Source of the DNA: Candidatus Gastranaerophilales bacterium
GTDB lineage: Bacteria > Cyanobacteriota > Vampirovibrionia > Gastranaerophilales > Gastranaerophilaceae
Length of the DNA stretch: 37,805 nt
NCBI GenBank assembly: GCA_947584965.1
Contig: CANPWQ010000016.1
Coordinates: 1 to 37,805 of the forward strand
Direction: 5' to 3'
The notes beneath the pieces were generated by a model. The model made no database searches, had not been told where the DNA came from, and saw only the letters and a list, made by a program, of their open reading frames with translations. Below, in pieces: positions 1 to 37,805 of the stretch. The first letter of the stretch is position 1. Every line of letters starts with the position of its first letter. Both the position numbers and the translations under genes were made by a program.

Positions 1-81
1 AATTAAAAGCACTATGGTTAAAAGAGAATACTTAACCCTGCCTTTTTTCGTATTATGCTGTTTCGGTGATTGTTTATCCAT
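1..81 (-). CDS. Partial N-terminus of a putative membrane protein
   Basis: The first 27 codons of an ORF run off the left edge on the minus strand. The N-terminus is charged (MDKQSPKQHNTKKGRVKYS) and is followed by a hydrophobic run (LLTIVLLI), as expected for a cytoplasmic tail leading into a membrane helix or uncleaved signal anchor. It starts 24 nt after the ABC ATPase stop codon, in the same direction. No clear Shine-Dalgarno is present. A perfect TATAAT lies 6 nt before the ATG, so the gene may be transcribed from its own leaderless promoter. The family cannot be named from 27 residues, and the ORF is only probably real. Confidence 0.55.
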   Translation of the reverse strand, partial: MDKQSPKQHNTKKGRVKYSLLTIVLLI

Positions 82-87
82 AAAAAT

Positions 88-93
88 ATTATA
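88..93 (-). promoter_or_regulatory. -10 box of a likely leaderless promoter
   Basis: TATAAT on the minus strand is separated by 6 nt from the ATG at 79-81. A possible -35 (TTTATA, 4/6) sits 17 nt upstream. Transcription would begin at or next to the A of the ATG. Confidence 0.4.
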
Positions 94-105
94 CTCTATA
101 ATAAT

Positions 106-1056
106 TTATTTATAAAGGTAACACCATACGAAAGAATTTTCTGTTTTACAAACAGGAGGAAATCCGTTTTTACAAATATCCATTTTTTTCGGACACCTCG
201 GTTCAAAAGGACATCCGGAAAAATAATCTTTGATAGAAGGCGGATACCCCTCAATTGCTTCAAGCTGTCTTGTATTAAAGTCGGGCAATGCCTTTATAAG
301 AGCTTGAGTATAAGGATGTTTGGGATTTTTAAATATTTCATAAGAGTCTGCGTTTTCCACAACATGCCCGCCGTACATAACAGCTGTTTTGTCTGACGCT
401 TCATATACAAGCCCGAAATCATGCGAAATAAAAATAAAAGATGTACCCTCTGACTTTTGAATTTCTTTTATTAACTCCATTATTTGCGCTTGAACTGTCA
501 CATCCAAGGCCGTTGTCGGCTCATCCGCAATAATTATTTCGGATTTACAAGCAATTGCCATTGCTATTATAACTCTTTGGCGCATACCACCCGAGAACTC
601 ATGCGGATAAGAATTCAACCGTTCTTTTGCGTTTGGAATTTTAACTTGTTCCAAAGCCTCAACAGCCCGTTTTTTTGCTTCCGACCCTTTTAAATTTTGA
701 TGTATTTCTATCACCTCCAGAAGCTGAGAGCCTATTGTATACAACGGATTTAAAGATATCATAGGGTCTTGCGGAACAAGTGAAATTTCTCTACCTCTTA
801 TATTCTGCATTTGCTTTTCTGTGAGAGAAAGCAAATTTTGTCCTTTATAAAAAATCTCTCCCGACAATATTTTGGCATTAGAAGCAAGAAGCCTTAATAC
901 ACTCATTGCGGTAATTGTTTTTCCGCAGCCCGATTCACCGACTATTGCAAGCATTTCGCCCTTTTCAAGTTTCAAATTTATATCATGCAATGCTTGGTAA
1001 TCCCTGCCGTTTGAATGAAATGCCAAATTAAGATTTTTTATTTCCAATATACTCAT
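106..1056 (-). CDS. OppD/DppD-type peptide ABC transporter ATP-binding protein
   Basis: This is the cytoplasmic ATPase of an oligopeptide/dipeptide/nickel-type ABC importer (316 aa, normal for OppD/DppD). Visible motifs are Walker A GESGCGKT (residues 40-47), a Q-loop in LVPQDP, the signature SGGMRQR, Walker [13 protein letters not shown] and the switch His in FISHDF. The C-terminal oligopeptide-transporter extension carries the usual cysteine cluster ([14 protein letters not shown], then two more Cys). Neither permeases nor a binding protein are adjacent upstream, where dapF lies 21 bp away. The next gene downstream has only 27 codons in view. The substrate cannot be assigned, although the dapF neighbour makes a cell-wall peptide link imaginable. 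There is no Shine-Dalgarno, and a promoter ends 6 nt before the ATG. Confidence 0.9.
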
Positions 1057-1062
1057 AAATGA

Positions 1063-1091
1063 ATATTATCGTATGTTTTAAGATAAATCAA
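1063..1091 (-). promoter_or_regulatory. Candidate leaderless promoter of the ABC ATPase gene
   Basis: TTGATT (1086-1091) and TAATAT (1063-1068) are separated by 17 nt on the minus strand. The -10 lies 6 nt from the ATG, so the mRNA would start at the start codon. The -35 overlaps the last codons of dapF. Confidence 0.4.
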
Positions 1092-1926
1092 TTATACCCT
1101 TGAATGAATATTGAGCCTCACCCGACATATAAACATCACGGTTAACATCATCTAAACTGCCGTCCCACTCTATTACAAGCTCACCGCTCGGAAGTTCAAC
1201 CGTTACTTTTTTATCACACAAATTCTTTAGTATACAGGTAACAACACTTGCACAAGCTCCCGTTCCGCAGGCCAGAGTTATTCCGCAGCCTCTTTCCCAT
1301 ACATCCAGTTTTATTCTGTCACGTGACAGTATTTTTATAAACTCAACATTTGTTTTTTCGGGAAATAAGTTATTTATTTCTATTTCCCTGCCGTATTTTA
1401 ATGCCGAATTTTTTGTATCTTCCTCCGTTATTATTACACAGTGCGGATTTCCCATGCTTACAGCAGACGCATTGAATTCTCTCTCTCGAGTTTTAACTTT
1501 AAAATCAAGATTATTTTCAACATTTACGGGGATTTTTAAAGGTTCTAAAATCGGTTTATTCATATTAACTTTGACTCTGCCGTCATCAAGAATTTTTGGA
1601 ATAATGACTCCCGCCTTTGTTTCAACGCTGAATTCTTTTTTATTAACATAACCTTTATTATAAACATATTTAGCAAAACACCTAATCCCGTTTCCGCACA
1701 TTTGCGCCATTGTTCCGTCAGAATTATAAAATATCCAACCGATATCTGTTTTTTCCGTGTTTTGATTTATTATAATCAGCCCGTCTGCCCCAATTCCGAA
1801 ATTTCTGTCACAAAGTTTCTTCGCCAATTCATCGGGAGTTTTATCAGTTTTTTTATATTCTTCCCAATCCAAAACTACAAAATCATTGCCAAGCCCTTGC
1901 ATTTTAGTAAAATTAATTTCGGTCAT
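1078..1926 (-). CDS. dapF: Diaminopimelate epimerase
   Basis: Converts LL- to meso-diaminopimelate, the penultimate step of lysine synthesis and the source of the peptidoglycan cross-linking residue. Length is 282 aa, typical. Both active-site cysteines are in place: C77 in MCGNGIRC and C220 in ACGTGACAS. The N-terminal MQGLGNDFVV motif and the SMGNPHCV segment are also typical. The start codon lies inside the end of the upstream glycosidase-like gene (14-bp overlap), which indicates translational coupling. This implies a meso-DAP-type cell wall. Confidence 0.97.
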   Translation of the reverse strand: MTEINFTKMQGLGNDFVVLDWEEYKKTDKTPDELAKKLCDRNFGIGADGLIIINQNTEKTDIGWIFYNSDGTMAQMCGNGIRCFAKYVYNKGYVNKKEFSVETKAGVIIPKILDDGRVKVNMNKPILEPLKIPVNVENNLDFKVKTREREFNASAVSMGNPHCVIITEEDTKNSALKYGREIEINNLFPEKTNVEFIKILSRDRIKLDVWERGCGITLACGTGACASVVTCILKNLCDKKVTVELPSGELVIEWDGSLDDVNRDVYMSGEAQYSFKGIIDLS

Positions 1927-3880
1927 GTTTCTTTTTTCTTTCTCTTTTTTTCTTTTTATCTTTATATCTTACCTCGGGATGATATTCTTTATCAGTCTGG
2001 TTTACTTTTACATCTCTTGTATCATAAGATTTATTAAATACCCTTGTTTTTAGCGCATCAATATATTCATCCGTCAAATGAGCATAATCAAATAATATAG
2101 CTCCTCGGGTATTAAATATTCTTGTTTTATGTATTTGCACAAGCAAATCTTCAAACGGTCCGCCCATAAAGGTTACAAATATTCCGGGATAAATTTGAGT
2201 ATAAATGCTCGTATTTTTAGCCACATCATTTAACAGCAAATCTGCGGTATTCCTGTCACCTGTTAATATCAATGGGGTTAAGCCATCTATATAATTACCG
2301 AATGACCAAACCCGCCAATTTTGCATTTTTGTCTGCATACTCTTTTTTAAATCCGGAAATATTACAGCAGTTAATAATACATTGTTAGGTTTTGTAATTT
2401 GCTGAACTTTTTTAACAAATTCCGAAATTTTATTCTGTCTGTATGAACTCCATAGTTCCCAATCTCCGCACCCGTAAGGTATATCTATCGGATCTATTCC
2501 GTACATTGACTTAAAATCATTACGGGCATACATAGTATATCCCCAGTTTGATTTTGCATAACTTGAATAAGAAGAATCTACCGTCTGCGGGTATCTTATA
2601 TAATCCAAATTTATACCGTCAGGTTTGTATTTTGTGACTATTTCATTCAATATTCCAAGTAAATATGTTTGAACTTGCGGATTTGCGGGGTCTAAGAAAT
2701 AACCGTTATGCTCTGACAATGATGGAACAGGATACAATGAATCATAATTAGCAAGCCTTTTATTCGCCCATAAAGGATATACGCTTAAAACATGATTAGG
2801 CGTATATTGCGGATTATCAATCCCCGCATAAAATGTTTCAAACCATATATGAATTTTCATTTTACGCTTATGGGCTTGTTTTATCCATATTTCTAACGGG
2901 TCAAAACCTTTAAATTCTTCTCTCTGCCAGATAACACCGTTAATTCGCATATAATCACTGGGGTATATTGTTTTTCCGTGAAAATAAGTTTCCAAAAATA
3001 TGTCAGTTATTCCTGCCGATTGTATTCTGTCAAGAGTCTTTTCTATCTCGGCAGGAGTTGTTTCTATCGGGCGAACCCATACCCCTTTTAACTCATTTGC
3101 ATTATATGGTATTGCATTTTTTATAGCGGAATTTAAGGCTTCCATTGCACTATTTATATATGTTTGAGTTTTTTCGGGTTTTTTCTCCGCTTTTCTTAAA
3201 TACTCTTTTGAACTTTCCAAAAATTCGCCGGCTTTTTTATCATTGTATAAAATATCAAACTTTTTGTAATATTCTACAAGTGAATTTACCTCGGTAAGTT
3301 TTTGCTTGGCAGCATACATAAGGCTTTCAGGGGTTAAAAATACTTTTATCATGCCTGTTGAATAATCAATATAAACTTTAGAACCGATTTGAATATTTTT
3401 AGTAATCCAAGTTTTAGCACTGCCATGCCCTGATATAACAAAACCGTTTTTAGGGATAATAGAATCCGCACCGTTTAATCTGACAACCATATTATTTTCA
3501 ACTATTGCTTCCGTGCCAAATTCGTTAGTTCCCGTCCGAAATCCGTATGATGGAGTATAAACAATTAACTGATTAGGCCCGCGCAAACCAGGGTAATATG
3601 AGTTGGGATTATTAATCTTTGACGGATCTATCGCACTATATGTTTTTTGTTCCTCCTGATATATTATTTCATCAGGCTTTGTCGGCAGAGTATAATTAAA
3701 CACTTTTTGATTTAATTCAAAAGGAATAGGTTCGTTTTTCACATTTACAGGAATATTTTGCTCTGCATTTGGAATATTTTCATTAACAAATGAGCGCATA
3801 TTATCCCTTAACTCTGAAGAACACACAGCGTTCTGCCCGATAAAAACAAATAAAAATAAAATCCCTAACAATCTTCTCAT
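1913..3880 (-). CDS. Exported GHL10-type glycosyl-hydrolase-like protein
   Basis: A 655-aa protein with an N-terminal signal peptide (MRRLLGILFLFVFIG, hydrophobic to about residue 16). Residues 40-250 form a region with no family I recognise. The part starting near residue 263 (ELKGVWVRP, then GITDIFLETYF, IHIWFETF and GINLDYIRYP near 420) is a TIM-barrel glycosidase-like domain of the GHL10/DUF187 family (YngK-like). The protein ends in a very basic Lys/Arg tail (KKKKRERKKK). Family members are exported and thought to act on envelope or exogenous glycans; the substrate is unknown. It is first in a run with dapF, so a cell-wall role is reasonable inference. The start follows AT-rich DNA shared with the divergent dnaJ-like gene. 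Confidence 0.85.
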   Translation of the reverse strand: MRRLLGILFLFVFIGQNAVCSSELRDNMRSFVNENIPNAEQNIPVNVKNEPIPFELNQKVFNYTLPTKPDEIIYQEEQKTYSAIDPSKINNPNSYYPGLRGPNQLIVYTPSYGFRTGTNEFGTEAIVENNMVVRLNGADSIIPKNGFVISGHGSAKTWITKNIQIGSKVYIDYSTGMIKVFLTPESLMYAAKQKLTEVNSLVEYYKKFDILYNDKKAGEFLESSKEYLRKAEKKPEKTQTYINSAMEALNSAIKNAIPYNANELKGVWVRPIETTPAEIEKTLDRIQSAGITDIFLETYFHGKTIYPSDYMRINGVIWQREEFKGFDPLEIWIKQAHKRKMKIHIWFETFYAGIDNPQYTPNHVLSVYPLWANKRLANYDSLYPVPSLSEHNGYFLDPANPQVQTYLLGILNEIVTKYKPDGINLDYIRYPQTVDSSYSSYAKSNWGYTMYARNDFKSMYGIDPIDIPYGCGDWELWSSYRQNKISEFVKKVQQITKPNNVLLTAVIFPDLKKSMQTKMQNWRVWSFGNYIDGLTPLILTGDRNTADLLLNDVAKNTSIYTQIYPGIFVTFMGGPFEDLLVQIHKTRIFNTRGAILFDYAHLTDEYIDALKTRVFNKSYDTRDVKVNQTDKEYHPEVRYKDKKKKRERKKKHDRN

Positions 3881-3969
3881 ACTTAATATGTTAATACAAA
3901 ATTAAAAAAAGATTAACTATTAAAGAATTAAAGATTTTTTATATTAATATTATGATAAGGAGATTTTAA

Positions 3970-5016
3970 ATGGAATATAAAGATTATTATAAAATATTAG
4001 GTGTTGAAAGAAGTGCAACGGAAGCACAAATAAAATCGGCATACAGAAAACTGGCAAGAAAATATCATCCCGATGTAAATAAATCCGCTGACGCCGTAAA
4101 TAAATTTAAAGATATAAATGAAGCCTATGAAGTATTATCCGATAAAGAAAAGAAAAGCAGATATGACAGTTTAGGTGCGAACTGGCAGCAAGGTGCTAAT
4201 TTTACACCGCCTCCGGGGTTTGAGGGATTTAACTTTAACCAAGGCGGATTTTCACAAGGATTTGCAGGCGCAGGGGATTTTTCAGACTTTTTCAGCTCAA
4301 TATTCGGCGACCTTATGGGCGCAGGAGCAAGAACACGTACAAGGCATGCAAATAGAGGTGCTTCCCAAGGATTTTCTTATGAAGATTTATTTAACGGAGC
4401 ATCACAGCCCCGCAGAAGCAGTCAAGCTGCCCAAAGTGAGGATGAAAATCTTGATGTAACACAAGAACTTAATATAACCGCTAAAGATTTAATGGGAGAT
4501 AAACCTGTTAATGTTAAAATGAATACCGTTGAAAAATGTTTAAAATGTTCGGGCGGCGGAAGTTTTTGCTCCGAATGCGGAGGAACGGGAATTGTAAGTA
4601 AATCAAGGACATTAACCGTTAAAATCCCTAAAGGTGTTAAAGAGGGGCAAAAAATAAGACTTAAAGGCGAGGGGAAGTCAGGCAATTACGGTAAAAAAGG
4701 CGACTTGTATTTCATTATAAAATTTAAAGATAACGAATATACAATTGACGGAGAAAACCTTACTAAAAATATTGAGATAACACCTGCTGAAGCTGTTTTA
4801 GGCTGCAAAAAAGATATATCTACTCTGCATGGAATTATTAATATTAAAATTCCGCCTCAATCGGGGTACGGAAAAACTTTAAGATTAAAAGATTTAGGTC
4901 TGCCCAAAAAAACAGGCGGATTTGGAAATCTTAACGTTAAAATAATTATTAACATTCCGTCAACAATATCGGATAAACAAAAAGAACTTTATAAAAAAAT
5001 ACTTGAACTTGAATAA
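3970..5016 (+). CDS. DnaJ-like co-chaperone with a half zinc finger
   Basis: Hsp40 co-chaperone that would stimulate DnaK ATPase and deliver clients. The J domain spans residues 1-70 with HPD at 33-35. A Gly/Phe-rich linker (about 75-125) follows, then a cysteine-rich segment and the two-part C-terminal substrate-binding domain. Canonical DnaJ has four CxxCxGxG repeats; here only two are present, CLKCSGGG (C190, C193) and CSECGGTG (C200, C203), only six residues apart. They look like repeats 1 and 4, which build zinc centre I in E. coli DnaJ, with repeats 2 and 3 missing. At 348 aa it is slightly shorter than DnaJ. It falls between class A (DnaJ) and class B (CbpA), so I leave the symbol blank. 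A good Shine-Dalgarno (AAGGAG) precedes the ATG. Confidence 0.92.
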   Translation: MEYKDYYKILGVERSATEAQIKSAYRKLARKYHPDVNKSADAVNKFKDINEAYEVLSDKEKKSRYDSLGANWQQGANFTPPPGFEGFNFNQGGFSQGFAGAGDFSDFFSSIFGDLMGAGARTRTRHANRGASQGFSYEDLFNGASQPRRSSQAAQSEDENLDVTQELNITAKDLMGDKPVNVKMNTVEKCLKCSGGGSFCSECGGTGIVSKSRTLTVKIPKGVKEGQKIRLKGEGKSGNYGKKGDLYFIIKFKDNEYTIDGENLTKNIEITPAEAVLGCKKDISTLHGIINIKIPPQSGYGKTLRLKDLGLPKKTGGFGNLNVKIIINIPSTISDKQKELYKKILELE

Positions 5017-5017
5017 G

Positions 5018-5611
5018 TTATGCTCTAAGCCTTATCTTTTTTCCTGTATGTAATTCATTTTGCTCTATTAATTTTTTATAGTTGTCGGAAACTAATACAA
5101 GCCCTGTTCCTTGTGAACTGTTAAATCCGCATTTATCTCTGTAAAAAGGAATGGAATCTGACGTCGGAATACTTATATTAACCATAAACGATTCATCTTT
5201 TTGGGCAAGTTTAGTTACAAAAGCTAACAATGTTTCACCTATATATTTTATATTTCTGTTGGAATTAGAACTTGCATATTGAGGGTTTGTTTCAAAAAAT
5301 ATAACAGATTTCGGCAACTTTTTCCTTTCCGCCAAAACCTTAATAAATCCTAAACAATCATTATTCTTATCTTCCATTACGTAAAACTTTTCGTGATCCG
5401 TAAAATATTTGAGTTCTTCATCCATATCTTTCCAATAAATGGATTTTTGCCACTGCAATGAACGAGAATAATCCATAAAATAATCAGAGTCCTTTTGTGC
5501 ATCTAAGCTGTATATTTTGCAACTATACGGCTTACTATCTTTTAACACACAGCATTTAGCCTCTAACTTCTTTTTAAATGACAATGAATTATTTATTGCA
5601 TTAATTTTCAT
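5018..5611 (-). CDS. GNAT-like acetyltransferase with N-terminal SFKK motif
   Basis: A 197-aa protein whose C-terminal half resembles a GNAT N-acetyltransferase: a strand reading CLGFIKVLAE, a helix IKYIGETLLAFVTKLAQ, and a late PFYRDKCGF element like the conserved FYxxxGF of the family. The acetyl-CoA-binding R/QxxGxG/A loop is not convincing (SNRNIKYIGE), so activity is uncertain. The N-terminus MKINAINNSLSFKKK resembles the SFKG segment of the protein at 6762-7214. It ends 1 nt from the dnaJ-like gene (convergent). No obvious Shine-Dalgarno is seen at normal distance. The substrate is unknown. Confidence 0.6.
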   Translation of the reverse strand: MKINAINNSLSFKKKLEAKCCVLKDSKPYSCKIYSLDAQKDSDYFMDYSRSLQWQKSIYWKDMDEELKYFTDHEKFYVMEDKNNDCLGFIKVLAERKKLPKSVIFFETNPQYASSNSNRNIKYIGETLLAFVTKLAQKDESFMVNISIPTSDSIPFYRDKCGFNSSQGTGLVLVSDNYKKLIEQNELHTGKKIRLRA

Positions 5612-5691
5612 ATTAATAATAAATACCCTAAAAAAATTATTTGCCGAAAGAACCTATTACTATGATATACTAAACAAAAAAAGAGGTTTAT

Positions 5692-6318
5692 ATGAATTTA
5701 AAAATATATAAGACTGGTCCGTTAGAAGTAAATACTTACGTATTAACTGATGAACAATCAAAAGAAGCAGTTATTATAGATATTGGCGGAGATTTTGAGC
5801 AGATAAAAAAAGAACTTGACGAACAAGGATTTATAATTAAGTTCATTTTAAACACTCACGGGCATTTTGACCATATAATAGGCGAAATTAAAATACAAAA
5901 AAATTACCCCGATATTCCGATATATATAAATAAAGATGAAGCTATTCACTATAATAATATCAACGAAGAACTAAAGATGTGGAGATTTAATATTAACTCT
6001 GAAATACTAAAACCCGACAAATTTATAGATGAAACAACAAAACTTTCTATAGGCAGCAATGAAATAAAAGTACTTAGCACCCCGGGGCATTCTAAAGGCG
6101 GTTTGTCTTTTTATGTTGACGGTATGTTGTTTTCGGGAGATGCCCTGTTTAAACACAGCATCGGTAGAACCGACTTTATAGACGGTGACTACGATACACT
6201 AATTTCTTCAATAAAGTCTAAACTCTTTATTCTTCCCGATGAAACAAAAGTATATCCCGGGCATGGGACTTCTTCTACAATCGGTGATGAAAAAAGAGCT
6301 AATCCATACTTAAAATAA
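5692..6318 (+). CDS. Metallo-beta-lactamase-fold hydrolase (glyoxalase II-like)
   Basis: A 208-aa stand-alone MBL-fold hydrolase of the YcbL/glyoxalase II type. The metal-binding HxHxDH motif is intact at THGHFDHIIG (H56, H58, D60, H61). The later ligands are in STPGHSKGG, LFSGDALF and VYPGHG. The family hydrolyses thioesters such as S-lactoylglutathione, and many small members have unknown substrates. The Shine-Dalgarno AGAGG is well spaced from the ATG. It appears to be a single-gene unit; no terminator is visible after it. Confidence 0.9.
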   Translation: MNLKIYKTGPLEVNTYVLTDEQSKEAVIIDIGGDFEQIKKELDEQGFIIKFILNTHGHFDHIIGEIKIQKNYPDIPIYINKDEAIHYNNINEELKMWRFNINSEILKPDKFIDETTKLSIGSNEIKVLSTPGHSKGGLSFYVDGMLFSGDALFKHSIGRTDFIDGDYDTLISSIKSKLFILPDETKVYPGHGTSSTIGDEKRANPYLK

Positions 6319-6392
6319 ATTCTTAATATCCAAAACTAATTACTAATCGACAAATCTCACAATAATTAACACAAAGAGAACCTTTAGAATGC

Positions 6393-6518
6393 TTACATCA
6401 CTTCAACCGTTACACCATTTAACATTAAGTATTCCTGCAAGCCTTTTACAACATCATCGCGAAATTCAAGTAAAAAGTTACCGACTGATTCAGCTAAAGT
6501 TTGATTAAATTCGTTCAT
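6393..6518 (-). CDS. 41-residue microprotein
   Basis: A short ORF supported by an AAAGGA ribosome binding site 6 nt before the ATG. The product (MNEFNQTLAESVGNFLLEF, then RDDVVKGLQEYLMLNG, then VTVEVM) is acidic and would form one or two amphipathic helices ending in a short strand. It has no membrane segment and I recognise no family. Upstream lie an HLR1-like box (6592-6609) and a minus-strand terminator-like hairpin (6612-6641), so its expression may be controlled. It could be a spurious ORF; the RBS and codon pattern favour a gene. Confidence 0.5.
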   Translation of the reverse strand: MNEFNQTLAESVGNFLLEFRDDVVKGLQEYLMLNGVTVEVM

Positions 6519-6591
6519 ATATATCCTTTTTTATTTTCTAAAATTATTAACGGTATTTTCATGAAATTTCTTTAGTTATAAATCAATGAAA

Positions 6592-6609
6592 TTAACATTT
6601 TGTTACAAA
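6592..6609 (+). promoter_or_regulatory. HLR1-like box (candidate RpaB site)
   Basis: TTAACATT TT GTTACAAA matches the cyanobacterial HLR1 consensus (G/T)TTACA(A/T)(A/T)-N2-(G/T)TTACA(A/T)(A/T) at 15 of 16 defined positions. It also overlaps a perfect inverted repeat, ATTTTGT-T-ACAAAAT (6597-6611). It lies between the 41-aa microprotein gene and the gene at 6762. RpaB binding is inferred from the rpaB orthologue in this window. Confidence 0.4.
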
Positions 6610-6611
6610 AT

Positions 6612-6641
6612 AAAAAAAATACTCCCCTAAAAGGAGTATTT
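6612..6641 (-). terminator. Minus-strand intrinsic terminator-like hairpin
   Basis: A 9-bp perfect stem, AAATACTCC (6617-6625) with GGAGTATTT (6633-6641), has a 7-nt loop. The run of A at 6612-6619 reads as a U tract on the minus strand only. It lies about 100 nt upstream of the 41-aa microprotein start, so it would stop transcripts entering from the right before they reach that gene. No gene that needs it is visible. Confidence 0.55.
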
Positions 6642-6761
6642 AATTAGTATATATATTCAAATTATAACAAGTATTTACACCAAAGAAATGATATTAAAAT
6701 AAGTTAAATGTGGTAACCTTTTCTTACTAATTAAAATCTTAAAAAAAAAGAAAGGACTATT

Positions 6762-7214
6762 ATGCAAATAAGCAAAATTGGTTTAAATACAAAAAAAACA
6801 GTACAAAACACACATTCAGAAAAGAGATTATCAACAAATCCTTTTGGTGTAAGTTTCAAAGGCAACGTGATACAGGCAGATGTATTTGAGACAGGGAATA
6901 AGACAAGTATAACAAAAAATATCAGCGAAAAGAGCAAATTATTTGCATCTGCTGTTGTAAGCGGTATAAACAGTTTTAACGAATCATTTAAATCAAGAAT
7001 GAATGCAATAGTATCTTTCGGTAAAAAAGTTGCATCGGATACACTTGAAACACTTGAAAGAATAGGAAATACCGAAATTAAAATAAACATGGACGGAATA
7101 AAAGATAAAATCTTCCCGGACAGAAAATATGAAGTAAAAAATTTGTCAAAAATGCCTGTTGAAGAATTAAAAAGCATGTGGCAGGATTTAACGGAAGAAG
7201 AAGCGGCAGCATAA
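6762..7214 (+). CDS. Small unknown protein with N-terminal SFKG motif
   Basis: A 150-aa protein of no family I recognise. It begins MQISKIGLNTKK and has NPFGVSFKGNVIQ at about residues 27-39, an N-terminal segment resembling that of the GNAT-like protein at 5018-5611. The rest is Ser/Lys-rich and predicted soluble, with an acidic C-terminus (LTEEEAAA). No signal peptide or membrane helix. The Shine-Dalgarno AAAGGA precedes the ATG. It ends 18 bp before the next gene and is likely co-transcribed with it. The overlapping minus-strand ORF is a shadow. Confidence 0.7.
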   Translation: MQISKIGLNTKKTVQNTHSEKRLSTNPFGVSFKGNVIQADVFETGNKTSITKNISEKSKLFASAVVSGINSFNESFKSRMNAIVSFGKKVASDTLETLERIGNTEIKINMDGIKDKIFPDRKYEVKNLSKMPVEELKSMWQDLTEEEAAA

Positions 7215-7232
7215 TAAAAGGGGAGAATATAA

Positions 7233-7601
7233 ATGGATAATAATCAAAAAATAAAGAATATTATAAAATCATTAGGCGAACACCAAGATTCTCATGCGGC
7301 AATTGAACTGTTAACGGAACTTGGCACAAATTCTCCCGATGATGAAATAAGAGAACTTACGGCTCAAACTTTAATAAAGAAAAATACTCATGAATCTTTA
7401 AGAGTTGTTCTAATTTCAAAAGGAAAAGGAATAAACGATTTAAGTGCAAGAGTAGCAATGGCTTCAATAAATGAATTATTATCATTAAAAGATAAAACAG
7501 AAGCCTTAAAAATATTAGATGATACTATAAAAATGCACTCTGAAGAAGATGTAAGAAATACTGCGCGTTCCGTAAAAGCATTAATGACATTCAGTTCATA
7601 A
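7233..7601 (+). CDS. Small helical HEAT-like repeat protein, unknown function
   Basis: A 122-aa, probably all-helical cytoplasmic protein. The pattern of paired helices (HAAIELLTELG, EIRELTAQTLIKK, ARVAMASINELLS, VRNTARSVKALM) resembles two or three HEAT/ARM-type repeats, which usually mediate protein-protein contacts. Shine-Dalgarno AAGGGGAG. It follows the SFKG protein by 18 bp and is closed by a strong terminator at 7625, so the two form a bicistronic unit. Function unknown. Confidence 0.7.
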   Translation: MDNNQKIKNIIKSLGEHQDSHAAIELLTELGTNSPDDEIRELTAQTLIKKNTHESLRVVLISKGKGINDLSARVAMASINELLSLKDKTEALKILDDTIKMHSEEDVRNTARSVKALMTFSS

Positions 7602-7624
7602 AAAAATAAATATATATTATATAT

Positions 7625-7652
7625 AAAGCCTCCAAGTTATGGAGGCTTTTTT
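7625..7652 (+). terminator. Intrinsic terminator
   Basis: AAAGCCTCC (7625-7633) pairs with GGAGGCTTT (7641-7649) around a 7-nt loop, followed by T residues. It ends the 6762-7601 unit. An in-frame ATG at 7639 inside this hairpin is not a credible start for leuB. Confidence 0.9.
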
Positions 7653-7677
7653 GTGTATAATAAAAAGGGAGGAAATT

Positions 7678-8760
7678 ATGAAAACTTATAATATCGCATT
7701 ACTTGCCGGCGACGGAACGGGAAAAGAAGTAACAGATGAAGCCGTTAAAATATTAAAAGCAATTGAGCAAAAATATAAGGTTGAATTCAATTTTGAACCT
7801 GCACTTATAGGCGGATGTGCTTACGATAAATATAAAACTCCGCTGCCCGATGTAACGCTTAATCTGGCAAAAAATTCGGATGCGGTATTATTAGGCGCCG
7901 TAGGCGGCTGGGAATATGATAAACTCCCGCCCGAAGTAAGACCTGAGCGAGCTTTGCTCGGAATAAGAAAAGAACTTAATCTGTTTGCAAATCTTCGTCC
8001 TGCTGTCGTTTATCCCGAATTAACAACAATATCCCCGTTAAAAAAAGATATTGCAGCGGGTACCGATATAATGATTATACGGGAATTAACAGGTGATGTA
8101 TATTTCGGCACTCCTAAAGGCATAGAAGTTAAGAACGGTGAAAAATACGGCTATAATAATATGTGTTATTACGAGAGTGAAATTAAAAGAATAGCTCATA
8201 TCGCTTTTCAAACAGCAATGAAGCGTAATAAAAAATTATGCTCGGTTGATAAAGCAAATGTTTTGGATGTATCAAGATTATGGCGGGAAACGGTTGCACA
8301 AGTTGCTAAAGAATATCCTGAAGTTGAACTTACAAATATGTATGTGGATAATGCGGCAATGCAAATAATAAGAGCCCCAAAACAATTTGACGTTATTCTA
8401 ACGGGTAATATATTCGGCGATATACTATCCGACGAAGCGTCAATGCTGGCGGGTTCTTTAGGATTATTACCAAGTGCATCTTTGTCAGACACTAAACCTG
8501 CAATGTATGAACCAATCCACGGGAGCGCTCCCGACTTAAAAGGACTTAATATTGTTAACCCTATTGCAACAATACTCTCTGCCGCAATGATGTTAAAGTA
8601 TTCGTTTAATATGAATAATGAGCATGATGATATTGTTAAATCTGTAAGAAAAGCATTAAAAGACGGTTACAGAACTAAAGATATTGCAATTGAAGGCATG
8701 GACACAATATCAACTTCCAAAATGGGAGATGTCATTTATAACAATATTCTGGCTGATTAA
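7678..8760 (+). CDS. leuB: 3-isopropylmalate dehydrogenase
   Basis: NAD-dependent oxidative decarboxylase of leucine biosynthesis. 360 aa from the chosen ATG, the usual length. Family landmarks: GDGTGKEV near the N-terminus, the LGAVGGW and [21 protein letters not shown] substrate-binding region, [22 protein letters not shown] and the NAD-binding [12 protein letters not shown]. The start is set at 7678 because GGGAGG lies just upstream and the alternative ATG at 7639 lies inside the previous terminator. No other leu genes adjoin it. The structured region 8805-8948 follows and probably ends its transcript. Confidence 0.96.
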
Positions 8761-8804
8761 TAATACTAAAGTACTAATAAACAGGTAGTATTTAAACGAG
8801 CATA

Positions 8805-8948
8805 AGACTATACCTCAGGAGAGTGAAAAGCTGTTATAAATACGTTATAGTTAAAATGTAGATTGAAGCTGACGAACACTTTCTTTCGGGGTTGCGAAAA
8901 AGTATTATTTAAATAGTTCGGATTTAAGTTTCAATCTACACTTTTTTA
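8805..8948 (+). ncRNA. Candidate structured RNA / complex terminator after leuB
   Basis: The leuB to 9006 gap contains nested pairings: ACTATA (8807-8812) with TATAGT (8846-8851), enclosing CTC-AGGA-GAG (8814-8823); then an 11-bp stem TGTAGATTGAA (8857-8867) with TTCAATCTACA (8930-8940), enclosing CGAAC/GTTCG (8873-8877 with 8916-8920) and a hairpin at 8879-8902. Six T residues follow at 8942-8947. This is far more structure than a simple terminator needs. I could not match it to tmRNA, SRP, RNase P or a riboswitch family. It may be an independent small RNA, a 3' UTR-derived RNA, or a leader of the gene at 9006. Confidence 0.45.
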
Positions 8949-9005
8949 TGCGGATTTTTAAAAAATTATGTTAAAATATAGTATATAAATAAAAGAGGGG
9001 AAATA

Positions 9006-9509
9006 ATGAAGAAATATAATAAACTGATTAAATTAATAATGATATTGTCTGTTATAGGCGGAATAAGTATAAGCACTGCACCGGCCGTATATTCTGCACC
9101 GACAGCAGTAAAAAGCGCACCTGCAGCTGTAAAAACAGCACCCGCGTACACTTGTGTAAATCCGTTAGATGTTGTAAACACACCGTCAAAATATTTGAAT
9201 AAAAATATAACATTTGAAGCTGAATTTGAAACATATACATCTTTAGGGCTTGATTATAAACCCGCATATAAAGATCCTGCAAAGTATATAGGAATTTTAA
9301 TAAGAAGAAATGATGTAAAAACAAAATCTATACCGCTTGCGGAAATGAAAATATTTGTAGACAGAGAAACCGCAGAAAAACACCCCGATTTGGAAGCCGG
9401 CGATAAAATTAAAATTTCGGGAACAGTATTTTCAACAGCATTGGGCGACCCTTGGGTTAATGTCAAAAAACTTGAAGTATTAACAACAAAAACAAAAGAA
9501 AAGAAATAA
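9006..9509 (+). CDS. Exported protein with OB-like domain, unknown function
   Basis: 167 aa with a clear signal peptide (KKYNKLIKLIMILSVIGGI, cleavage probably near residue 30). A low-complexity Ala/Pro/Val/Lys stretch (APTAVKSAPAAVKTAP) follows. The mature part contains PSKYLNKNITFEAEF, GDKIKISGTVF and WVNVKKLEV, a beta-rich pattern like periplasmic OB-fold domains. It contains a single Cys after the repeat stretch. Shine-Dalgarno GAGGGGAAA. The gene ends 24 bp before the GH57 gene in the same direction, so the two are probably co-transcribed. I cannot assign a function. Confidence 0.75.
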   Translation: MKKYNKLIKLIMILSVIGGISISTAPAVYSAPTAVKSAPAAVKTAPAYTCVNPLDVVNTPSKYLNKNITFEAEFETYTSLGLDYKPAYKDPAKYIGILIRRNDVKTKSIPLAEMKIFVDRETAEKHPDLEAGDKIKISGTVFSTALGDPWVNVKKLEVLTTKTKEKK

Positions 9510-9533
9510 CATAAATGCAATCGGGAGAGAGTT

Positions 9534-12056
9534 GTGAAAGAAAATAAAAAAGCATATCTTACCATACATGGACACTTCTATCAACCGCCAAGAGAAAATC
9601 CTTGGCTGGAAACAATTGAAGTACAGGATAGTGCTAATCCTTTTCACGACTGGAATGCAAGAGTTACTGCGGAATGCTATACACCTAACTCCGTATCAAA
9701 AATAGTTACTCAAGATAATAAAATTCTTGACATAGTAAACAATTACGCTTATATCAGCTTTAATTTCGGTCCAACCCTTTTGTCGTGGATGGAGCATTAC
9801 AGCCCTTACTCTTACGACAGAATAATTAAAGCGGATGTGGAAAGCGCAGGAAAAAATAACGGGCATGGTAATGCTATTGCCCAGGTTTATAACCATATAA
9901 TAATGCCGCTTGCCAATAAAGACGATAAATACACACAAATTATATGGGGAATAAAAGATTTTCAATACAGGTTCGGCAGAAAGCCTGAGGGAATGTGGCT
10001 TGCCGAAACCGCATGCGACGACGCAACATTGGAAGCATTAATTGACTGCGGTATTAAATTTACAATTCTTTCGCCTTTCCAGGCAAAAAGTGTAAGAAAA
10101 TTAAATTCTGATGACGATTGGAGTGATGTAAGCTGGGGGAATATAGACCCTGCAAGAGCATACAGATATTTCACGAAATCCGATAAATCAAAATATATAG
10201 ATTTATTCTTTTATGACGGTTCAATTTCAAAATCCGTTGCATTTGATGAATTATTAACGGACGGAAATAAGTTTATTTCAAGATTAAAAGACGGAATATC
10301 CGACTTAAGAGATTATAATCAGCTTGTAAATATAGCAACAGACGGCGAAAGCTACGGACACCATACAAAATTCGGTGATATGGCGCTTTCTTATATATTA
10401 AAAGTTAAAGCAGAAGACGAGGGATTTGAAATTACCAATTATGCCAATTATTTAGAGCAGGAAGAGGTAAAATATGAGGTCGATATAAAAGATGTTTCAT
10501 CTTGGAGCTGTTCTCACGGGGTGGGGCGTTGGTGTGATGACTGCGGATGTTCAACGGGCGGGGGCTACGGCTGGAACCAAAAATGGCGTAAGCCATTGCG
10601 TGAAGCGCTTGATTATGTTAGAGATGAATTAAGAAAAATATTTGAAGAATACGGTTCCAAATATTTTAAAAATGTTTGGGCTGCCAGAAATGACTATATT
10701 GACGTCATTTTAGACAGAAGCAAAAATTCAATAAATCTATTTCTTGATAAGCACGCAAATTATAAATTAGACCACTCGGAAACCGTTAAAGCATTAAAAT
10801 TAATGGAAATGCAAAGACAGGCAATGCTTATGTATACAAGCTGCGGTTGGTTTTTCTCCGAAATATCGGGGATAGAAACAACTCAAATAATGAAATATGC
10901 AGCACGTGCAATGCAGCTGGCTCAATATTTTTCCAATAAAGACATAGAAACAGGTTTTTTAGAAATCTTATCACGCGCACAAAGCAATATACAAGGATTT
11001 GGAAGCGGAAAAGACGTTTATGAAAGACTTGTTAAACCCTCCATTGTTTCAATTAAACAAATCGGGGCGCTTTGGGCAATATCTTCCATGCACAATAATT
11101 TTGAAGATTTTACAACACTATACTGTTATGATATAAAAAGACACTACAGCAAATACGTATCAAACGGCTCAACAGCATTCAGTGCGGGAAGAATTGAAAT
11201 ATCCTCCAAAATTACGCTTGAAAAAGCAGACTTTTTCTTTGCAGCTCTTCAATTTCCCGAAGGTGATTTCCACTGCGCAATTAAACGCTATGACGATTGT
11301 GAAAATTTGCAGGATATTACTAAAAAACTTTGTGAAATATACTTAAATAATCCCGTAACTGAAATCATACGTGCGCTTGATAAAATATTCGGTAACGAAT
11401 ACTTTACTTTAAAAGATGTAATTATTGAAGACAGAAGCAAAATATTGTTATCCTCACTTAAAGACAAATTGGGTAAATTTTCAAATACATACAGAGAAGT
11501 TTATAATGAGGGTAAGAGCTTCATTATGCAGCTAATAAACCTTGGAATAAGCGTCCCTGTTGAATACAAGCTGGCGGCACAATATACTCTTACTAATGAT
11601 TTCAACGAAATCTTCCAAGATTGTATTAATCTGACGGATGAAGCTACAATTCAAAAAGGTTTGGATATTTTAAAAGAAGCACAGGCTTTTCAAATTGACA
11701 TTGATAAAACTCTGACCTGTAATATATTTTCAAATCAGATACAAAAAGCAATTTATAACTTTATGAAAACTTTTGAAATGCACAGACTCGATAATATTTT
11801 AAAGATGTTTGAATGCGCTGCCAAGTTAAATTTAAAAGTAGATATATCCGAAGCTCAAAATATGTATTTCAATAAAATTTATTCTAAATTCACAAAACTG
11901 CTTGATAATGCGGCTCTTGAACAGACAAACATTACTGAAATAAGAGAATATTTGTTCTCACTATTAATTTTAGGCGAATATTTGAATATTAATACGGATT
12001 TTTATAAATCATCAATTTTAAAATTAACTTCCGAGAGAATAAAAATTAATAATTAA
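9534..12056 (+). CDS. Glycoside hydrolase family 57 protein (GH57 + DUF3536)
   Basis: 840-aa two-domain enzyme of the alpha-amylase/alpha-mannosidase-like GH57 group. The N-terminal barrel has the family motifs HGHFYQPP (residues 12-19), GMWLAETACDD with the nucleophile E158, and ATDGESYGHH with the acid/base D270. From about residue 340 the sequence matches the DUF3536 type, long helical, with WSCSHGVGRWCDDCGC at the junction. It is predicted cytoplasmic, with no signal peptide. GH57 members act on alpha-glucans such as glycogen; the precise activity here is unknown. The start is GTG, chosen because GGGAGAG lies 4 nt upstream. No glycogen genes adjoin it. Its stop overlaps the convergent coaE by 4 bp. 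Confidence 0.9.
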   Translation: MKENKKAYLTIHGHFYQPPRENPWLETIEVQDSANPFHDWNARVTAECYTPNSVSKIVTQDNKILDIVNNYAYISFNFGPTLLSWMEHYSPYSYDRIIKADVESAGKNNGHGNAIAQVYNHIIMPLANKDDKYTQIIWGIKDFQYRFGRKPEGMWLAETACDDATLEALIDCGIKFTILSPFQAKSVRKLNSDDDWSDVSWGNIDPARAYRYFTKSDKSKYIDLFFYDGSISKSVAFDELLTDGNKFISRLKDGISDLRDYNQLVNIATDGESYGHHTKFGDMALSYILKVKAEDEGFEITNYANYLEQEEVKYEVDIKDVSSWSCSHGVGRWCDDCGCSTGGGYGWNQKWRKPLREALDYVRDELRKIFEEYGSKYFKNVWAARNDYIDVILDRSKNSINLFLDKHANYKLDHSETVKALKLMEMQRQAMLMYTSCGWFFSEISGIETTQIMKYAARAMQLAQYFSNKDIETGFLEILSRAQSNIQGFGSGKDVYERLVKPSIVSIKQIGALWAISSMHNNFEDFTTLYCYDIKRHYSKYVSNGSTAFSAGRIEISSKITLEKADFFFAALQFPEGDFHCAIKRYDDCENLQDITKKLCEIYLNNPVTEIIRALDKIFGNEYFTLKDVIIEDRSKILLSSLKDKLGKFSNTYREVYNEGKSFIMQLINLGISVPVEYKLAAQYTLTNDFNEIFQDCINLTDEATIQKGLDILKEAQAFQIDIDKTLTCNIFSNQIQKAIYNFMKTFEMHRLDNILKMFECAAKLNLKVDISEAQNMYFNKIYSKFTKLLDNAALEQTNITEIREYLFSLLILGEYLNINTDFYKSSILKLTSERIKINN

Positions 12057-12637
12057 AGCTGTTTTATAATATTATTAACTTGATTTCTTAAATTAATAAA
12101 ATCAGAATTGTTGTAAATAATATAGTCTGATTTTTTAATCTTTTCATCTTCTTTTTCTTGAGAGTTTATACGAATTCTTGCATAACTTTCGGTATAATTA
12201 TTTCTCTCCATTAACCTTTTAAGCCTTACATCTTCATCAGCAGATACAAAAATAATTTTATCAAATTGCTTTTCAATTCCCGCCTCAAAAAGCAACGGAA
12301 CGGAAACAAAAATCATTTTTTCACTTCTGTTTTTAATTAAAAATTCATTAACTTTTTCATTTATTTTAGGATGTAAAATCGCTTCCAATTTAGTTCGTTT
12401 ACTATCATCGGCGAATACTACTTTGCCAAATTTTTCACGTGAAATATTACCTTTTTCATCAAATATATCATCATACCCGAATACATCATTAATTGTTTTA
12501 ATTACATCTAAGTCGCAAGACAGTATAAAATGATTAATTTTATCAGTATCAATCACTTTATATCCCAAAGATAAAAGAATTTTCTCGACTTGCGACTTTC
12601 CGCTTGCTATATTTCCCGTTATTGCAATTTTTTTCAT
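12053..12637 (-). CDS. coaE: Dephospho-CoA kinase
   Basis: Last step of CoA biosynthesis: phosphorylates the 3'-OH of dephospho-CoA. 194 aa, standard length. P-loop GNIASGKS at residues 8-15, the DTDKINH substrate segment, LHPKI and VSVPLLFEAG lid/CoA region, and RLKRLMERN near the C-terminus. No Shine-Dalgarno lies upstream of the ATG, but a perfect TATAAT lies 6 nt away. It may therefore be transcribed from its own leaderless promoter although the thioredoxin-like gene ends only 26 bp upstream in the same direction. Confidence 0.96.
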   Translation of the reverse strand: MKKIAITGNIASGKSQVEKILLSLGYKVIDTDKINHFILSCDLDVIKTINDVFGYDDIFDEKGNISREKFGKVVFADDSKRTKLEAILHPKINEKVNEFLIKNRSEKMIFVSVPLLFEAGIEKQFDKIIFVSADEDVRLKRLMERNNYTESYARIRINSQEKEDEKIKKSDYIIYNNSDFINLRNQVNNIIKQL

Positions 12638-12643
12638 AAATTA

Positions 12644-12672
12644 ATTATAATCACTAATAAAAATTACTGCAA
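12644..12672 (-). promoter_or_regulatory. Candidate leaderless promoter of coaE
   Basis: TATAAT (12644-12649) lies 6 nt from the coaE ATG with a possible -35 TTGCAG (12667-12672) 17 nt upstream, overlapping the end of the thioredoxin-like gene. The interval to the ATG contains no purine-rich ribosome binding site. Confidence 0.5.
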
Positions 12673-12969
12673 ATAAGAAAGCAGAGTATTTAAAAGTTCA
12701 TATTTTGTTTTATATCCTACAAAATTAGCAATTAAATTTCCGTCTTTAAACAAAAGAAATGCAGGAAAAGCGCTTATTCCAAATCGGCGTACCAATGCAG
12801 GATTTTCATCGGGGTCAACTTCACCTATCCAAATATTTTGGTCTGCAATTTCTTTTAATACAGGTTTTTGTCTTTGGCAAAATCCGCACCATGACGCTGT
12901 AAATGCAACAAATTTTATACCGTCTTTTATATTTTCATCAAAATTATTCTCATTTAATTCTTGCAGCAT
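12664..12969 (-). CDS. Thioredoxin-like protein
   Basis: 101 aa, a single thioredoxin fold. The redox motif is WCGFC (C28 and C31), not the classical WCGPC; the cis-Pro loop is SAFPAFLLF. Substituting Phe for Pro shifts redox potential in thioredoxins, so it may be a specialised disulfide reductase rather than the main TrxA. It is cytoplasmic, with no signal peptide. Shine-Dalgarno AAAGGAG. It follows yqeG by 59 bp. Confidence 0.88.
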   Translation of the reverse strand: MLQELNENNFDENIKDGIKFVAFTASWCGFCQRQKPVLKEIADQNIWIGEVDPDENPALVRRFGISAFPAFLLFKDGNLIANFVGYKTKYELLNTLLSYLQ

Positions 12970-13028
12970 AACAAACTCCTTTTTAAGAAGTATAAATATA
13001 CAAACAGAAAAATAAATCCGCCGTTAAG

Positions 13029-13508
13029 CTACTTTCTAATAGTAAGACGTTCAAGCCACCTTACAAATCTTGTAGGTTTATTTTCCTTTTCGCGTGTAAT
13101 GGAGTCAACTAACACTGTTTTAGCCCCCAAAAGTTTTCCCGCCAATATATCGGTCAATGGTCTATCACCAATAACAACCGTATTTTCAGGCAAGATGTTT
13201 ACGGATTTTAAAAATTCTCTCATAACTTTCGGATTAGGTTTATTTGCATTACCTATTACCGGAAAATCTGACATCGCCTGTACTTTTGAGATATAATCTT
13301 CTCTTTTATTATTACTTATTATTGCAATAACGAAGTTTTGTTTAAGTTCTTTAAGAAGTTCTAATACTTTATTAGGATATTCACCTGATTTTGAGGGCAT
13401 TACGGTACTATCCAAATCAAATAAAACAGCATTTATCCCTATTGATTTTAATTCTTTAAAATCAATATCAAAAAGCGAAACAAGATTATAATCGGGTTTT
13501 AAAATCAT
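13029..13508 (-). CDS. YqeG-family HAD phosphatase
   Basis: 159-aa HAD-superfamily subfamily IIIA phosphatase. Motif I is DLDST (D31, D33), motif II is IISNN, and motif IV is GDRPLTD. The family is widespread in Firmicutes and Cyanobacteria; some members act on phosphatidylglycerophosphate, but the substrate here is not certain. The ATG overlaps the stop of the upstream U32 gene by 4 bp, indicating translational coupling. Confidence 0.9.
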   Translation of the reverse strand: MILKPDYNLVSLFDIDFKELKSIGINAVLFDLDSTVMPSKSGEYPNKVLELLKELKQNFVIAIISNNKREDYISKVQAMSDFPVIGNANKPNPKVMREFLKSVNILPENTVVIGDRPLTDILAGKLLGAKTVLVDSITREKENKPTRFVRWLERLTIRK

Positions 13509-14755
13509 CTTAAATTTTTAACTCCTATTGTTCTTGCAAGGGCGTATTTATAATCTTTCGGGCTTTTTGAAAGTTCTATTAAAAATTCATCATTTGTATT
13601 GCATAAAGATTTTTCTTCGCTTGATTTTTCGTCAAAAATCCTTGTAACTTTTGCCTTAAAGCATTCATCAGGCGTAATTATTTCAATCTCATCATTTAAT
13701 AAAAATTTATTTTTAGTAAGGACTTTGAACATATTATCCTTTTTATCAAGGAAAACGCACAAGCAGTCAGCCCCTGCCAGCCCCTTTGAAATATCATAGC
13801 TGTAACCCTCGCTATCGGGTTTATGCAAATAAAAGCCTGTTGTATAGCCGCGGTTGCCTATTTTTATAATCTCGTTATAATTTTCTTCTTTGTTGATTTT
13901 TCCTTTTGTAAGGTAATCATCTATTGCTTTTCTGTAGGCTTTAGCAACGGCAGAAACATAATAAAGACTTTTTGTTCTGCCTTCTATTTTAAATGAATCT
14001 ATACCCAAATCAATTAATTCAGGCAGATAGTTAATAAGGGCTAAGTCCTTTGGGCTTAGGATGTGAGTACCCTGCCCGTTTTCTTCTATGTCAAAATATT
14101 CCCCCTCTCTTGTTTCCTCAACAAGTTTATAACTCCACCTGCAAGATTGAGAACAGTTACCGTGGTTGGCTTTGCGTTCTCCTTTTGTCATATAATCGCT
14201 TATTAAACAGCGCCCTGAAAATGATACACATTGAGCTCCGTGGACAAATACTTCATATTCAATATCAGGGACATTCTTTTTAATTTCGGCTATTTGCTCA
14301 AGTGATAAATCTCTTGATAAAACTACCCTTTGCGCACCGAGGTCGCGCCAAAATTTAACGGCTTCAGAGTTTAAGATATTAGTTTGAGTGCTTACGTGCA
14401 AAGGTATTTTAGGCATATATTTTTTTATTATGTTATATACACCGAAGTCTGAAAACAATATAGCGTCAGGGCTTGCGTCTTTAATACGCTCGGCGCACTC
14501 AATCATAGATTTTATATCGTTATCATAAGCAAAAATATTTAATGTTAAATAAACTTTTTTACCAAAAGAATGAGCCAAGTCAATACAGTCTTTTAAGTTG
14601 TCAATTGTTATAAGCTCACCTTTTCGCATAGCTCTAAGGCTGAAATCAACCATCCCCAAATAAACGGCATCTGCGCCGTAGTGAATGGCATAATCCAGTT
14701 TTTCTCTGCTCCCTGCGGGCAGGAGAAGTTCAGGTCTTTTTGTGTTTAATTCCAT
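13505..14755 (-). CDS. U32 peptidase-family protein (TrhP/RlhA type)
   Basis: 416 aa. The N-terminal barrel begins ELLLPAGSREKLDYAIHYGADAVY. The U32 signature region follows (EVFVHGAQCVSFSGRCLIS, then NHGNCSQSCRWSY), with the four conserved cysteines that likely bind an Fe-S cluster. Despite the name, characterised bacterial members (TrhP, RlhA) carry out tRNA or rRNA hydroxylation. At this length, with a C-terminal beta domain, it is closest to the TrhP-like group, so a role in tRNA wobble-uridine hydroxylation is plausible but unproven. It is coupled to yqeG. No Shine-Dalgarno; TAAAAT (14762-14767) lies 6 nt from the ATG, a possible leaderless start. Confidence 0.85.
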   Translation of the reverse strand: MELNTKRPELLLPAGSREKLDYAIHYGADAVYLGMVDFSLRAMRKGELITIDNLKDCIDLAHSFGKKVYLTLNIFAYDNDIKSMIECAERIKDASPDAILFSDFGVYNIIKKYMPKIPLHVSTQTNILNSEAVKFWRDLGAQRVVLSRDLSLEQIAEIKKNVPDIEYEVFVHGAQCVSFSGRCLISDYMTKGERKANHGNCSQSCRWSYKLVEETREGEYFDIEENGQGTHILSPKDLALINYLPELIDLGIDSFKIEGRTKSLYYVSAVAKAYRKAIDDYLTKGKINKEENYNEIIKIGNRGYTTGFYLHKPDSEGYSYDISKGLAGADCLCVFLDKKDNMFKVLTKNKFLLNDEIEIITPDECFKAKVTRIFDEKSSEEKSLCNTNDEFLIELSKSPKDYKYALARTIGVKNLR

Positions 14756-14767
14756 ACCATTATTTTA

Positions 14768-16342
14768 CTACAAACTTTTTTCATCCGATTTATTTAGCGT
14801 AAACCCTTTTGTAAAGGCATTTTTAATGTAATAATTTTTATCGGCGGAAGGAAGATAATATTTTTCTTTCAATTTATCATTTATTAGATACAAAATATAC
14901 CATTGTGTTCCGTAAACTGCTTTATAATTATTCGGAATATAGTCATTTATAACAGCACTAACGGGAATTAATATATAATCGGGTTTATATGGCTCTGATA
15001 GTATCTCTTCCCAATCGTTTTGCGCATTATAAAACTTATCAAGAAGTTCTTTTTCTTTATTAAAATAAACTTCTTCATAACGCCCATCCATATATATTAA
15101 GTTATTCGGGAACAATTTATAAGCTATATAGCTTCCTAAATCCAAAGGAGCAAGCACTCTGCCTTTTAAATCATTGATTTTTAAGAACTCAACCTCTTTT
15201 ACGGGTTGTTCATGTAAATAATACAAATCAGGTTTAATCATAAAAAATACTATTAATGAACCGGCAAAAAATAAAGGCATAAGTCCATAAGGAAGTATAT
15301 TTTCTGTTATTCTTACACAGTCTTGCGTTTTTTGTTTTTTTGCAGGTTCTTTTATATGCCCGTAAATAAAATTAAAGTAATTATTGTGTCCGGCGCAAAT
15401 ATCTTTATACAAAAATATAATTGAAGTTATTATAAAAAACGGTGTGTTTTTTATGTATTTATAAGAAAAGTAAGCGCAAACAAAAAGCAGAATATACTTT
15501 GTAAAATCATTTTTATAATCTTTAATGTTAAAAATCAGAACAATAAAAAATATTGAATACAATATTTTAAACCAAGTAAATAAACCGCTTTGACTTAAAA
15601 ACGGGCTTATCCATTCGGTTATATTGGGTCGCGGCATAGTTGACGCCATAAAAATAAATTTAACGTAGTCAATGCCGTATGGATTAATAAACATTACCGC
15701 AAAGCACACAAAAAGAGTAAATATATATTTTTTAAAAGGTTTTTTATTAAGCGCCTCGCCTAATGAATATATTGCTAATATTCCGAGCCCAGCAACGCAG
15801 CCGCCATGGGCGTTTGCCCAAATTAACATTAAAACTGGCAATATAAATAAAAGTTTATTTTCTCCTTTATTCCTGACTCTCTCAAGTATGTATATAAATA
15901 TTGAAAAAAATAAGAACGTGAAGAAATGACATCTTAATGCAGAACTAAATAACGTCGGCAGAGATACTAAAGAATAACTAAATAAAAATACATCAAGAAG
16001 TTTTACACCTTTATCAATTTCAAGTTTTGCGGTTTTGAATGTAAAATAAAAGATTAAAAATACTATAAGTATCCTTGCCGAAAATATTCCCCAATATCCG
16101 AAATGATTTAAAATAAAAGAAAATAAAACACTCGCACCCCACTCATGGTCAAGCCAAACGTGAGTGGGAGTGTAAGAAAATACATCTGTTTTTAATATGT
16201 GTCCTAACTGCCAAAAAGCGTCACCCTGTAATATCCTTGCCCAAAAGTCAGGGTCAATGTTATTAGACATAAATGCCCATATTGTTATCATTAATAAAAC
16301 ATATATATAAAAACATATATTATATTTTAATTCTTTATTCAT
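14768..16342 (-). CDS. Multi-spanning GT-C-like glycosyltransferase
   Basis: 524 aa with about ten hydrophobic segments over the first 390 residues and a soluble C-terminal part containing KPDYILIPVSA. The first extracytoplasmic loop after TM1 has the acidic pattern NIDPDFWARILQGDAFW and HVWLDHEWG, which resembles the catalytic Asp/His loop of GT-C membrane glycosyltransferases that use lipid-linked sugars. The donor and acceptor cannot be inferred. No other glycan genes are adjacent. There is no Shine-Dalgarno; a TTGACT/TAACAT promoter ends 6 nt before the ATG. It precedes the U32 gene by 12 bp and is probably first in that transcript. Confidence 0.65.
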   Translation of the reverse strand: MNKELKYNICFYIYVLLMITIWAFMSNNIDPDFWARILQGDAFWQLGHILKTDVFSYTPTHVWLDHEWGASVLFSFILNHFGYWGIFSARILIVFLIFYFTFKTAKLEIDKGVKLLDVFLFSYSLVSLPTLFSSALRCHFFTFLFFSIFIYILERVRNKGENKLLFILPVLMLIWANAHGGCVAGLGILAIYSLGEALNKKPFKKYIFTLFVCFAVMFINPYGIDYVKFIFMASTMPRPNITEWISPFLSQSGLFTWFKILYSIFFIVLIFNIKDYKNDFTKYILLFVCAYFSYKYIKNTPFFIITSIIFLYKDICAGHNNYFNFIYGHIKEPAKKQKTQDCVRITENILPYGLMPLFFAGSLIVFFMIKPDLYYLHEQPVKEVEFLKINDLKGRVLAPLDLGSYIAYKLFPNNLIYMDGRYEEVYFNKEKELLDKFYNAQNDWEEILSEPYKPDYILIPVSAVINDYIPNNYKAVYGTQWYILYLINDKLKEKYYLPSADKNYYIKNAFTKGFTLNKSDEKSL

Positions 16343-16348
16343 ATGTAT

Positions 16349-16378
16349 ATGTTATTAATTTATACTTCACGGAGTCAA
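16349..16378 (-). promoter_or_regulatory. Candidate promoter of the GT-C-like gene
   Basis: TTGACT (16373-16378) and TAACAT (16349-16354) are separated by 18 nt on the minus strand. The -10 is 6 nt from the ATG, consistent with a leaderless or near-leaderless mRNA. The -10 match is weak. Confidence 0.35.
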
Positions 16379-16471
16379 TAAATTAAGTTTTGTAAAGCAT
16401 TCAAAGTCAATAATAACAAGGATTTTTCTTTTTCCCAAAAAATAATTAAATAAAAAACTAAAGTTTTAAAA

Positions 16472-16566
16472 AATAATGCCGATAAGATTATTGTCAAGGG
16501 CGAAAGCCCCATAAAACCTCCCTCCCCAAAGTCTAGTAGCCGCCTTAATAGGACGGCTTTTTTTTG
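16472..16566 (+). ncRNA. Candidate small RNA with CU-rich anti-Shine-Dalgarno segment
   Basis: A plus-strand terminator here has no upstream plus-strand gene for more than 3 kb. Before it are two hairpins, AATAAT/ATTATT (16472-16477 with 16487-16492) and GGGC-GAAA-GCCC (16498-16509, a GNRA tetraloop). A single-stranded CCTCCCTCCCC (16517-16527) follows, complementary to GGAGG-type ribosome binding sites. The hairpin / CU-rich single strand / terminator layout resembles cyanobacterial Yfr1-type riboregulators, although the Yfr1 core motif itself is absent. It could alternatively be an attenuated leader of the gene at 16621. No clear promoter was found. Confidence 0.45.
16538..16566 (+). terminator. 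Intrinsic terminator
   Basis: AGCCG-CC pairs with GG-A-CGGCT around TTAATA (16538-16557, one bulged A), followed by a run of T to 16565. It faces plus and marks the 3' end of the candidate small RNA. Confidence 0.8.
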
Positions 16567-16620
16567 CATAATTATTTATTTTTACACTATAATAAAAATA
16601 TTATCGAGTTAGGAATTAAC

Positions 16621-16860
16621 ATGGAAGCCGAAAATAAAAATAAATTCGGAAGTCTTACACAAAAACAAAAAGATTTCCAAAGTGTAGATAGTTCACTAAA
16701 TATATTGTTTAAAAACTACAAAAATAAATCAAGAAAATTTAATATTCAAAAAAGCGACAGCGAAATTGCTATGGCTAATTTGAGAAAATTAACTGTAATA
16801 CTGCAAACAAAAAGACTAAGAGAAAAGACAAAAAGTTACTGTAAGAGTTTTAATTTATAA
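16621..16860 (+). CDS. 79-residue basic protein, unknown
   Basis: Lys-rich small cytoplasmic protein (MEAENKNKFGSLTQKQKDF start, KTKSYCKSFNL end) of no recognised family, probably helical. The start at 16621 is chosen over an in-frame ATG at 16564 because that one lies in a terminator T tract, while 16621 has TTAGGA upstream at proper spacing. Its stop codon abuts, with no gap, the stop of the minus-strand gene 16861-17022. One Cys, no membrane segment. Confidence 0.6.
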   Translation: MEAENKNKFGSLTQKQKDFQSVDSSLNILFKNYKNKSRKFNIQKSDSEIAMANLRKLTVILQTKRLREKTKSYCKSFNL

Positions 16861-17022
16861 TTAATCTATTTTTGAAACAGGTACAGTTACTTTAGCAGGT
16901 TTTAGGAAATTAAAAAATTTCTTGCCTCCTCCATTTTTAAAATTAATATTTTCTGATTCATCCTCATCTTTTTTTGTCGGATTTTGAAGTTCTACTGCAA
17001 ATTTAACCAATCTCGGATTCAT
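16861..17022 (-). CDS. 53-residue small protein, unknown
   Basis: Short ORF with a strong Shine-Dalgarno (AAAGGTGGGG) 8-9 nt before the ATG. The product starts MNPRLVKFAVELQNPTKK, has an acidic stretch (DEDESEN), then NINFKNGGGKKFFNFLKPAK, and ends VTVPVSKID. No membrane segment and no recognised family. The Gly-rich/Phe middle may be an unstructured linker. It is divergent from the ricT-like gene and convergent with the 79-aa gene. The RBS strength supports a real gene. Confidence 0.6.
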   Translation of the reverse strand: MNPRLVKFAVELQNPTKKDEDESENINFKNGGGKKFFNFLKPAKVTVPVSKID

Positions 17023-17079
17023 AAAAATTCCCCACCTTTAAACTAACCTAATATATATAAGTATTTTTTTTAAAAAAAA

Positions 17080-17107
17080 TTGCGCGAAGCAAAATTTATG
17101 TTAATAT
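17080..17107 (+). promoter_or_regulatory. Candidate extended -10 promoter of the ricT-like gene
   Basis: TTGCGC (17080-17085), a 16-nt spacer, then TGT-TAATAT (17099-17107, extended -10), 6 nt before the ATG at 17114. No Shine-Dalgarno, so a leaderless transcript is likely. Confidence 0.4.
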
Positions 17108-17113
17108 ATTTTT

Positions 17114-18043
17114 ATGTTTGCAGTTAATTTAATAAAAAATAAACAATGTCCGCTGGATATTCCGGAACATATTGAAGTAAAACATGGAGATATGGTTATA
17201 ATCCTGACAGAAAAAGGTGAAGAAGTTGTACAGGCTTATAAAGTACCGCCACAAGTAGAGAGCATATTAATCAGAAAAAAAGTTCCATCTGTGCCTCTGC
17301 TAAGAGTAATGACGGATGAAGACAAAAAATCTTATGAAGAATTGAAAATCATTGAAGAACAAGGATATAAAAATTGTCTTGAATTAATAAAACAACATAA
17401 TCTGCAAATGAATTTAATCCAATGCAAATACACTTTTGACAGGCGCAAAGTAACTTTTTATTACACGGCTCCGGAAAGAGTTGATTTTAGAGAACTGCTT
17501 AAGGATTTAACAAAAGTATTTAAAAGGGTCCGTATAGATTTAAAACATATAGGGGTTAGAGATGAAACGTCACTGTGCTGCGGAAACGGATTATGCGGAC
17601 GCCCGTTTTGCTGCTGCACATTTAAACGCCAGTTTGATTCAATAAATATAAAACTGGCTCACGACCAGAGTATGCCCATAACACCAAGCAAAATTTCGGG
17701 AACCTGCGGTAGATTGTTGTGCTGTTTAAATTATGAATACAAAAATTACATAGAAACAGCAAAAGAAATGGTTCCGATTGGCTCGGGCGTTATGACCTCA
17801 GAAGGTGTAGGAAGAGTTTGCGGGCTTAATATTCTTACAAATAATGTATCGGTTAAATTAGCCGACGGAAAAATAAAAGAATTTCCGTCTATTGAAGTGG
17901 AAATGATAGATACCGACGTAAATATAGAAATAGATGTTAACAGTGCAGGTTATAAATATGCTTCAATGCAGCAAGCAAGTGAAGAGAATATAGATATAAA
18001 ACAATATGAGGATGATAGAAACAGTTCTACCGAGAACATTTAA
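17114..18043 (+). CDS. ricT: PSP1-domain protein, RicT/YaaT-like
   Basis: 309-aa cytoplasmic protein with the PSP1 domain. The conserved cysteines are all present: C155-C156, C161, C166-C168 (CCGNGLCGRPFCCC) and C198, C203-C204 (TCGRLLCC). In Bacillus, RicT (YaaT) joins RicA and RicF in a complex carrying [4Fe-4S] clusters that aids RNase Y-dependent mRNA maturation; these cysteines fit Fe-S binding. RicA and RicF are not nearby, so the partner set here is unknown. The acidic tail (residues 280-309) is unlike the core. It overlaps the convergent histidine kinase gene by 17 bp. Confidence 0.88.
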   Translation: MFAVNLIKNKQCPLDIPEHIEVKHGDMVIILTEKGEEVVQAYKVPPQVESILIRKKVPSVPLLRVMTDEDKKSYEELKIIEEQGYKNCLELIKQHNLQMNLIQCKYTFDRRKVTFYYTAPERVDFRELLKDLTKVFKRVRIDLKHIGVRDETSLCCGNGLCGRPFCCCTFKRQFDSINIKLAHDQSMPITPSKISGTCGRLLCCLNYEYKNYIETAKEMVPIGSGVMTSEGVGRVCGLNILTNNVSVKLADGKIKEFPSIEVEMIDTDVNIEIDVNSAGYKYASMQQASEENIDIKQYEDDRNSSTENI

Positions 18044-19028
18044 ACGGGAATTCAATTATAAATTCCGTAAATCCGTCTTTACTTTTAACCGAAATATCAC
18101 CGCCATGAGCCAATACTATTTGCCTTGAAAGATAAAGCCCTAATCCTGTGCCTGATTTTTTAAACTTTGACTGTCCAGTGTAATACTTATGAAAAATCAA
18201 ATCCAAATCTTCTTCAGAAATACCGCAGCCTTTATTTTTTACCGAAATTTTTACGTTTTGTTCATCTTTAACAGTCGATATATGAATTTTTGAATTATTA
18301 CAGCTAAATGATATGGCGTTTTGCAAAATGTTTTTAATTACTCTTTTCATTTGAAAAGCGTCAAATATTAACGATTTAAAATCAGTATTCCCAAAATCAC
18401 TTATAATATCAATATTAGAATTGGAAGCAATCGGCTGCATTTCTTTAATTATAGAGCTTAAGAAATCTTTTAAATTATTTTCGGCAAAATTAAGTTTTAA
18501 TTTGTCTTGCTCTAATTTATATACCTCAAGCATATTATCAATCAGCTCTTTTAATTCCAGATTGGAAGATTTCATAAGATTAAGAACTTCAAACTGCTTT
18601 TCATTCAATGCCCCAAAACGCTCCTCCAATAAATAATTTAAGGAATTTAACTCGGCAATAACAGGCACTTTCATATCATGAGTTAATGTTGCGGCAAATT
18701 CTTCTTTAACTGTCCTCAATTGTTTTTCACGGCTCAATATTTCTTCTAAAGACAGATTTTTTTTAGCAAGAGTCGATTGATATTCTTTTATCATCATTTC
18801 ACGGTCATAAATAGTTTCAATTAACCTGTTTATTGAATTTTCAAGTAATTTATCATTTAACTCGGAAATTCTGACATTAATATCACCATATCTTAACCTT
18901 TTAACGGCAAGTAAAATCTTAGAAAAATCAGAACAAGACTTTTTGTATTTTTTATATAAACTGATGAAAAAGCAAAGTCCTGTTATTAATATAACCGTTA
19001 ATATAAATAATATAATATATAAAATCAT
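18027..19028 (-). CDS. Membrane-anchored sensor histidine kinase (orphan)
   Basis: 333 aa. One N-terminal membrane helix (residues 2-24), a short HAMP-like/coiled-coil segment (about 38-108), then HisKA with the phospho-acceptor H117 in ATLTHDMKVPV. The HATPase domain has the N box QNAISFSCN, G1 NKGCGISE and G2 SGTGLGLYLSRQ. It lacks any obvious extracellular sensor domain and PAS domain, so it is not an obvious NblS/Hik33 homologue. No response regulator adjoins it. There is no Shine-Dalgarno; TGTTATAAT lies 7 nt from the ATG. The 3' end overlaps the ricT-like gene. Confidence 0.92.
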   Translation of the reverse strand: MILYIILFILTVILITGLCFFISLYKKYKKSCSDFSKILLAVKRLRYGDINVRISELNDKLLENSINRLIETIYDREMMIKEYQSTLAKKNLSLEEILSREKQLRTVKEEFAATLTHDMKVPVIAELNSLNYLLEERFGALNEKQFEVLNLMKSSNLELKELIDNMLEVYKLEQDKLKLNFAENNLKDFLSSIIKEMQPIASNSNIDIISDFGNTDFKSLIFDAFQMKRVIKNILQNAISFSCNNSKIHISTVKDEQNVKISVKNKGCGISEEDLDLIFHKYYTGQSKFKKSGTGLGLYLSRQIVLAHGGDISVKSKDGFTEFIIEFPFKCSR

Positions 19029-19035
19029 AAAAAAA

Positions 19036-19044
19036 ATTATAACA
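19036..19044 (-). promoter_or_regulatory. Extended -10 of a likely leaderless histidine kinase mRNA
   Basis: TGT-TATAAT on the minus strand, 7 nt from the ATG at 19026-19028. The extended -10 compensates for the lack of a good -35, which would fall in the tsf terminator. Confidence 0.5.
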
Positions 19045-19046
19045 TA

Positions 19047-19075
19047 AAAGACGGGGATAAAAATTCCCCGTCTTT
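19047..19075 (-). terminator. Terminator after tsf
   Basis: AAAGACGGGGA (19047-19057) pairs perfectly with TCCCCGTCTTT (19065-19075) around a 7-nt loop. The following minus-strand bases are T-rich (CTTTTATG). It closes the rpsB-tsf transcript. Confidence 0.85.
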
Positions 19076-19093
19076 CAGATAATATAAGTTTAA

Positions 19094-19957
19094 TTATTTA
19101 ACCATTTGCTCCATAACTTCCTGTGCAAAATTATCTTGTCTTTTTTCAAGACCTTCACCTAAAGTCCAGCGAACAAATGCTTTAATTTCCAATTTACCTG
19201 CAATATGTTGTTCAACAGTTTGGTCGGGATTTTTAACAAACGGTTGCTCAAGTAAGCATTTTTGAGCCATAAGTTTATTAACCCTGCCCTCAACAATTTT
19301 AGCTCTAATATTTTCGGGTTTTTTAGCTAAATCTTCTTTTCCCATTTCAATTCTTGTTTCTTCGTCAATAACCTCTTGCGGGATTTGATTTCTTGAAACA
19401 AATTCGGGAGCAGAAGAAGCTATATGAAGTGCTATATCTTTTAAAAGTGTTTCATCTTGAGCCGAAGCGGAAATTAAAACACCGATTTTACCGTTGTGAA
19501 CATAAGTTGCAAGATTTCCGTTTAATATTTCAAATCTTCTAATGCTTATTTTTTCACCGATTGTAGCGATTTTATCTTTAACGGCATCTTCAATTTTCAT
19601 ATTGCATACAGAACAAAAAGAAGAATTTAAAGCATCCATATCTTTAGGTTGTGTTAAAACAATATGTTTAGCTAAACCGTTAACAAATGTTTTAAAATCA
19701 TCATTTTTAGCAACGAAATCCGTTTCGCAGTTAACTTCAACAATAGCACCTACGCCATTTTCAATATATGTAGCAACTAAACCCTCAGCAGCAATACGGT
19801 TTTGTTTCTTTTCAGCAGAAGCAATACCTTTTTGTCTTAAGAATTCCATTGCTTTTTCAATATCACCATCGCATTGTTCAAGAGCCTTTTTAGAGTCCAT
19901 AAAGCCTGCGCCTGTTTTTTCTCTAAGGTCTTTCACCATTGCAGCCGTTATTTCCAT
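19094..19957 (-). CDS. tsf: Translation elongation factor Ts
   Basis: Guanine nucleotide exchange factor for EF-Tu, 287 aa. The N-terminal UBA-like domain VKDLREKTGAGFMDSKKALE and the core TDFVAKNDDF motif are diagnostic. The dimerisation-core region and a C-terminal module near EQTVEQHIAG-like sequence are present. It sits 19 bp after rpsB in the standard rpsB-tsf order with a good Shine-Dalgarno (AAAGGA), and ends at a strong terminator. Confidence 0.98.
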   Translation of the reverse strand: MEITAAMVKDLREKTGAGFMDSKKALEQCDGDIEKAMEFLRQKGIASAEKKQNRIAAEGLVATYIENGVGAIVEVNCETDFVAKNDDFKTFVNGLAKHIVLTQPKDMDALNSSFCSVCNMKIEDAVKDKIATIGEKISIRRFEILNGNLATYVHNGKIGVLISASAQDETLLKDIALHIASSAPEFVSRNQIPQEVIDEETRIEMGKEDLAKKPENIRAKIVEGRVNKLMAQKCLLEQPFVKNPDQTVEQHIAGKLEIKAFVRWTLGEGLEKRQDNFAQEVMEQMVK

Positions 19958-19976
19958 AATTTATATCCTTTCAATA

Positions 19977-20789
19977 TTATTCTTCAACAGAAGCTGTTTC
20001 TTGAGCTTGAACTTCAGTTTCAGCTTCAGCCTTAACTTCTTCTTCAACACCTGCGTCTTCGGCTTTTACTGACTGTATTTTTGACATCTGGTTAGCTTTG
20101 TTTTCTCTTAATTGTTTTCCCTCTAAAACAGCATCAGCCAATTTAGAACAAACTAATTTTATTGCTCTTATTGCGTCATCGTTTCCGGGAATGATGTAAT
20201 CAATACCTTCAGGATCTGCGTTTGTATCTGCAAGACATACAACAGGTATATTTAATTTGTTAGCTTCCGCTATGGCAATAGCTTCTTTTGTCTGGTCAAT
20301 AATTACCAACAAATCAGGCATACCTCTCATTTCTTTGATTCCGCCTAATGTTTTTGTTAATTTAGATAATTTTCTCATCATTTGAGCTATTTCTTTTTTC
20401 GGTAATTTTTCCATTTGACCTGAATTAGAAAACTCTTCAATTTCTCTTAACTTATTAACCCTGCCTCTTATGGTTTCAAAGTTAGTAAGCATACCGCCCA
20501 ACCATCTTCTGTTAACATAATAAGCGCCTGCTCTTGTAGCTTCTTCAGCAACAACGTCAACAGCCTGTTTTTTTGTTCCGACAAAAACAACATTTTTGCC
20601 TCTTGCAGCACAATCCCTAACTGCAGCATAAGCCTCATCAAGTTTTTCGGATGTTTTTCTTAAATCTAATACATAAATTCCGTTTCTTGCTCCGTAAATA
20701 TACGGTTTCATTTTAGGGTTCCATCTTTGAGTCTGGTGACCAAAGTGAACACCTGCGTCCAATAATTCAATCATTGATGCTACCGGCAT
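19977..20789 (-). CDS. rpsB: 30S ribosomal protein S2
   Basis: 270 aa from the chosen ATG at 20789, which follows AAAAGGAG at proper spacing. An upstream in-frame ATG (20843) would add 18 residues translated from the leader RNA and is rejected. Diagnostic S2 motifs: [37 protein letters not shown] and [12 protein letters not shown]. The C-terminus is a long acidic Ala/Glu/Val tail. It is the first gene of the rpsB-tsf operon. Confidence 0.98.
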
Positions 20790-20897
20790 CTTTTTCTCCT
20801 TTTTTCTTCTTGTACCTCGTGAATTGCTTTCCCATCTTAACAAAGACTAAGTCATTACTTACTTGTAATCTAACCTATCGGATTCACAACTCATTAA
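20790..20897 (-). promoter_or_regulatory. Structured rpsB leader (candidate autoregulatory RNA)
   Basis: The minus-strand leader has an 8-bp closing stem TTGTGAAT (20882-20889) with ATTCACGA (20817-20824, one G-U pair). Inside it is a hairpin ATTAC/GTAAT (20854-20858 with 20865-20869) and the palindrome GACTTAGTC. The closing stem ends about 27 nt before the rpsB ATG. S2 feedback on rpsB-tsf is known in gamma-proteobacteria; whether this RNA binds S2 is inference. Confidence 0.4.
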
Positions 20898-20903
20898 TAT
20901 CGT

Positions 20904-20933
20904 AATATAAACAAAATAAAAGTAAAACAACAA
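20904..20933 (-). promoter_or_regulatory. Candidate rpsB promoter
   Basis: TTGTTG (20928-20933), an 18-nt spacer and TATATT (20904-20909) on the minus strand. This predicts transcription start near 20897 and a leader of about 108 nt. Moderate match only. Confidence 0.35.
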
Positions 20934-20944
20934 TTATTTATCAG

Positions 20945-20962
20945 TTTGTTAATTTTTGTAAA
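20945..20962 (-). promoter_or_regulatory. HLR1-like box upstream of rpsB
   Basis: On the minus strand TTTACAAA AA TTAACAAA matches the HLR1 consensus at 15 of 16 defined positions. With the predicted rpsB start near 20897 it lies at about -48 to -65, the position where RpaB is reported to activate in cyanobacteria. Confidence 0.35.
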
Positions 20963-20995
20963 TTCGAATTCTTATTAAAGCAATTTAAAATTTTT

Positions 20996-21024
20996 TTTAC
21001 ATTTAAACATATACAAGTTAGTAT
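20996..21024 (+). promoter_or_regulatory. Promoter of the 137-aa protein gene
   Basis: TTTACA (20996-21001), a 17-nt spacer and TAGTAT (21019-21024). Followed by AAAAGGAG before the ATG at 21050. Confidence 0.5.
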
Positions 21025-21049
21025 AGATGTAATTTAAAAGGAGTATAGT

Positions 21050-21463
21050 ATGGATAGCAAAAAATTATTAGTCGGACAAAGTGTGGGTTTAGCTGCAGGA
21101 GCAGGTTTAGGTGCAGCAGTAGGTATTACAAAAAGCAAAAAAATCTTGGCTCCATTTAAAGGTATTTATTTAAAAGGCAGCGATCAGTTCTACAAAAATC
21201 AATCCGATTACGTAGCAAAAGCTATAAAAGAAGGCAAAAATAATGGAATTATCAAAAATTTTGCATCATATAAAGCTATTAAAGAAAAAGCAGTTGAAGC
21301 ATATGAAGGACTTGCCAAAGCTCTTCCAAATGCACTAAAAAAAGCAAATTTAACAAAAATAAAATGGGTTGCAGGTTTAGGTGCAGCAGGTTTGGCTATA
21401 GGTACATTAGCAACTCTTCTGATTAACAAAGTTAAAGCAGGTAAGGCTGAGAAAGCGCAATAG
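21050..21463 (+). CDS. Small protein with two glycine-zipper membrane segments
   Basis: 137 aa, no recognised family. Two hydrophobic Ala/Gly-rich segments (GLAAGAGLGAAVGI near residues 13-26 and WVAGLGAAGLAIGTLATLL near 107-125) have small-xxx-small spacing typical of glycine-zipper helices that pack or oligomerise in membranes. The 80-residue middle is basic and helical, and PFKGIYLKG occurs near residue 35. A single-gene unit: it has its own promoter and a strong terminator. It could be a membrane-associated structural or stress protein. Confidence 0.7.
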   Translation: MDSKKLLVGQSVGLAAGAGLGAAVGITKSKKILAPFKGIYLKGSDQFYKNQSDYVAKAIKEGKNNGIIKNFASYKAIKEKAVEAYEGLAKALPNALKKANLTKIKWVAGLGAAGLAIGTLATLLINKVKAGKAEKAQ

Positions 21464-21481
21464 TTTATTAAATATATAATA

Positions 21482-21510
21482 AAAAAACTCTCAAAAAAGA
21501 GAGTTTTTTT
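21482..21510 (+). terminator. Intrinsic terminator
   Basis: AAAAAACTCTC (21482-21492) pairs with GAGAGTTTTTT (21499-21509) around six A residues, with a T tract. Closes the 21050-21463 gene. Confidence 0.9.
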
Positions 21511-21556
21511 ATTGTTTACATAATTTAAAAAATCAATTTTTCAACTTTTTTTGAAT

Positions 21557-21562
21557 TATAAT
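21557..21562 (+). promoter_or_regulatory. -10 box of the AsmA-like gene
   Basis: TATAAT 37 nt before the ATG, without a convincing -35. A weak HLR1-like sequence (TTTACATA AT TTAAAAAA, 21515-21532, 14/16) lies just upstream, where an activator could compensate. Confidence 0.4.
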
Positions 21563-21599
21563 TTAAACCATAAATCAATGTTAAGGTTAGGAGATTATA

Positions 21600-24500
21600 A
21601 TGAAAAAATTCTTTAAGATATTGGGTATAACAATTATCAGCATTGTTGTTCTTTTATATTTGGCGTTTTTATTTGTTTTGCCAAGAGCTGTCGATTTAAA
21701 CAAATTTAAACCTGATTTACAACAAATCGTAAAAGAACAAACAAATTTAACTCTTGACTTTGACAATCCAAAAATAACGACAACCCCTCTTTTATCGGCA
21801 GGGATTATGGCAGACAATATAAAAATCAAGCTGCCTGACGGCTCTGAAGTAATAGGCGCAGACGGTTTTAAAATTAGACTTGCACTCCCAAGTTTATTGC
21901 TGTTAACCGTTAAAGTTCCCACCGCGGAATTATATAATCCGGTTATTAACATTGACATTGTTGACGGAAAAGCATTTAAAGCTGTTCAAGCATACGAAGA
22001 AATCTTAAATAAGAATGAAGAAAATATTGAACAAGCGGTTGAAACAAAACAAAATCCCGAATTTGACGCTTCAATAATAAAAGTAATTGTTCCTGCCGTT
22101 AAAATTACTAACTACAAAGCATTAATTAATGACTTAAAAACAGGCGACAATTTAAAACTTCAAGGCGATGAACTTGTTTTCGGCTACAATAACGGAAAAA
22201 GCATTTCTTTAAAAACTAATGCCGAACTATTCTTAAATGAAGCTAAAAATATAACCGCTAACGTGGATATAAATACATTTATACCGCAACAAAGCAAACT
22301 GGATGAAGAGGATGACAAAGTTCAACGCACGGAAATTCCGTTTATAAACCCTGTTGCTATGTATAAGGCTTATGACTTAAAGACAAACATAGAGTCTAAA
22401 ATAAAAATCAGACAAAAAAATAACATTATTGTATCAAAAGGATTTTTAAACATTGATAACTTCACATTAAAACTTGCGGGAATGCAGCTTCCCGAAAGCA
22501 AACTGCACATAAAAACCCGCGGCACCAAGGCTGATATTGATACAGACTTATTTATTACAAAAGACGAAAAACTTTCAATTTTAGGACTTATAAAGTATTC
22601 AAATAAGCCCGCATTGGATTTGCAAATCAAATCAAATCAAATTCATACTGATAACGTAATAAATTTAATTAGAGCAACGCTTGATTCATTGCATATAAAA
22701 CATGAACTTGCACCGATTAAGGGAGAGGGCTATTTTATAGCTGATACAAATATTAAAACAAATTTTAAAAAATTAACCTCTAACGGAACAATAACAATAA
22801 AAGACTGCGTTGTAAAAAATACGGCAAAAAATCTTCAACTTGCAAAAATAAATTCAATAATATCACTTGATAACAGTATGCTTAAATTTATCGATACAAG
22901 CGTAGAAATAGCTAAAACATTATTTAAAATTGACGGTACAATTGATGATAAATCAGTTGCGGATATAAGTGTATTTATGGAAAAAATGCCTTTAGCTACT
23001 GTATTTACAATGTTCTTACCGCAGGAAATAAATAATACTTATACCGTTAACTCGGGTAATATAAACTTAAATGCCAAAATTCAAGGAGAATTAAAAAAAG
23101 CAGCAGCAACACTAAATTTATCTTTAAGTAATTTATCTCTGACTGATAAAGTCAACAAAATAAATTATATGAATAATTTATTGAATGCTGATTTTACAAG
23201 CAATTTTGAAAAATTTACGGGTACAATAAAAAATAGTGATTTTAAAATGTTTATGAACGGAGCCTCCGTTAATTGCGATAATTTTGTGTTAACAATAGGC
23301 GAAAAAGACATAACAATTGATCCTGCTAAAATAAGTATAAACAATTCAACAATTGTAAACTTTTCGGGATTAATAAAAAATTACATGAATAAACCCGACT
23401 TTAATTTTGATGCAAAAGGCGATTTAATTACAAGTGACTTAAAGAAATTATTAGGTAAAGATTTAGAGAAATTCATCAATTCAAAAGGAAAACTTCCGTT
23501 TTACTTAAATGTTATCGGTGATGAAAAGAAACAAACAATAACAGCAGCACTTGAAGCAAACAAAGATAACTATATAACCCCGATAGACATAAAAAATGTT
23601 CAAAATAAAAATACAATACTTCAAGCAGTTATAGACTTAAAAGGGGACAGATTAAAAATAAAAGATACAGGATTTTTTATAAAATCTGTTACTCAAGACA
23701 CTAAAGACACTGAAAAGACCATAACATCTTTAGAAGATGTAGTTAGTGTTGACGGAACAATAACAAAATTAAATACTTCAAATCCAAATATAAACTTAAT
23801 AAAAATAAAAATGCCCTCTGAATTAAACGGAGTAATATACGCATTTCCTCAATCAAAATTAAAAGCAAAAGGACAGATGTTTGTATTCGGTGATTTGTCA
23901 TCTCCGAGAATTAGAGGTGAATTTAATATATGGGAAGCAGCTATCCCCGAATTAATGCTGACAATGGAAAAAGCAGCGGCAAAATTTGAGGGTAAGGACT
24001 TAGATATAAATATAAAAAATCTCTTAGCAAACGGTTCCGATTATAATGTAATTATAAACGCGGATTTAACGCCGTCTAAATATTTTACAATAAGAACTTT
24101 AAACTTAATATCAAATTTAACCGATGCGGATAAATTAATGAAAGTATCTGATGCGGCAATGAAATATTTAACACCGGCTTCATCAGGAGCTTCAAATTCA
24201 TCAAATACTCAAACCGCAGATATCCCGGTTATAATTCGTGACGGAAGTATAGATATAAAAACAATAAAGACAGGTAACATAGTTTTAAACGATACTACGG
24301 GTAAAATATCATTATTAAATAATGTATTTTACGTAAACAACCTGCTAACCTCCGGATTTAAAGGAAAAATCAAAGGTGATGTATCAATGAATTTAGTTTC
24401 AAGCGAAATAAAAGCAAAACTAAACGGAACGGGATTGGATGTGGAAAAAACCTTATTTGATGCCGCAAATATGAAAGATACATTGACGGGAACAATGGAT

Positions 24501-25457
24501 TTTTCAACAAATATATCACTTAAAGGTGCAACTTATGAAGAACAAATGAAATCATTAAAAGGTTATGTTGATTTTGCAATGAAAAACGGGCAATTAGGAC
24601 CTTTCGGAAAATTGGAAAATCTTATTATGGCTGAAAATATAAGAGAAAATGATTTCTTTAAATCAACAATAGGAAGCGTTTTAAATTCATTATTATCGTT
24701 TGATACAAGCCACTATAATTTATTAAAAGGTCATATAACTTTCAATAACGGAATTACTCAAATTAATCCTATTGACTCATCAGGTGACATAATGGCAACA
24801 TATATCTTCGGTAATTTTGATTTATTAAAAAATAAGATAGATATAAAATTAAGAGGTAGATTAGGTTCGCAAGTATCAGATTCATTAGGACCTGTCGCAA
24901 TGTTAAATCCGATAAACCTAATGAAAGCAACTCCGGGTATGAGCCTTGTTATGAGTAAATTATTCTTCTTATTTACCGAAGTTGTAACTGAAAGTGAATT
25001 GAATCAAATTCCTTCACTAGGTAAAGAAATATCAGATACAAATGCAACGAAATTCCAGGTAGTTGTAAGAGGAGATGTAGCAAAACCATTGACATTGATT
25101 AAATCATTCAAATGGCTTGTATTACAATCAGATATGGAAAAAGCAGAAAATTATTTAAAGAGTATTCCTGCTGATACCGTAATACCGCCTGAATTACAAG
25201 AGTTATCGGGAATGAGTAAAGAAGAAATCAAAACAAAAGCTAAAGAAACCGCAAAAAATAAACTAAAAGAAGCAGCTTCAGAGGCTTTAACGGATGAAAC
25301 AAAAGCGGCAATTGAAGAAAATAAAGAAAATGTAAGTAAATTAAAATCTTTATTTAAAAACAAAGACAAAGCTAAAGAAGTATTGAAAGAAAAAGCGAAA
25401 GAAGCAGCGCAAGAAAAATTGAAAGAACTTAGCGAGCAGCCCATAGAAAATCAATAA
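21600..25457 (+). CDS. Large AsmA-family protein
   Basis: 1285 aa. One N-terminal membrane helix (about residues 7-29), then the AsmA N-terminal pattern (DLNKFKPDLQQIVKEQT, then DFDNPKITTTPLLSAGI). A long beta-rich stretch follows, and an AsmA-like C-terminal part near residues 960-1130 (LNGTGLDVEKTLFDA, LKGYVDFAMKNGQLG). AsmA/TamB-type proteins are repeating-beta-groove proteins of the envelope, thought to move lipids between membranes. The last about 90 residues are a Lys/Glu-rich predicted coiled coil, unusual for the family. Shine-Dalgarno TTAGGAG. It is followed 63 bp later by nfeD. Confidence 0.85.
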   Translation: MKKFFKILGITIISIVVLLYLAFLFVLPRAVDLNKFKPDLQQIVKEQTNLTLDFDNPKITTTPLLSAGIMADNIKIKLPDGSEVIGADGFKIRLALPSLLLLTVKVPTAELYNPVINIDIVDGKAFKAVQAYEEILNKNEENIEQAVETKQNPEFDASIIKVIVPAVKITNYKALINDLKTGDNLKLQGDELVFGYNNGKSISLKTNAELFLNEAKNITANVDINTFIPQQSKLDEEDDKVQRTEIPFINPVAMYKAYDLKTNIESKIKIRQKNNIIVSKGFLNIDNFTLKLAGMQLPESKLHIKTRGTKADIDTDLFITKDEKLSILGLIKYSNKPALDLQIKSNQIHTDNVINLIRATLDSLHIKHELAPIKGEGYFIADTNIKTNFKKLTSNGTITIKDCVVKNTAKNLQLAKINSIISLDNSMLKFIDTSVEIAKTLFKIDGTIDDKSVADISVFMEKMPLATVFTMFLPQEINNTYTVNSGNINLNAKIQGELKKAAATLNLSLSNLSLTDKVNKINYMNNLLNADFTSNFEKFTGTIKNSDFKMFMNGASVNCDNFVLTIGEKDITIDPAKISINNSTIVNFSGLIKNYMNKPDFNFDAKGDLITSDLKKLLGKDLEKFINSKGKLPFYLNVIGDEKKQTITAALEANKDNYITPIDIKNVQNKNTILQAVIDLKGDRLKIKDTGFFIKSVTQDTKDTEKTITSLEDVVSVDGTITKLNTSNPNINLIKIKMPSELNGVIYAFPQSKLKAKGQMFVFGDLSSPRIRGEFNIWEAAIPELMLTMEKAAAKFEGKDLDINIKNLLANGSDYNVIINADLTPSKYFTIRTLNLISNLTDADKLMKVSDAAMKYLTPASSGASNSSNTQTADIPVIIRDGSIDIKTIKTGNIVLNDTTGKISLLNNVFYVNNLLTSGFKGKIKGDVSMNLVSSEIKAKLNGTGLDVEKTLFDAANMKDTLTGTMDFSTNISLKGATYEEQMKSLKGYVDFAMKNGQLGPFGKLENLIMAENIRENDFFKSTIGSVLNSLLSFDTSHYNLLKGHITFNNGITQINPIDSSGDIMATYIFGNFDLLKNKIDIKLRGRLGSQVSDSLGPVAMLNPINLMKATPGMSLVMSKLFFLFTEVVTESELNQIPSLGKEISDTNATKFQVVVRGDVAKPLTLIKSFKWLVLQSDMEKAENYLKSIPADTVIPPELQELSGMSKEEIKTKAKETAKNKLKEAASEALTDETKAAIEENKENVSKLKSLFKNKDKAKEVLKEKAKEAAQEKLKELSEQPIENQ

Positions 25458-25520
25458 TCAATTTACTTTACTAATTTTAAAAAATGTTATATTATCAAAA
25501 TCAAGAAAGGTTGAGATAAT

Positions 25521-25955
25521 ATGACATTTTTAGAATTATGGATGATATATTTGATTTTAGCATTAGTTGCAATCACATTTGAAATTTTTGTCCCGACAAT
25601 GTTTTGCATAAATTTTGCTATTGCAGGAATAATAACTGCAATAATTTCACTATGGTGGGGAAATTTTTCACAATTACTTATAGTTTTTGCAATTTTGTCA
25701 ACATTATCCATATTATTTATTAAACCACTGCTTGTAAAAGCATTAAAGCTCAAAACAAATGCCGACTTTGAAGCACAGTACATCGGTAAAATAGTAAAAA
25801 GTATAGAGCCTATCAATACATCATCAGGTGCTGTAACATTATATGATGAACGCTGGGAAGCAAGACTTAATGAGGGCAATGAAGAAATACCCGCTGATTG
25901 TGATGTAAAGATTATAAGAAATGACAGTTTAATATTGTACGTAGAAAAAATATAA
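25521..25955 (+). CDS. NfeD-family membrane protein
   Basis: 144 aa. The first 80 residues hold three or four closely packed membrane helices (LWMIYLILALVAITFEIFV, FAIAGIITAIISLWW, LLIVFAILSTLSILF). A C-terminal soluble OB-fold domain follows (GKIVKSIEPI, GAVTLYDERWEARL, EIPADCDVKII). This is the short NfeD form, which usually pairs with an SPFH protein, as here with a 9-bp gap. The pair is thought to organise membrane microdomains. Shine-Dalgarno AAAGGTTGAG. Confidence 0.9.
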   Translation: MTFLELWMIYLILALVAITFEIFVPTMFCINFAIAGIITAIISLWWGNFSQLLIVFAILSTLSILFIKPLLVKALKLKTNADFEAQYIGKIVKSIEPINTSSGAVTLYDERWEARLNEGNEEIPADCDVKIIRNDSLILYVEKI

Positions 25956-25964
25956 GGAGGAATT

Positions 25965-26939
25965 ATGGGAATTTTCGGACTGATACTTTTAGTTGCCGTA
26001 ATATTATATATTATGAAAGGAATGATAATAGTACAGCAGCAGGAAGCAGTAATAATACAAAGATTTGGACAATATTCAAAAACATTAACGGCAGGTTTGC
26101 ATTGGATAGTTCCTATTGTTGAATCACCTCGCCAAATGCTTAAAATTGTTAAACAAAAAACATTAGACGGAAGAACATACTCAACATTAAGTAATTCATC
26201 AAGAATAGATTTAAGAGAAACAGTATATGATTTTCCCCGTCAAAACGTAATTACGAAAGATAACGTAACAATAAGTATTAACGCTCTTTTATACTTTCAA
26301 ATAGTAGACGCAAGAAAAGCAATATATTCTATAGAAAACTTGCCTGAAGCTATTGAAAAATTAACACAAACAAACTTAAGAAACCTTGTAGGTCAATTAG
26401 CGTTAGATGAAACTCTCGTTTCACGTGACATTATTAATGATAAATTAAGAGAAATTCTTGATAAAGCAACTGATAAATGGGGCGTAAAAGTAAACAGGGT
26501 TGAGCTTCAAGATATCGTACCGCCCGCATCAATTCAGCAGGCAATGGAAAAAGAAAAGAAAGCCGAACAGGACAGACGTGCAACAATCTTAGAAGCAGAG
26601 GGTATAAAGAAATCCGCAATATTAACGGCAGAGGGTGAAAAAATGGCAGCCATCAATAAAGCAGAGGGTGAAAAGCAAGCTGAAATATTAAAAGCTGAAG
26701 GTATAGCTCAAGCCCGCATTATTGAAGCAGACGCTGAAAAAGAAGCAATCTCAAGAATAATAGGTGCTTTAGCTGATAAAGGCAAACCCGATCAATACTT
26801 AATTGCAATGAAATACTTGGAAACAATGCAGGATATTACAAGAGGGGCTAACAATAAAGTTGTTTATATGCCTTACGAAGCAACCGGTATTTTGAGCTCT
26901 GTTGACGGTATTAAACAAATGTTTGACAAAAAGATATAA
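25965..26939 (+). CDS. SPFH/band-7 (stomatin-like) protein
   Basis: 324 aa. One N-terminal membrane helix (residues 2-20), then the SPFH domain (QQQEAVIIQRFGQYSKTL, GLHWIVPIVES, VITKDNVTISINALLYFQI) and a helical Ala/Glu-rich coiled-coil region with repeated AEGEK units (about 205-265). This is the paraslipin/QmcA type. Such proteins oligomerise on the inner face of the membrane. It forms an operon with nfeD, closed by a strong terminator. Shine-Dalgarno AAGGAGG. Confidence 0.93.
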   Translation: MGIFGLILLVAVILYIMKGMIIVQQQEAVIIQRFGQYSKTLTAGLHWIVPIVESPRQMLKIVKQKTLDGRTYSTLSNSSRIDLRETVYDFPRQNVITKDNVTISINALLYFQIVDARKAIYSIENLPEAIEKLTQTNLRNLVGQLALDETLVSRDIINDKLREILDKATDKWGVKVNRVELQDIVPPASIQQAMEKEKKAEQDRRATILEAEGIKKSAILTAEGEKMAAINKAEGEKQAEILKAEGIAQARIIEADAEKEAISRIIGALADKGKPDQYLIAMKYLETMQDITRGANNKVVYMPYEATGILSSVDGIKQMFDKKI

Positions 26940-26954
26940 AAAATATCTATATAT

Positions 26955-26993
26955 AAAAAAAGGAGATGACATATTAATCATCTCCTTTTTTTT
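26955..26993. terminator. Bidirectional terminator
   Basis: AAAGGAGATGA (26959-26969) pairs with TCATCTCCTTT (26978-26988), with A residues on the left and T residues on the right. It serves the SPFH gene and, in the other direction, the PfkB gene that ends at 26992. Confidence 0.9.
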
Positions 26994-28035
26994 AATATAT
27001 ATTTACTTTAAATTCAGAATGTTTCTTTAATCGTTCTTTAATTTCATCAAAGGTTAAAAATCCGCATTGCGCACCGAAATTTTCAACGACTGAAGCAGCT
27101 GCAACGGAAGCATATTTTAAAGATTTTTCAACATCCCAATCCGTTTTAACAAGTGAAGCCGTAAAAGCAGAAGCAAATGCATCACCCGCGCCAAGAGTGG
27201 AAACTACTTTTGCGGGGAATTCACTGCATTGATAGAATTTATCTGAATCATAAGCATAAACTCCGTGTTTTCCGTCAGTTATTATTGTAATTCTGCCCTT
27301 GCCAAAATTGAGTTCTTTCAGCATTTTTATAATATCGGGGTGGATAGGTTTTTCTGAGAATTTTTCTTTTTTAGTATCGGGGCGGACTTGTATTTCCGTC
27401 AGCATAGAGGCTTCATCTTTATTTAGTATAATAACCTCCGCAGTTTTAAGAGTTTTAATTAAATTCTTTTTTCCCTGCTTAATACTGCTTGTTCCAAGAT
27501 TAATGGCAAGATTAACACCGTGTTCTTCGGCGAAATCTGCCACTTTATCAAGAACTTTTGTGGAATCGCCGTTCAAAGGTGCAAGATACAACCATTTTGA
27601 CTGTTTTATAGCATTAAAATTAATATCATCTTTGTCTAATTTAGCATTTGCACCTCTATGAGCAAGAACTGTTCTGTCACCTTGAAAACTGGTCAATATT
27701 ATTGAAAAACCTGTTTTATGCTCTCTGCTTCTAATTACATTTGATGCATCAACGCCAAAGTGTTCAAGCGATTTCATTATTTTTCCGCTTTGTATTTCAT
27801 CACCGATTTTAATAATCGTTGATGTTTTAAACCCTAAAGTAGCAAAATTAGCTGCAGTATTAACTGCTCCGCCCCCTGTTTGCAAATCAAATTTATCTAT
27901 TTCTATTTTAGCACCGTAAGGATATGACATAAAATCTTTTTTTGCTCCCAAAGAGCTGACGGAAACTATACTGGCTGCATCTGTTTCAATAAAAGCATCA
28001 ACCGTTGCACTTCCCATTGTTATAAAATCATACAT
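26992..28035 (-). CDS. PfkB-family carbohydrate/nucleoside kinase
   Basis: 347 aa. The N-terminal PfkB signature is TGGGAVNTAANFATLGF (from residue 53), and the ATP-binding signature STLGAGDAFASAF contains the catalytic base D285. The general form resembles adenosine kinase/ribokinase-type members, and the substrate cannot be fixed. An insertion with many Lys/Glu residues (about 215-232) falls before the ATP site. It starts 27 bp from the XerC/D-like gene in the same direction. Shine-Dalgarno AAGGAA. Confidence 0.88.
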   Translation of the reverse strand: MYDFITMGSATVDAFIETDAASIVSVSSLGAKKDFMSYPYGAKIEIDKFDLQTGGGAVNTAANFATLGFKTSTIIKIGDEIQSGKIMKSLEHFGVDASNVIRSREHKTGFSIILTSFQGDRTVLAHRGANAKLDKDDINFNAIKQSKWLYLAPLNGDSTKVLDKVADFAEEHGVNLAINLGTSSIKQGKKNLIKTLKTAEVIILNKDEASMLTEIQVRPDTKKEKFSEKPIHPDIIKMLKELNFGKGRITIITDGKHGVYAYDSDKFYQCSEFPAKVVSTLGAGDAFASAFTASLVKTDWDVEKSLKYASVAAASVVENFGAQCGFLTFDEIKERLKKHSEFKVNIY

Positions 28036-28062
28036 AATTTAATTCCTTTTCCTAATATTATA

Positions 28063-28965
28063 TTAATTTGCACGCGGATGAGCAAGCTCATAAGAATGTT
28101 TTAAGCGTTCCGCAGAAACATGAGTATAGATTTGAGTATTACTTATGCTGCTATGACCTAAAAGCTCCTGAACGACTCTTAAATCCGCACCTTTTTCCAG
28201 CATTTTTGTTGCAAAACTGTGCCTAAACACATGCGGGGTAACATGTTTAGGCAGTTCAATATTATTCATAACATCATTGATTGCTATTCTTACGCTTTGA
28301 GGCTGAAGCCTGTATCCTGTTTTATTTATGAATACAGGAGAGTTAACAGACAATTCACAGCCCTTTGCAATTAATCCCCTTACCGTTTTTATATATGTTT
28401 CCAAGAATTTTTTTGCTCTTTCGGATACAAGCACAATCCTTTCTTTTGCGCCCTTACCAAAAACTTTTATTTCGTTTTCCTCTAAGTTTAAATTGTCAAA
28501 ATTCAAATTACTGAGTTCTGATATACGCATTCCCGTCGCATATAAAAGCTCCAGTATAGCTCTGTTTCTGTATCCTGCAGGAGTATCTATTTTAACATTA
28601 TTCATAACCTGTTCTATCTCTGCCTCGGTTAAAAATTCGGGCAGGGTTTTACCTCTTTTTGGCGCATGCACTCCCATTGCAGGATTTGCCTCCACTATTC
28701 TTTCCCTGTATAAAAAGCGGTAAAATGTCCTTAGTGAAGCTATTTTTCTTGCAGTTGTTGTCTTTGAATAATTAAACTGCTGAATATATAAAAGGTACTC
28801 TCTTATTACGTTATAAGTTACTTCTTTTATATCTCTTTCATTAAGCCAGATTAAAAAACTCAAAATGTCAGAGCTGTATGCCCTAACCGTATATTTTGAA
28901 AAATTTTTTTCAACTTCAATATACAGCTTAAATTCTTGTAAATACTTTTTAGATAACTCGTTCAT
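28063..28965 (-). CDS. XerC/XerD-type tyrosine recombinase
   Basis: 300 aa, the standard Xer length, with the SAM-like N-terminal domain (residues 5-90). The full catalytic set is present: R147 (GMRISEL), K171 (FGKGAKER), H245 and R248 (HVFRHSF), H271 (LGHSS) and Y280 (YTHV). It likely resolves chromosome dimers at dif with FtsK, and XerC versus XerD cannot be settled from sequence alone. No attachment site, phage gene or integrated element is visible, so a resident Xer is favoured over a mobile-element integrase. No Shine-Dalgarno; TAAAAT (28974-28979) lies 8 nt from the ATG. Confidence 0.92.
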   Translation of the reverse strand: MNELSKKYLQEFKLYIEVEKNFSKYTVRAYSSDILSFLIWLNERDIKEVTYNVIREYLLYIQQFNYSKTTTARKIASLRTFYRFLYRERIVEANPAMGVHAPKRGKTLPEFLTEAEIEQVMNNVKIDTPAGYRNRAILELLYATGMRISELSNLNFDNLNLEENEIKVFGKGAKERIVLVSERAKKFLETYIKTVRGLIAKGCELSVNSPVFINKTGYRLQPQSVRIAINDVMNNIELPKHVTPHVFRHSFATKMLEKGADLRVVQELLGHSSISNTQIYTHVSAERLKHSYELAHPRAN

Positions 28966-29125
28966 TTGCTAAAATTTTAAAAAAATTTTAAAAAAAAATC
29001 AAATTATTTCATATTTTTAAGCATATATTAAGAAACATTAAGCCTGTTGAAATCATGTAAAAAACCATGGTTACATGGGTTTTGGGATTATTGAATACTT
29101 AAATTTTTGAATACTAAACAAATTG
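28966..29125. other. AT-rich intergenic region with dyad and direct repeats
   Basis: CATGTAA (29054-29060) and TTACATG (29071-29077) form a dyad around the 10-bp palindrome AACCATGGTT (29063-29072). Two copies of TTGAATACT follow at 29091-29099 and 29107-29115, 16 bp start to start. All lie upstream of the yggS promoter. No ORF is seen. Confidence 0.45.
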
Positions 29126-29154
29126 TTGTGTTCTTTAAATTCTTTTAATATAAT
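29126..29154 (+). promoter_or_regulatory. yggS-sepF promoter
   Basis: TTGTGT (29126-29131), a 17-nt spacer and a perfect TATAAT (29149-29154), 55 nt before the yggS ATG. Confidence 0.6.
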
Positions 29155-29209
29155 AATTTCAGTGCTTCTATTTAAAATAATTTGATAAAGGAGAGATTTT
29201 TAAACCCAC

Positions 29210-29869
29210 ATGGAAAAAATCGCTGAAAATTACAGGAGAATAAAAGCACAAATCGCACCTTATAAACCTGAAATAATAGCAGTAACCAAATATTTTGATG
29301 AAACACAGATTATAAAGTATTACAATCTCGGAATGCGGGATTTCGGAGAGAACAGAGTAAAAGAAGCTGTTGATAAAATAAACAGACTGCCTGCCGAAAT
29401 AAAGGCAAACAGCAGATTTCACTTAATCGGACACCTGCAAACCAACAAGGTTAAGTATGCTGTTGGAAATTTCGAATTAATACATTCGGTTGACTCGTTG
29501 AAACTGGCAAAAGCAATTTCAGACGAAGCGCAAAAAATGGGATTAATTCAAAAAATTCTTTTGCAAGTTAACAATGCAGGCGAAATCCAAAAATCCGGAT
29601 ATTCCGTTTCACAGCTAAAATCCGAGTTTAAAGACTTAAATAATCTGCCGTCAATAAAAATATGCGGACTGATGAATATGGCTCCTGTTGATGCTGATGA
29701 AAAAAAACTCCATCAATTATTTGGAAATATCAAACAAATATACGATGAATTACAATCTGAATTCGGAGTAGAATTAAAACAGATATCAATGGGGATGTCG
29801 AGAGATTACAAAATCGCACTTGAAGAAGGTGCAACAATGATAAGACTAGGAAGAATACTATTTGAATAA
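29210..29869 (+). CDS. yggS: YggS-family PLP homeostasis protein
   Basis: 219-aa non-catalytic pyridoxal-5'-phosphate-binding TIM-barrel protein (PLPBP). The PLP lysine is in IAVTKYF (K near residue 27). The family motifs FGENRVKEA, FHLIGHLQTNK and ISMGMSRDYKIALEEGATMIRLGRILF are all present. It supports vitamin B6 and amino-acid homeostasis. The neighbour sepF (19 bp downstream) matches the conserved order in Gram-positive bacteria (ylmE-ylmF) and Cyanobacteria. The GGAGAG ribosome site lies 14 nt from the ATG, longer than usual. Confidence 0.96.
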   Translation: MEKIAENYRRIKAQIAPYKPEIIAVTKYFDETQIIKYYNLGMRDFGENRVKEAVDKINRLPAEIKANSRFHLIGHLQTNKVKYAVGNFELIHSVDSLKLAKAISDEAQKMGLIQKILLQVNNAGEIQKSGYSVSQLKSEFKDLNNLPSIKICGLMNMAPVDADEKKLHQLFGNIKQIYDELQSEFGVELKQISMGMSRDYKIALEEGATMIRLGRILFE

Positions 29870-29888
29870 TACTTAGGAGGAAGAAAAA

Positions 29889-30377
29889 TTGGCAGTTGCA
29901 GACAAATTTAAAGGAATCATCGATTTTCTAACATCGGGATTCGACGGAAGAGAAGACAGTATTTACGGTGAAATGATGGAAGAAACGGAAGAGTATCCGA
30001 CTCAAGGAAACTACGCACTCAATCCGTCATACACCCAGCAAGAGGAAAAAACTCAAAATCCGAAAGTAGTTAATCATCCAAACTACCGTGGATATGAAGT
30101 TATGGTTTGTGAACCTCGTTCTTATGAAGATTCAATTTCTATTGTTAAACATTTAAAAGACAGAAAAACTATTGTTTTAAATTTACATTTATTAGATAAA
30201 GAACAGGCTTTAAGAATTGTTGATTTCTTATGCGGTGCTACACACGCACTATCGGGAAGCCAGCAAAAAATAGGTGATTCTGTATTTATCTTCACTCCTA
30301 TTAATGTTGCACTGTCAGCAGAATCACAAAAAAGCAAATTGATAAGAGATGCTTTATGGAACCAACCTGAAGCATAA
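29889..30377 (+). CDS. sepF: Cell division protein SepF
   Basis: 162 aa. An N-terminal amphipathic membrane-targeting helix (AVADKFKGIIDFLT), a linker of about 50 residues rich in Glu/Gln/Pro, then the SepF core (EVMVCEPRSYEDSISIVKHLKDRKTIVLNLHLLD, split here into its two parts, and IGDSVFIFTPINVALS). SepF bundles and anchors FtsZ polymers and is found in Firmicutes, Actinobacteria and Cyanobacteria. It fits a cyanobacterial-type lineage, where the gene is also called cdv2. The start codon is TTG, fixed by AGGAGG 8 nt upstream. The operon ends at a strong terminator. Confidence 0.95.
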   Translation: MAVADKFKGIIDFLTSGFDGREDSIYGEMMEETEEYPTQGNYALNPSYTQQEEKTQNPKVVNHPNYRGYEVMVCEPRSYEDSISIVKHLKDRKTIVLNLHLLDKEQALRIVDFLCGATHALSGSQQKIGDSVFIFTPINVALSAESQKSKLIRDALWNQPEA

Positions 30378-30397
30378 GGTTTTGGGGAAAGTAATTT

Positions 30398-30428
30398 AAA
30401 AGAGGAACATAATGTTCCTCTTTTTTTT
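30398..30428. terminator. Bidirectional terminator
   Basis: A 12-bp perfect stem AAAAGAGGAACA (30398-30409) with TGTTCCTCTTTT (30413-30424), a 3-nt loop and T residues to the right. It closes sepF and overlaps the end of the convergent DUF2229 gene. Confidence 0.9.
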
Positions 30429-31479
30429 ATATTAAATCTCTGCATTTAACGTCAGTAAAACGAGTTTTTTTATCATTTTTTATCTTTATCTTATCAATAA
30501 TAACAGAACGTTTTTTCCGATACAGCATATCAACAAATGCTTCCAAGCGTGTCACAAAGCCTGCTTCACCTGTTTGTTCATCTATTGAAAGATGCAATAC
30601 CGGTTTGGAATTTTTACTTGCAAATCGTGAAATACGTTCCAGCATTAAAGAATCAGGGCCACAGCCAAACGCATTAATGGTAATAATACCGTCAATATTT
30701 CTATTTTGTATATAATGAGCTGCCGCGCCTGTTATTTCATATTCATTTGCCCAGTATAGACGGCTGTTTATAGAATTTAACCCTTCCTCCATTTGTTCGC
30801 GGGTTAAATTGTGCGCAGTTAATACTTTAACATCCAGTTTTTCCAGCTTGTCAAATATTTTCATGCTCACACGCTCATCATAAAGGTTATAACCGTGTCC
30901 GATTAATGCAATAGAAACGGGATAAGTTTTTACATCTTCCGCTATTTTAACCTTATCTTCAATTGCGGATTTTAATGCTTCTTTATAAGAAACCCCGCTT
31001 CTTCTCATTACATAAAAATTATTATAAACTTTCCAAGCTGTTTTTGAGGCTTTTTTTATTCGCTCAAAATCAGTTATTCCGAAGTATAATGCAATTTCTT
31101 TTAAAAATTCATATAATCCGCCGTTTTTTTCAGACTTATCTAAAGTTGCATCTATCAGCGTAAACTGACGTTTAACAACATTTCTGATTAAATCGGGCAG
31201 TCCTCTTATTTTTGAACAGTTATATATTTTAGGGGCAATTGATTGTATGGACGGAACAAGTATTTTATCAATTCCTTTATCAAGCAAATTTAATATATGC
31301 CCTACGTAAACTTTAACAGGCAGGCATGTTTCCGGTACTACGAGCTTAGAGCCCAAGTTCATTGTTTGTTTTGTAGTATAATCCGATAATACAATTTCTA
31401 TCCCCAAGTCCGAGAAAAAACCCCACCAGAACGGGAAAAAGTCATAATACGATAAAGCTCTTGGTACTCCAACCTGCAT
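30427..31479 (-). CDS. DUF2229/HgdB-like Fe-S protein
   Basis: 350 aa. The start (MQVGVPRALSYYDFFPFWWG) and the conserved cysteines C52 (PETCLPVK), C88 (IYNCSKIRG) and the later FGCGPDS match the DUF2229 family, related to the B subunit of 2-hydroxyacyl-CoA dehydratases (HgdB type). In most genomes this module is fused to or paired with a BadF-type activase. Here it stands alone with no activase in the window. The three cysteines probably hold a [4Fe-4S] cluster, and the substrate is unknown. Shine-Dalgarno AAAGGGA. Confidence 0.8.
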   Translation of the reverse strand: MQVGVPRALSYYDFFPFWWGFFSDLGIEIVLSDYTTKQTMNLGSKLVVPETCLPVKVYVGHILNLLDKGIDKILVPSIQSIAPKIYNCSKIRGLPDLIRNVVKRQFTLIDATLDKSEKNGGLYEFLKEIALYFGITDFERIKKASKTAWKVYNNFYVMRRSGVSYKEALKSAIEDKVKIAEDVKTYPVSIALIGHGYNLYDERVSMKIFDKLEKLDVKVLTAHNLTREQMEEGLNSINSRLYWANEYEITGAAAHYIQNRNIDGIITINAFGCGPDSLMLERISRFASKNSKPVLHLSIDEQTGEAGFVTRLEAFVDMLYRKKRSVIIDKIKIKNDKKTRFTDVKCRDLI

Positions 31480-31529
31480 AATATCCCTTTTTATTATTAA
31501 TGCTCCATAGGATTATAACACAAAACAAT

Positions 31530-32492
31530 TTATTTTTTGCTTTTAATTAACAAGTTTTGTATCGGAAATTTTTTAGTAAATTTTACAAATTTTTTCTTAT
31601 CATTTATTTGTGAAATATATATACCTAAAAAGACCAAAATACACGCTGCAAATTGTTTAATATTAATTGTTTCACCGAGGAAAAACCAGCCGAATACAAC
31701 TGCAGCAACAGGTAGTACAAATAAAAACGGTGAAAATTTACTTGCAGATAGAGTGCAAATTGCAAAGTTATACAACGCATAAGCAACTACGGTAAGTATA
31801 CCTAAGTATAATACCAGAAATAAACTTGTATTTACGGTTATATGGAATGAACCGTGAGTAAATAAGTTAAGCAGAAAAAAGAAAACAGCTCCGCCTATTA
31901 CAGAAATACCCGCAAGAAAGAAAGGCGGATACCTGTCCATTAAGTATTTCGTTGTAATAACGCAAGTATCGGTTAATATAATAGCGATTAGTTCCAAAAA
32001 GTTGCCCAATAGAGGGTTTGGTGCAAGTTCCGAAGTATCTGAGGAAACACTGAGCAGTATAGAGCCTAATATGGATACAAATAATCCCAAATAAACTATT
32101 TTAACAAACTTTTCTTTTAATATAATACGAGCAGCAATAACTAAAATAACTGGTTCTAAAGAACTGACTATACCTGCCTGCCCCGAGGTTGTATATTTTA
32201 ATGCGGTTGTTTCAAAAATAAAATACAAACACGGCTCGCATAACATCATAAGCAATATAAGTTTTATATCTTTAGGTTCAATTTTTATATGCTTATATAC
32301 CGTGGTAAGAAATGGCAGAAAAAGTAATGCCGAAATAAACATCCGAAATGCCATTAATTGCGGTGTGGAATAATAATTCAAGCAGATTTTCGTTGCGGTA
32401 AGCGTTGTTCCGTATAAAAGTACTGCAATTAATATTGAAATATAGGCAAAAATTTCATTTTGGTTTTTATATTTCGACAAAAAATCTTTCAT
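31530..32492 (-). CDS. EamA/DMT-superfamily transporter
   Basis: 320 aa with ten predicted membrane helices in two EamA repeats of five (first about residues 18-145, second 165-300). The family exports amino acids or other small metabolites, and the substrate is unknown. Start chosen: the ATG at 32490-32492, because GAGGG lies 11 nt upstream; a TTG eight codons upstream (32514) lacks a ribosome site. It is divergent from rpaB and shares its promoter region. Confidence 0.87.
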   Translation of the reverse strand: MKDFLSKYKNQNEIFAYISILIAVLLYGTTLTATKICLNYYSTPQLMAFRMFISALLFLPFLTTVYKHIKIEPKDIKLILLMMLCEPCLYFIFETTALKYTTSGQAGIVSSLEPVILVIAARIILKEKFVKIVYLGLFVSILGSILLSVSSDTSELAPNPLLGNFLELIAIILTDTCVITTKYLMDRYPPFFLAGISVIGGAVFFFLLNLFTHGSFHITVNTSLFLVLYLGILTVVAYALYNFAICTLSASKFSPFLFVLPVAAVVFGWFFLGETINIKQFAACILVFLGIYISQINDKKKFVKFTKKFPIQNLLIKSKK

Positions 32493-32623
32493 TTCATAAA
32501 AATCCCTCAATTCCAATAAAGCAATAGTAAAATTTTTCTATAAAAGTATTGAAAAATCAAACAAAATAAATGATTTATTAACAAAAATATATTAAATTTT
32601 TTTATGAAATTTTAAGAAATATT

Positions 32624-32651
32624 TTGATTTTTTTATATTTTGTAATATAAT
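32624..32651 (+). promoter_or_regulatory. rpaB promoter
   Basis: TTGATT (32624-32629), a 16-nt spacer and a perfect TATAAT (32646-32651). The predicted start is near 32658. The -10 lies inside the HLR1-like box. Confidence 0.7.
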
Positions 32652-32656
32652 GTAAA
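32639..32656 (-). promoter_or_regulatory. HLR1-type box over the rpaB -10
   Basis: On the minus strand TTTACATT AT ATTACAAA matches the HLR1 consensus at 15 of 16 defined positions (only the first base of the second half differs). It covers the rpaB -10 element, the location expected for repression, so negative autoregulation by RpaB is the simplest reading. HLR1 is the established RpaB site in cyanobacteria; its use in this organism is inferred. Confidence 0.6.
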
Positions 32657-32691
32657 CAAAGGTAATATTTTATTTTTAAGGGGTCTGAAAA

Positions 32692-33441
32692 ATGACAGAA
32701 AGTAATGAAGTGCAAACAGAGCAAGATGCTCATCAAAAAATTTTAGTGGCTGATGATGAAGCAAGTATCAGAAGAATTTTAGAAGCACGTTTAAGTATGA
32801 TTGGTTATGAAATAATTACCGCATCAGACGGTGAAGAGGCTATTGCGGCATTTAATAAACATAATCCCGATTTAATTGTATTAGATGTTATGATGCCTAA
32901 AATTGACGGTTATGGAGTAACCAGAGAAATAAGAAGAACATCTGATGTTCCTATTATTATACTTACTGCGCTCGGAGATGTTTCAGAAAGGATAACAGGA
33001 CTTGAACTTGGTGCTGATGACTATGTAATTAAACCATTCAGTCCGAAAGAACTTGAAGCCAGAGTTAAAGCTGTTTTAAGAAGAACAGGTACTAAAGAAG
33101 TTAGTGCGCCTGCAAGTAAAATAGCTAAAAATGTTATTACAACGGGTAATATCAGAATTGATACCGCAAGAAGACAGGTATTCAGAAAAAATGAACGTAT
33201 AAGACTTACGGGCATGGAATTTAGTTTGCTTGAACTGCTTGTTAATAATTCAGGGCAAGCATATTCAAGAAATGAAATATTGCAGCATGTATGGTCTTAT
33301 CCGCCGGATCACAGAATTGATACGAGAGTTGTTGATGTTCATATATCAAGACTGCGTTCTAAATTGGAAACTGACCCTGCAAATCCCGAATTAATCCTTA
33401 CAGCACGCGGTATCGGATATATGTTTCAAAGAATTGCATAA
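32692..33441 (+). CDS. rpaB: RpaB-type OmpR-family response regulator
   Basis: 249 aa. The receiver domain (residues 16-130) has the DDE acidic pocket (21-23), phospho-acceptor D65 and K114 (VIKPFS). The winged-helix domain (about 150-247) has RIRLTGMEFSLLELLV and VVDVHISRLRSKLE. The match to cyanobacterial RpaB (for example the ASIRRILE, RLSMIGY, VMMPK and LELGADDYV runs) is strong over the full length. In cyanobacteria it pairs with the kinase NblS and controls high-light and basic growth genes through HLR1 boxes. Here photosynthesis genes are absent, so it must serve another purpose. NblS is not in view. Ribosome site AAGGGG; terminator follows. Confidence 0.93.
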   Translation: MTESNEVQTEQDAHQKILVADDEASIRRILEARLSMIGYEIITASDGEEAIAAFNKHNPDLIVLDVMMPKIDGYGVTREIRRTSDVPIIILTALGDVSERITGLELGADDYVIKPFSPKELEARVKAVLRRTGTKEVSAPASKIAKNVITTGNIRIDTARRQVFRKNERIRLTGMEFSLLELLVNNSGQAYSRNEILQHVWSYPPDHRIDTRVVDVHISRLRSKLETDPANPELILTARGIGYMFQRIA

Positions 33442-33448
33442 AAAAATA

Positions 33449-33480
33449 AAAAAGACCTCTTAAATTAAGAGGTCTTTTTA
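33449..33480. terminator. Bidirectional terminator
   Basis: A 13-bp stem AAAAAGACCTCTT (33449-33461) with AAGAGGTCTTTTT (33467-33479). Ends rpaB and the convergent XRE gene. Confidence 0.9.
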
Positions 33481-33489
33481 TATTGTTTT

Positions 33490-33705
33490 TTATATATTTT
33501 TCATTAATTCACTTATATCAATTTCAAGTATTTTGGAAATATCATAAACTAAAAATACGGAAGGTGTCTGTATACCTCTTTCTATTAAACTGATTGTACT
33601 TTCGCACACATTTACTTTTTCTGCAAGCTCTGCTTGTGTAAGGTTTTTTCTGTATCTTTCCGCTTTTAAATTTCTTGCAAATATTTTGTTTCTTTCATCT
33701 TTCAT
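33490..33705 (-). CDS. XRE-family transcriptional regulator
   Basis: 71-aa single-domain helix-turn-helix protein of the Cro/CI type. The HTH has LTQAELAEKVNVCESTISLIERG (residues about 23-45), followed by TPSVFLVYDISKILEI. No extra sensor domain. It is divergent from the prepilin-like gene across a 118-bp region full of inverted repeats, suggesting it represses itself and/or that gene. A perfect TATAAT lies 7 nt from the ATG and there is no Shine-Dalgarno, so the mRNA is probably leaderless, as in phage CI repressors. Confidence 0.93.
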   Translation of the reverse strand: MKDERNKIFARNLKAERYRKNLTQAELAEKVNVCESTISLIERGIQTPSVFLVYDISKILEIDISELMKNI

Positions 33706-33712
33706 AAAAGAA

Positions 33713-33741
33713 ATTATACTTGCTTGACAAATTTTTCTTAA
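33713..33741 (-). promoter_or_regulatory. Leaderless promoter of the XRE gene
   Basis: TATAAT (33713-33718) with TTAAGA (33736-33741) 17 nt upstream, 7 nt from the ATG. Confidence 0.55.
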
Positions 33742-33779
33742 GAAACTAAACTACTATTAAATAGTAGTAATCTACTACT
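33724..33779 (+). promoter_or_regulatory. Prepilin-like gene promoter and overlapping operators
   Basis: TTGACA (33724-33729), a 17-nt spacer and TAAACT (33747-33752). Overlapping the -10 is a 19-bp perfect palindrome ACTACTATT-A-AATAGTAGT (33750-33768). Its right arm also forms a second inverted repeat, AGTAGTA-ATC-TACTACT (33763-33779), giving three half-sites. The palindrome TTTCTTAAGAAA (33734-33745) lies in the spacer. A binding site for the neighbouring XRE protein is the obvious hypothesis. Confidence 0.55.
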
Positions 33780-33823
33780 AGCTGGTATTATATTATAAAA
33801 TTCTACACGGGAGAAATTTCCAT

Positions 33824-34498
33824 ATGAGAAAGAGCGCATTTACACTCGCAGAAATTTTGATTACACTTGTAATTATAGGTGTAATAGCCGCAATGTGCGT
33901 TCCTGTTATATTTACAAACTATCAGGAGCAGGAAAGAGCTGCAAAAGTCAAGAAAGCATATTCAACAATATCAAGAGCTTTCAATTTATTAAAAGTTTCA
34001 GGGGCTGAATATCTGTTAGAGGATACAACATTAACAAATAATCCTGAATCCTTGTTTGATTTTTTTGAACATTATATTAAACCTAATCTTATTACAATCA
34101 AAATATGCAAAGAAACAAAAGGATGCTGGAGTAACGACGATACAAAATTTTTAAACGGGAAAAAAATAGATTTTGAAGTCAGCAGACCAGGTATAGGAAT
34201 AGGTTGGGATATTGTTTCATGCATATTAAATGACGGAACATTTGTAACATTCAATATGTATAATCAGGGAGATACAAAAATATATGCCAAAATTAACTAT
34301 GACGGAGCTGCTTTAAGAATAGCTTTTGATATAAACGGAGCAAAAAAACCAAATACAATAGGCAAAGATATATTTTATATGCATTACATTCCGGGCAGGG
34401 GCGTTGTTCCTTCGTATATAGATGCTGCAGAAGAAATTGAAAAAGATTGTACAAAAACCGGAAAGGGGTTAAGCTGCACAATTAAATATTTGAAATAA
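33824..34498 (+). CDS. Type IV prepilin-like protein
   Basis: 224 aa. The N-terminus is a class III signal, MRKSA/FTLAEILITLVIIGVIAAM, with the conserved Glu five residues into the mature part. The residue before cleavage is Ala, where Gly is usual. After the helix, the globular domain (about 30-224) has four or more cysteines (CKETKGC, CILN, DCTKTGKGLSC) that could form disulfides. This fits a pilin or pseudopilin-like secreted protein of the kind abundant in Vampirovibrionia. No other pilus genes are nearby. It may be controlled by the divergent XRE protein. Shine-Dalgarno GGGAG. Confidence 0.87.
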   Translation: MRKSAFTLAEILITLVIIGVIAAMCVPVIFTNYQEQERAAKVKKAYSTISRAFNLLKVSGAEYLLEDTTLTNNPESLFDFFEHYIKPNLITIKICKETKGCWSNDDTKFLNGKKIDFEVSRPGIGIGWDIVSCILNDGTFVTFNMYNQGDTKIYAKINYDGAALRIAFDINGAKKPNTIGKDIFYMHYIPGRGVVPSYIDAAEEIEKDCTKTGKGLSCTIKYLK

Positions 34499-34502
34499 TA
34501 AT

Positions 34503-35168
34503 TTATTGCATTAAATATTTATCGTAATTTTCTTCCAAGTCCTTTTGCAAACGGTTCATTTCCGCTTCTATTGTTTTACACCATTCTTGACTTTCTTCTC
34601 TTGTAAGCTCCTCAGGTATATGAATAGGATCGCCGTATAGAGCCACTGTTTTACATGGACCAATCGGTACCTTAAATTTATCCCAGGTATCCAGTTCAAA
34701 AAATAATTTTGATCTGGAGTGCCAGGCAACAGGCACAATCGGCACCCCTGATATTTTTGCAATATTAATAATACCGTCTTTAACTTTACCTCTCGGACCT
34801 CTCGGACCATCCACCATTATCCCGACAGAATTACCCTCTTTAAGTTTTTCAATTAATTCCAAAGAAGCAGCAACCCCTCTGCGTTTAGTTGAACCTCTAA
34901 CCGATTTTATATTCAAGCATTCTGCTGCTTTTGCAATAATTTCACCGTCATTTGATGCACTAATTAAAGCATAAAATGACGATTTATCTTTCACTCCGTA
35001 TACCAAACACTGGTGGCAATGCCACATTGAAAAAATAAACTGCTCTTTCGGATAATTTATGCTTTTAATTTTCAATAAATGTTGTTCTGTTAAAAAGAAC
35101 ATCTTTAATAGTTTTGTTAGTATCCACAGTTGAAATCTTTCTTTCAAAGGTCTTTTCTGTTCTGCCAC
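34503..35168 (-). CDS. DUF374 lysophospholipid acyltransferase-like protein
   Basis: 221 aa. Motifs of the DUF374/LPLAT group: SMWHCHQCL (about residues 47-55), ASNDGEIIAKAAE, VRGSTKRRG, MVDGPRGPRG and VPIVPVAWHSRSKLFFELDTWDKFKVP. Related proteins acylate lipid or Kdo-lipid acceptors, and the substrate is unknown here. Start is GTG, fixed by GGGAG 7 nt upstream; an out-of-frame ATG lies between. It follows rplA in the same direction, separated by a strong hairpin. It ends 4 bp from the convergent prepilin gene. Confidence 0.85.
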   Translation of the reverse strand: MAEQKRPLKERFQLWILTKLLKMFFLTEQHLLKIKSINYPKEQFIFSMWHCHQCLVYGVKDKSSFYALISASNDGEIIAKAAECLNIKSVRGSTKRRGVAASLELIEKLKEGNSVGIMVDGPRGPRGKVKDGIINIAKISGVPIVPVAWHSRSKLFFELDTWDKFKVPIGPCKTVALYGDPIHIPEELTREESQEWCKTIEAEMNRLQKDLEENYDKYLMQ

Positions 35169-35185
35169 ACAACATCTCCCAAATA

Positions 35186-35218
35186 AATAGAGTATATCAT
35201 ATATTGATATACTCTATT
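35186..35218. terminator. Strong hairpin after rplA
   Basis: A 13-bp or longer perfect stem AATAGAGTATATC with GATATACTCTATT around seven bases. The following minus-strand U run is interrupted, so termination may be partial. Confidence 0.6.
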
Positions 35219-35242
35219 ATACATTAAAAACAATAAATTTAT

Positions 35243-35968
35243 CTATTGTATATTTTCTTTTACTTCCGCAGCAACATTTTTTGAGTCAAGTTTAATGCTT
35301 GGTCCCATTGTTGTTGTTAAGTAAACTGATTTTAAATAAATACCTTTAGAAGAAGAAGGTTTTGCTCTTAAAACCGCATCAGCTAATGTGATGTAGTTTT
35401 TCATCAAATCTTCTTGTGAAAATTGAATTTTACCGATAGGTACGTGAATCATACCTTGTTTATCAGCTCTGAATTCAACTTTACCTGCTTTAGCATCTTT
35501 AACAGCTTTAGCAATTTCTAAAGTAACGGTACCTGTTTTAGGGTTAGGCATTAAGCCTTTAGGTCCTAAAACTCTACCTAATTTACCGAGCATACCCATA
35601 CAATCGGGTGTAGCAATTAAGGTATCAAATTCAAACCAGCCGCCTGCAATTTTATCGATAACTTCTTCAGCACCTGCTTCATCAGCTCCTGCTTCTTTAG
35701 CTTCAGTAGCTTTAGCACCTTTTGCAATAACGCATACTCTGACGGTTTTACCAAGTCCTGCAGGTAATACTGTGGTTGAACGTATTTGCTGGTCTGCGTG
35801 TTTAACATCAATACCTAAAGACATGTGGCATTCAACAGTTTCATTAAATTTGCATGTTTCCTTAGATACTTCCTGTAATTTTTGAATAGCCTCAACAGCT
35901 GAGCAAGGTTGATTAAACCCCTCCATCATTTCAGCTATTTTCTTTTGTTTTTTAGTTAATTTTGACAT
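35243..35968 (-). CDS. rplA: 50S ribosomal protein L1
   Basis: 241 aa. Diagnostic L1 segments: [21 protein letters not shown] and [18 protein letters not shown]1 forms the ribosomal stalk at the E site and in many bacteria represses its own mRNA. It follows rplK by 55 bp. A hairpin that resembles an L1 site sits just before its ribosome binding site (AAAAGGAG). Unlike many genomes, rplJ and rplL do not follow; a DUF374 gene does. Confidence 0.98.
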
Positions 35969-35982
35969 TTCTTTCTCCTTTT

Positions 35983-36009
35983 GTGGTCATAACGCAATTT
36001 TGCTTCCAC
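35983..36009 (-). promoter_or_regulatory. L1-operator-like hairpin before rplA
   Basis: On the minus strand GTGG-AA-[GCAA AA TTGC]-GTTATGA-CCAC: two short stems separated by an asymmetric internal loop, ending 5-6 nt before the rplA Shine-Dalgarno. The two-helix/asymmetric-loop form with ATGACC on the 3' side is typical of L1-binding mRNA and rRNA sites. Confidence 0.5.
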
Positions 36010-36023
36010 TATTTGTAACCAAT

Positions 36024-36449
36024 CTATTCCGCAACGGTAACGCCCATTGCTCTGCAAGAACCTTTAATCATCTCAACTGCAGCATCTAATGTTGTTGCAT
36101 TTAAGTCTTCCATTTTAGTTTTTGCAATTTCTTCAAGTTGTGCGCGTGTTATTTGTCCGACTTTTGTTTTGTTGGGAGCTGCGCTTCCTTTTGCAAGATT
36201 GATTGCTTTTTTAATTAATACTGCTGCCGGCGGTGATTTTGTAATGAATGAGAATGATCTGTCCTCATAAACATCAATTACAACAGGAATAATATATCCT
36301 GCTTGAGATTCTGTTTTAGCGTTAAATTGCTTACAGAACTCCATAATGTTAACACCATGCTGACCTAAAGCAGGCCCGACAGGCGGTGACGGGTTTGCTT
36401 TACCCGCTTGAATTTGTAGTTTAATTTTTCCTACAACTTTCTTAGCCAT
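36024..36449 (-). CDS. rplK: 50S ribosomal protein L11
   Basis: 141 aa, standard. Signature: [32 protein letters not shown] (given as its diagnostic parts) and [17 protein letters not shown]-like C-terminal sequence. L11 binds 23S rRNA at the GTPase-associated centre. It lies between nusG (49 bp) and rplA (55 bp). The gap before it contains a hairpin very like the one before rplA. Ribosome site GAAAGGAG. Confidence 0.98.
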
Positions 36450-36465
36450 TTTATTTTCTCCTTTC

Positions 36466-36496
36466 GTGGTAATGGCGGAATTTTACTTCCTTCCAC
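36466..36496 (-). promoter_or_regulatory. L1-operator-like hairpin before rplK
   Basis: Minus strand: GTGG-AA-[GGAA GTAAAA TTCC]-GCCATTA-CCAC, the same architecture as the element before rplA with different inner stem bases (covariation-like). It ends 3-4 nt before the rplK Shine-Dalgarno. Confidence 0.5.
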
Positions 36497-36498
36497 AA

Positions 36499-37179
36499 TC
36501 ATATTTTCTGTATTTGCTTATACTCAAGTTCGACAGGCGTTTCACGTCCGAATATCGATACCATTGCTCTTAATTTTGATTTGTCGGGGTATACTTCCGT
36601 TATATCCCCGATAAATTCAGAGAACGGACCAGATATAATTCTGACTTTATCACCTGCTTTAACATCAAGTTCAACTTTTGTAACCTGATTTTGTGTTTTA
36701 TGTATAATCTTTTTAATTTCGCTATCCTTAGCGGGGATTGGCTTTTTAGCCGAACCTACAAATTTTGTAACGCCCGCAGTGTGTCTTACAACATACCATG
36801 AGTCGTCATCCATTATCATTTCAACAAGAACGTAGCCCGGAAAGATTTTTTCTTCTCTATCTGTTTTCTTTCCGTCTTTCATTTTTGTGACTGTTTTTTG
36901 AGGAACTTCTATTCTAAAGATTTTATCAGCCATATTCATATATTCGATACGTTTTTCAAGGTTAACTTTAACCTTGTTTTCGTGTCCCGAATACGTATGA
37001 ACGATATACCATCTTTTCTTTGGAGCTTTAGCATCTTCAACGGCTGATTTAAATTCGGTTTCTTTTTCGTTCAAAACTTCTTCTTTTTTAGAAGCAGGTT
37101 TTTCTTCGGAAACGATACCGTCCTGACCAAGTTCCATATCTGCTAAATGTTCAACTATTTCTTGTTTTTCTTTTGCCAT
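36499..37179 (-). CDS. nusG: Transcription termination/antitermination protein NusG
   Basis: 226 aa: an acidic, Lys/Glu-rich extension of about 52 residues absent from E. coli NusG, then the NGN domain (KKRWYIVHTYSGHENKV, FPGYVLVEM, WYVVRHTAGVTKFVG), then a KOW domain (AGDKVRIISGPFSEFIGDI). It binds RNA polymerase and couples it to ribosomes or Rho. The start has AGGA 12 nt upstream. It follows secE by 31 bp. Confidence 0.97.
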   Translation of the reverse strand: MAKEKQEIVEHLADMELGQDGIVSEEKPASKKEEVLNEKETEFKSAVEDAKAPKKRWYIVHTYSGHENKVKVNLEKRIEYMNMADKIFRIEVPQKTVTKMKDGKKTDREEKIFPGYVLVEMIMDDDSWYVVRHTAGVTKFVGSAKKPIPAKDSEIKKIIHKTQNQVTKVELDVKAGDKVRIISGPFSEFIGDITEVYPDKSKLRAMVSIFGRETPVELEYKQIQKI

Positions 37180-37210
37180 TATTAAATAATTCCTATCTTA
37201 TCTCACTCGT

Positions 37211-37399
37211 CTATGCTTTTAAATTTAAAGCTCTAATAATTCCTTGAAACAGAATATCTGCTCCATACGTATATATTGTAAATGCAATAACTATTGCAAG
37301 TACGATAAGAGTTTGCGCAACTACCTGTTTTCTGTCGGGCCAGGTAATTTTGCCCCATTCTGATTTTACGCCTTTAAAGTATAGTACGAATTTTTCCAT
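37211..37399 (-). CDS. secE: Preprotein translocase subunit SecE
   Basis: 62 aa, one-helix SecE form. FKGVKSEWGKITWPDRKQVVAQT is the conserved amphipathic surface helix (residues about 7-29), followed by one membrane helix (LIVLAIVIAFTIYTYGADILF). Start chosen at 37399 with AAAGGT upstream; a longer ORF would read into the tRNA. Part of the SecYEG channel. Confidence 0.95.
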   Translation of the reverse strand: MEKFVLYFKGVKSEWGKITWPDRKQVVAQTLIVLAIVIAFTIYTYGADILFQGIIRALNLKA

Positions 37400-37417
37400 T
37401 TTTACCTTTTTATAATC

Positions 37418-37490
37418 CGCGCCCTGAAGGACTCGAACCCTCGACATCCGGTTTTGGAGACCGACGTTCTACCAACTGAACTAAGGACGC
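37418..37490 (-). tRNA. trnW: tRNA-Trp (CCA anticodon)
   Basis: Minus-strand cloverleaf: acceptor GCGTCCT/AGGGCGC, D stem GTTC/GAAC, anticodon stem with loop CTCCAAA (anticodon CCA), T arm with TTCGAGT, discriminator G. The 3' CCA is not encoded. Its place between rpmG and secE is the conserved one. Confidence 0.97.
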
Positions 37491-37503
37491 TTTTTATATT
37501 TCC

Positions 37504-37671
37504 TTATTTCGTTTCTTTATGTAATACGTGTTTTTGGCAGAACGGACAATATTTATTTAATTCCATTCTTTCTTTTGAGTTCTTCTTGTTTTTTACTGTT
37601 GTGTAGTTTCTTCTTTTGCATTCTTCACAAGCAAGAACTACCATTCTGTCGTTTTTTCCTTTGATTCCCAT
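37504..37671 (-). CDS. rpmG: 50S ribosomal protein L33
   Basis: 55 aa, read directly from the minus strand: [18 protein letters not shown] start, KRRNYTT, and a C-terminal KYCPFCQKH. The two CxxC pairs (CEEC, CPFC) make this the zinc-binding form. Shine-Dalgarno AAGGAAG. First visible gene of the rpmG-trnW-secE-nusG-rplK-rplA cluster. Confidence 0.95.
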
Positions 37672-37719
37672 TGTGCTTTCTTCCTTATTATATTATTTCT
37701 CTATACAATAGAAAATTAT

Positions 37720-37746
37720 AGAATATAGCTTTTTTCCATATATTCT
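37720..37746. terminator. Hairpin upstream of rpmG
   Basis: AGAATATA (37720-37727) pairs with TATATTCT (37739-37746) around an A/T-rich loop. On the minus strand it is followed by ATAATTTT. It may terminate a gene beyond the right edge. Confidence 0.35.
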
Positions 37747-37805
37747 ACTTCTTTTGTGTTAAATCACAGTTAATATCATATCTTAAACATATTTTTTTTC
37801 AAACA

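Follow-up and report, generated by a model that had tools for sequence, protein, structure and literature searches.

Several start codons in this stretch of DNA (37,805 nt, analysed as a whole and here called the window) are directly preceded by a hexamer resembling the -10 element of a bacterial promoter, which raises the question of whether these genes are transcribed from the start codon itself as leaderless mRNAs. The DNA comes from the Gastranaerophilales, gut-dwelling relatives of cyanobacteria (Melainabacteria/Vampirovibrionia), and a leaderless mechanism with a start-adjacent -10 box is known from Actinobacteria. We put the probability at about 90% that the window genes with such a box are leaderless, with a sigma70-type promoter at the ATG, a reading built from sequence comparison. 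In what follows, d counts the bases that separate a box from its start codon, and the boxes of the window were read from exact or TAnnnT matches before starts.

The first-pass annotation had reported TATAAT 6-7 nt before four ATGs, and all four proved to be exact matches on the reverse strand: at 88-93 before a partial gene (ATG at 79-81, d=6), at 12644-12649 before coaE (12053-12637, d=6), at 19036-19041 before a histidine kinase gene (18027-19028, d=7) and at 33713-33718 before a gene for an XRE-family regulator (33490-33705, d=7). The kinase box, which had been credited with an extended TG, does carry TG at the extended -10 position and forms the element TGTTATAAT (19036-19044, -), while the coaE box has a weak -35 hexamer, TTTGCA, at a distance of 18 bp. 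Related boxes had been named before four further genes and were likewise found, all at d=6: TAATAT (1063-1068, -) before an oligopeptide ABC transporter ATPase gene (106-1056; Pfam ABC_tran and oligo_HPY), TAAAAT in TTTGTAGTAAAAT (14762-14767, -) before a U32 peptidase gene (13505-14755), TAACAT (16349-16354, -) before a membrane protein gene (14768-16342) that the annotation named GT-C and that has no match in Pfam, and the extended element TGTTAATAT (TGtTAATAT; 17099-17107, +) before ricT (17114-18043; Pfam PSP1). The GT-C box also has a -35-like TTGACT 18 bp upstream. One box missing from that earlier list, TAACAT at 3888-3893 (-), lies at d=7 before the ATG of a GHL10 glycosyl-hydrolase-like gene (1913-3880; Pfam GHL10). 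The box proposed for an Xer-type recombinase gene (28063-28965) is present as TAAAAT at d=8 (28974-28979, -), but it is borderline, since its relatives mostly have d=8-9 and some are led and carry a Shine-Dalgarno (SD) site. The four genes with exact TATAAT had also been described as lacking a clear ribosome binding site, and indeed no AGGA, GGAG or GAGG occurs at SD distance before any listed box gene of the window; SD sites occur at other window genes, namely the dnaJ-like gene (3970), trx (12969) and L1 (35968).

One alternative is that these boxes are chance matches, TATAAT being common in A/T-rich upstream DNA. The background in the sampled genome is about 0.005 per start and position, and approximately 0.4 exact hexamers are thus expected in the window (40 starts x 2 positions); the figure of 0.1 given earlier was too low by about four-fold. 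A further exact TATAATN6ATG, at 2290-2304 (+) of the window, falls within a gene and is presumably fortuitous. Set against this local background, the four exact boxes observed are still unlikely (P of 4 or more about 8e-4).

The lack of a peak at 6-7 nt in a genome-wide plot of distances had been named as one refuting outcome. We examined a 750-kb sample of stretches (43%) from the genome of the window (74 contigs totalling 1.73 Mb; GC content of the sample 32.5%), along with pattern counts over the whole genome. Each long ORF was assigned its first ATG as start, which gave 657 starts; this rule is wrong for some genes. The peak is there: TATAAT occurs at none of these starts at d=4 and 5, at 17 at d=6, 8 at d=7 and 3 at d=8, with a mean of 3.3 per position at d=9-38, and the probability of the d=6 peak arising by chance is about 7e-8. 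Chance is likewise contradicted by the counts for the family, in which d=6 exceeds d=9 by a factor of 2.2 overall and is the higher of the two in each of the 62 genomes, and by the retention of the box in orthologues. As a general explanation we regard it as already refuted and extremely improbable, and single weak boxes may be chance matches.

The same sample supports the earlier claim that two classes of start coexist, one with SD sites and one without, in which a -10 box is locked at 6-7 nt. Starts of the SD class show a GGAG/AGGA peak 5-9 nt upstream. When genes are split by SD presence, those without SD contribute 16, 8 and 3 TATAAT at d=6, 7 and 8 and those with SD contribute zero, so that none of the 27 genes with TATAAT at d=6-8 has an SD; apart from one operon-internal gene at d=2, no SD gene has TATAAT anywhere at d=2-8. 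An unsupervised motif model, free to choose its position and run on the two groups separately, recovered ATGnTAtAAT from the SD-less genes; its expected counts were 54 at d=6 and 20 at d=7, and no other distance exceeded 9. In SD genes a similar motif was scattered over d=13-46, as expected of promoters for led mRNAs. Motif and peak were both absent from three controls (internal ATGs, windows shifted by 30 nt and column-shuffled sequences). Depending on the motif run, an adjacent box was assigned to 69-78 of 656 genes (about 11%).

Upstream of these boxes the remaining parts of a promoter can be recognised. TTGACA occurs at 5 of the 657 starts at d=29, exactly 17 bp upstream of a box at d=6, and at 0-2 starts at every other distance. 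Among 68 box-aligned genes, a TTGACA-like hexamer (4 or more of its 6 positions matching) stands at a 17-bp spacer in 18, compared with about 2.5 for spacers outside 16-18; TGn precedes the box in 21. The fixed -10 box with a -35 hexamer 17 bp upstream indicates sigma70-type promoters with their start site at the A of the ATG. The excess of adjacent TATAAT is seen before ATG and not before GTG or CTG; TTG starts have 43 TATAAT at d=6 vs 34-35 at d=3, 9 and 12. Raw TATAAT counts at d=7, taken regardless of gene context, show no excess, and a distant family sample (G045, 37.6% GC) has 3 and 2 TATAAT at d=6 and 7, a weak peak at most.

A second alternative is that the A/T-rich stretch acts as a translation enhancer, unstructured or bound by S1, on an mRNA with a normal leader made from a promoter further upstream. 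S1 binding has been offered as an alternative for A/U biases upstream of SD-less starts (PMC5397173), and SD-less starts with no adjacent box do occur in the 750-kb sample. A generic A/U enhancer, however, predicts neither a -10 consensus with TGn nor a fixed distance nor a -35 hexamer 17 bp further up, all of which characterise the conserved element, and the kinase gene is separated from any upstream promoter by a strong hairpin. We consider this explanation very unlikely. With regard to the SD-less starts of the sample, most have no adjacent -10 box, and some of them are wrong first ATGs. This group outnumbers the leaderless group and may include a third class of initiation.

Comparison of orthologues shows how far the arrangement has been kept: in nearly all orthologues compared for ricT, the histidine kinase and U32, and partially for coaE, Xer and XRE. 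In the first three genes, box and spacing are retained in 27-29 of 28-30 orthologues per gene while the flanks diverge. For example, TGnTAnnnT precedes the ATG in 29 of 30 genus orthologues of ricT, in which sequence further upstream is little conserved; the same element lies 5-8 nt before the ATG in 29 of 30 kinase orthologues (57-100% identity), and TAnnnT is found at d=6-8 in 27 of 28 orthologues of U32. No SD was found in the orthologues of these three genes; the SD controls tsf (21 sequences) and trx (5) have an SD in all and an adjacent box in none. The partial cases include XRE, where 5 of 11 relatives have TAnnnT at d=6-8, and coaE, whose nearest relatives are Candidatus Gastranaerophilales MAGs. 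The coaE pattern is mixed: of 20 relatives, 9 have TAnnnT within the same range of d and 7 have an SD-like motif, some of them within operons. Xer is mixed as well, and a few of its relatives have the same promoter at a greater distance, with an SD site between it and the start. In those other genera of the family that were tested, ricT lacks a box at d=6-8, and in other families of the order it is leaderless-like in some (L277, L289, L296) and SD-led in others. These mixed patterns of coaE, Xer and ricT indicate that the start state turns over gene by gene.

The orthologues also bear on a third alternative, namely that the boxes are true promoters and translation begins further downstream, at an in-frame codon served by a separate SD, leaving a short leader. 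The start codons are computational and some first ATGs are certainly not starts; one ORF of the window, with its start at 37447, opens inside a tRNA-like sequence. On the other hand, orthologues of coaE, ricT and U32 align from their first residues, and the ATP-binding loop of coaE begins at about residue 8. Furthermore, in kinase orthologues with a longer or shorter N-terminus the ATG still follows the box, the two moving in step by -9 to +12 nt. We therefore judge a downstream start to be highly improbable.

Some of these promoter regions have additional features. The kinase extended -10 element is abutted by a terminator-like hairpin with a 13-bp stem (19045-19077, -; -20.1 kcal/mol, z -6.2), which ends directly before it, and this layout recurs in many orthologues with differing stem sequences. 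At the U32 promoter (14762-14774, -; compared over loci L213-L239) a strongly conserved TTTGTAGTA block lies just upstream of the -10 box and extends into it. Its conservation exceeds what TGn requires, and the block is possibly an operator or a special promoter subtype. Upstream of the XRE gene (33713-33735, -), almost all of the relatives shown retain TGTCAA, which on the forward strand reads TTGACA and could be the -35 of a promoter for the divergent prepilin-like gene at 33824; the two promoters may thus overlap. At locus L211 (G000, contig C12:23644-23671), two divergent genes have ATGs 22 bp apart and overlapping -10 boxes within ATTATATAAT, each 6 nt from its start, a predicted minimal bidirectional leaderless promoter. 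Such compact divergent pairs on ATTATATAAT were found in 2 of 60 family genomes (the second is L212), and are thus rare.

Leaderless transcription is the simplest account of the layout of the box genes. Position, sequence, enrichment and SD exclusion are direct observations, as are the -35 spacing, the ATG preference and the conservation among orthologues; the last three, like the extended -10 TG, agree with leaderless transcription. The predicted promoter would consist of a TTGACA-like -35, a 17-bp spacer, often TGn, and then TAtAAT; RNA polymerase would start 7-8 nt past the -10 box, at the A of the ATG or at most one base away from it. The resulting mRNA would lack both a 5' leader and an SD site, and the ribosome would have to start on a 5'-terminal AUG, as it does for leaderless mRNAs elsewhere, where initiation is probably by 70S ribosomes or assisted by IF2. 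We infer from this layout where transcription actually starts and how the ribosome binds, and ribosome loading in the Gastranaerophilales is read across from other bacteria. For about 11% of the genes in the genome, the mRNA thus probably begins at the start codon itself, judging from the box assignments.

To gauge how widespread the arrangement is, whole-genome counts of TATAATN6ATG were compared with the same pattern at d=9, which was chosen as control, a reversed pattern being misleading in some cyanobacterial genomes. The 62 genomes of the window's family hold 7441 matches at d=6 vs 3356 at d=9, and the ratio is nowhere lower than 1.4. Other enriched families are f12 (2.24), f16 (4.0) and f20 (3.6), with f9 weakly so (1.34), whereas large photosynthetic families lie near 1 (f18 1.03, f17 0.92, f28 1.09). 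Pooling 64 genomes outside f1, f9, f10, f12, f16, f19, f20 and f23 gives 1840 vs 1784, and no d=6 excess is detectable in the pooled photosynthetic families. Ratios above 1 also occur in a few small families where counts are low, including one that is photosynthetic (f30, 13 vs 3). No tested member of the enriched families has Photo_RC genes, which do occur in eight genomes from other families. We give even odds to the proposal that a sizeable leaderless class characterises the non-photosynthetic Cyanobacteriota and is weakly developed or missing in their photosynthetic relatives, with single genes (Xer, coaE, ricT) switching between SD-led and leaderless forms as the promoter shifts relative to the start.

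Leaderless genes of this design have been reported from Deinococcus-Thermus, where a TANNNT -10 motif 6-7 bp before the ORF is reported to act as promoter (PMC12340547). That system shares the distance and the coexistence with GGAG SD starts, but it covers nearly one third of genes and mostly only the outer T, A and T are invariant; here, from sequence alone, we find about 11% of genes, the full TAtAAT, low GC and an excess before ATG only. Extracts of the survey by Zheng et al. (2011; PMC3160421) describe TA-led leaderless genes predicted across several bacterial phyla and resemble our data in having a TA-like signal some 12 bp ahead of the start, in the TAtAAT with a TG peak in low-GC genomes and in the turnover of signal type between orthologues; in these extracts Cyanobacteria are placed among the clades rich in 'atypical' genes, and Melainabacteria are not mentioned. 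Within the same phylum, leaderless transcripts occur in the photosynthetic Synechococcus elongatus UTEX 2973, in which only 19 gene TSSs were called leaderless (PMC6091082). Searches of the PMC literature, with subscription literature lying outside their scope, found no joint mention of 'leaderless' with Melainabacteria or Vampirovibrio, and for 'leaderless' with Cyanobacteriota only a sponge microbiome study that uses each word once. The mechanism is already known, and what is new is its occurrence in this lineage, where we found it undescribed.

These results extend a known minority class of starts to a gut-bacterial order for which little genetics exists, and its reach probably includes other non-photosynthetic Cyanobacteriota. 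They supply a rule for calling gene starts in the Gastranaerophilales and predict transcription starts to the base, and Xer, coaE and ricT offer series of close orthologues in which led and leaderless forms of the same gene can be compared.

Follow-up and report, generated by a model that had tools for sequence, protein, structure and literature searches.

An HLR1-type regulon predicted in the non-photosynthetic Gastranaerophilales is linked to sigma-28 promoters and probably includes rpaB in one genus

The rpaB locus and its product

The stretch of DNA analyzed, referred to as the window, comprises 37,805 nucleotides from a Candidatus Gastranaerophilales gut bacterium, the nearest named records of which are metagenome-assembled genomes (MAGs) from animal guts. 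Photosynthesis genes are reported to be absent from this group in two studies (PMC3787301, PMC4040986), in agreement with the original prediction that the window comes from a non-photosynthetic lineage. The rpaB gene is located on the + strand at positions 32692–33441 and encodes an OmpR-family response regulator of 249 residues, none of which is cysteine. Residues 18–247 match the NCBIfam equivalog model of RpaB (NF045944) with 362 bits, above its cut-off of 330, and the next best family, at 240 bits, remains under its own cut-off. The assignment of the gene as a full-length RpaB orthologue is thus confirmed. A Shine-Dalgarno sequence, AAGGGG, can be read at 32678–32683 (+), and the gene is followed by a strong intrinsic terminator at 33449–33479 (+); therefore, rpaB is probably monocistronic. 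An XRE-type helix-turn-helix gene is located at 33490–33705 and has the inverted repeat TAGTAGTAATCTACTACTA upstream (approximately 33754–33782), and then there is a prepilin-like gene at 33824.

OmpR-family regulators read DNA with a recognition helix, and cyanobacterial RpaB reads the HLR1 element. The window protein has the recognition helix DTRVVDVHISRLR, which all 75 RpaB orthologues of the order share, as do 19 of 20 cyanobacterial RpaBs. A search of the genome for full-length OmpR-type regulators, using the window RpaB as the query (E < 1e-40), identified only two paralogues: an RpaA-like regulator on contig 65 and another OmpR-family regulator on contig 39. Their recognition helices are unlike that of RpaB, and their scores against NF045944, 214 and 203 bits, are below the cut-off of 330. 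A cysteine that is invariant in the 20 cyanobacterial RpaBs, bears on redox control, and lies outside the definition of the RpaB family is replaced by Thr77 in the window protein. The same position is threonine in 67 of the 75 RpaBs of the order and cysteine in 10 of 15 from other Vampirovibrionia, which suggests that thiol-based control, if there is any, differs in Gastranaerophilales. MAG contigs often end within about 300 bp of rpaB (G018, G039, G055, G057, G058, G062, G079, G092), and the gene is missing from several near-complete genomes, as if its neighborhood breaks assemblies.

An HLR1-type repeat covers the rpaB core promoter

The core promoter of rpaB consists of the -35 hexamer TTGATT (32624–32629, +; TTGAWW in the genus) and the -10 hexamer TATAAT (32646–32651, +), separated by 16 bp, and matches the consensus at 10 of 12 positions. 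The transcription start is inferred to be at approximately 32657–32659. The -10 hexamer lies under a direct repeat on the - strand, TTTACATT-AT-ATTACAAA (32639–32656), the halves of which are 10 bp apart. The + strand reads TTTGTAATATAATGTAAA and its complement, TTTACATTATATTACAAA, agrees with KTTACAWW-N2-KTTACAWW at 15 of 16 positions; the only mismatch is the K of the second half, where there is an A instead of G or T. The full consensus is not reached, and we call this near-match HLR1-type. The repeat ends 35 bp before rpaB and spans approximately -20 to -1 relative to the inferred start. A re-reading of the sequence agrees with the previously claimed 15/16 match over the TATAAT. There is also a third half-site on the - strand at 32659–32666 (AAGGTAAT on the + strand), so that the + strand reads TTTGTAAT-at-AATGTAAA-ca-AAGGTAAT, a tandem array of three half-sites in an exact 10-bp register.

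The box is conserved on rpaB orthologues within the genus, whereas other genera of the family keep it in a degenerate form only. The box matches HLR1 at 15 of 16 positions in 29 of 33 promoters from the same genus, at 14 in three, and at 13 in one. The TGTAA of the second half is present in 32 of the 33 and the GTAA of the third half-site in 28. Within the genus, sequence identity is highest in the 28-bp box, at 0.95, and falls to 0.79 in the upstream flank and 0.70 in the leader. In the other genera of the family, rpaB is preceded by a different promoter, TTGCAA-17-TTAATATA (ACTTGCAA followed by TTAATATA), from which a perfect HLR1 is absent and in which there is a degenerate half-site in register instead. 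In 41 of 66 non-identical rpaB promoters of these genera, the distance from the start of the -10 element to a half-site matching at 7 or more of 8 positions is exactly 10 bp, compared with two at +9 and one at +11; these promoters share ancestry and the counts are not independent. In 20 cyanobacterial rpaB promoters, the best box reaches 14/16 once and the remainder do not exceed 13. The exact form of the box is thus confined to one genus, which speaks against HLR1 on rpaB as a general feature. Because the cyanobacterial promoters have no such box, the autoregulation of rpaB through HLR1 would not be an inherited cyanobacterial trait but one of the genus, perhaps with a weaker form in the family. 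The candidate idea that a perfect HLR1 is kept upstream of rpaB across the order was rejected by the comparison of rpaB upstream regions. One genome, G080, has a perfect HLR1 187 bp upstream of rpaB; however, this site is closer (104 bp) to a divergent gene.

HLR1 sites are enriched in genomes of the order

The 63 genomes of the order contain 544 perfect HLR1 sites, compared with 87 for a spacer of 3 bp and 120 matches to the reversed pattern; because the genomes are related these totals are not independent events, yet the spacing control is equally related and the two differ sixfold. The 2-bp spacer outnumbers the 3-bp spacer in 60 of the 63 genomes. In 28 further genera of the family there are 574 perfect sites, up to 49 per genome, against 63 for the reversed pattern. 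The genome that contains the window has 11 perfect sites, all of which are intergenic when a 50-codon reading frame overlapping one of them is taken as spurious, whereas of the 25 single half-sites counted in the window only 7 lie between genes. An RpaB-HLR1 type circuit outside photosynthesis, as had been proposed from the rpaB box, is therefore upheld by the genome-wide, spacing-specific enrichment and not by that single box.

Nine genomes of the phylum from outside the class contain between 1 and 15 perfect sites (eight genomes) or none (one genome); therefore, Gastranaerophilales carry at least as many HLR1 sites as their photosynthetic relatives. In genomes from other orders of the class, there are 13 perfect sites in G099 and nine in G104, and none in G093, G098, and G113, in which RpaB is present. 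Several Vampirovibrionia outside the order that possess RpaB have few or no HLR1 sites, without an excess.

Direct repeats are positioned at a fixed distance from sigma-28 promoters

A sequence of the sigma-28 consensus, CTAAAGTTTT-N-GCCGATAT, is located between many of the HLR1 sites and the start codon. A set of sigma-28 promoters was assembled blind to HLR1 by searching ten genomes for TAAAGTTT-N10-13-GCCGATA alone, which retrieved 30 loci. In 17 of the 30, a repeat matching HLR1 at 14 or more of 16 positions is present within 100 bp upstream. The repeat ends exactly 17 bp before the -35 element in ten loci, and most of the others are one helical turn away. A Markov null model gives a probability per promoter of 3.5% for a repeat at any position and 0.04% for one at -17, corresponding to about 1 and 0.01 of the 30 loci. 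The sigma-28-linked repeats are centered approximately 60 to 75 bp before the inferred transcription starts. Each of the 15 genomes tested from the order has a FliA that exceeds the curated cut-off. The window itself contains a sigma-28 type promoter, TAAAGTTT-N11-GCCGATA (16459–16484, +), which has no HLR1 repeat upstream (best match 11/16).

Loci L163, L174, L182, L184, L188, L190, and others are sigma-28 promoters of lineage-specific genes with a TGTAA repeat 17 or 27 bp before the -35 element. Some of the target proteins begin with MGLAASQ or MGYALFA, and EF-hand-like proteins are also found among them. A Pfam search with ten target proteins identified no informative family; the single match above the gathering score was a marginal dockerin, in a protein that also has a sub-threshold EF-hand. 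Other HLR1 targets in this genome are tmk and a ComM-like gene, whose names are based on their sequences, and a histidine kinase gene for which NblS is the best model, at 224 bits, far under the NblS cut-off of 1000.

Proposed mechanism of the RpaB-HLR1 circuit

We propose that Gastranaerophilales retain a working RpaB-HLR1 circuit in which the RpaB orthologue would bind, as a tandem dimer, to KTTACAWW direct repeats with a period of 10 bp. At many promoters, the repeat would be placed just upstream of a sigma-28 (FliA) promoter, centered about 60–75 bp before the transcription start, and RpaB, in response to a presumed signal, would help the sigma-28 polymerase to transcribe lineage-specific genes. 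In the genus of the window, the three half-sites would cover the -10 hexamer of the rpaB promoter, which is of the sigma-70 type, and the region of its transcription start, where RpaB most likely represses its own gene. We assign a probability of about 0.62 to this proposal as a whole. The genome-wide excess of sites, their fixed distance to sigma-28 promoters, and the identical RpaB helix indicate that an HLR1-type regulon exists without photosynthesis, as judged from sequence. That RpaB is the binder of the repeats is well supported but unproven, and the rpaB box probably serves autoregulation in a single genus.

In cyanobacteria, HLR1 over the core promoter represses and upstream HLR1 activates (PMC13421787, PMC6331805), with position ranges of -38 to +23 for repression and -45 to -66 for activation (PMC13421787). 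According to this rule, the rpaB box would be repressive and the sigma-28-linked repeats activating, a reading with which the positions agree provided that the start sites were inferred correctly; self-repression of rpaB in the genus of the window is therefore likely on positional grounds. The original prediction went further than the data in two respects: negative autoregulation remains an interpretation of position, and the suggestion that the circuit predates or outlives photosynthesis implies an order of events where the data provide co-existence.

The main rival to the self-repression of rpaB is an element at the same place as the box. The sequence ATATTTTGTAATA forms the core of a perfect dyad, TTATATT-TTGT-AATATAA, at 32633–32650, and may act as an operator or as an RNA element; if another regulator or RNA element reads it, the likeness to HLR1 would arise because the element sits on the -10 hexamer. 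The dyad is kept in all 33 promoters of the genus, better than the second HLR1 half. Beyond the genus, 18 of the 42 rpaB upstream regions compared within the order contain ATATTTTGTAATA, where 0.3 would be expected, and few copies of it occur in the rest of the sequence examined. In other genera, it is located in the 5′ leader downstream of the -10 hexamer (for example, in rpaB leaders L044–L071), and it is conserved in genera without HLR1 there, whereas in the genus of the window it coincides with the -10 hexamer and the first HLR1 half. ATATTTTGTAATA accounts for the first half of the box but leaves unexplained the conservation past the -10 hexamer, where TGTAA and GTAA continue in the 10-bp register, as well as the in-register half-site at the -10 hexamer of other genera. 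The element itself contains a 7/8 half-site, so the two readings are compatible, and we consider it rather improbable, though the strongest of the alternatives, that ATATTTTGTAATA alone explains the box. A chance match created by a strong -10 hexamer in an AT-rich genome, which would leave meaning to the genome-wide sites only, appears improbable to a greater degree. Taken alone, the match of the rpaB box is modest: the window has three sites with no more than one mismatch to HLR1, against 0.5 expected, and the genome has 63, against 38 for the reversed pattern. Other 15/16 sites, both intergenic, are located upstream of the gene at 6762 (6592–6609, +) and between the divergent genes 19977–20843 and 21050–21463 (20945–20962, -). 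A near-identical string occurs at the likely promoter of a tRNA gene of the same genome, which was read from the sequence; therefore, the resemblance may in part reflect ordinary promoter sequence, and the entire core promoter is conserved in the genus. The box nevertheless stands above chance: its position is intergenic and on the core promoter, a third in-register half-site extends it, and most congeners keep it at 15/16, with conservation that reaches beyond the -10 hexamer. Moreover, the same register recurs in other genera in spite of their different promoter sequence.

The regulon may also be real and be read by another OmpR-family regulator, the RpaA-like protein of contig 65 or the one of contig 39, while RpaB has its targets elsewhere. 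Both paralogues are present in the genome, and RpaA and RpaB of cyanobacteria compete at shared promoters (PMC13421787). In addition, G075, which is 99% complete, contains 11 perfect HLR1 sites, and RpaB was not found in it. We considered G075 as a decisive counter-example and rejected it as such, since rpaB is also missing from five near-complete genomes whose genera otherwise possess it and many copies of rpaB lie near contig ends; its absence from G075 is possibly an assembly gap. The helix with which cyanobacterial RpaB reads HLR1 is retained by RpaB alone, in every orthologue of the order compared, and the paralogues have other helices, which makes this alternative unlikely, somewhat less so than a chance match at rpaB.

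Relation to known systems

Homologues of RpaA, RpaB, and NblS in Melainabacteria are already known, and another function was suggested for them, from the studies by Di Rienzi (2013, PMC3787301) and Soo (2014, PMC4040986). The sections consulted describe the same genes in non-photosynthetic relatives but present no binding sites, targets, or promoter architecture, and the 2013 paper makes no mention of HLR1. A link between HLR1 and Gastranaerophilales was not found in the open literature, which is a weak absence because subscription papers were mostly outside the scope of the search, and nothing useful was found on RpaA motif structures or Vampirovibrionia regulators. The contribution of this analysis beyond the single rpaB box is the HLR1-type regulon, as predicted, tied to sigma-28 promoters in non-photosynthetic bacteria. 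The role of RpaB and NblS in these relatives of cyanobacteria has been in question since 2013, and it can now be tested with one purified protein, given a defined motif, a fixed arrangement at promoters, and the many targets predicted in each genome.

The predicted system shares with the cyanobacterial NblS/Hik33-RpaB circuit an orthologous regulator with an identical recognition helix, the same 18-bp direct repeat with a 10-bp period, and positions that fit the core-promoter versus upstream logic. It differs in that the host is without photosynthesis, rpaB itself carries a box, and the RpaB cysteine is mostly replaced by threonine. The consensus and spacing of the target promoters match those of sigma-28 (FliA) promoters, TAAAGTTT-N11-GCCGATAA, and FliA is present; unlike ordinary sigma-28 promoters, they are preceded by a direct repeat of the OmpR type, which lies 17 or 27 bp before the -35 element. 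To our knowledge, no sigma-28 promoter with such a repeat has been described.

The unchanged helix and the many copies of HLR1, many of them at sigma-28 promoters, indicate that the job of the circuit is probably unrelated to light harvesting. It follows for the origin of the cyanobacterial light-response network that light is not necessarily what the regulator and its DNA code evolved for. As a tentative extension, which we hold to be somewhat less probable than its opposite, RpaB-HLR1 may be an ancestral, phylum-wide regulator that was later recruited to photosynthesis and that, together with sigma-28, drives many lineage-specific and possibly exported proteins in Gastranaerophilales. Unlike in cyanobacteria, the targets examined here are mostly lineage-specific proteins at sigma-28 promoters, in addition to the NblS-like kinase, tmk, and the ComM-like gene. 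The NblS-like kinase gene (locus L140, contig 49 of genome G000) is located near an rpoB-like gene and has a perfect HLR1 in common with a divergent small open reading frame, which is preceded by a sigma-28-like promoter.
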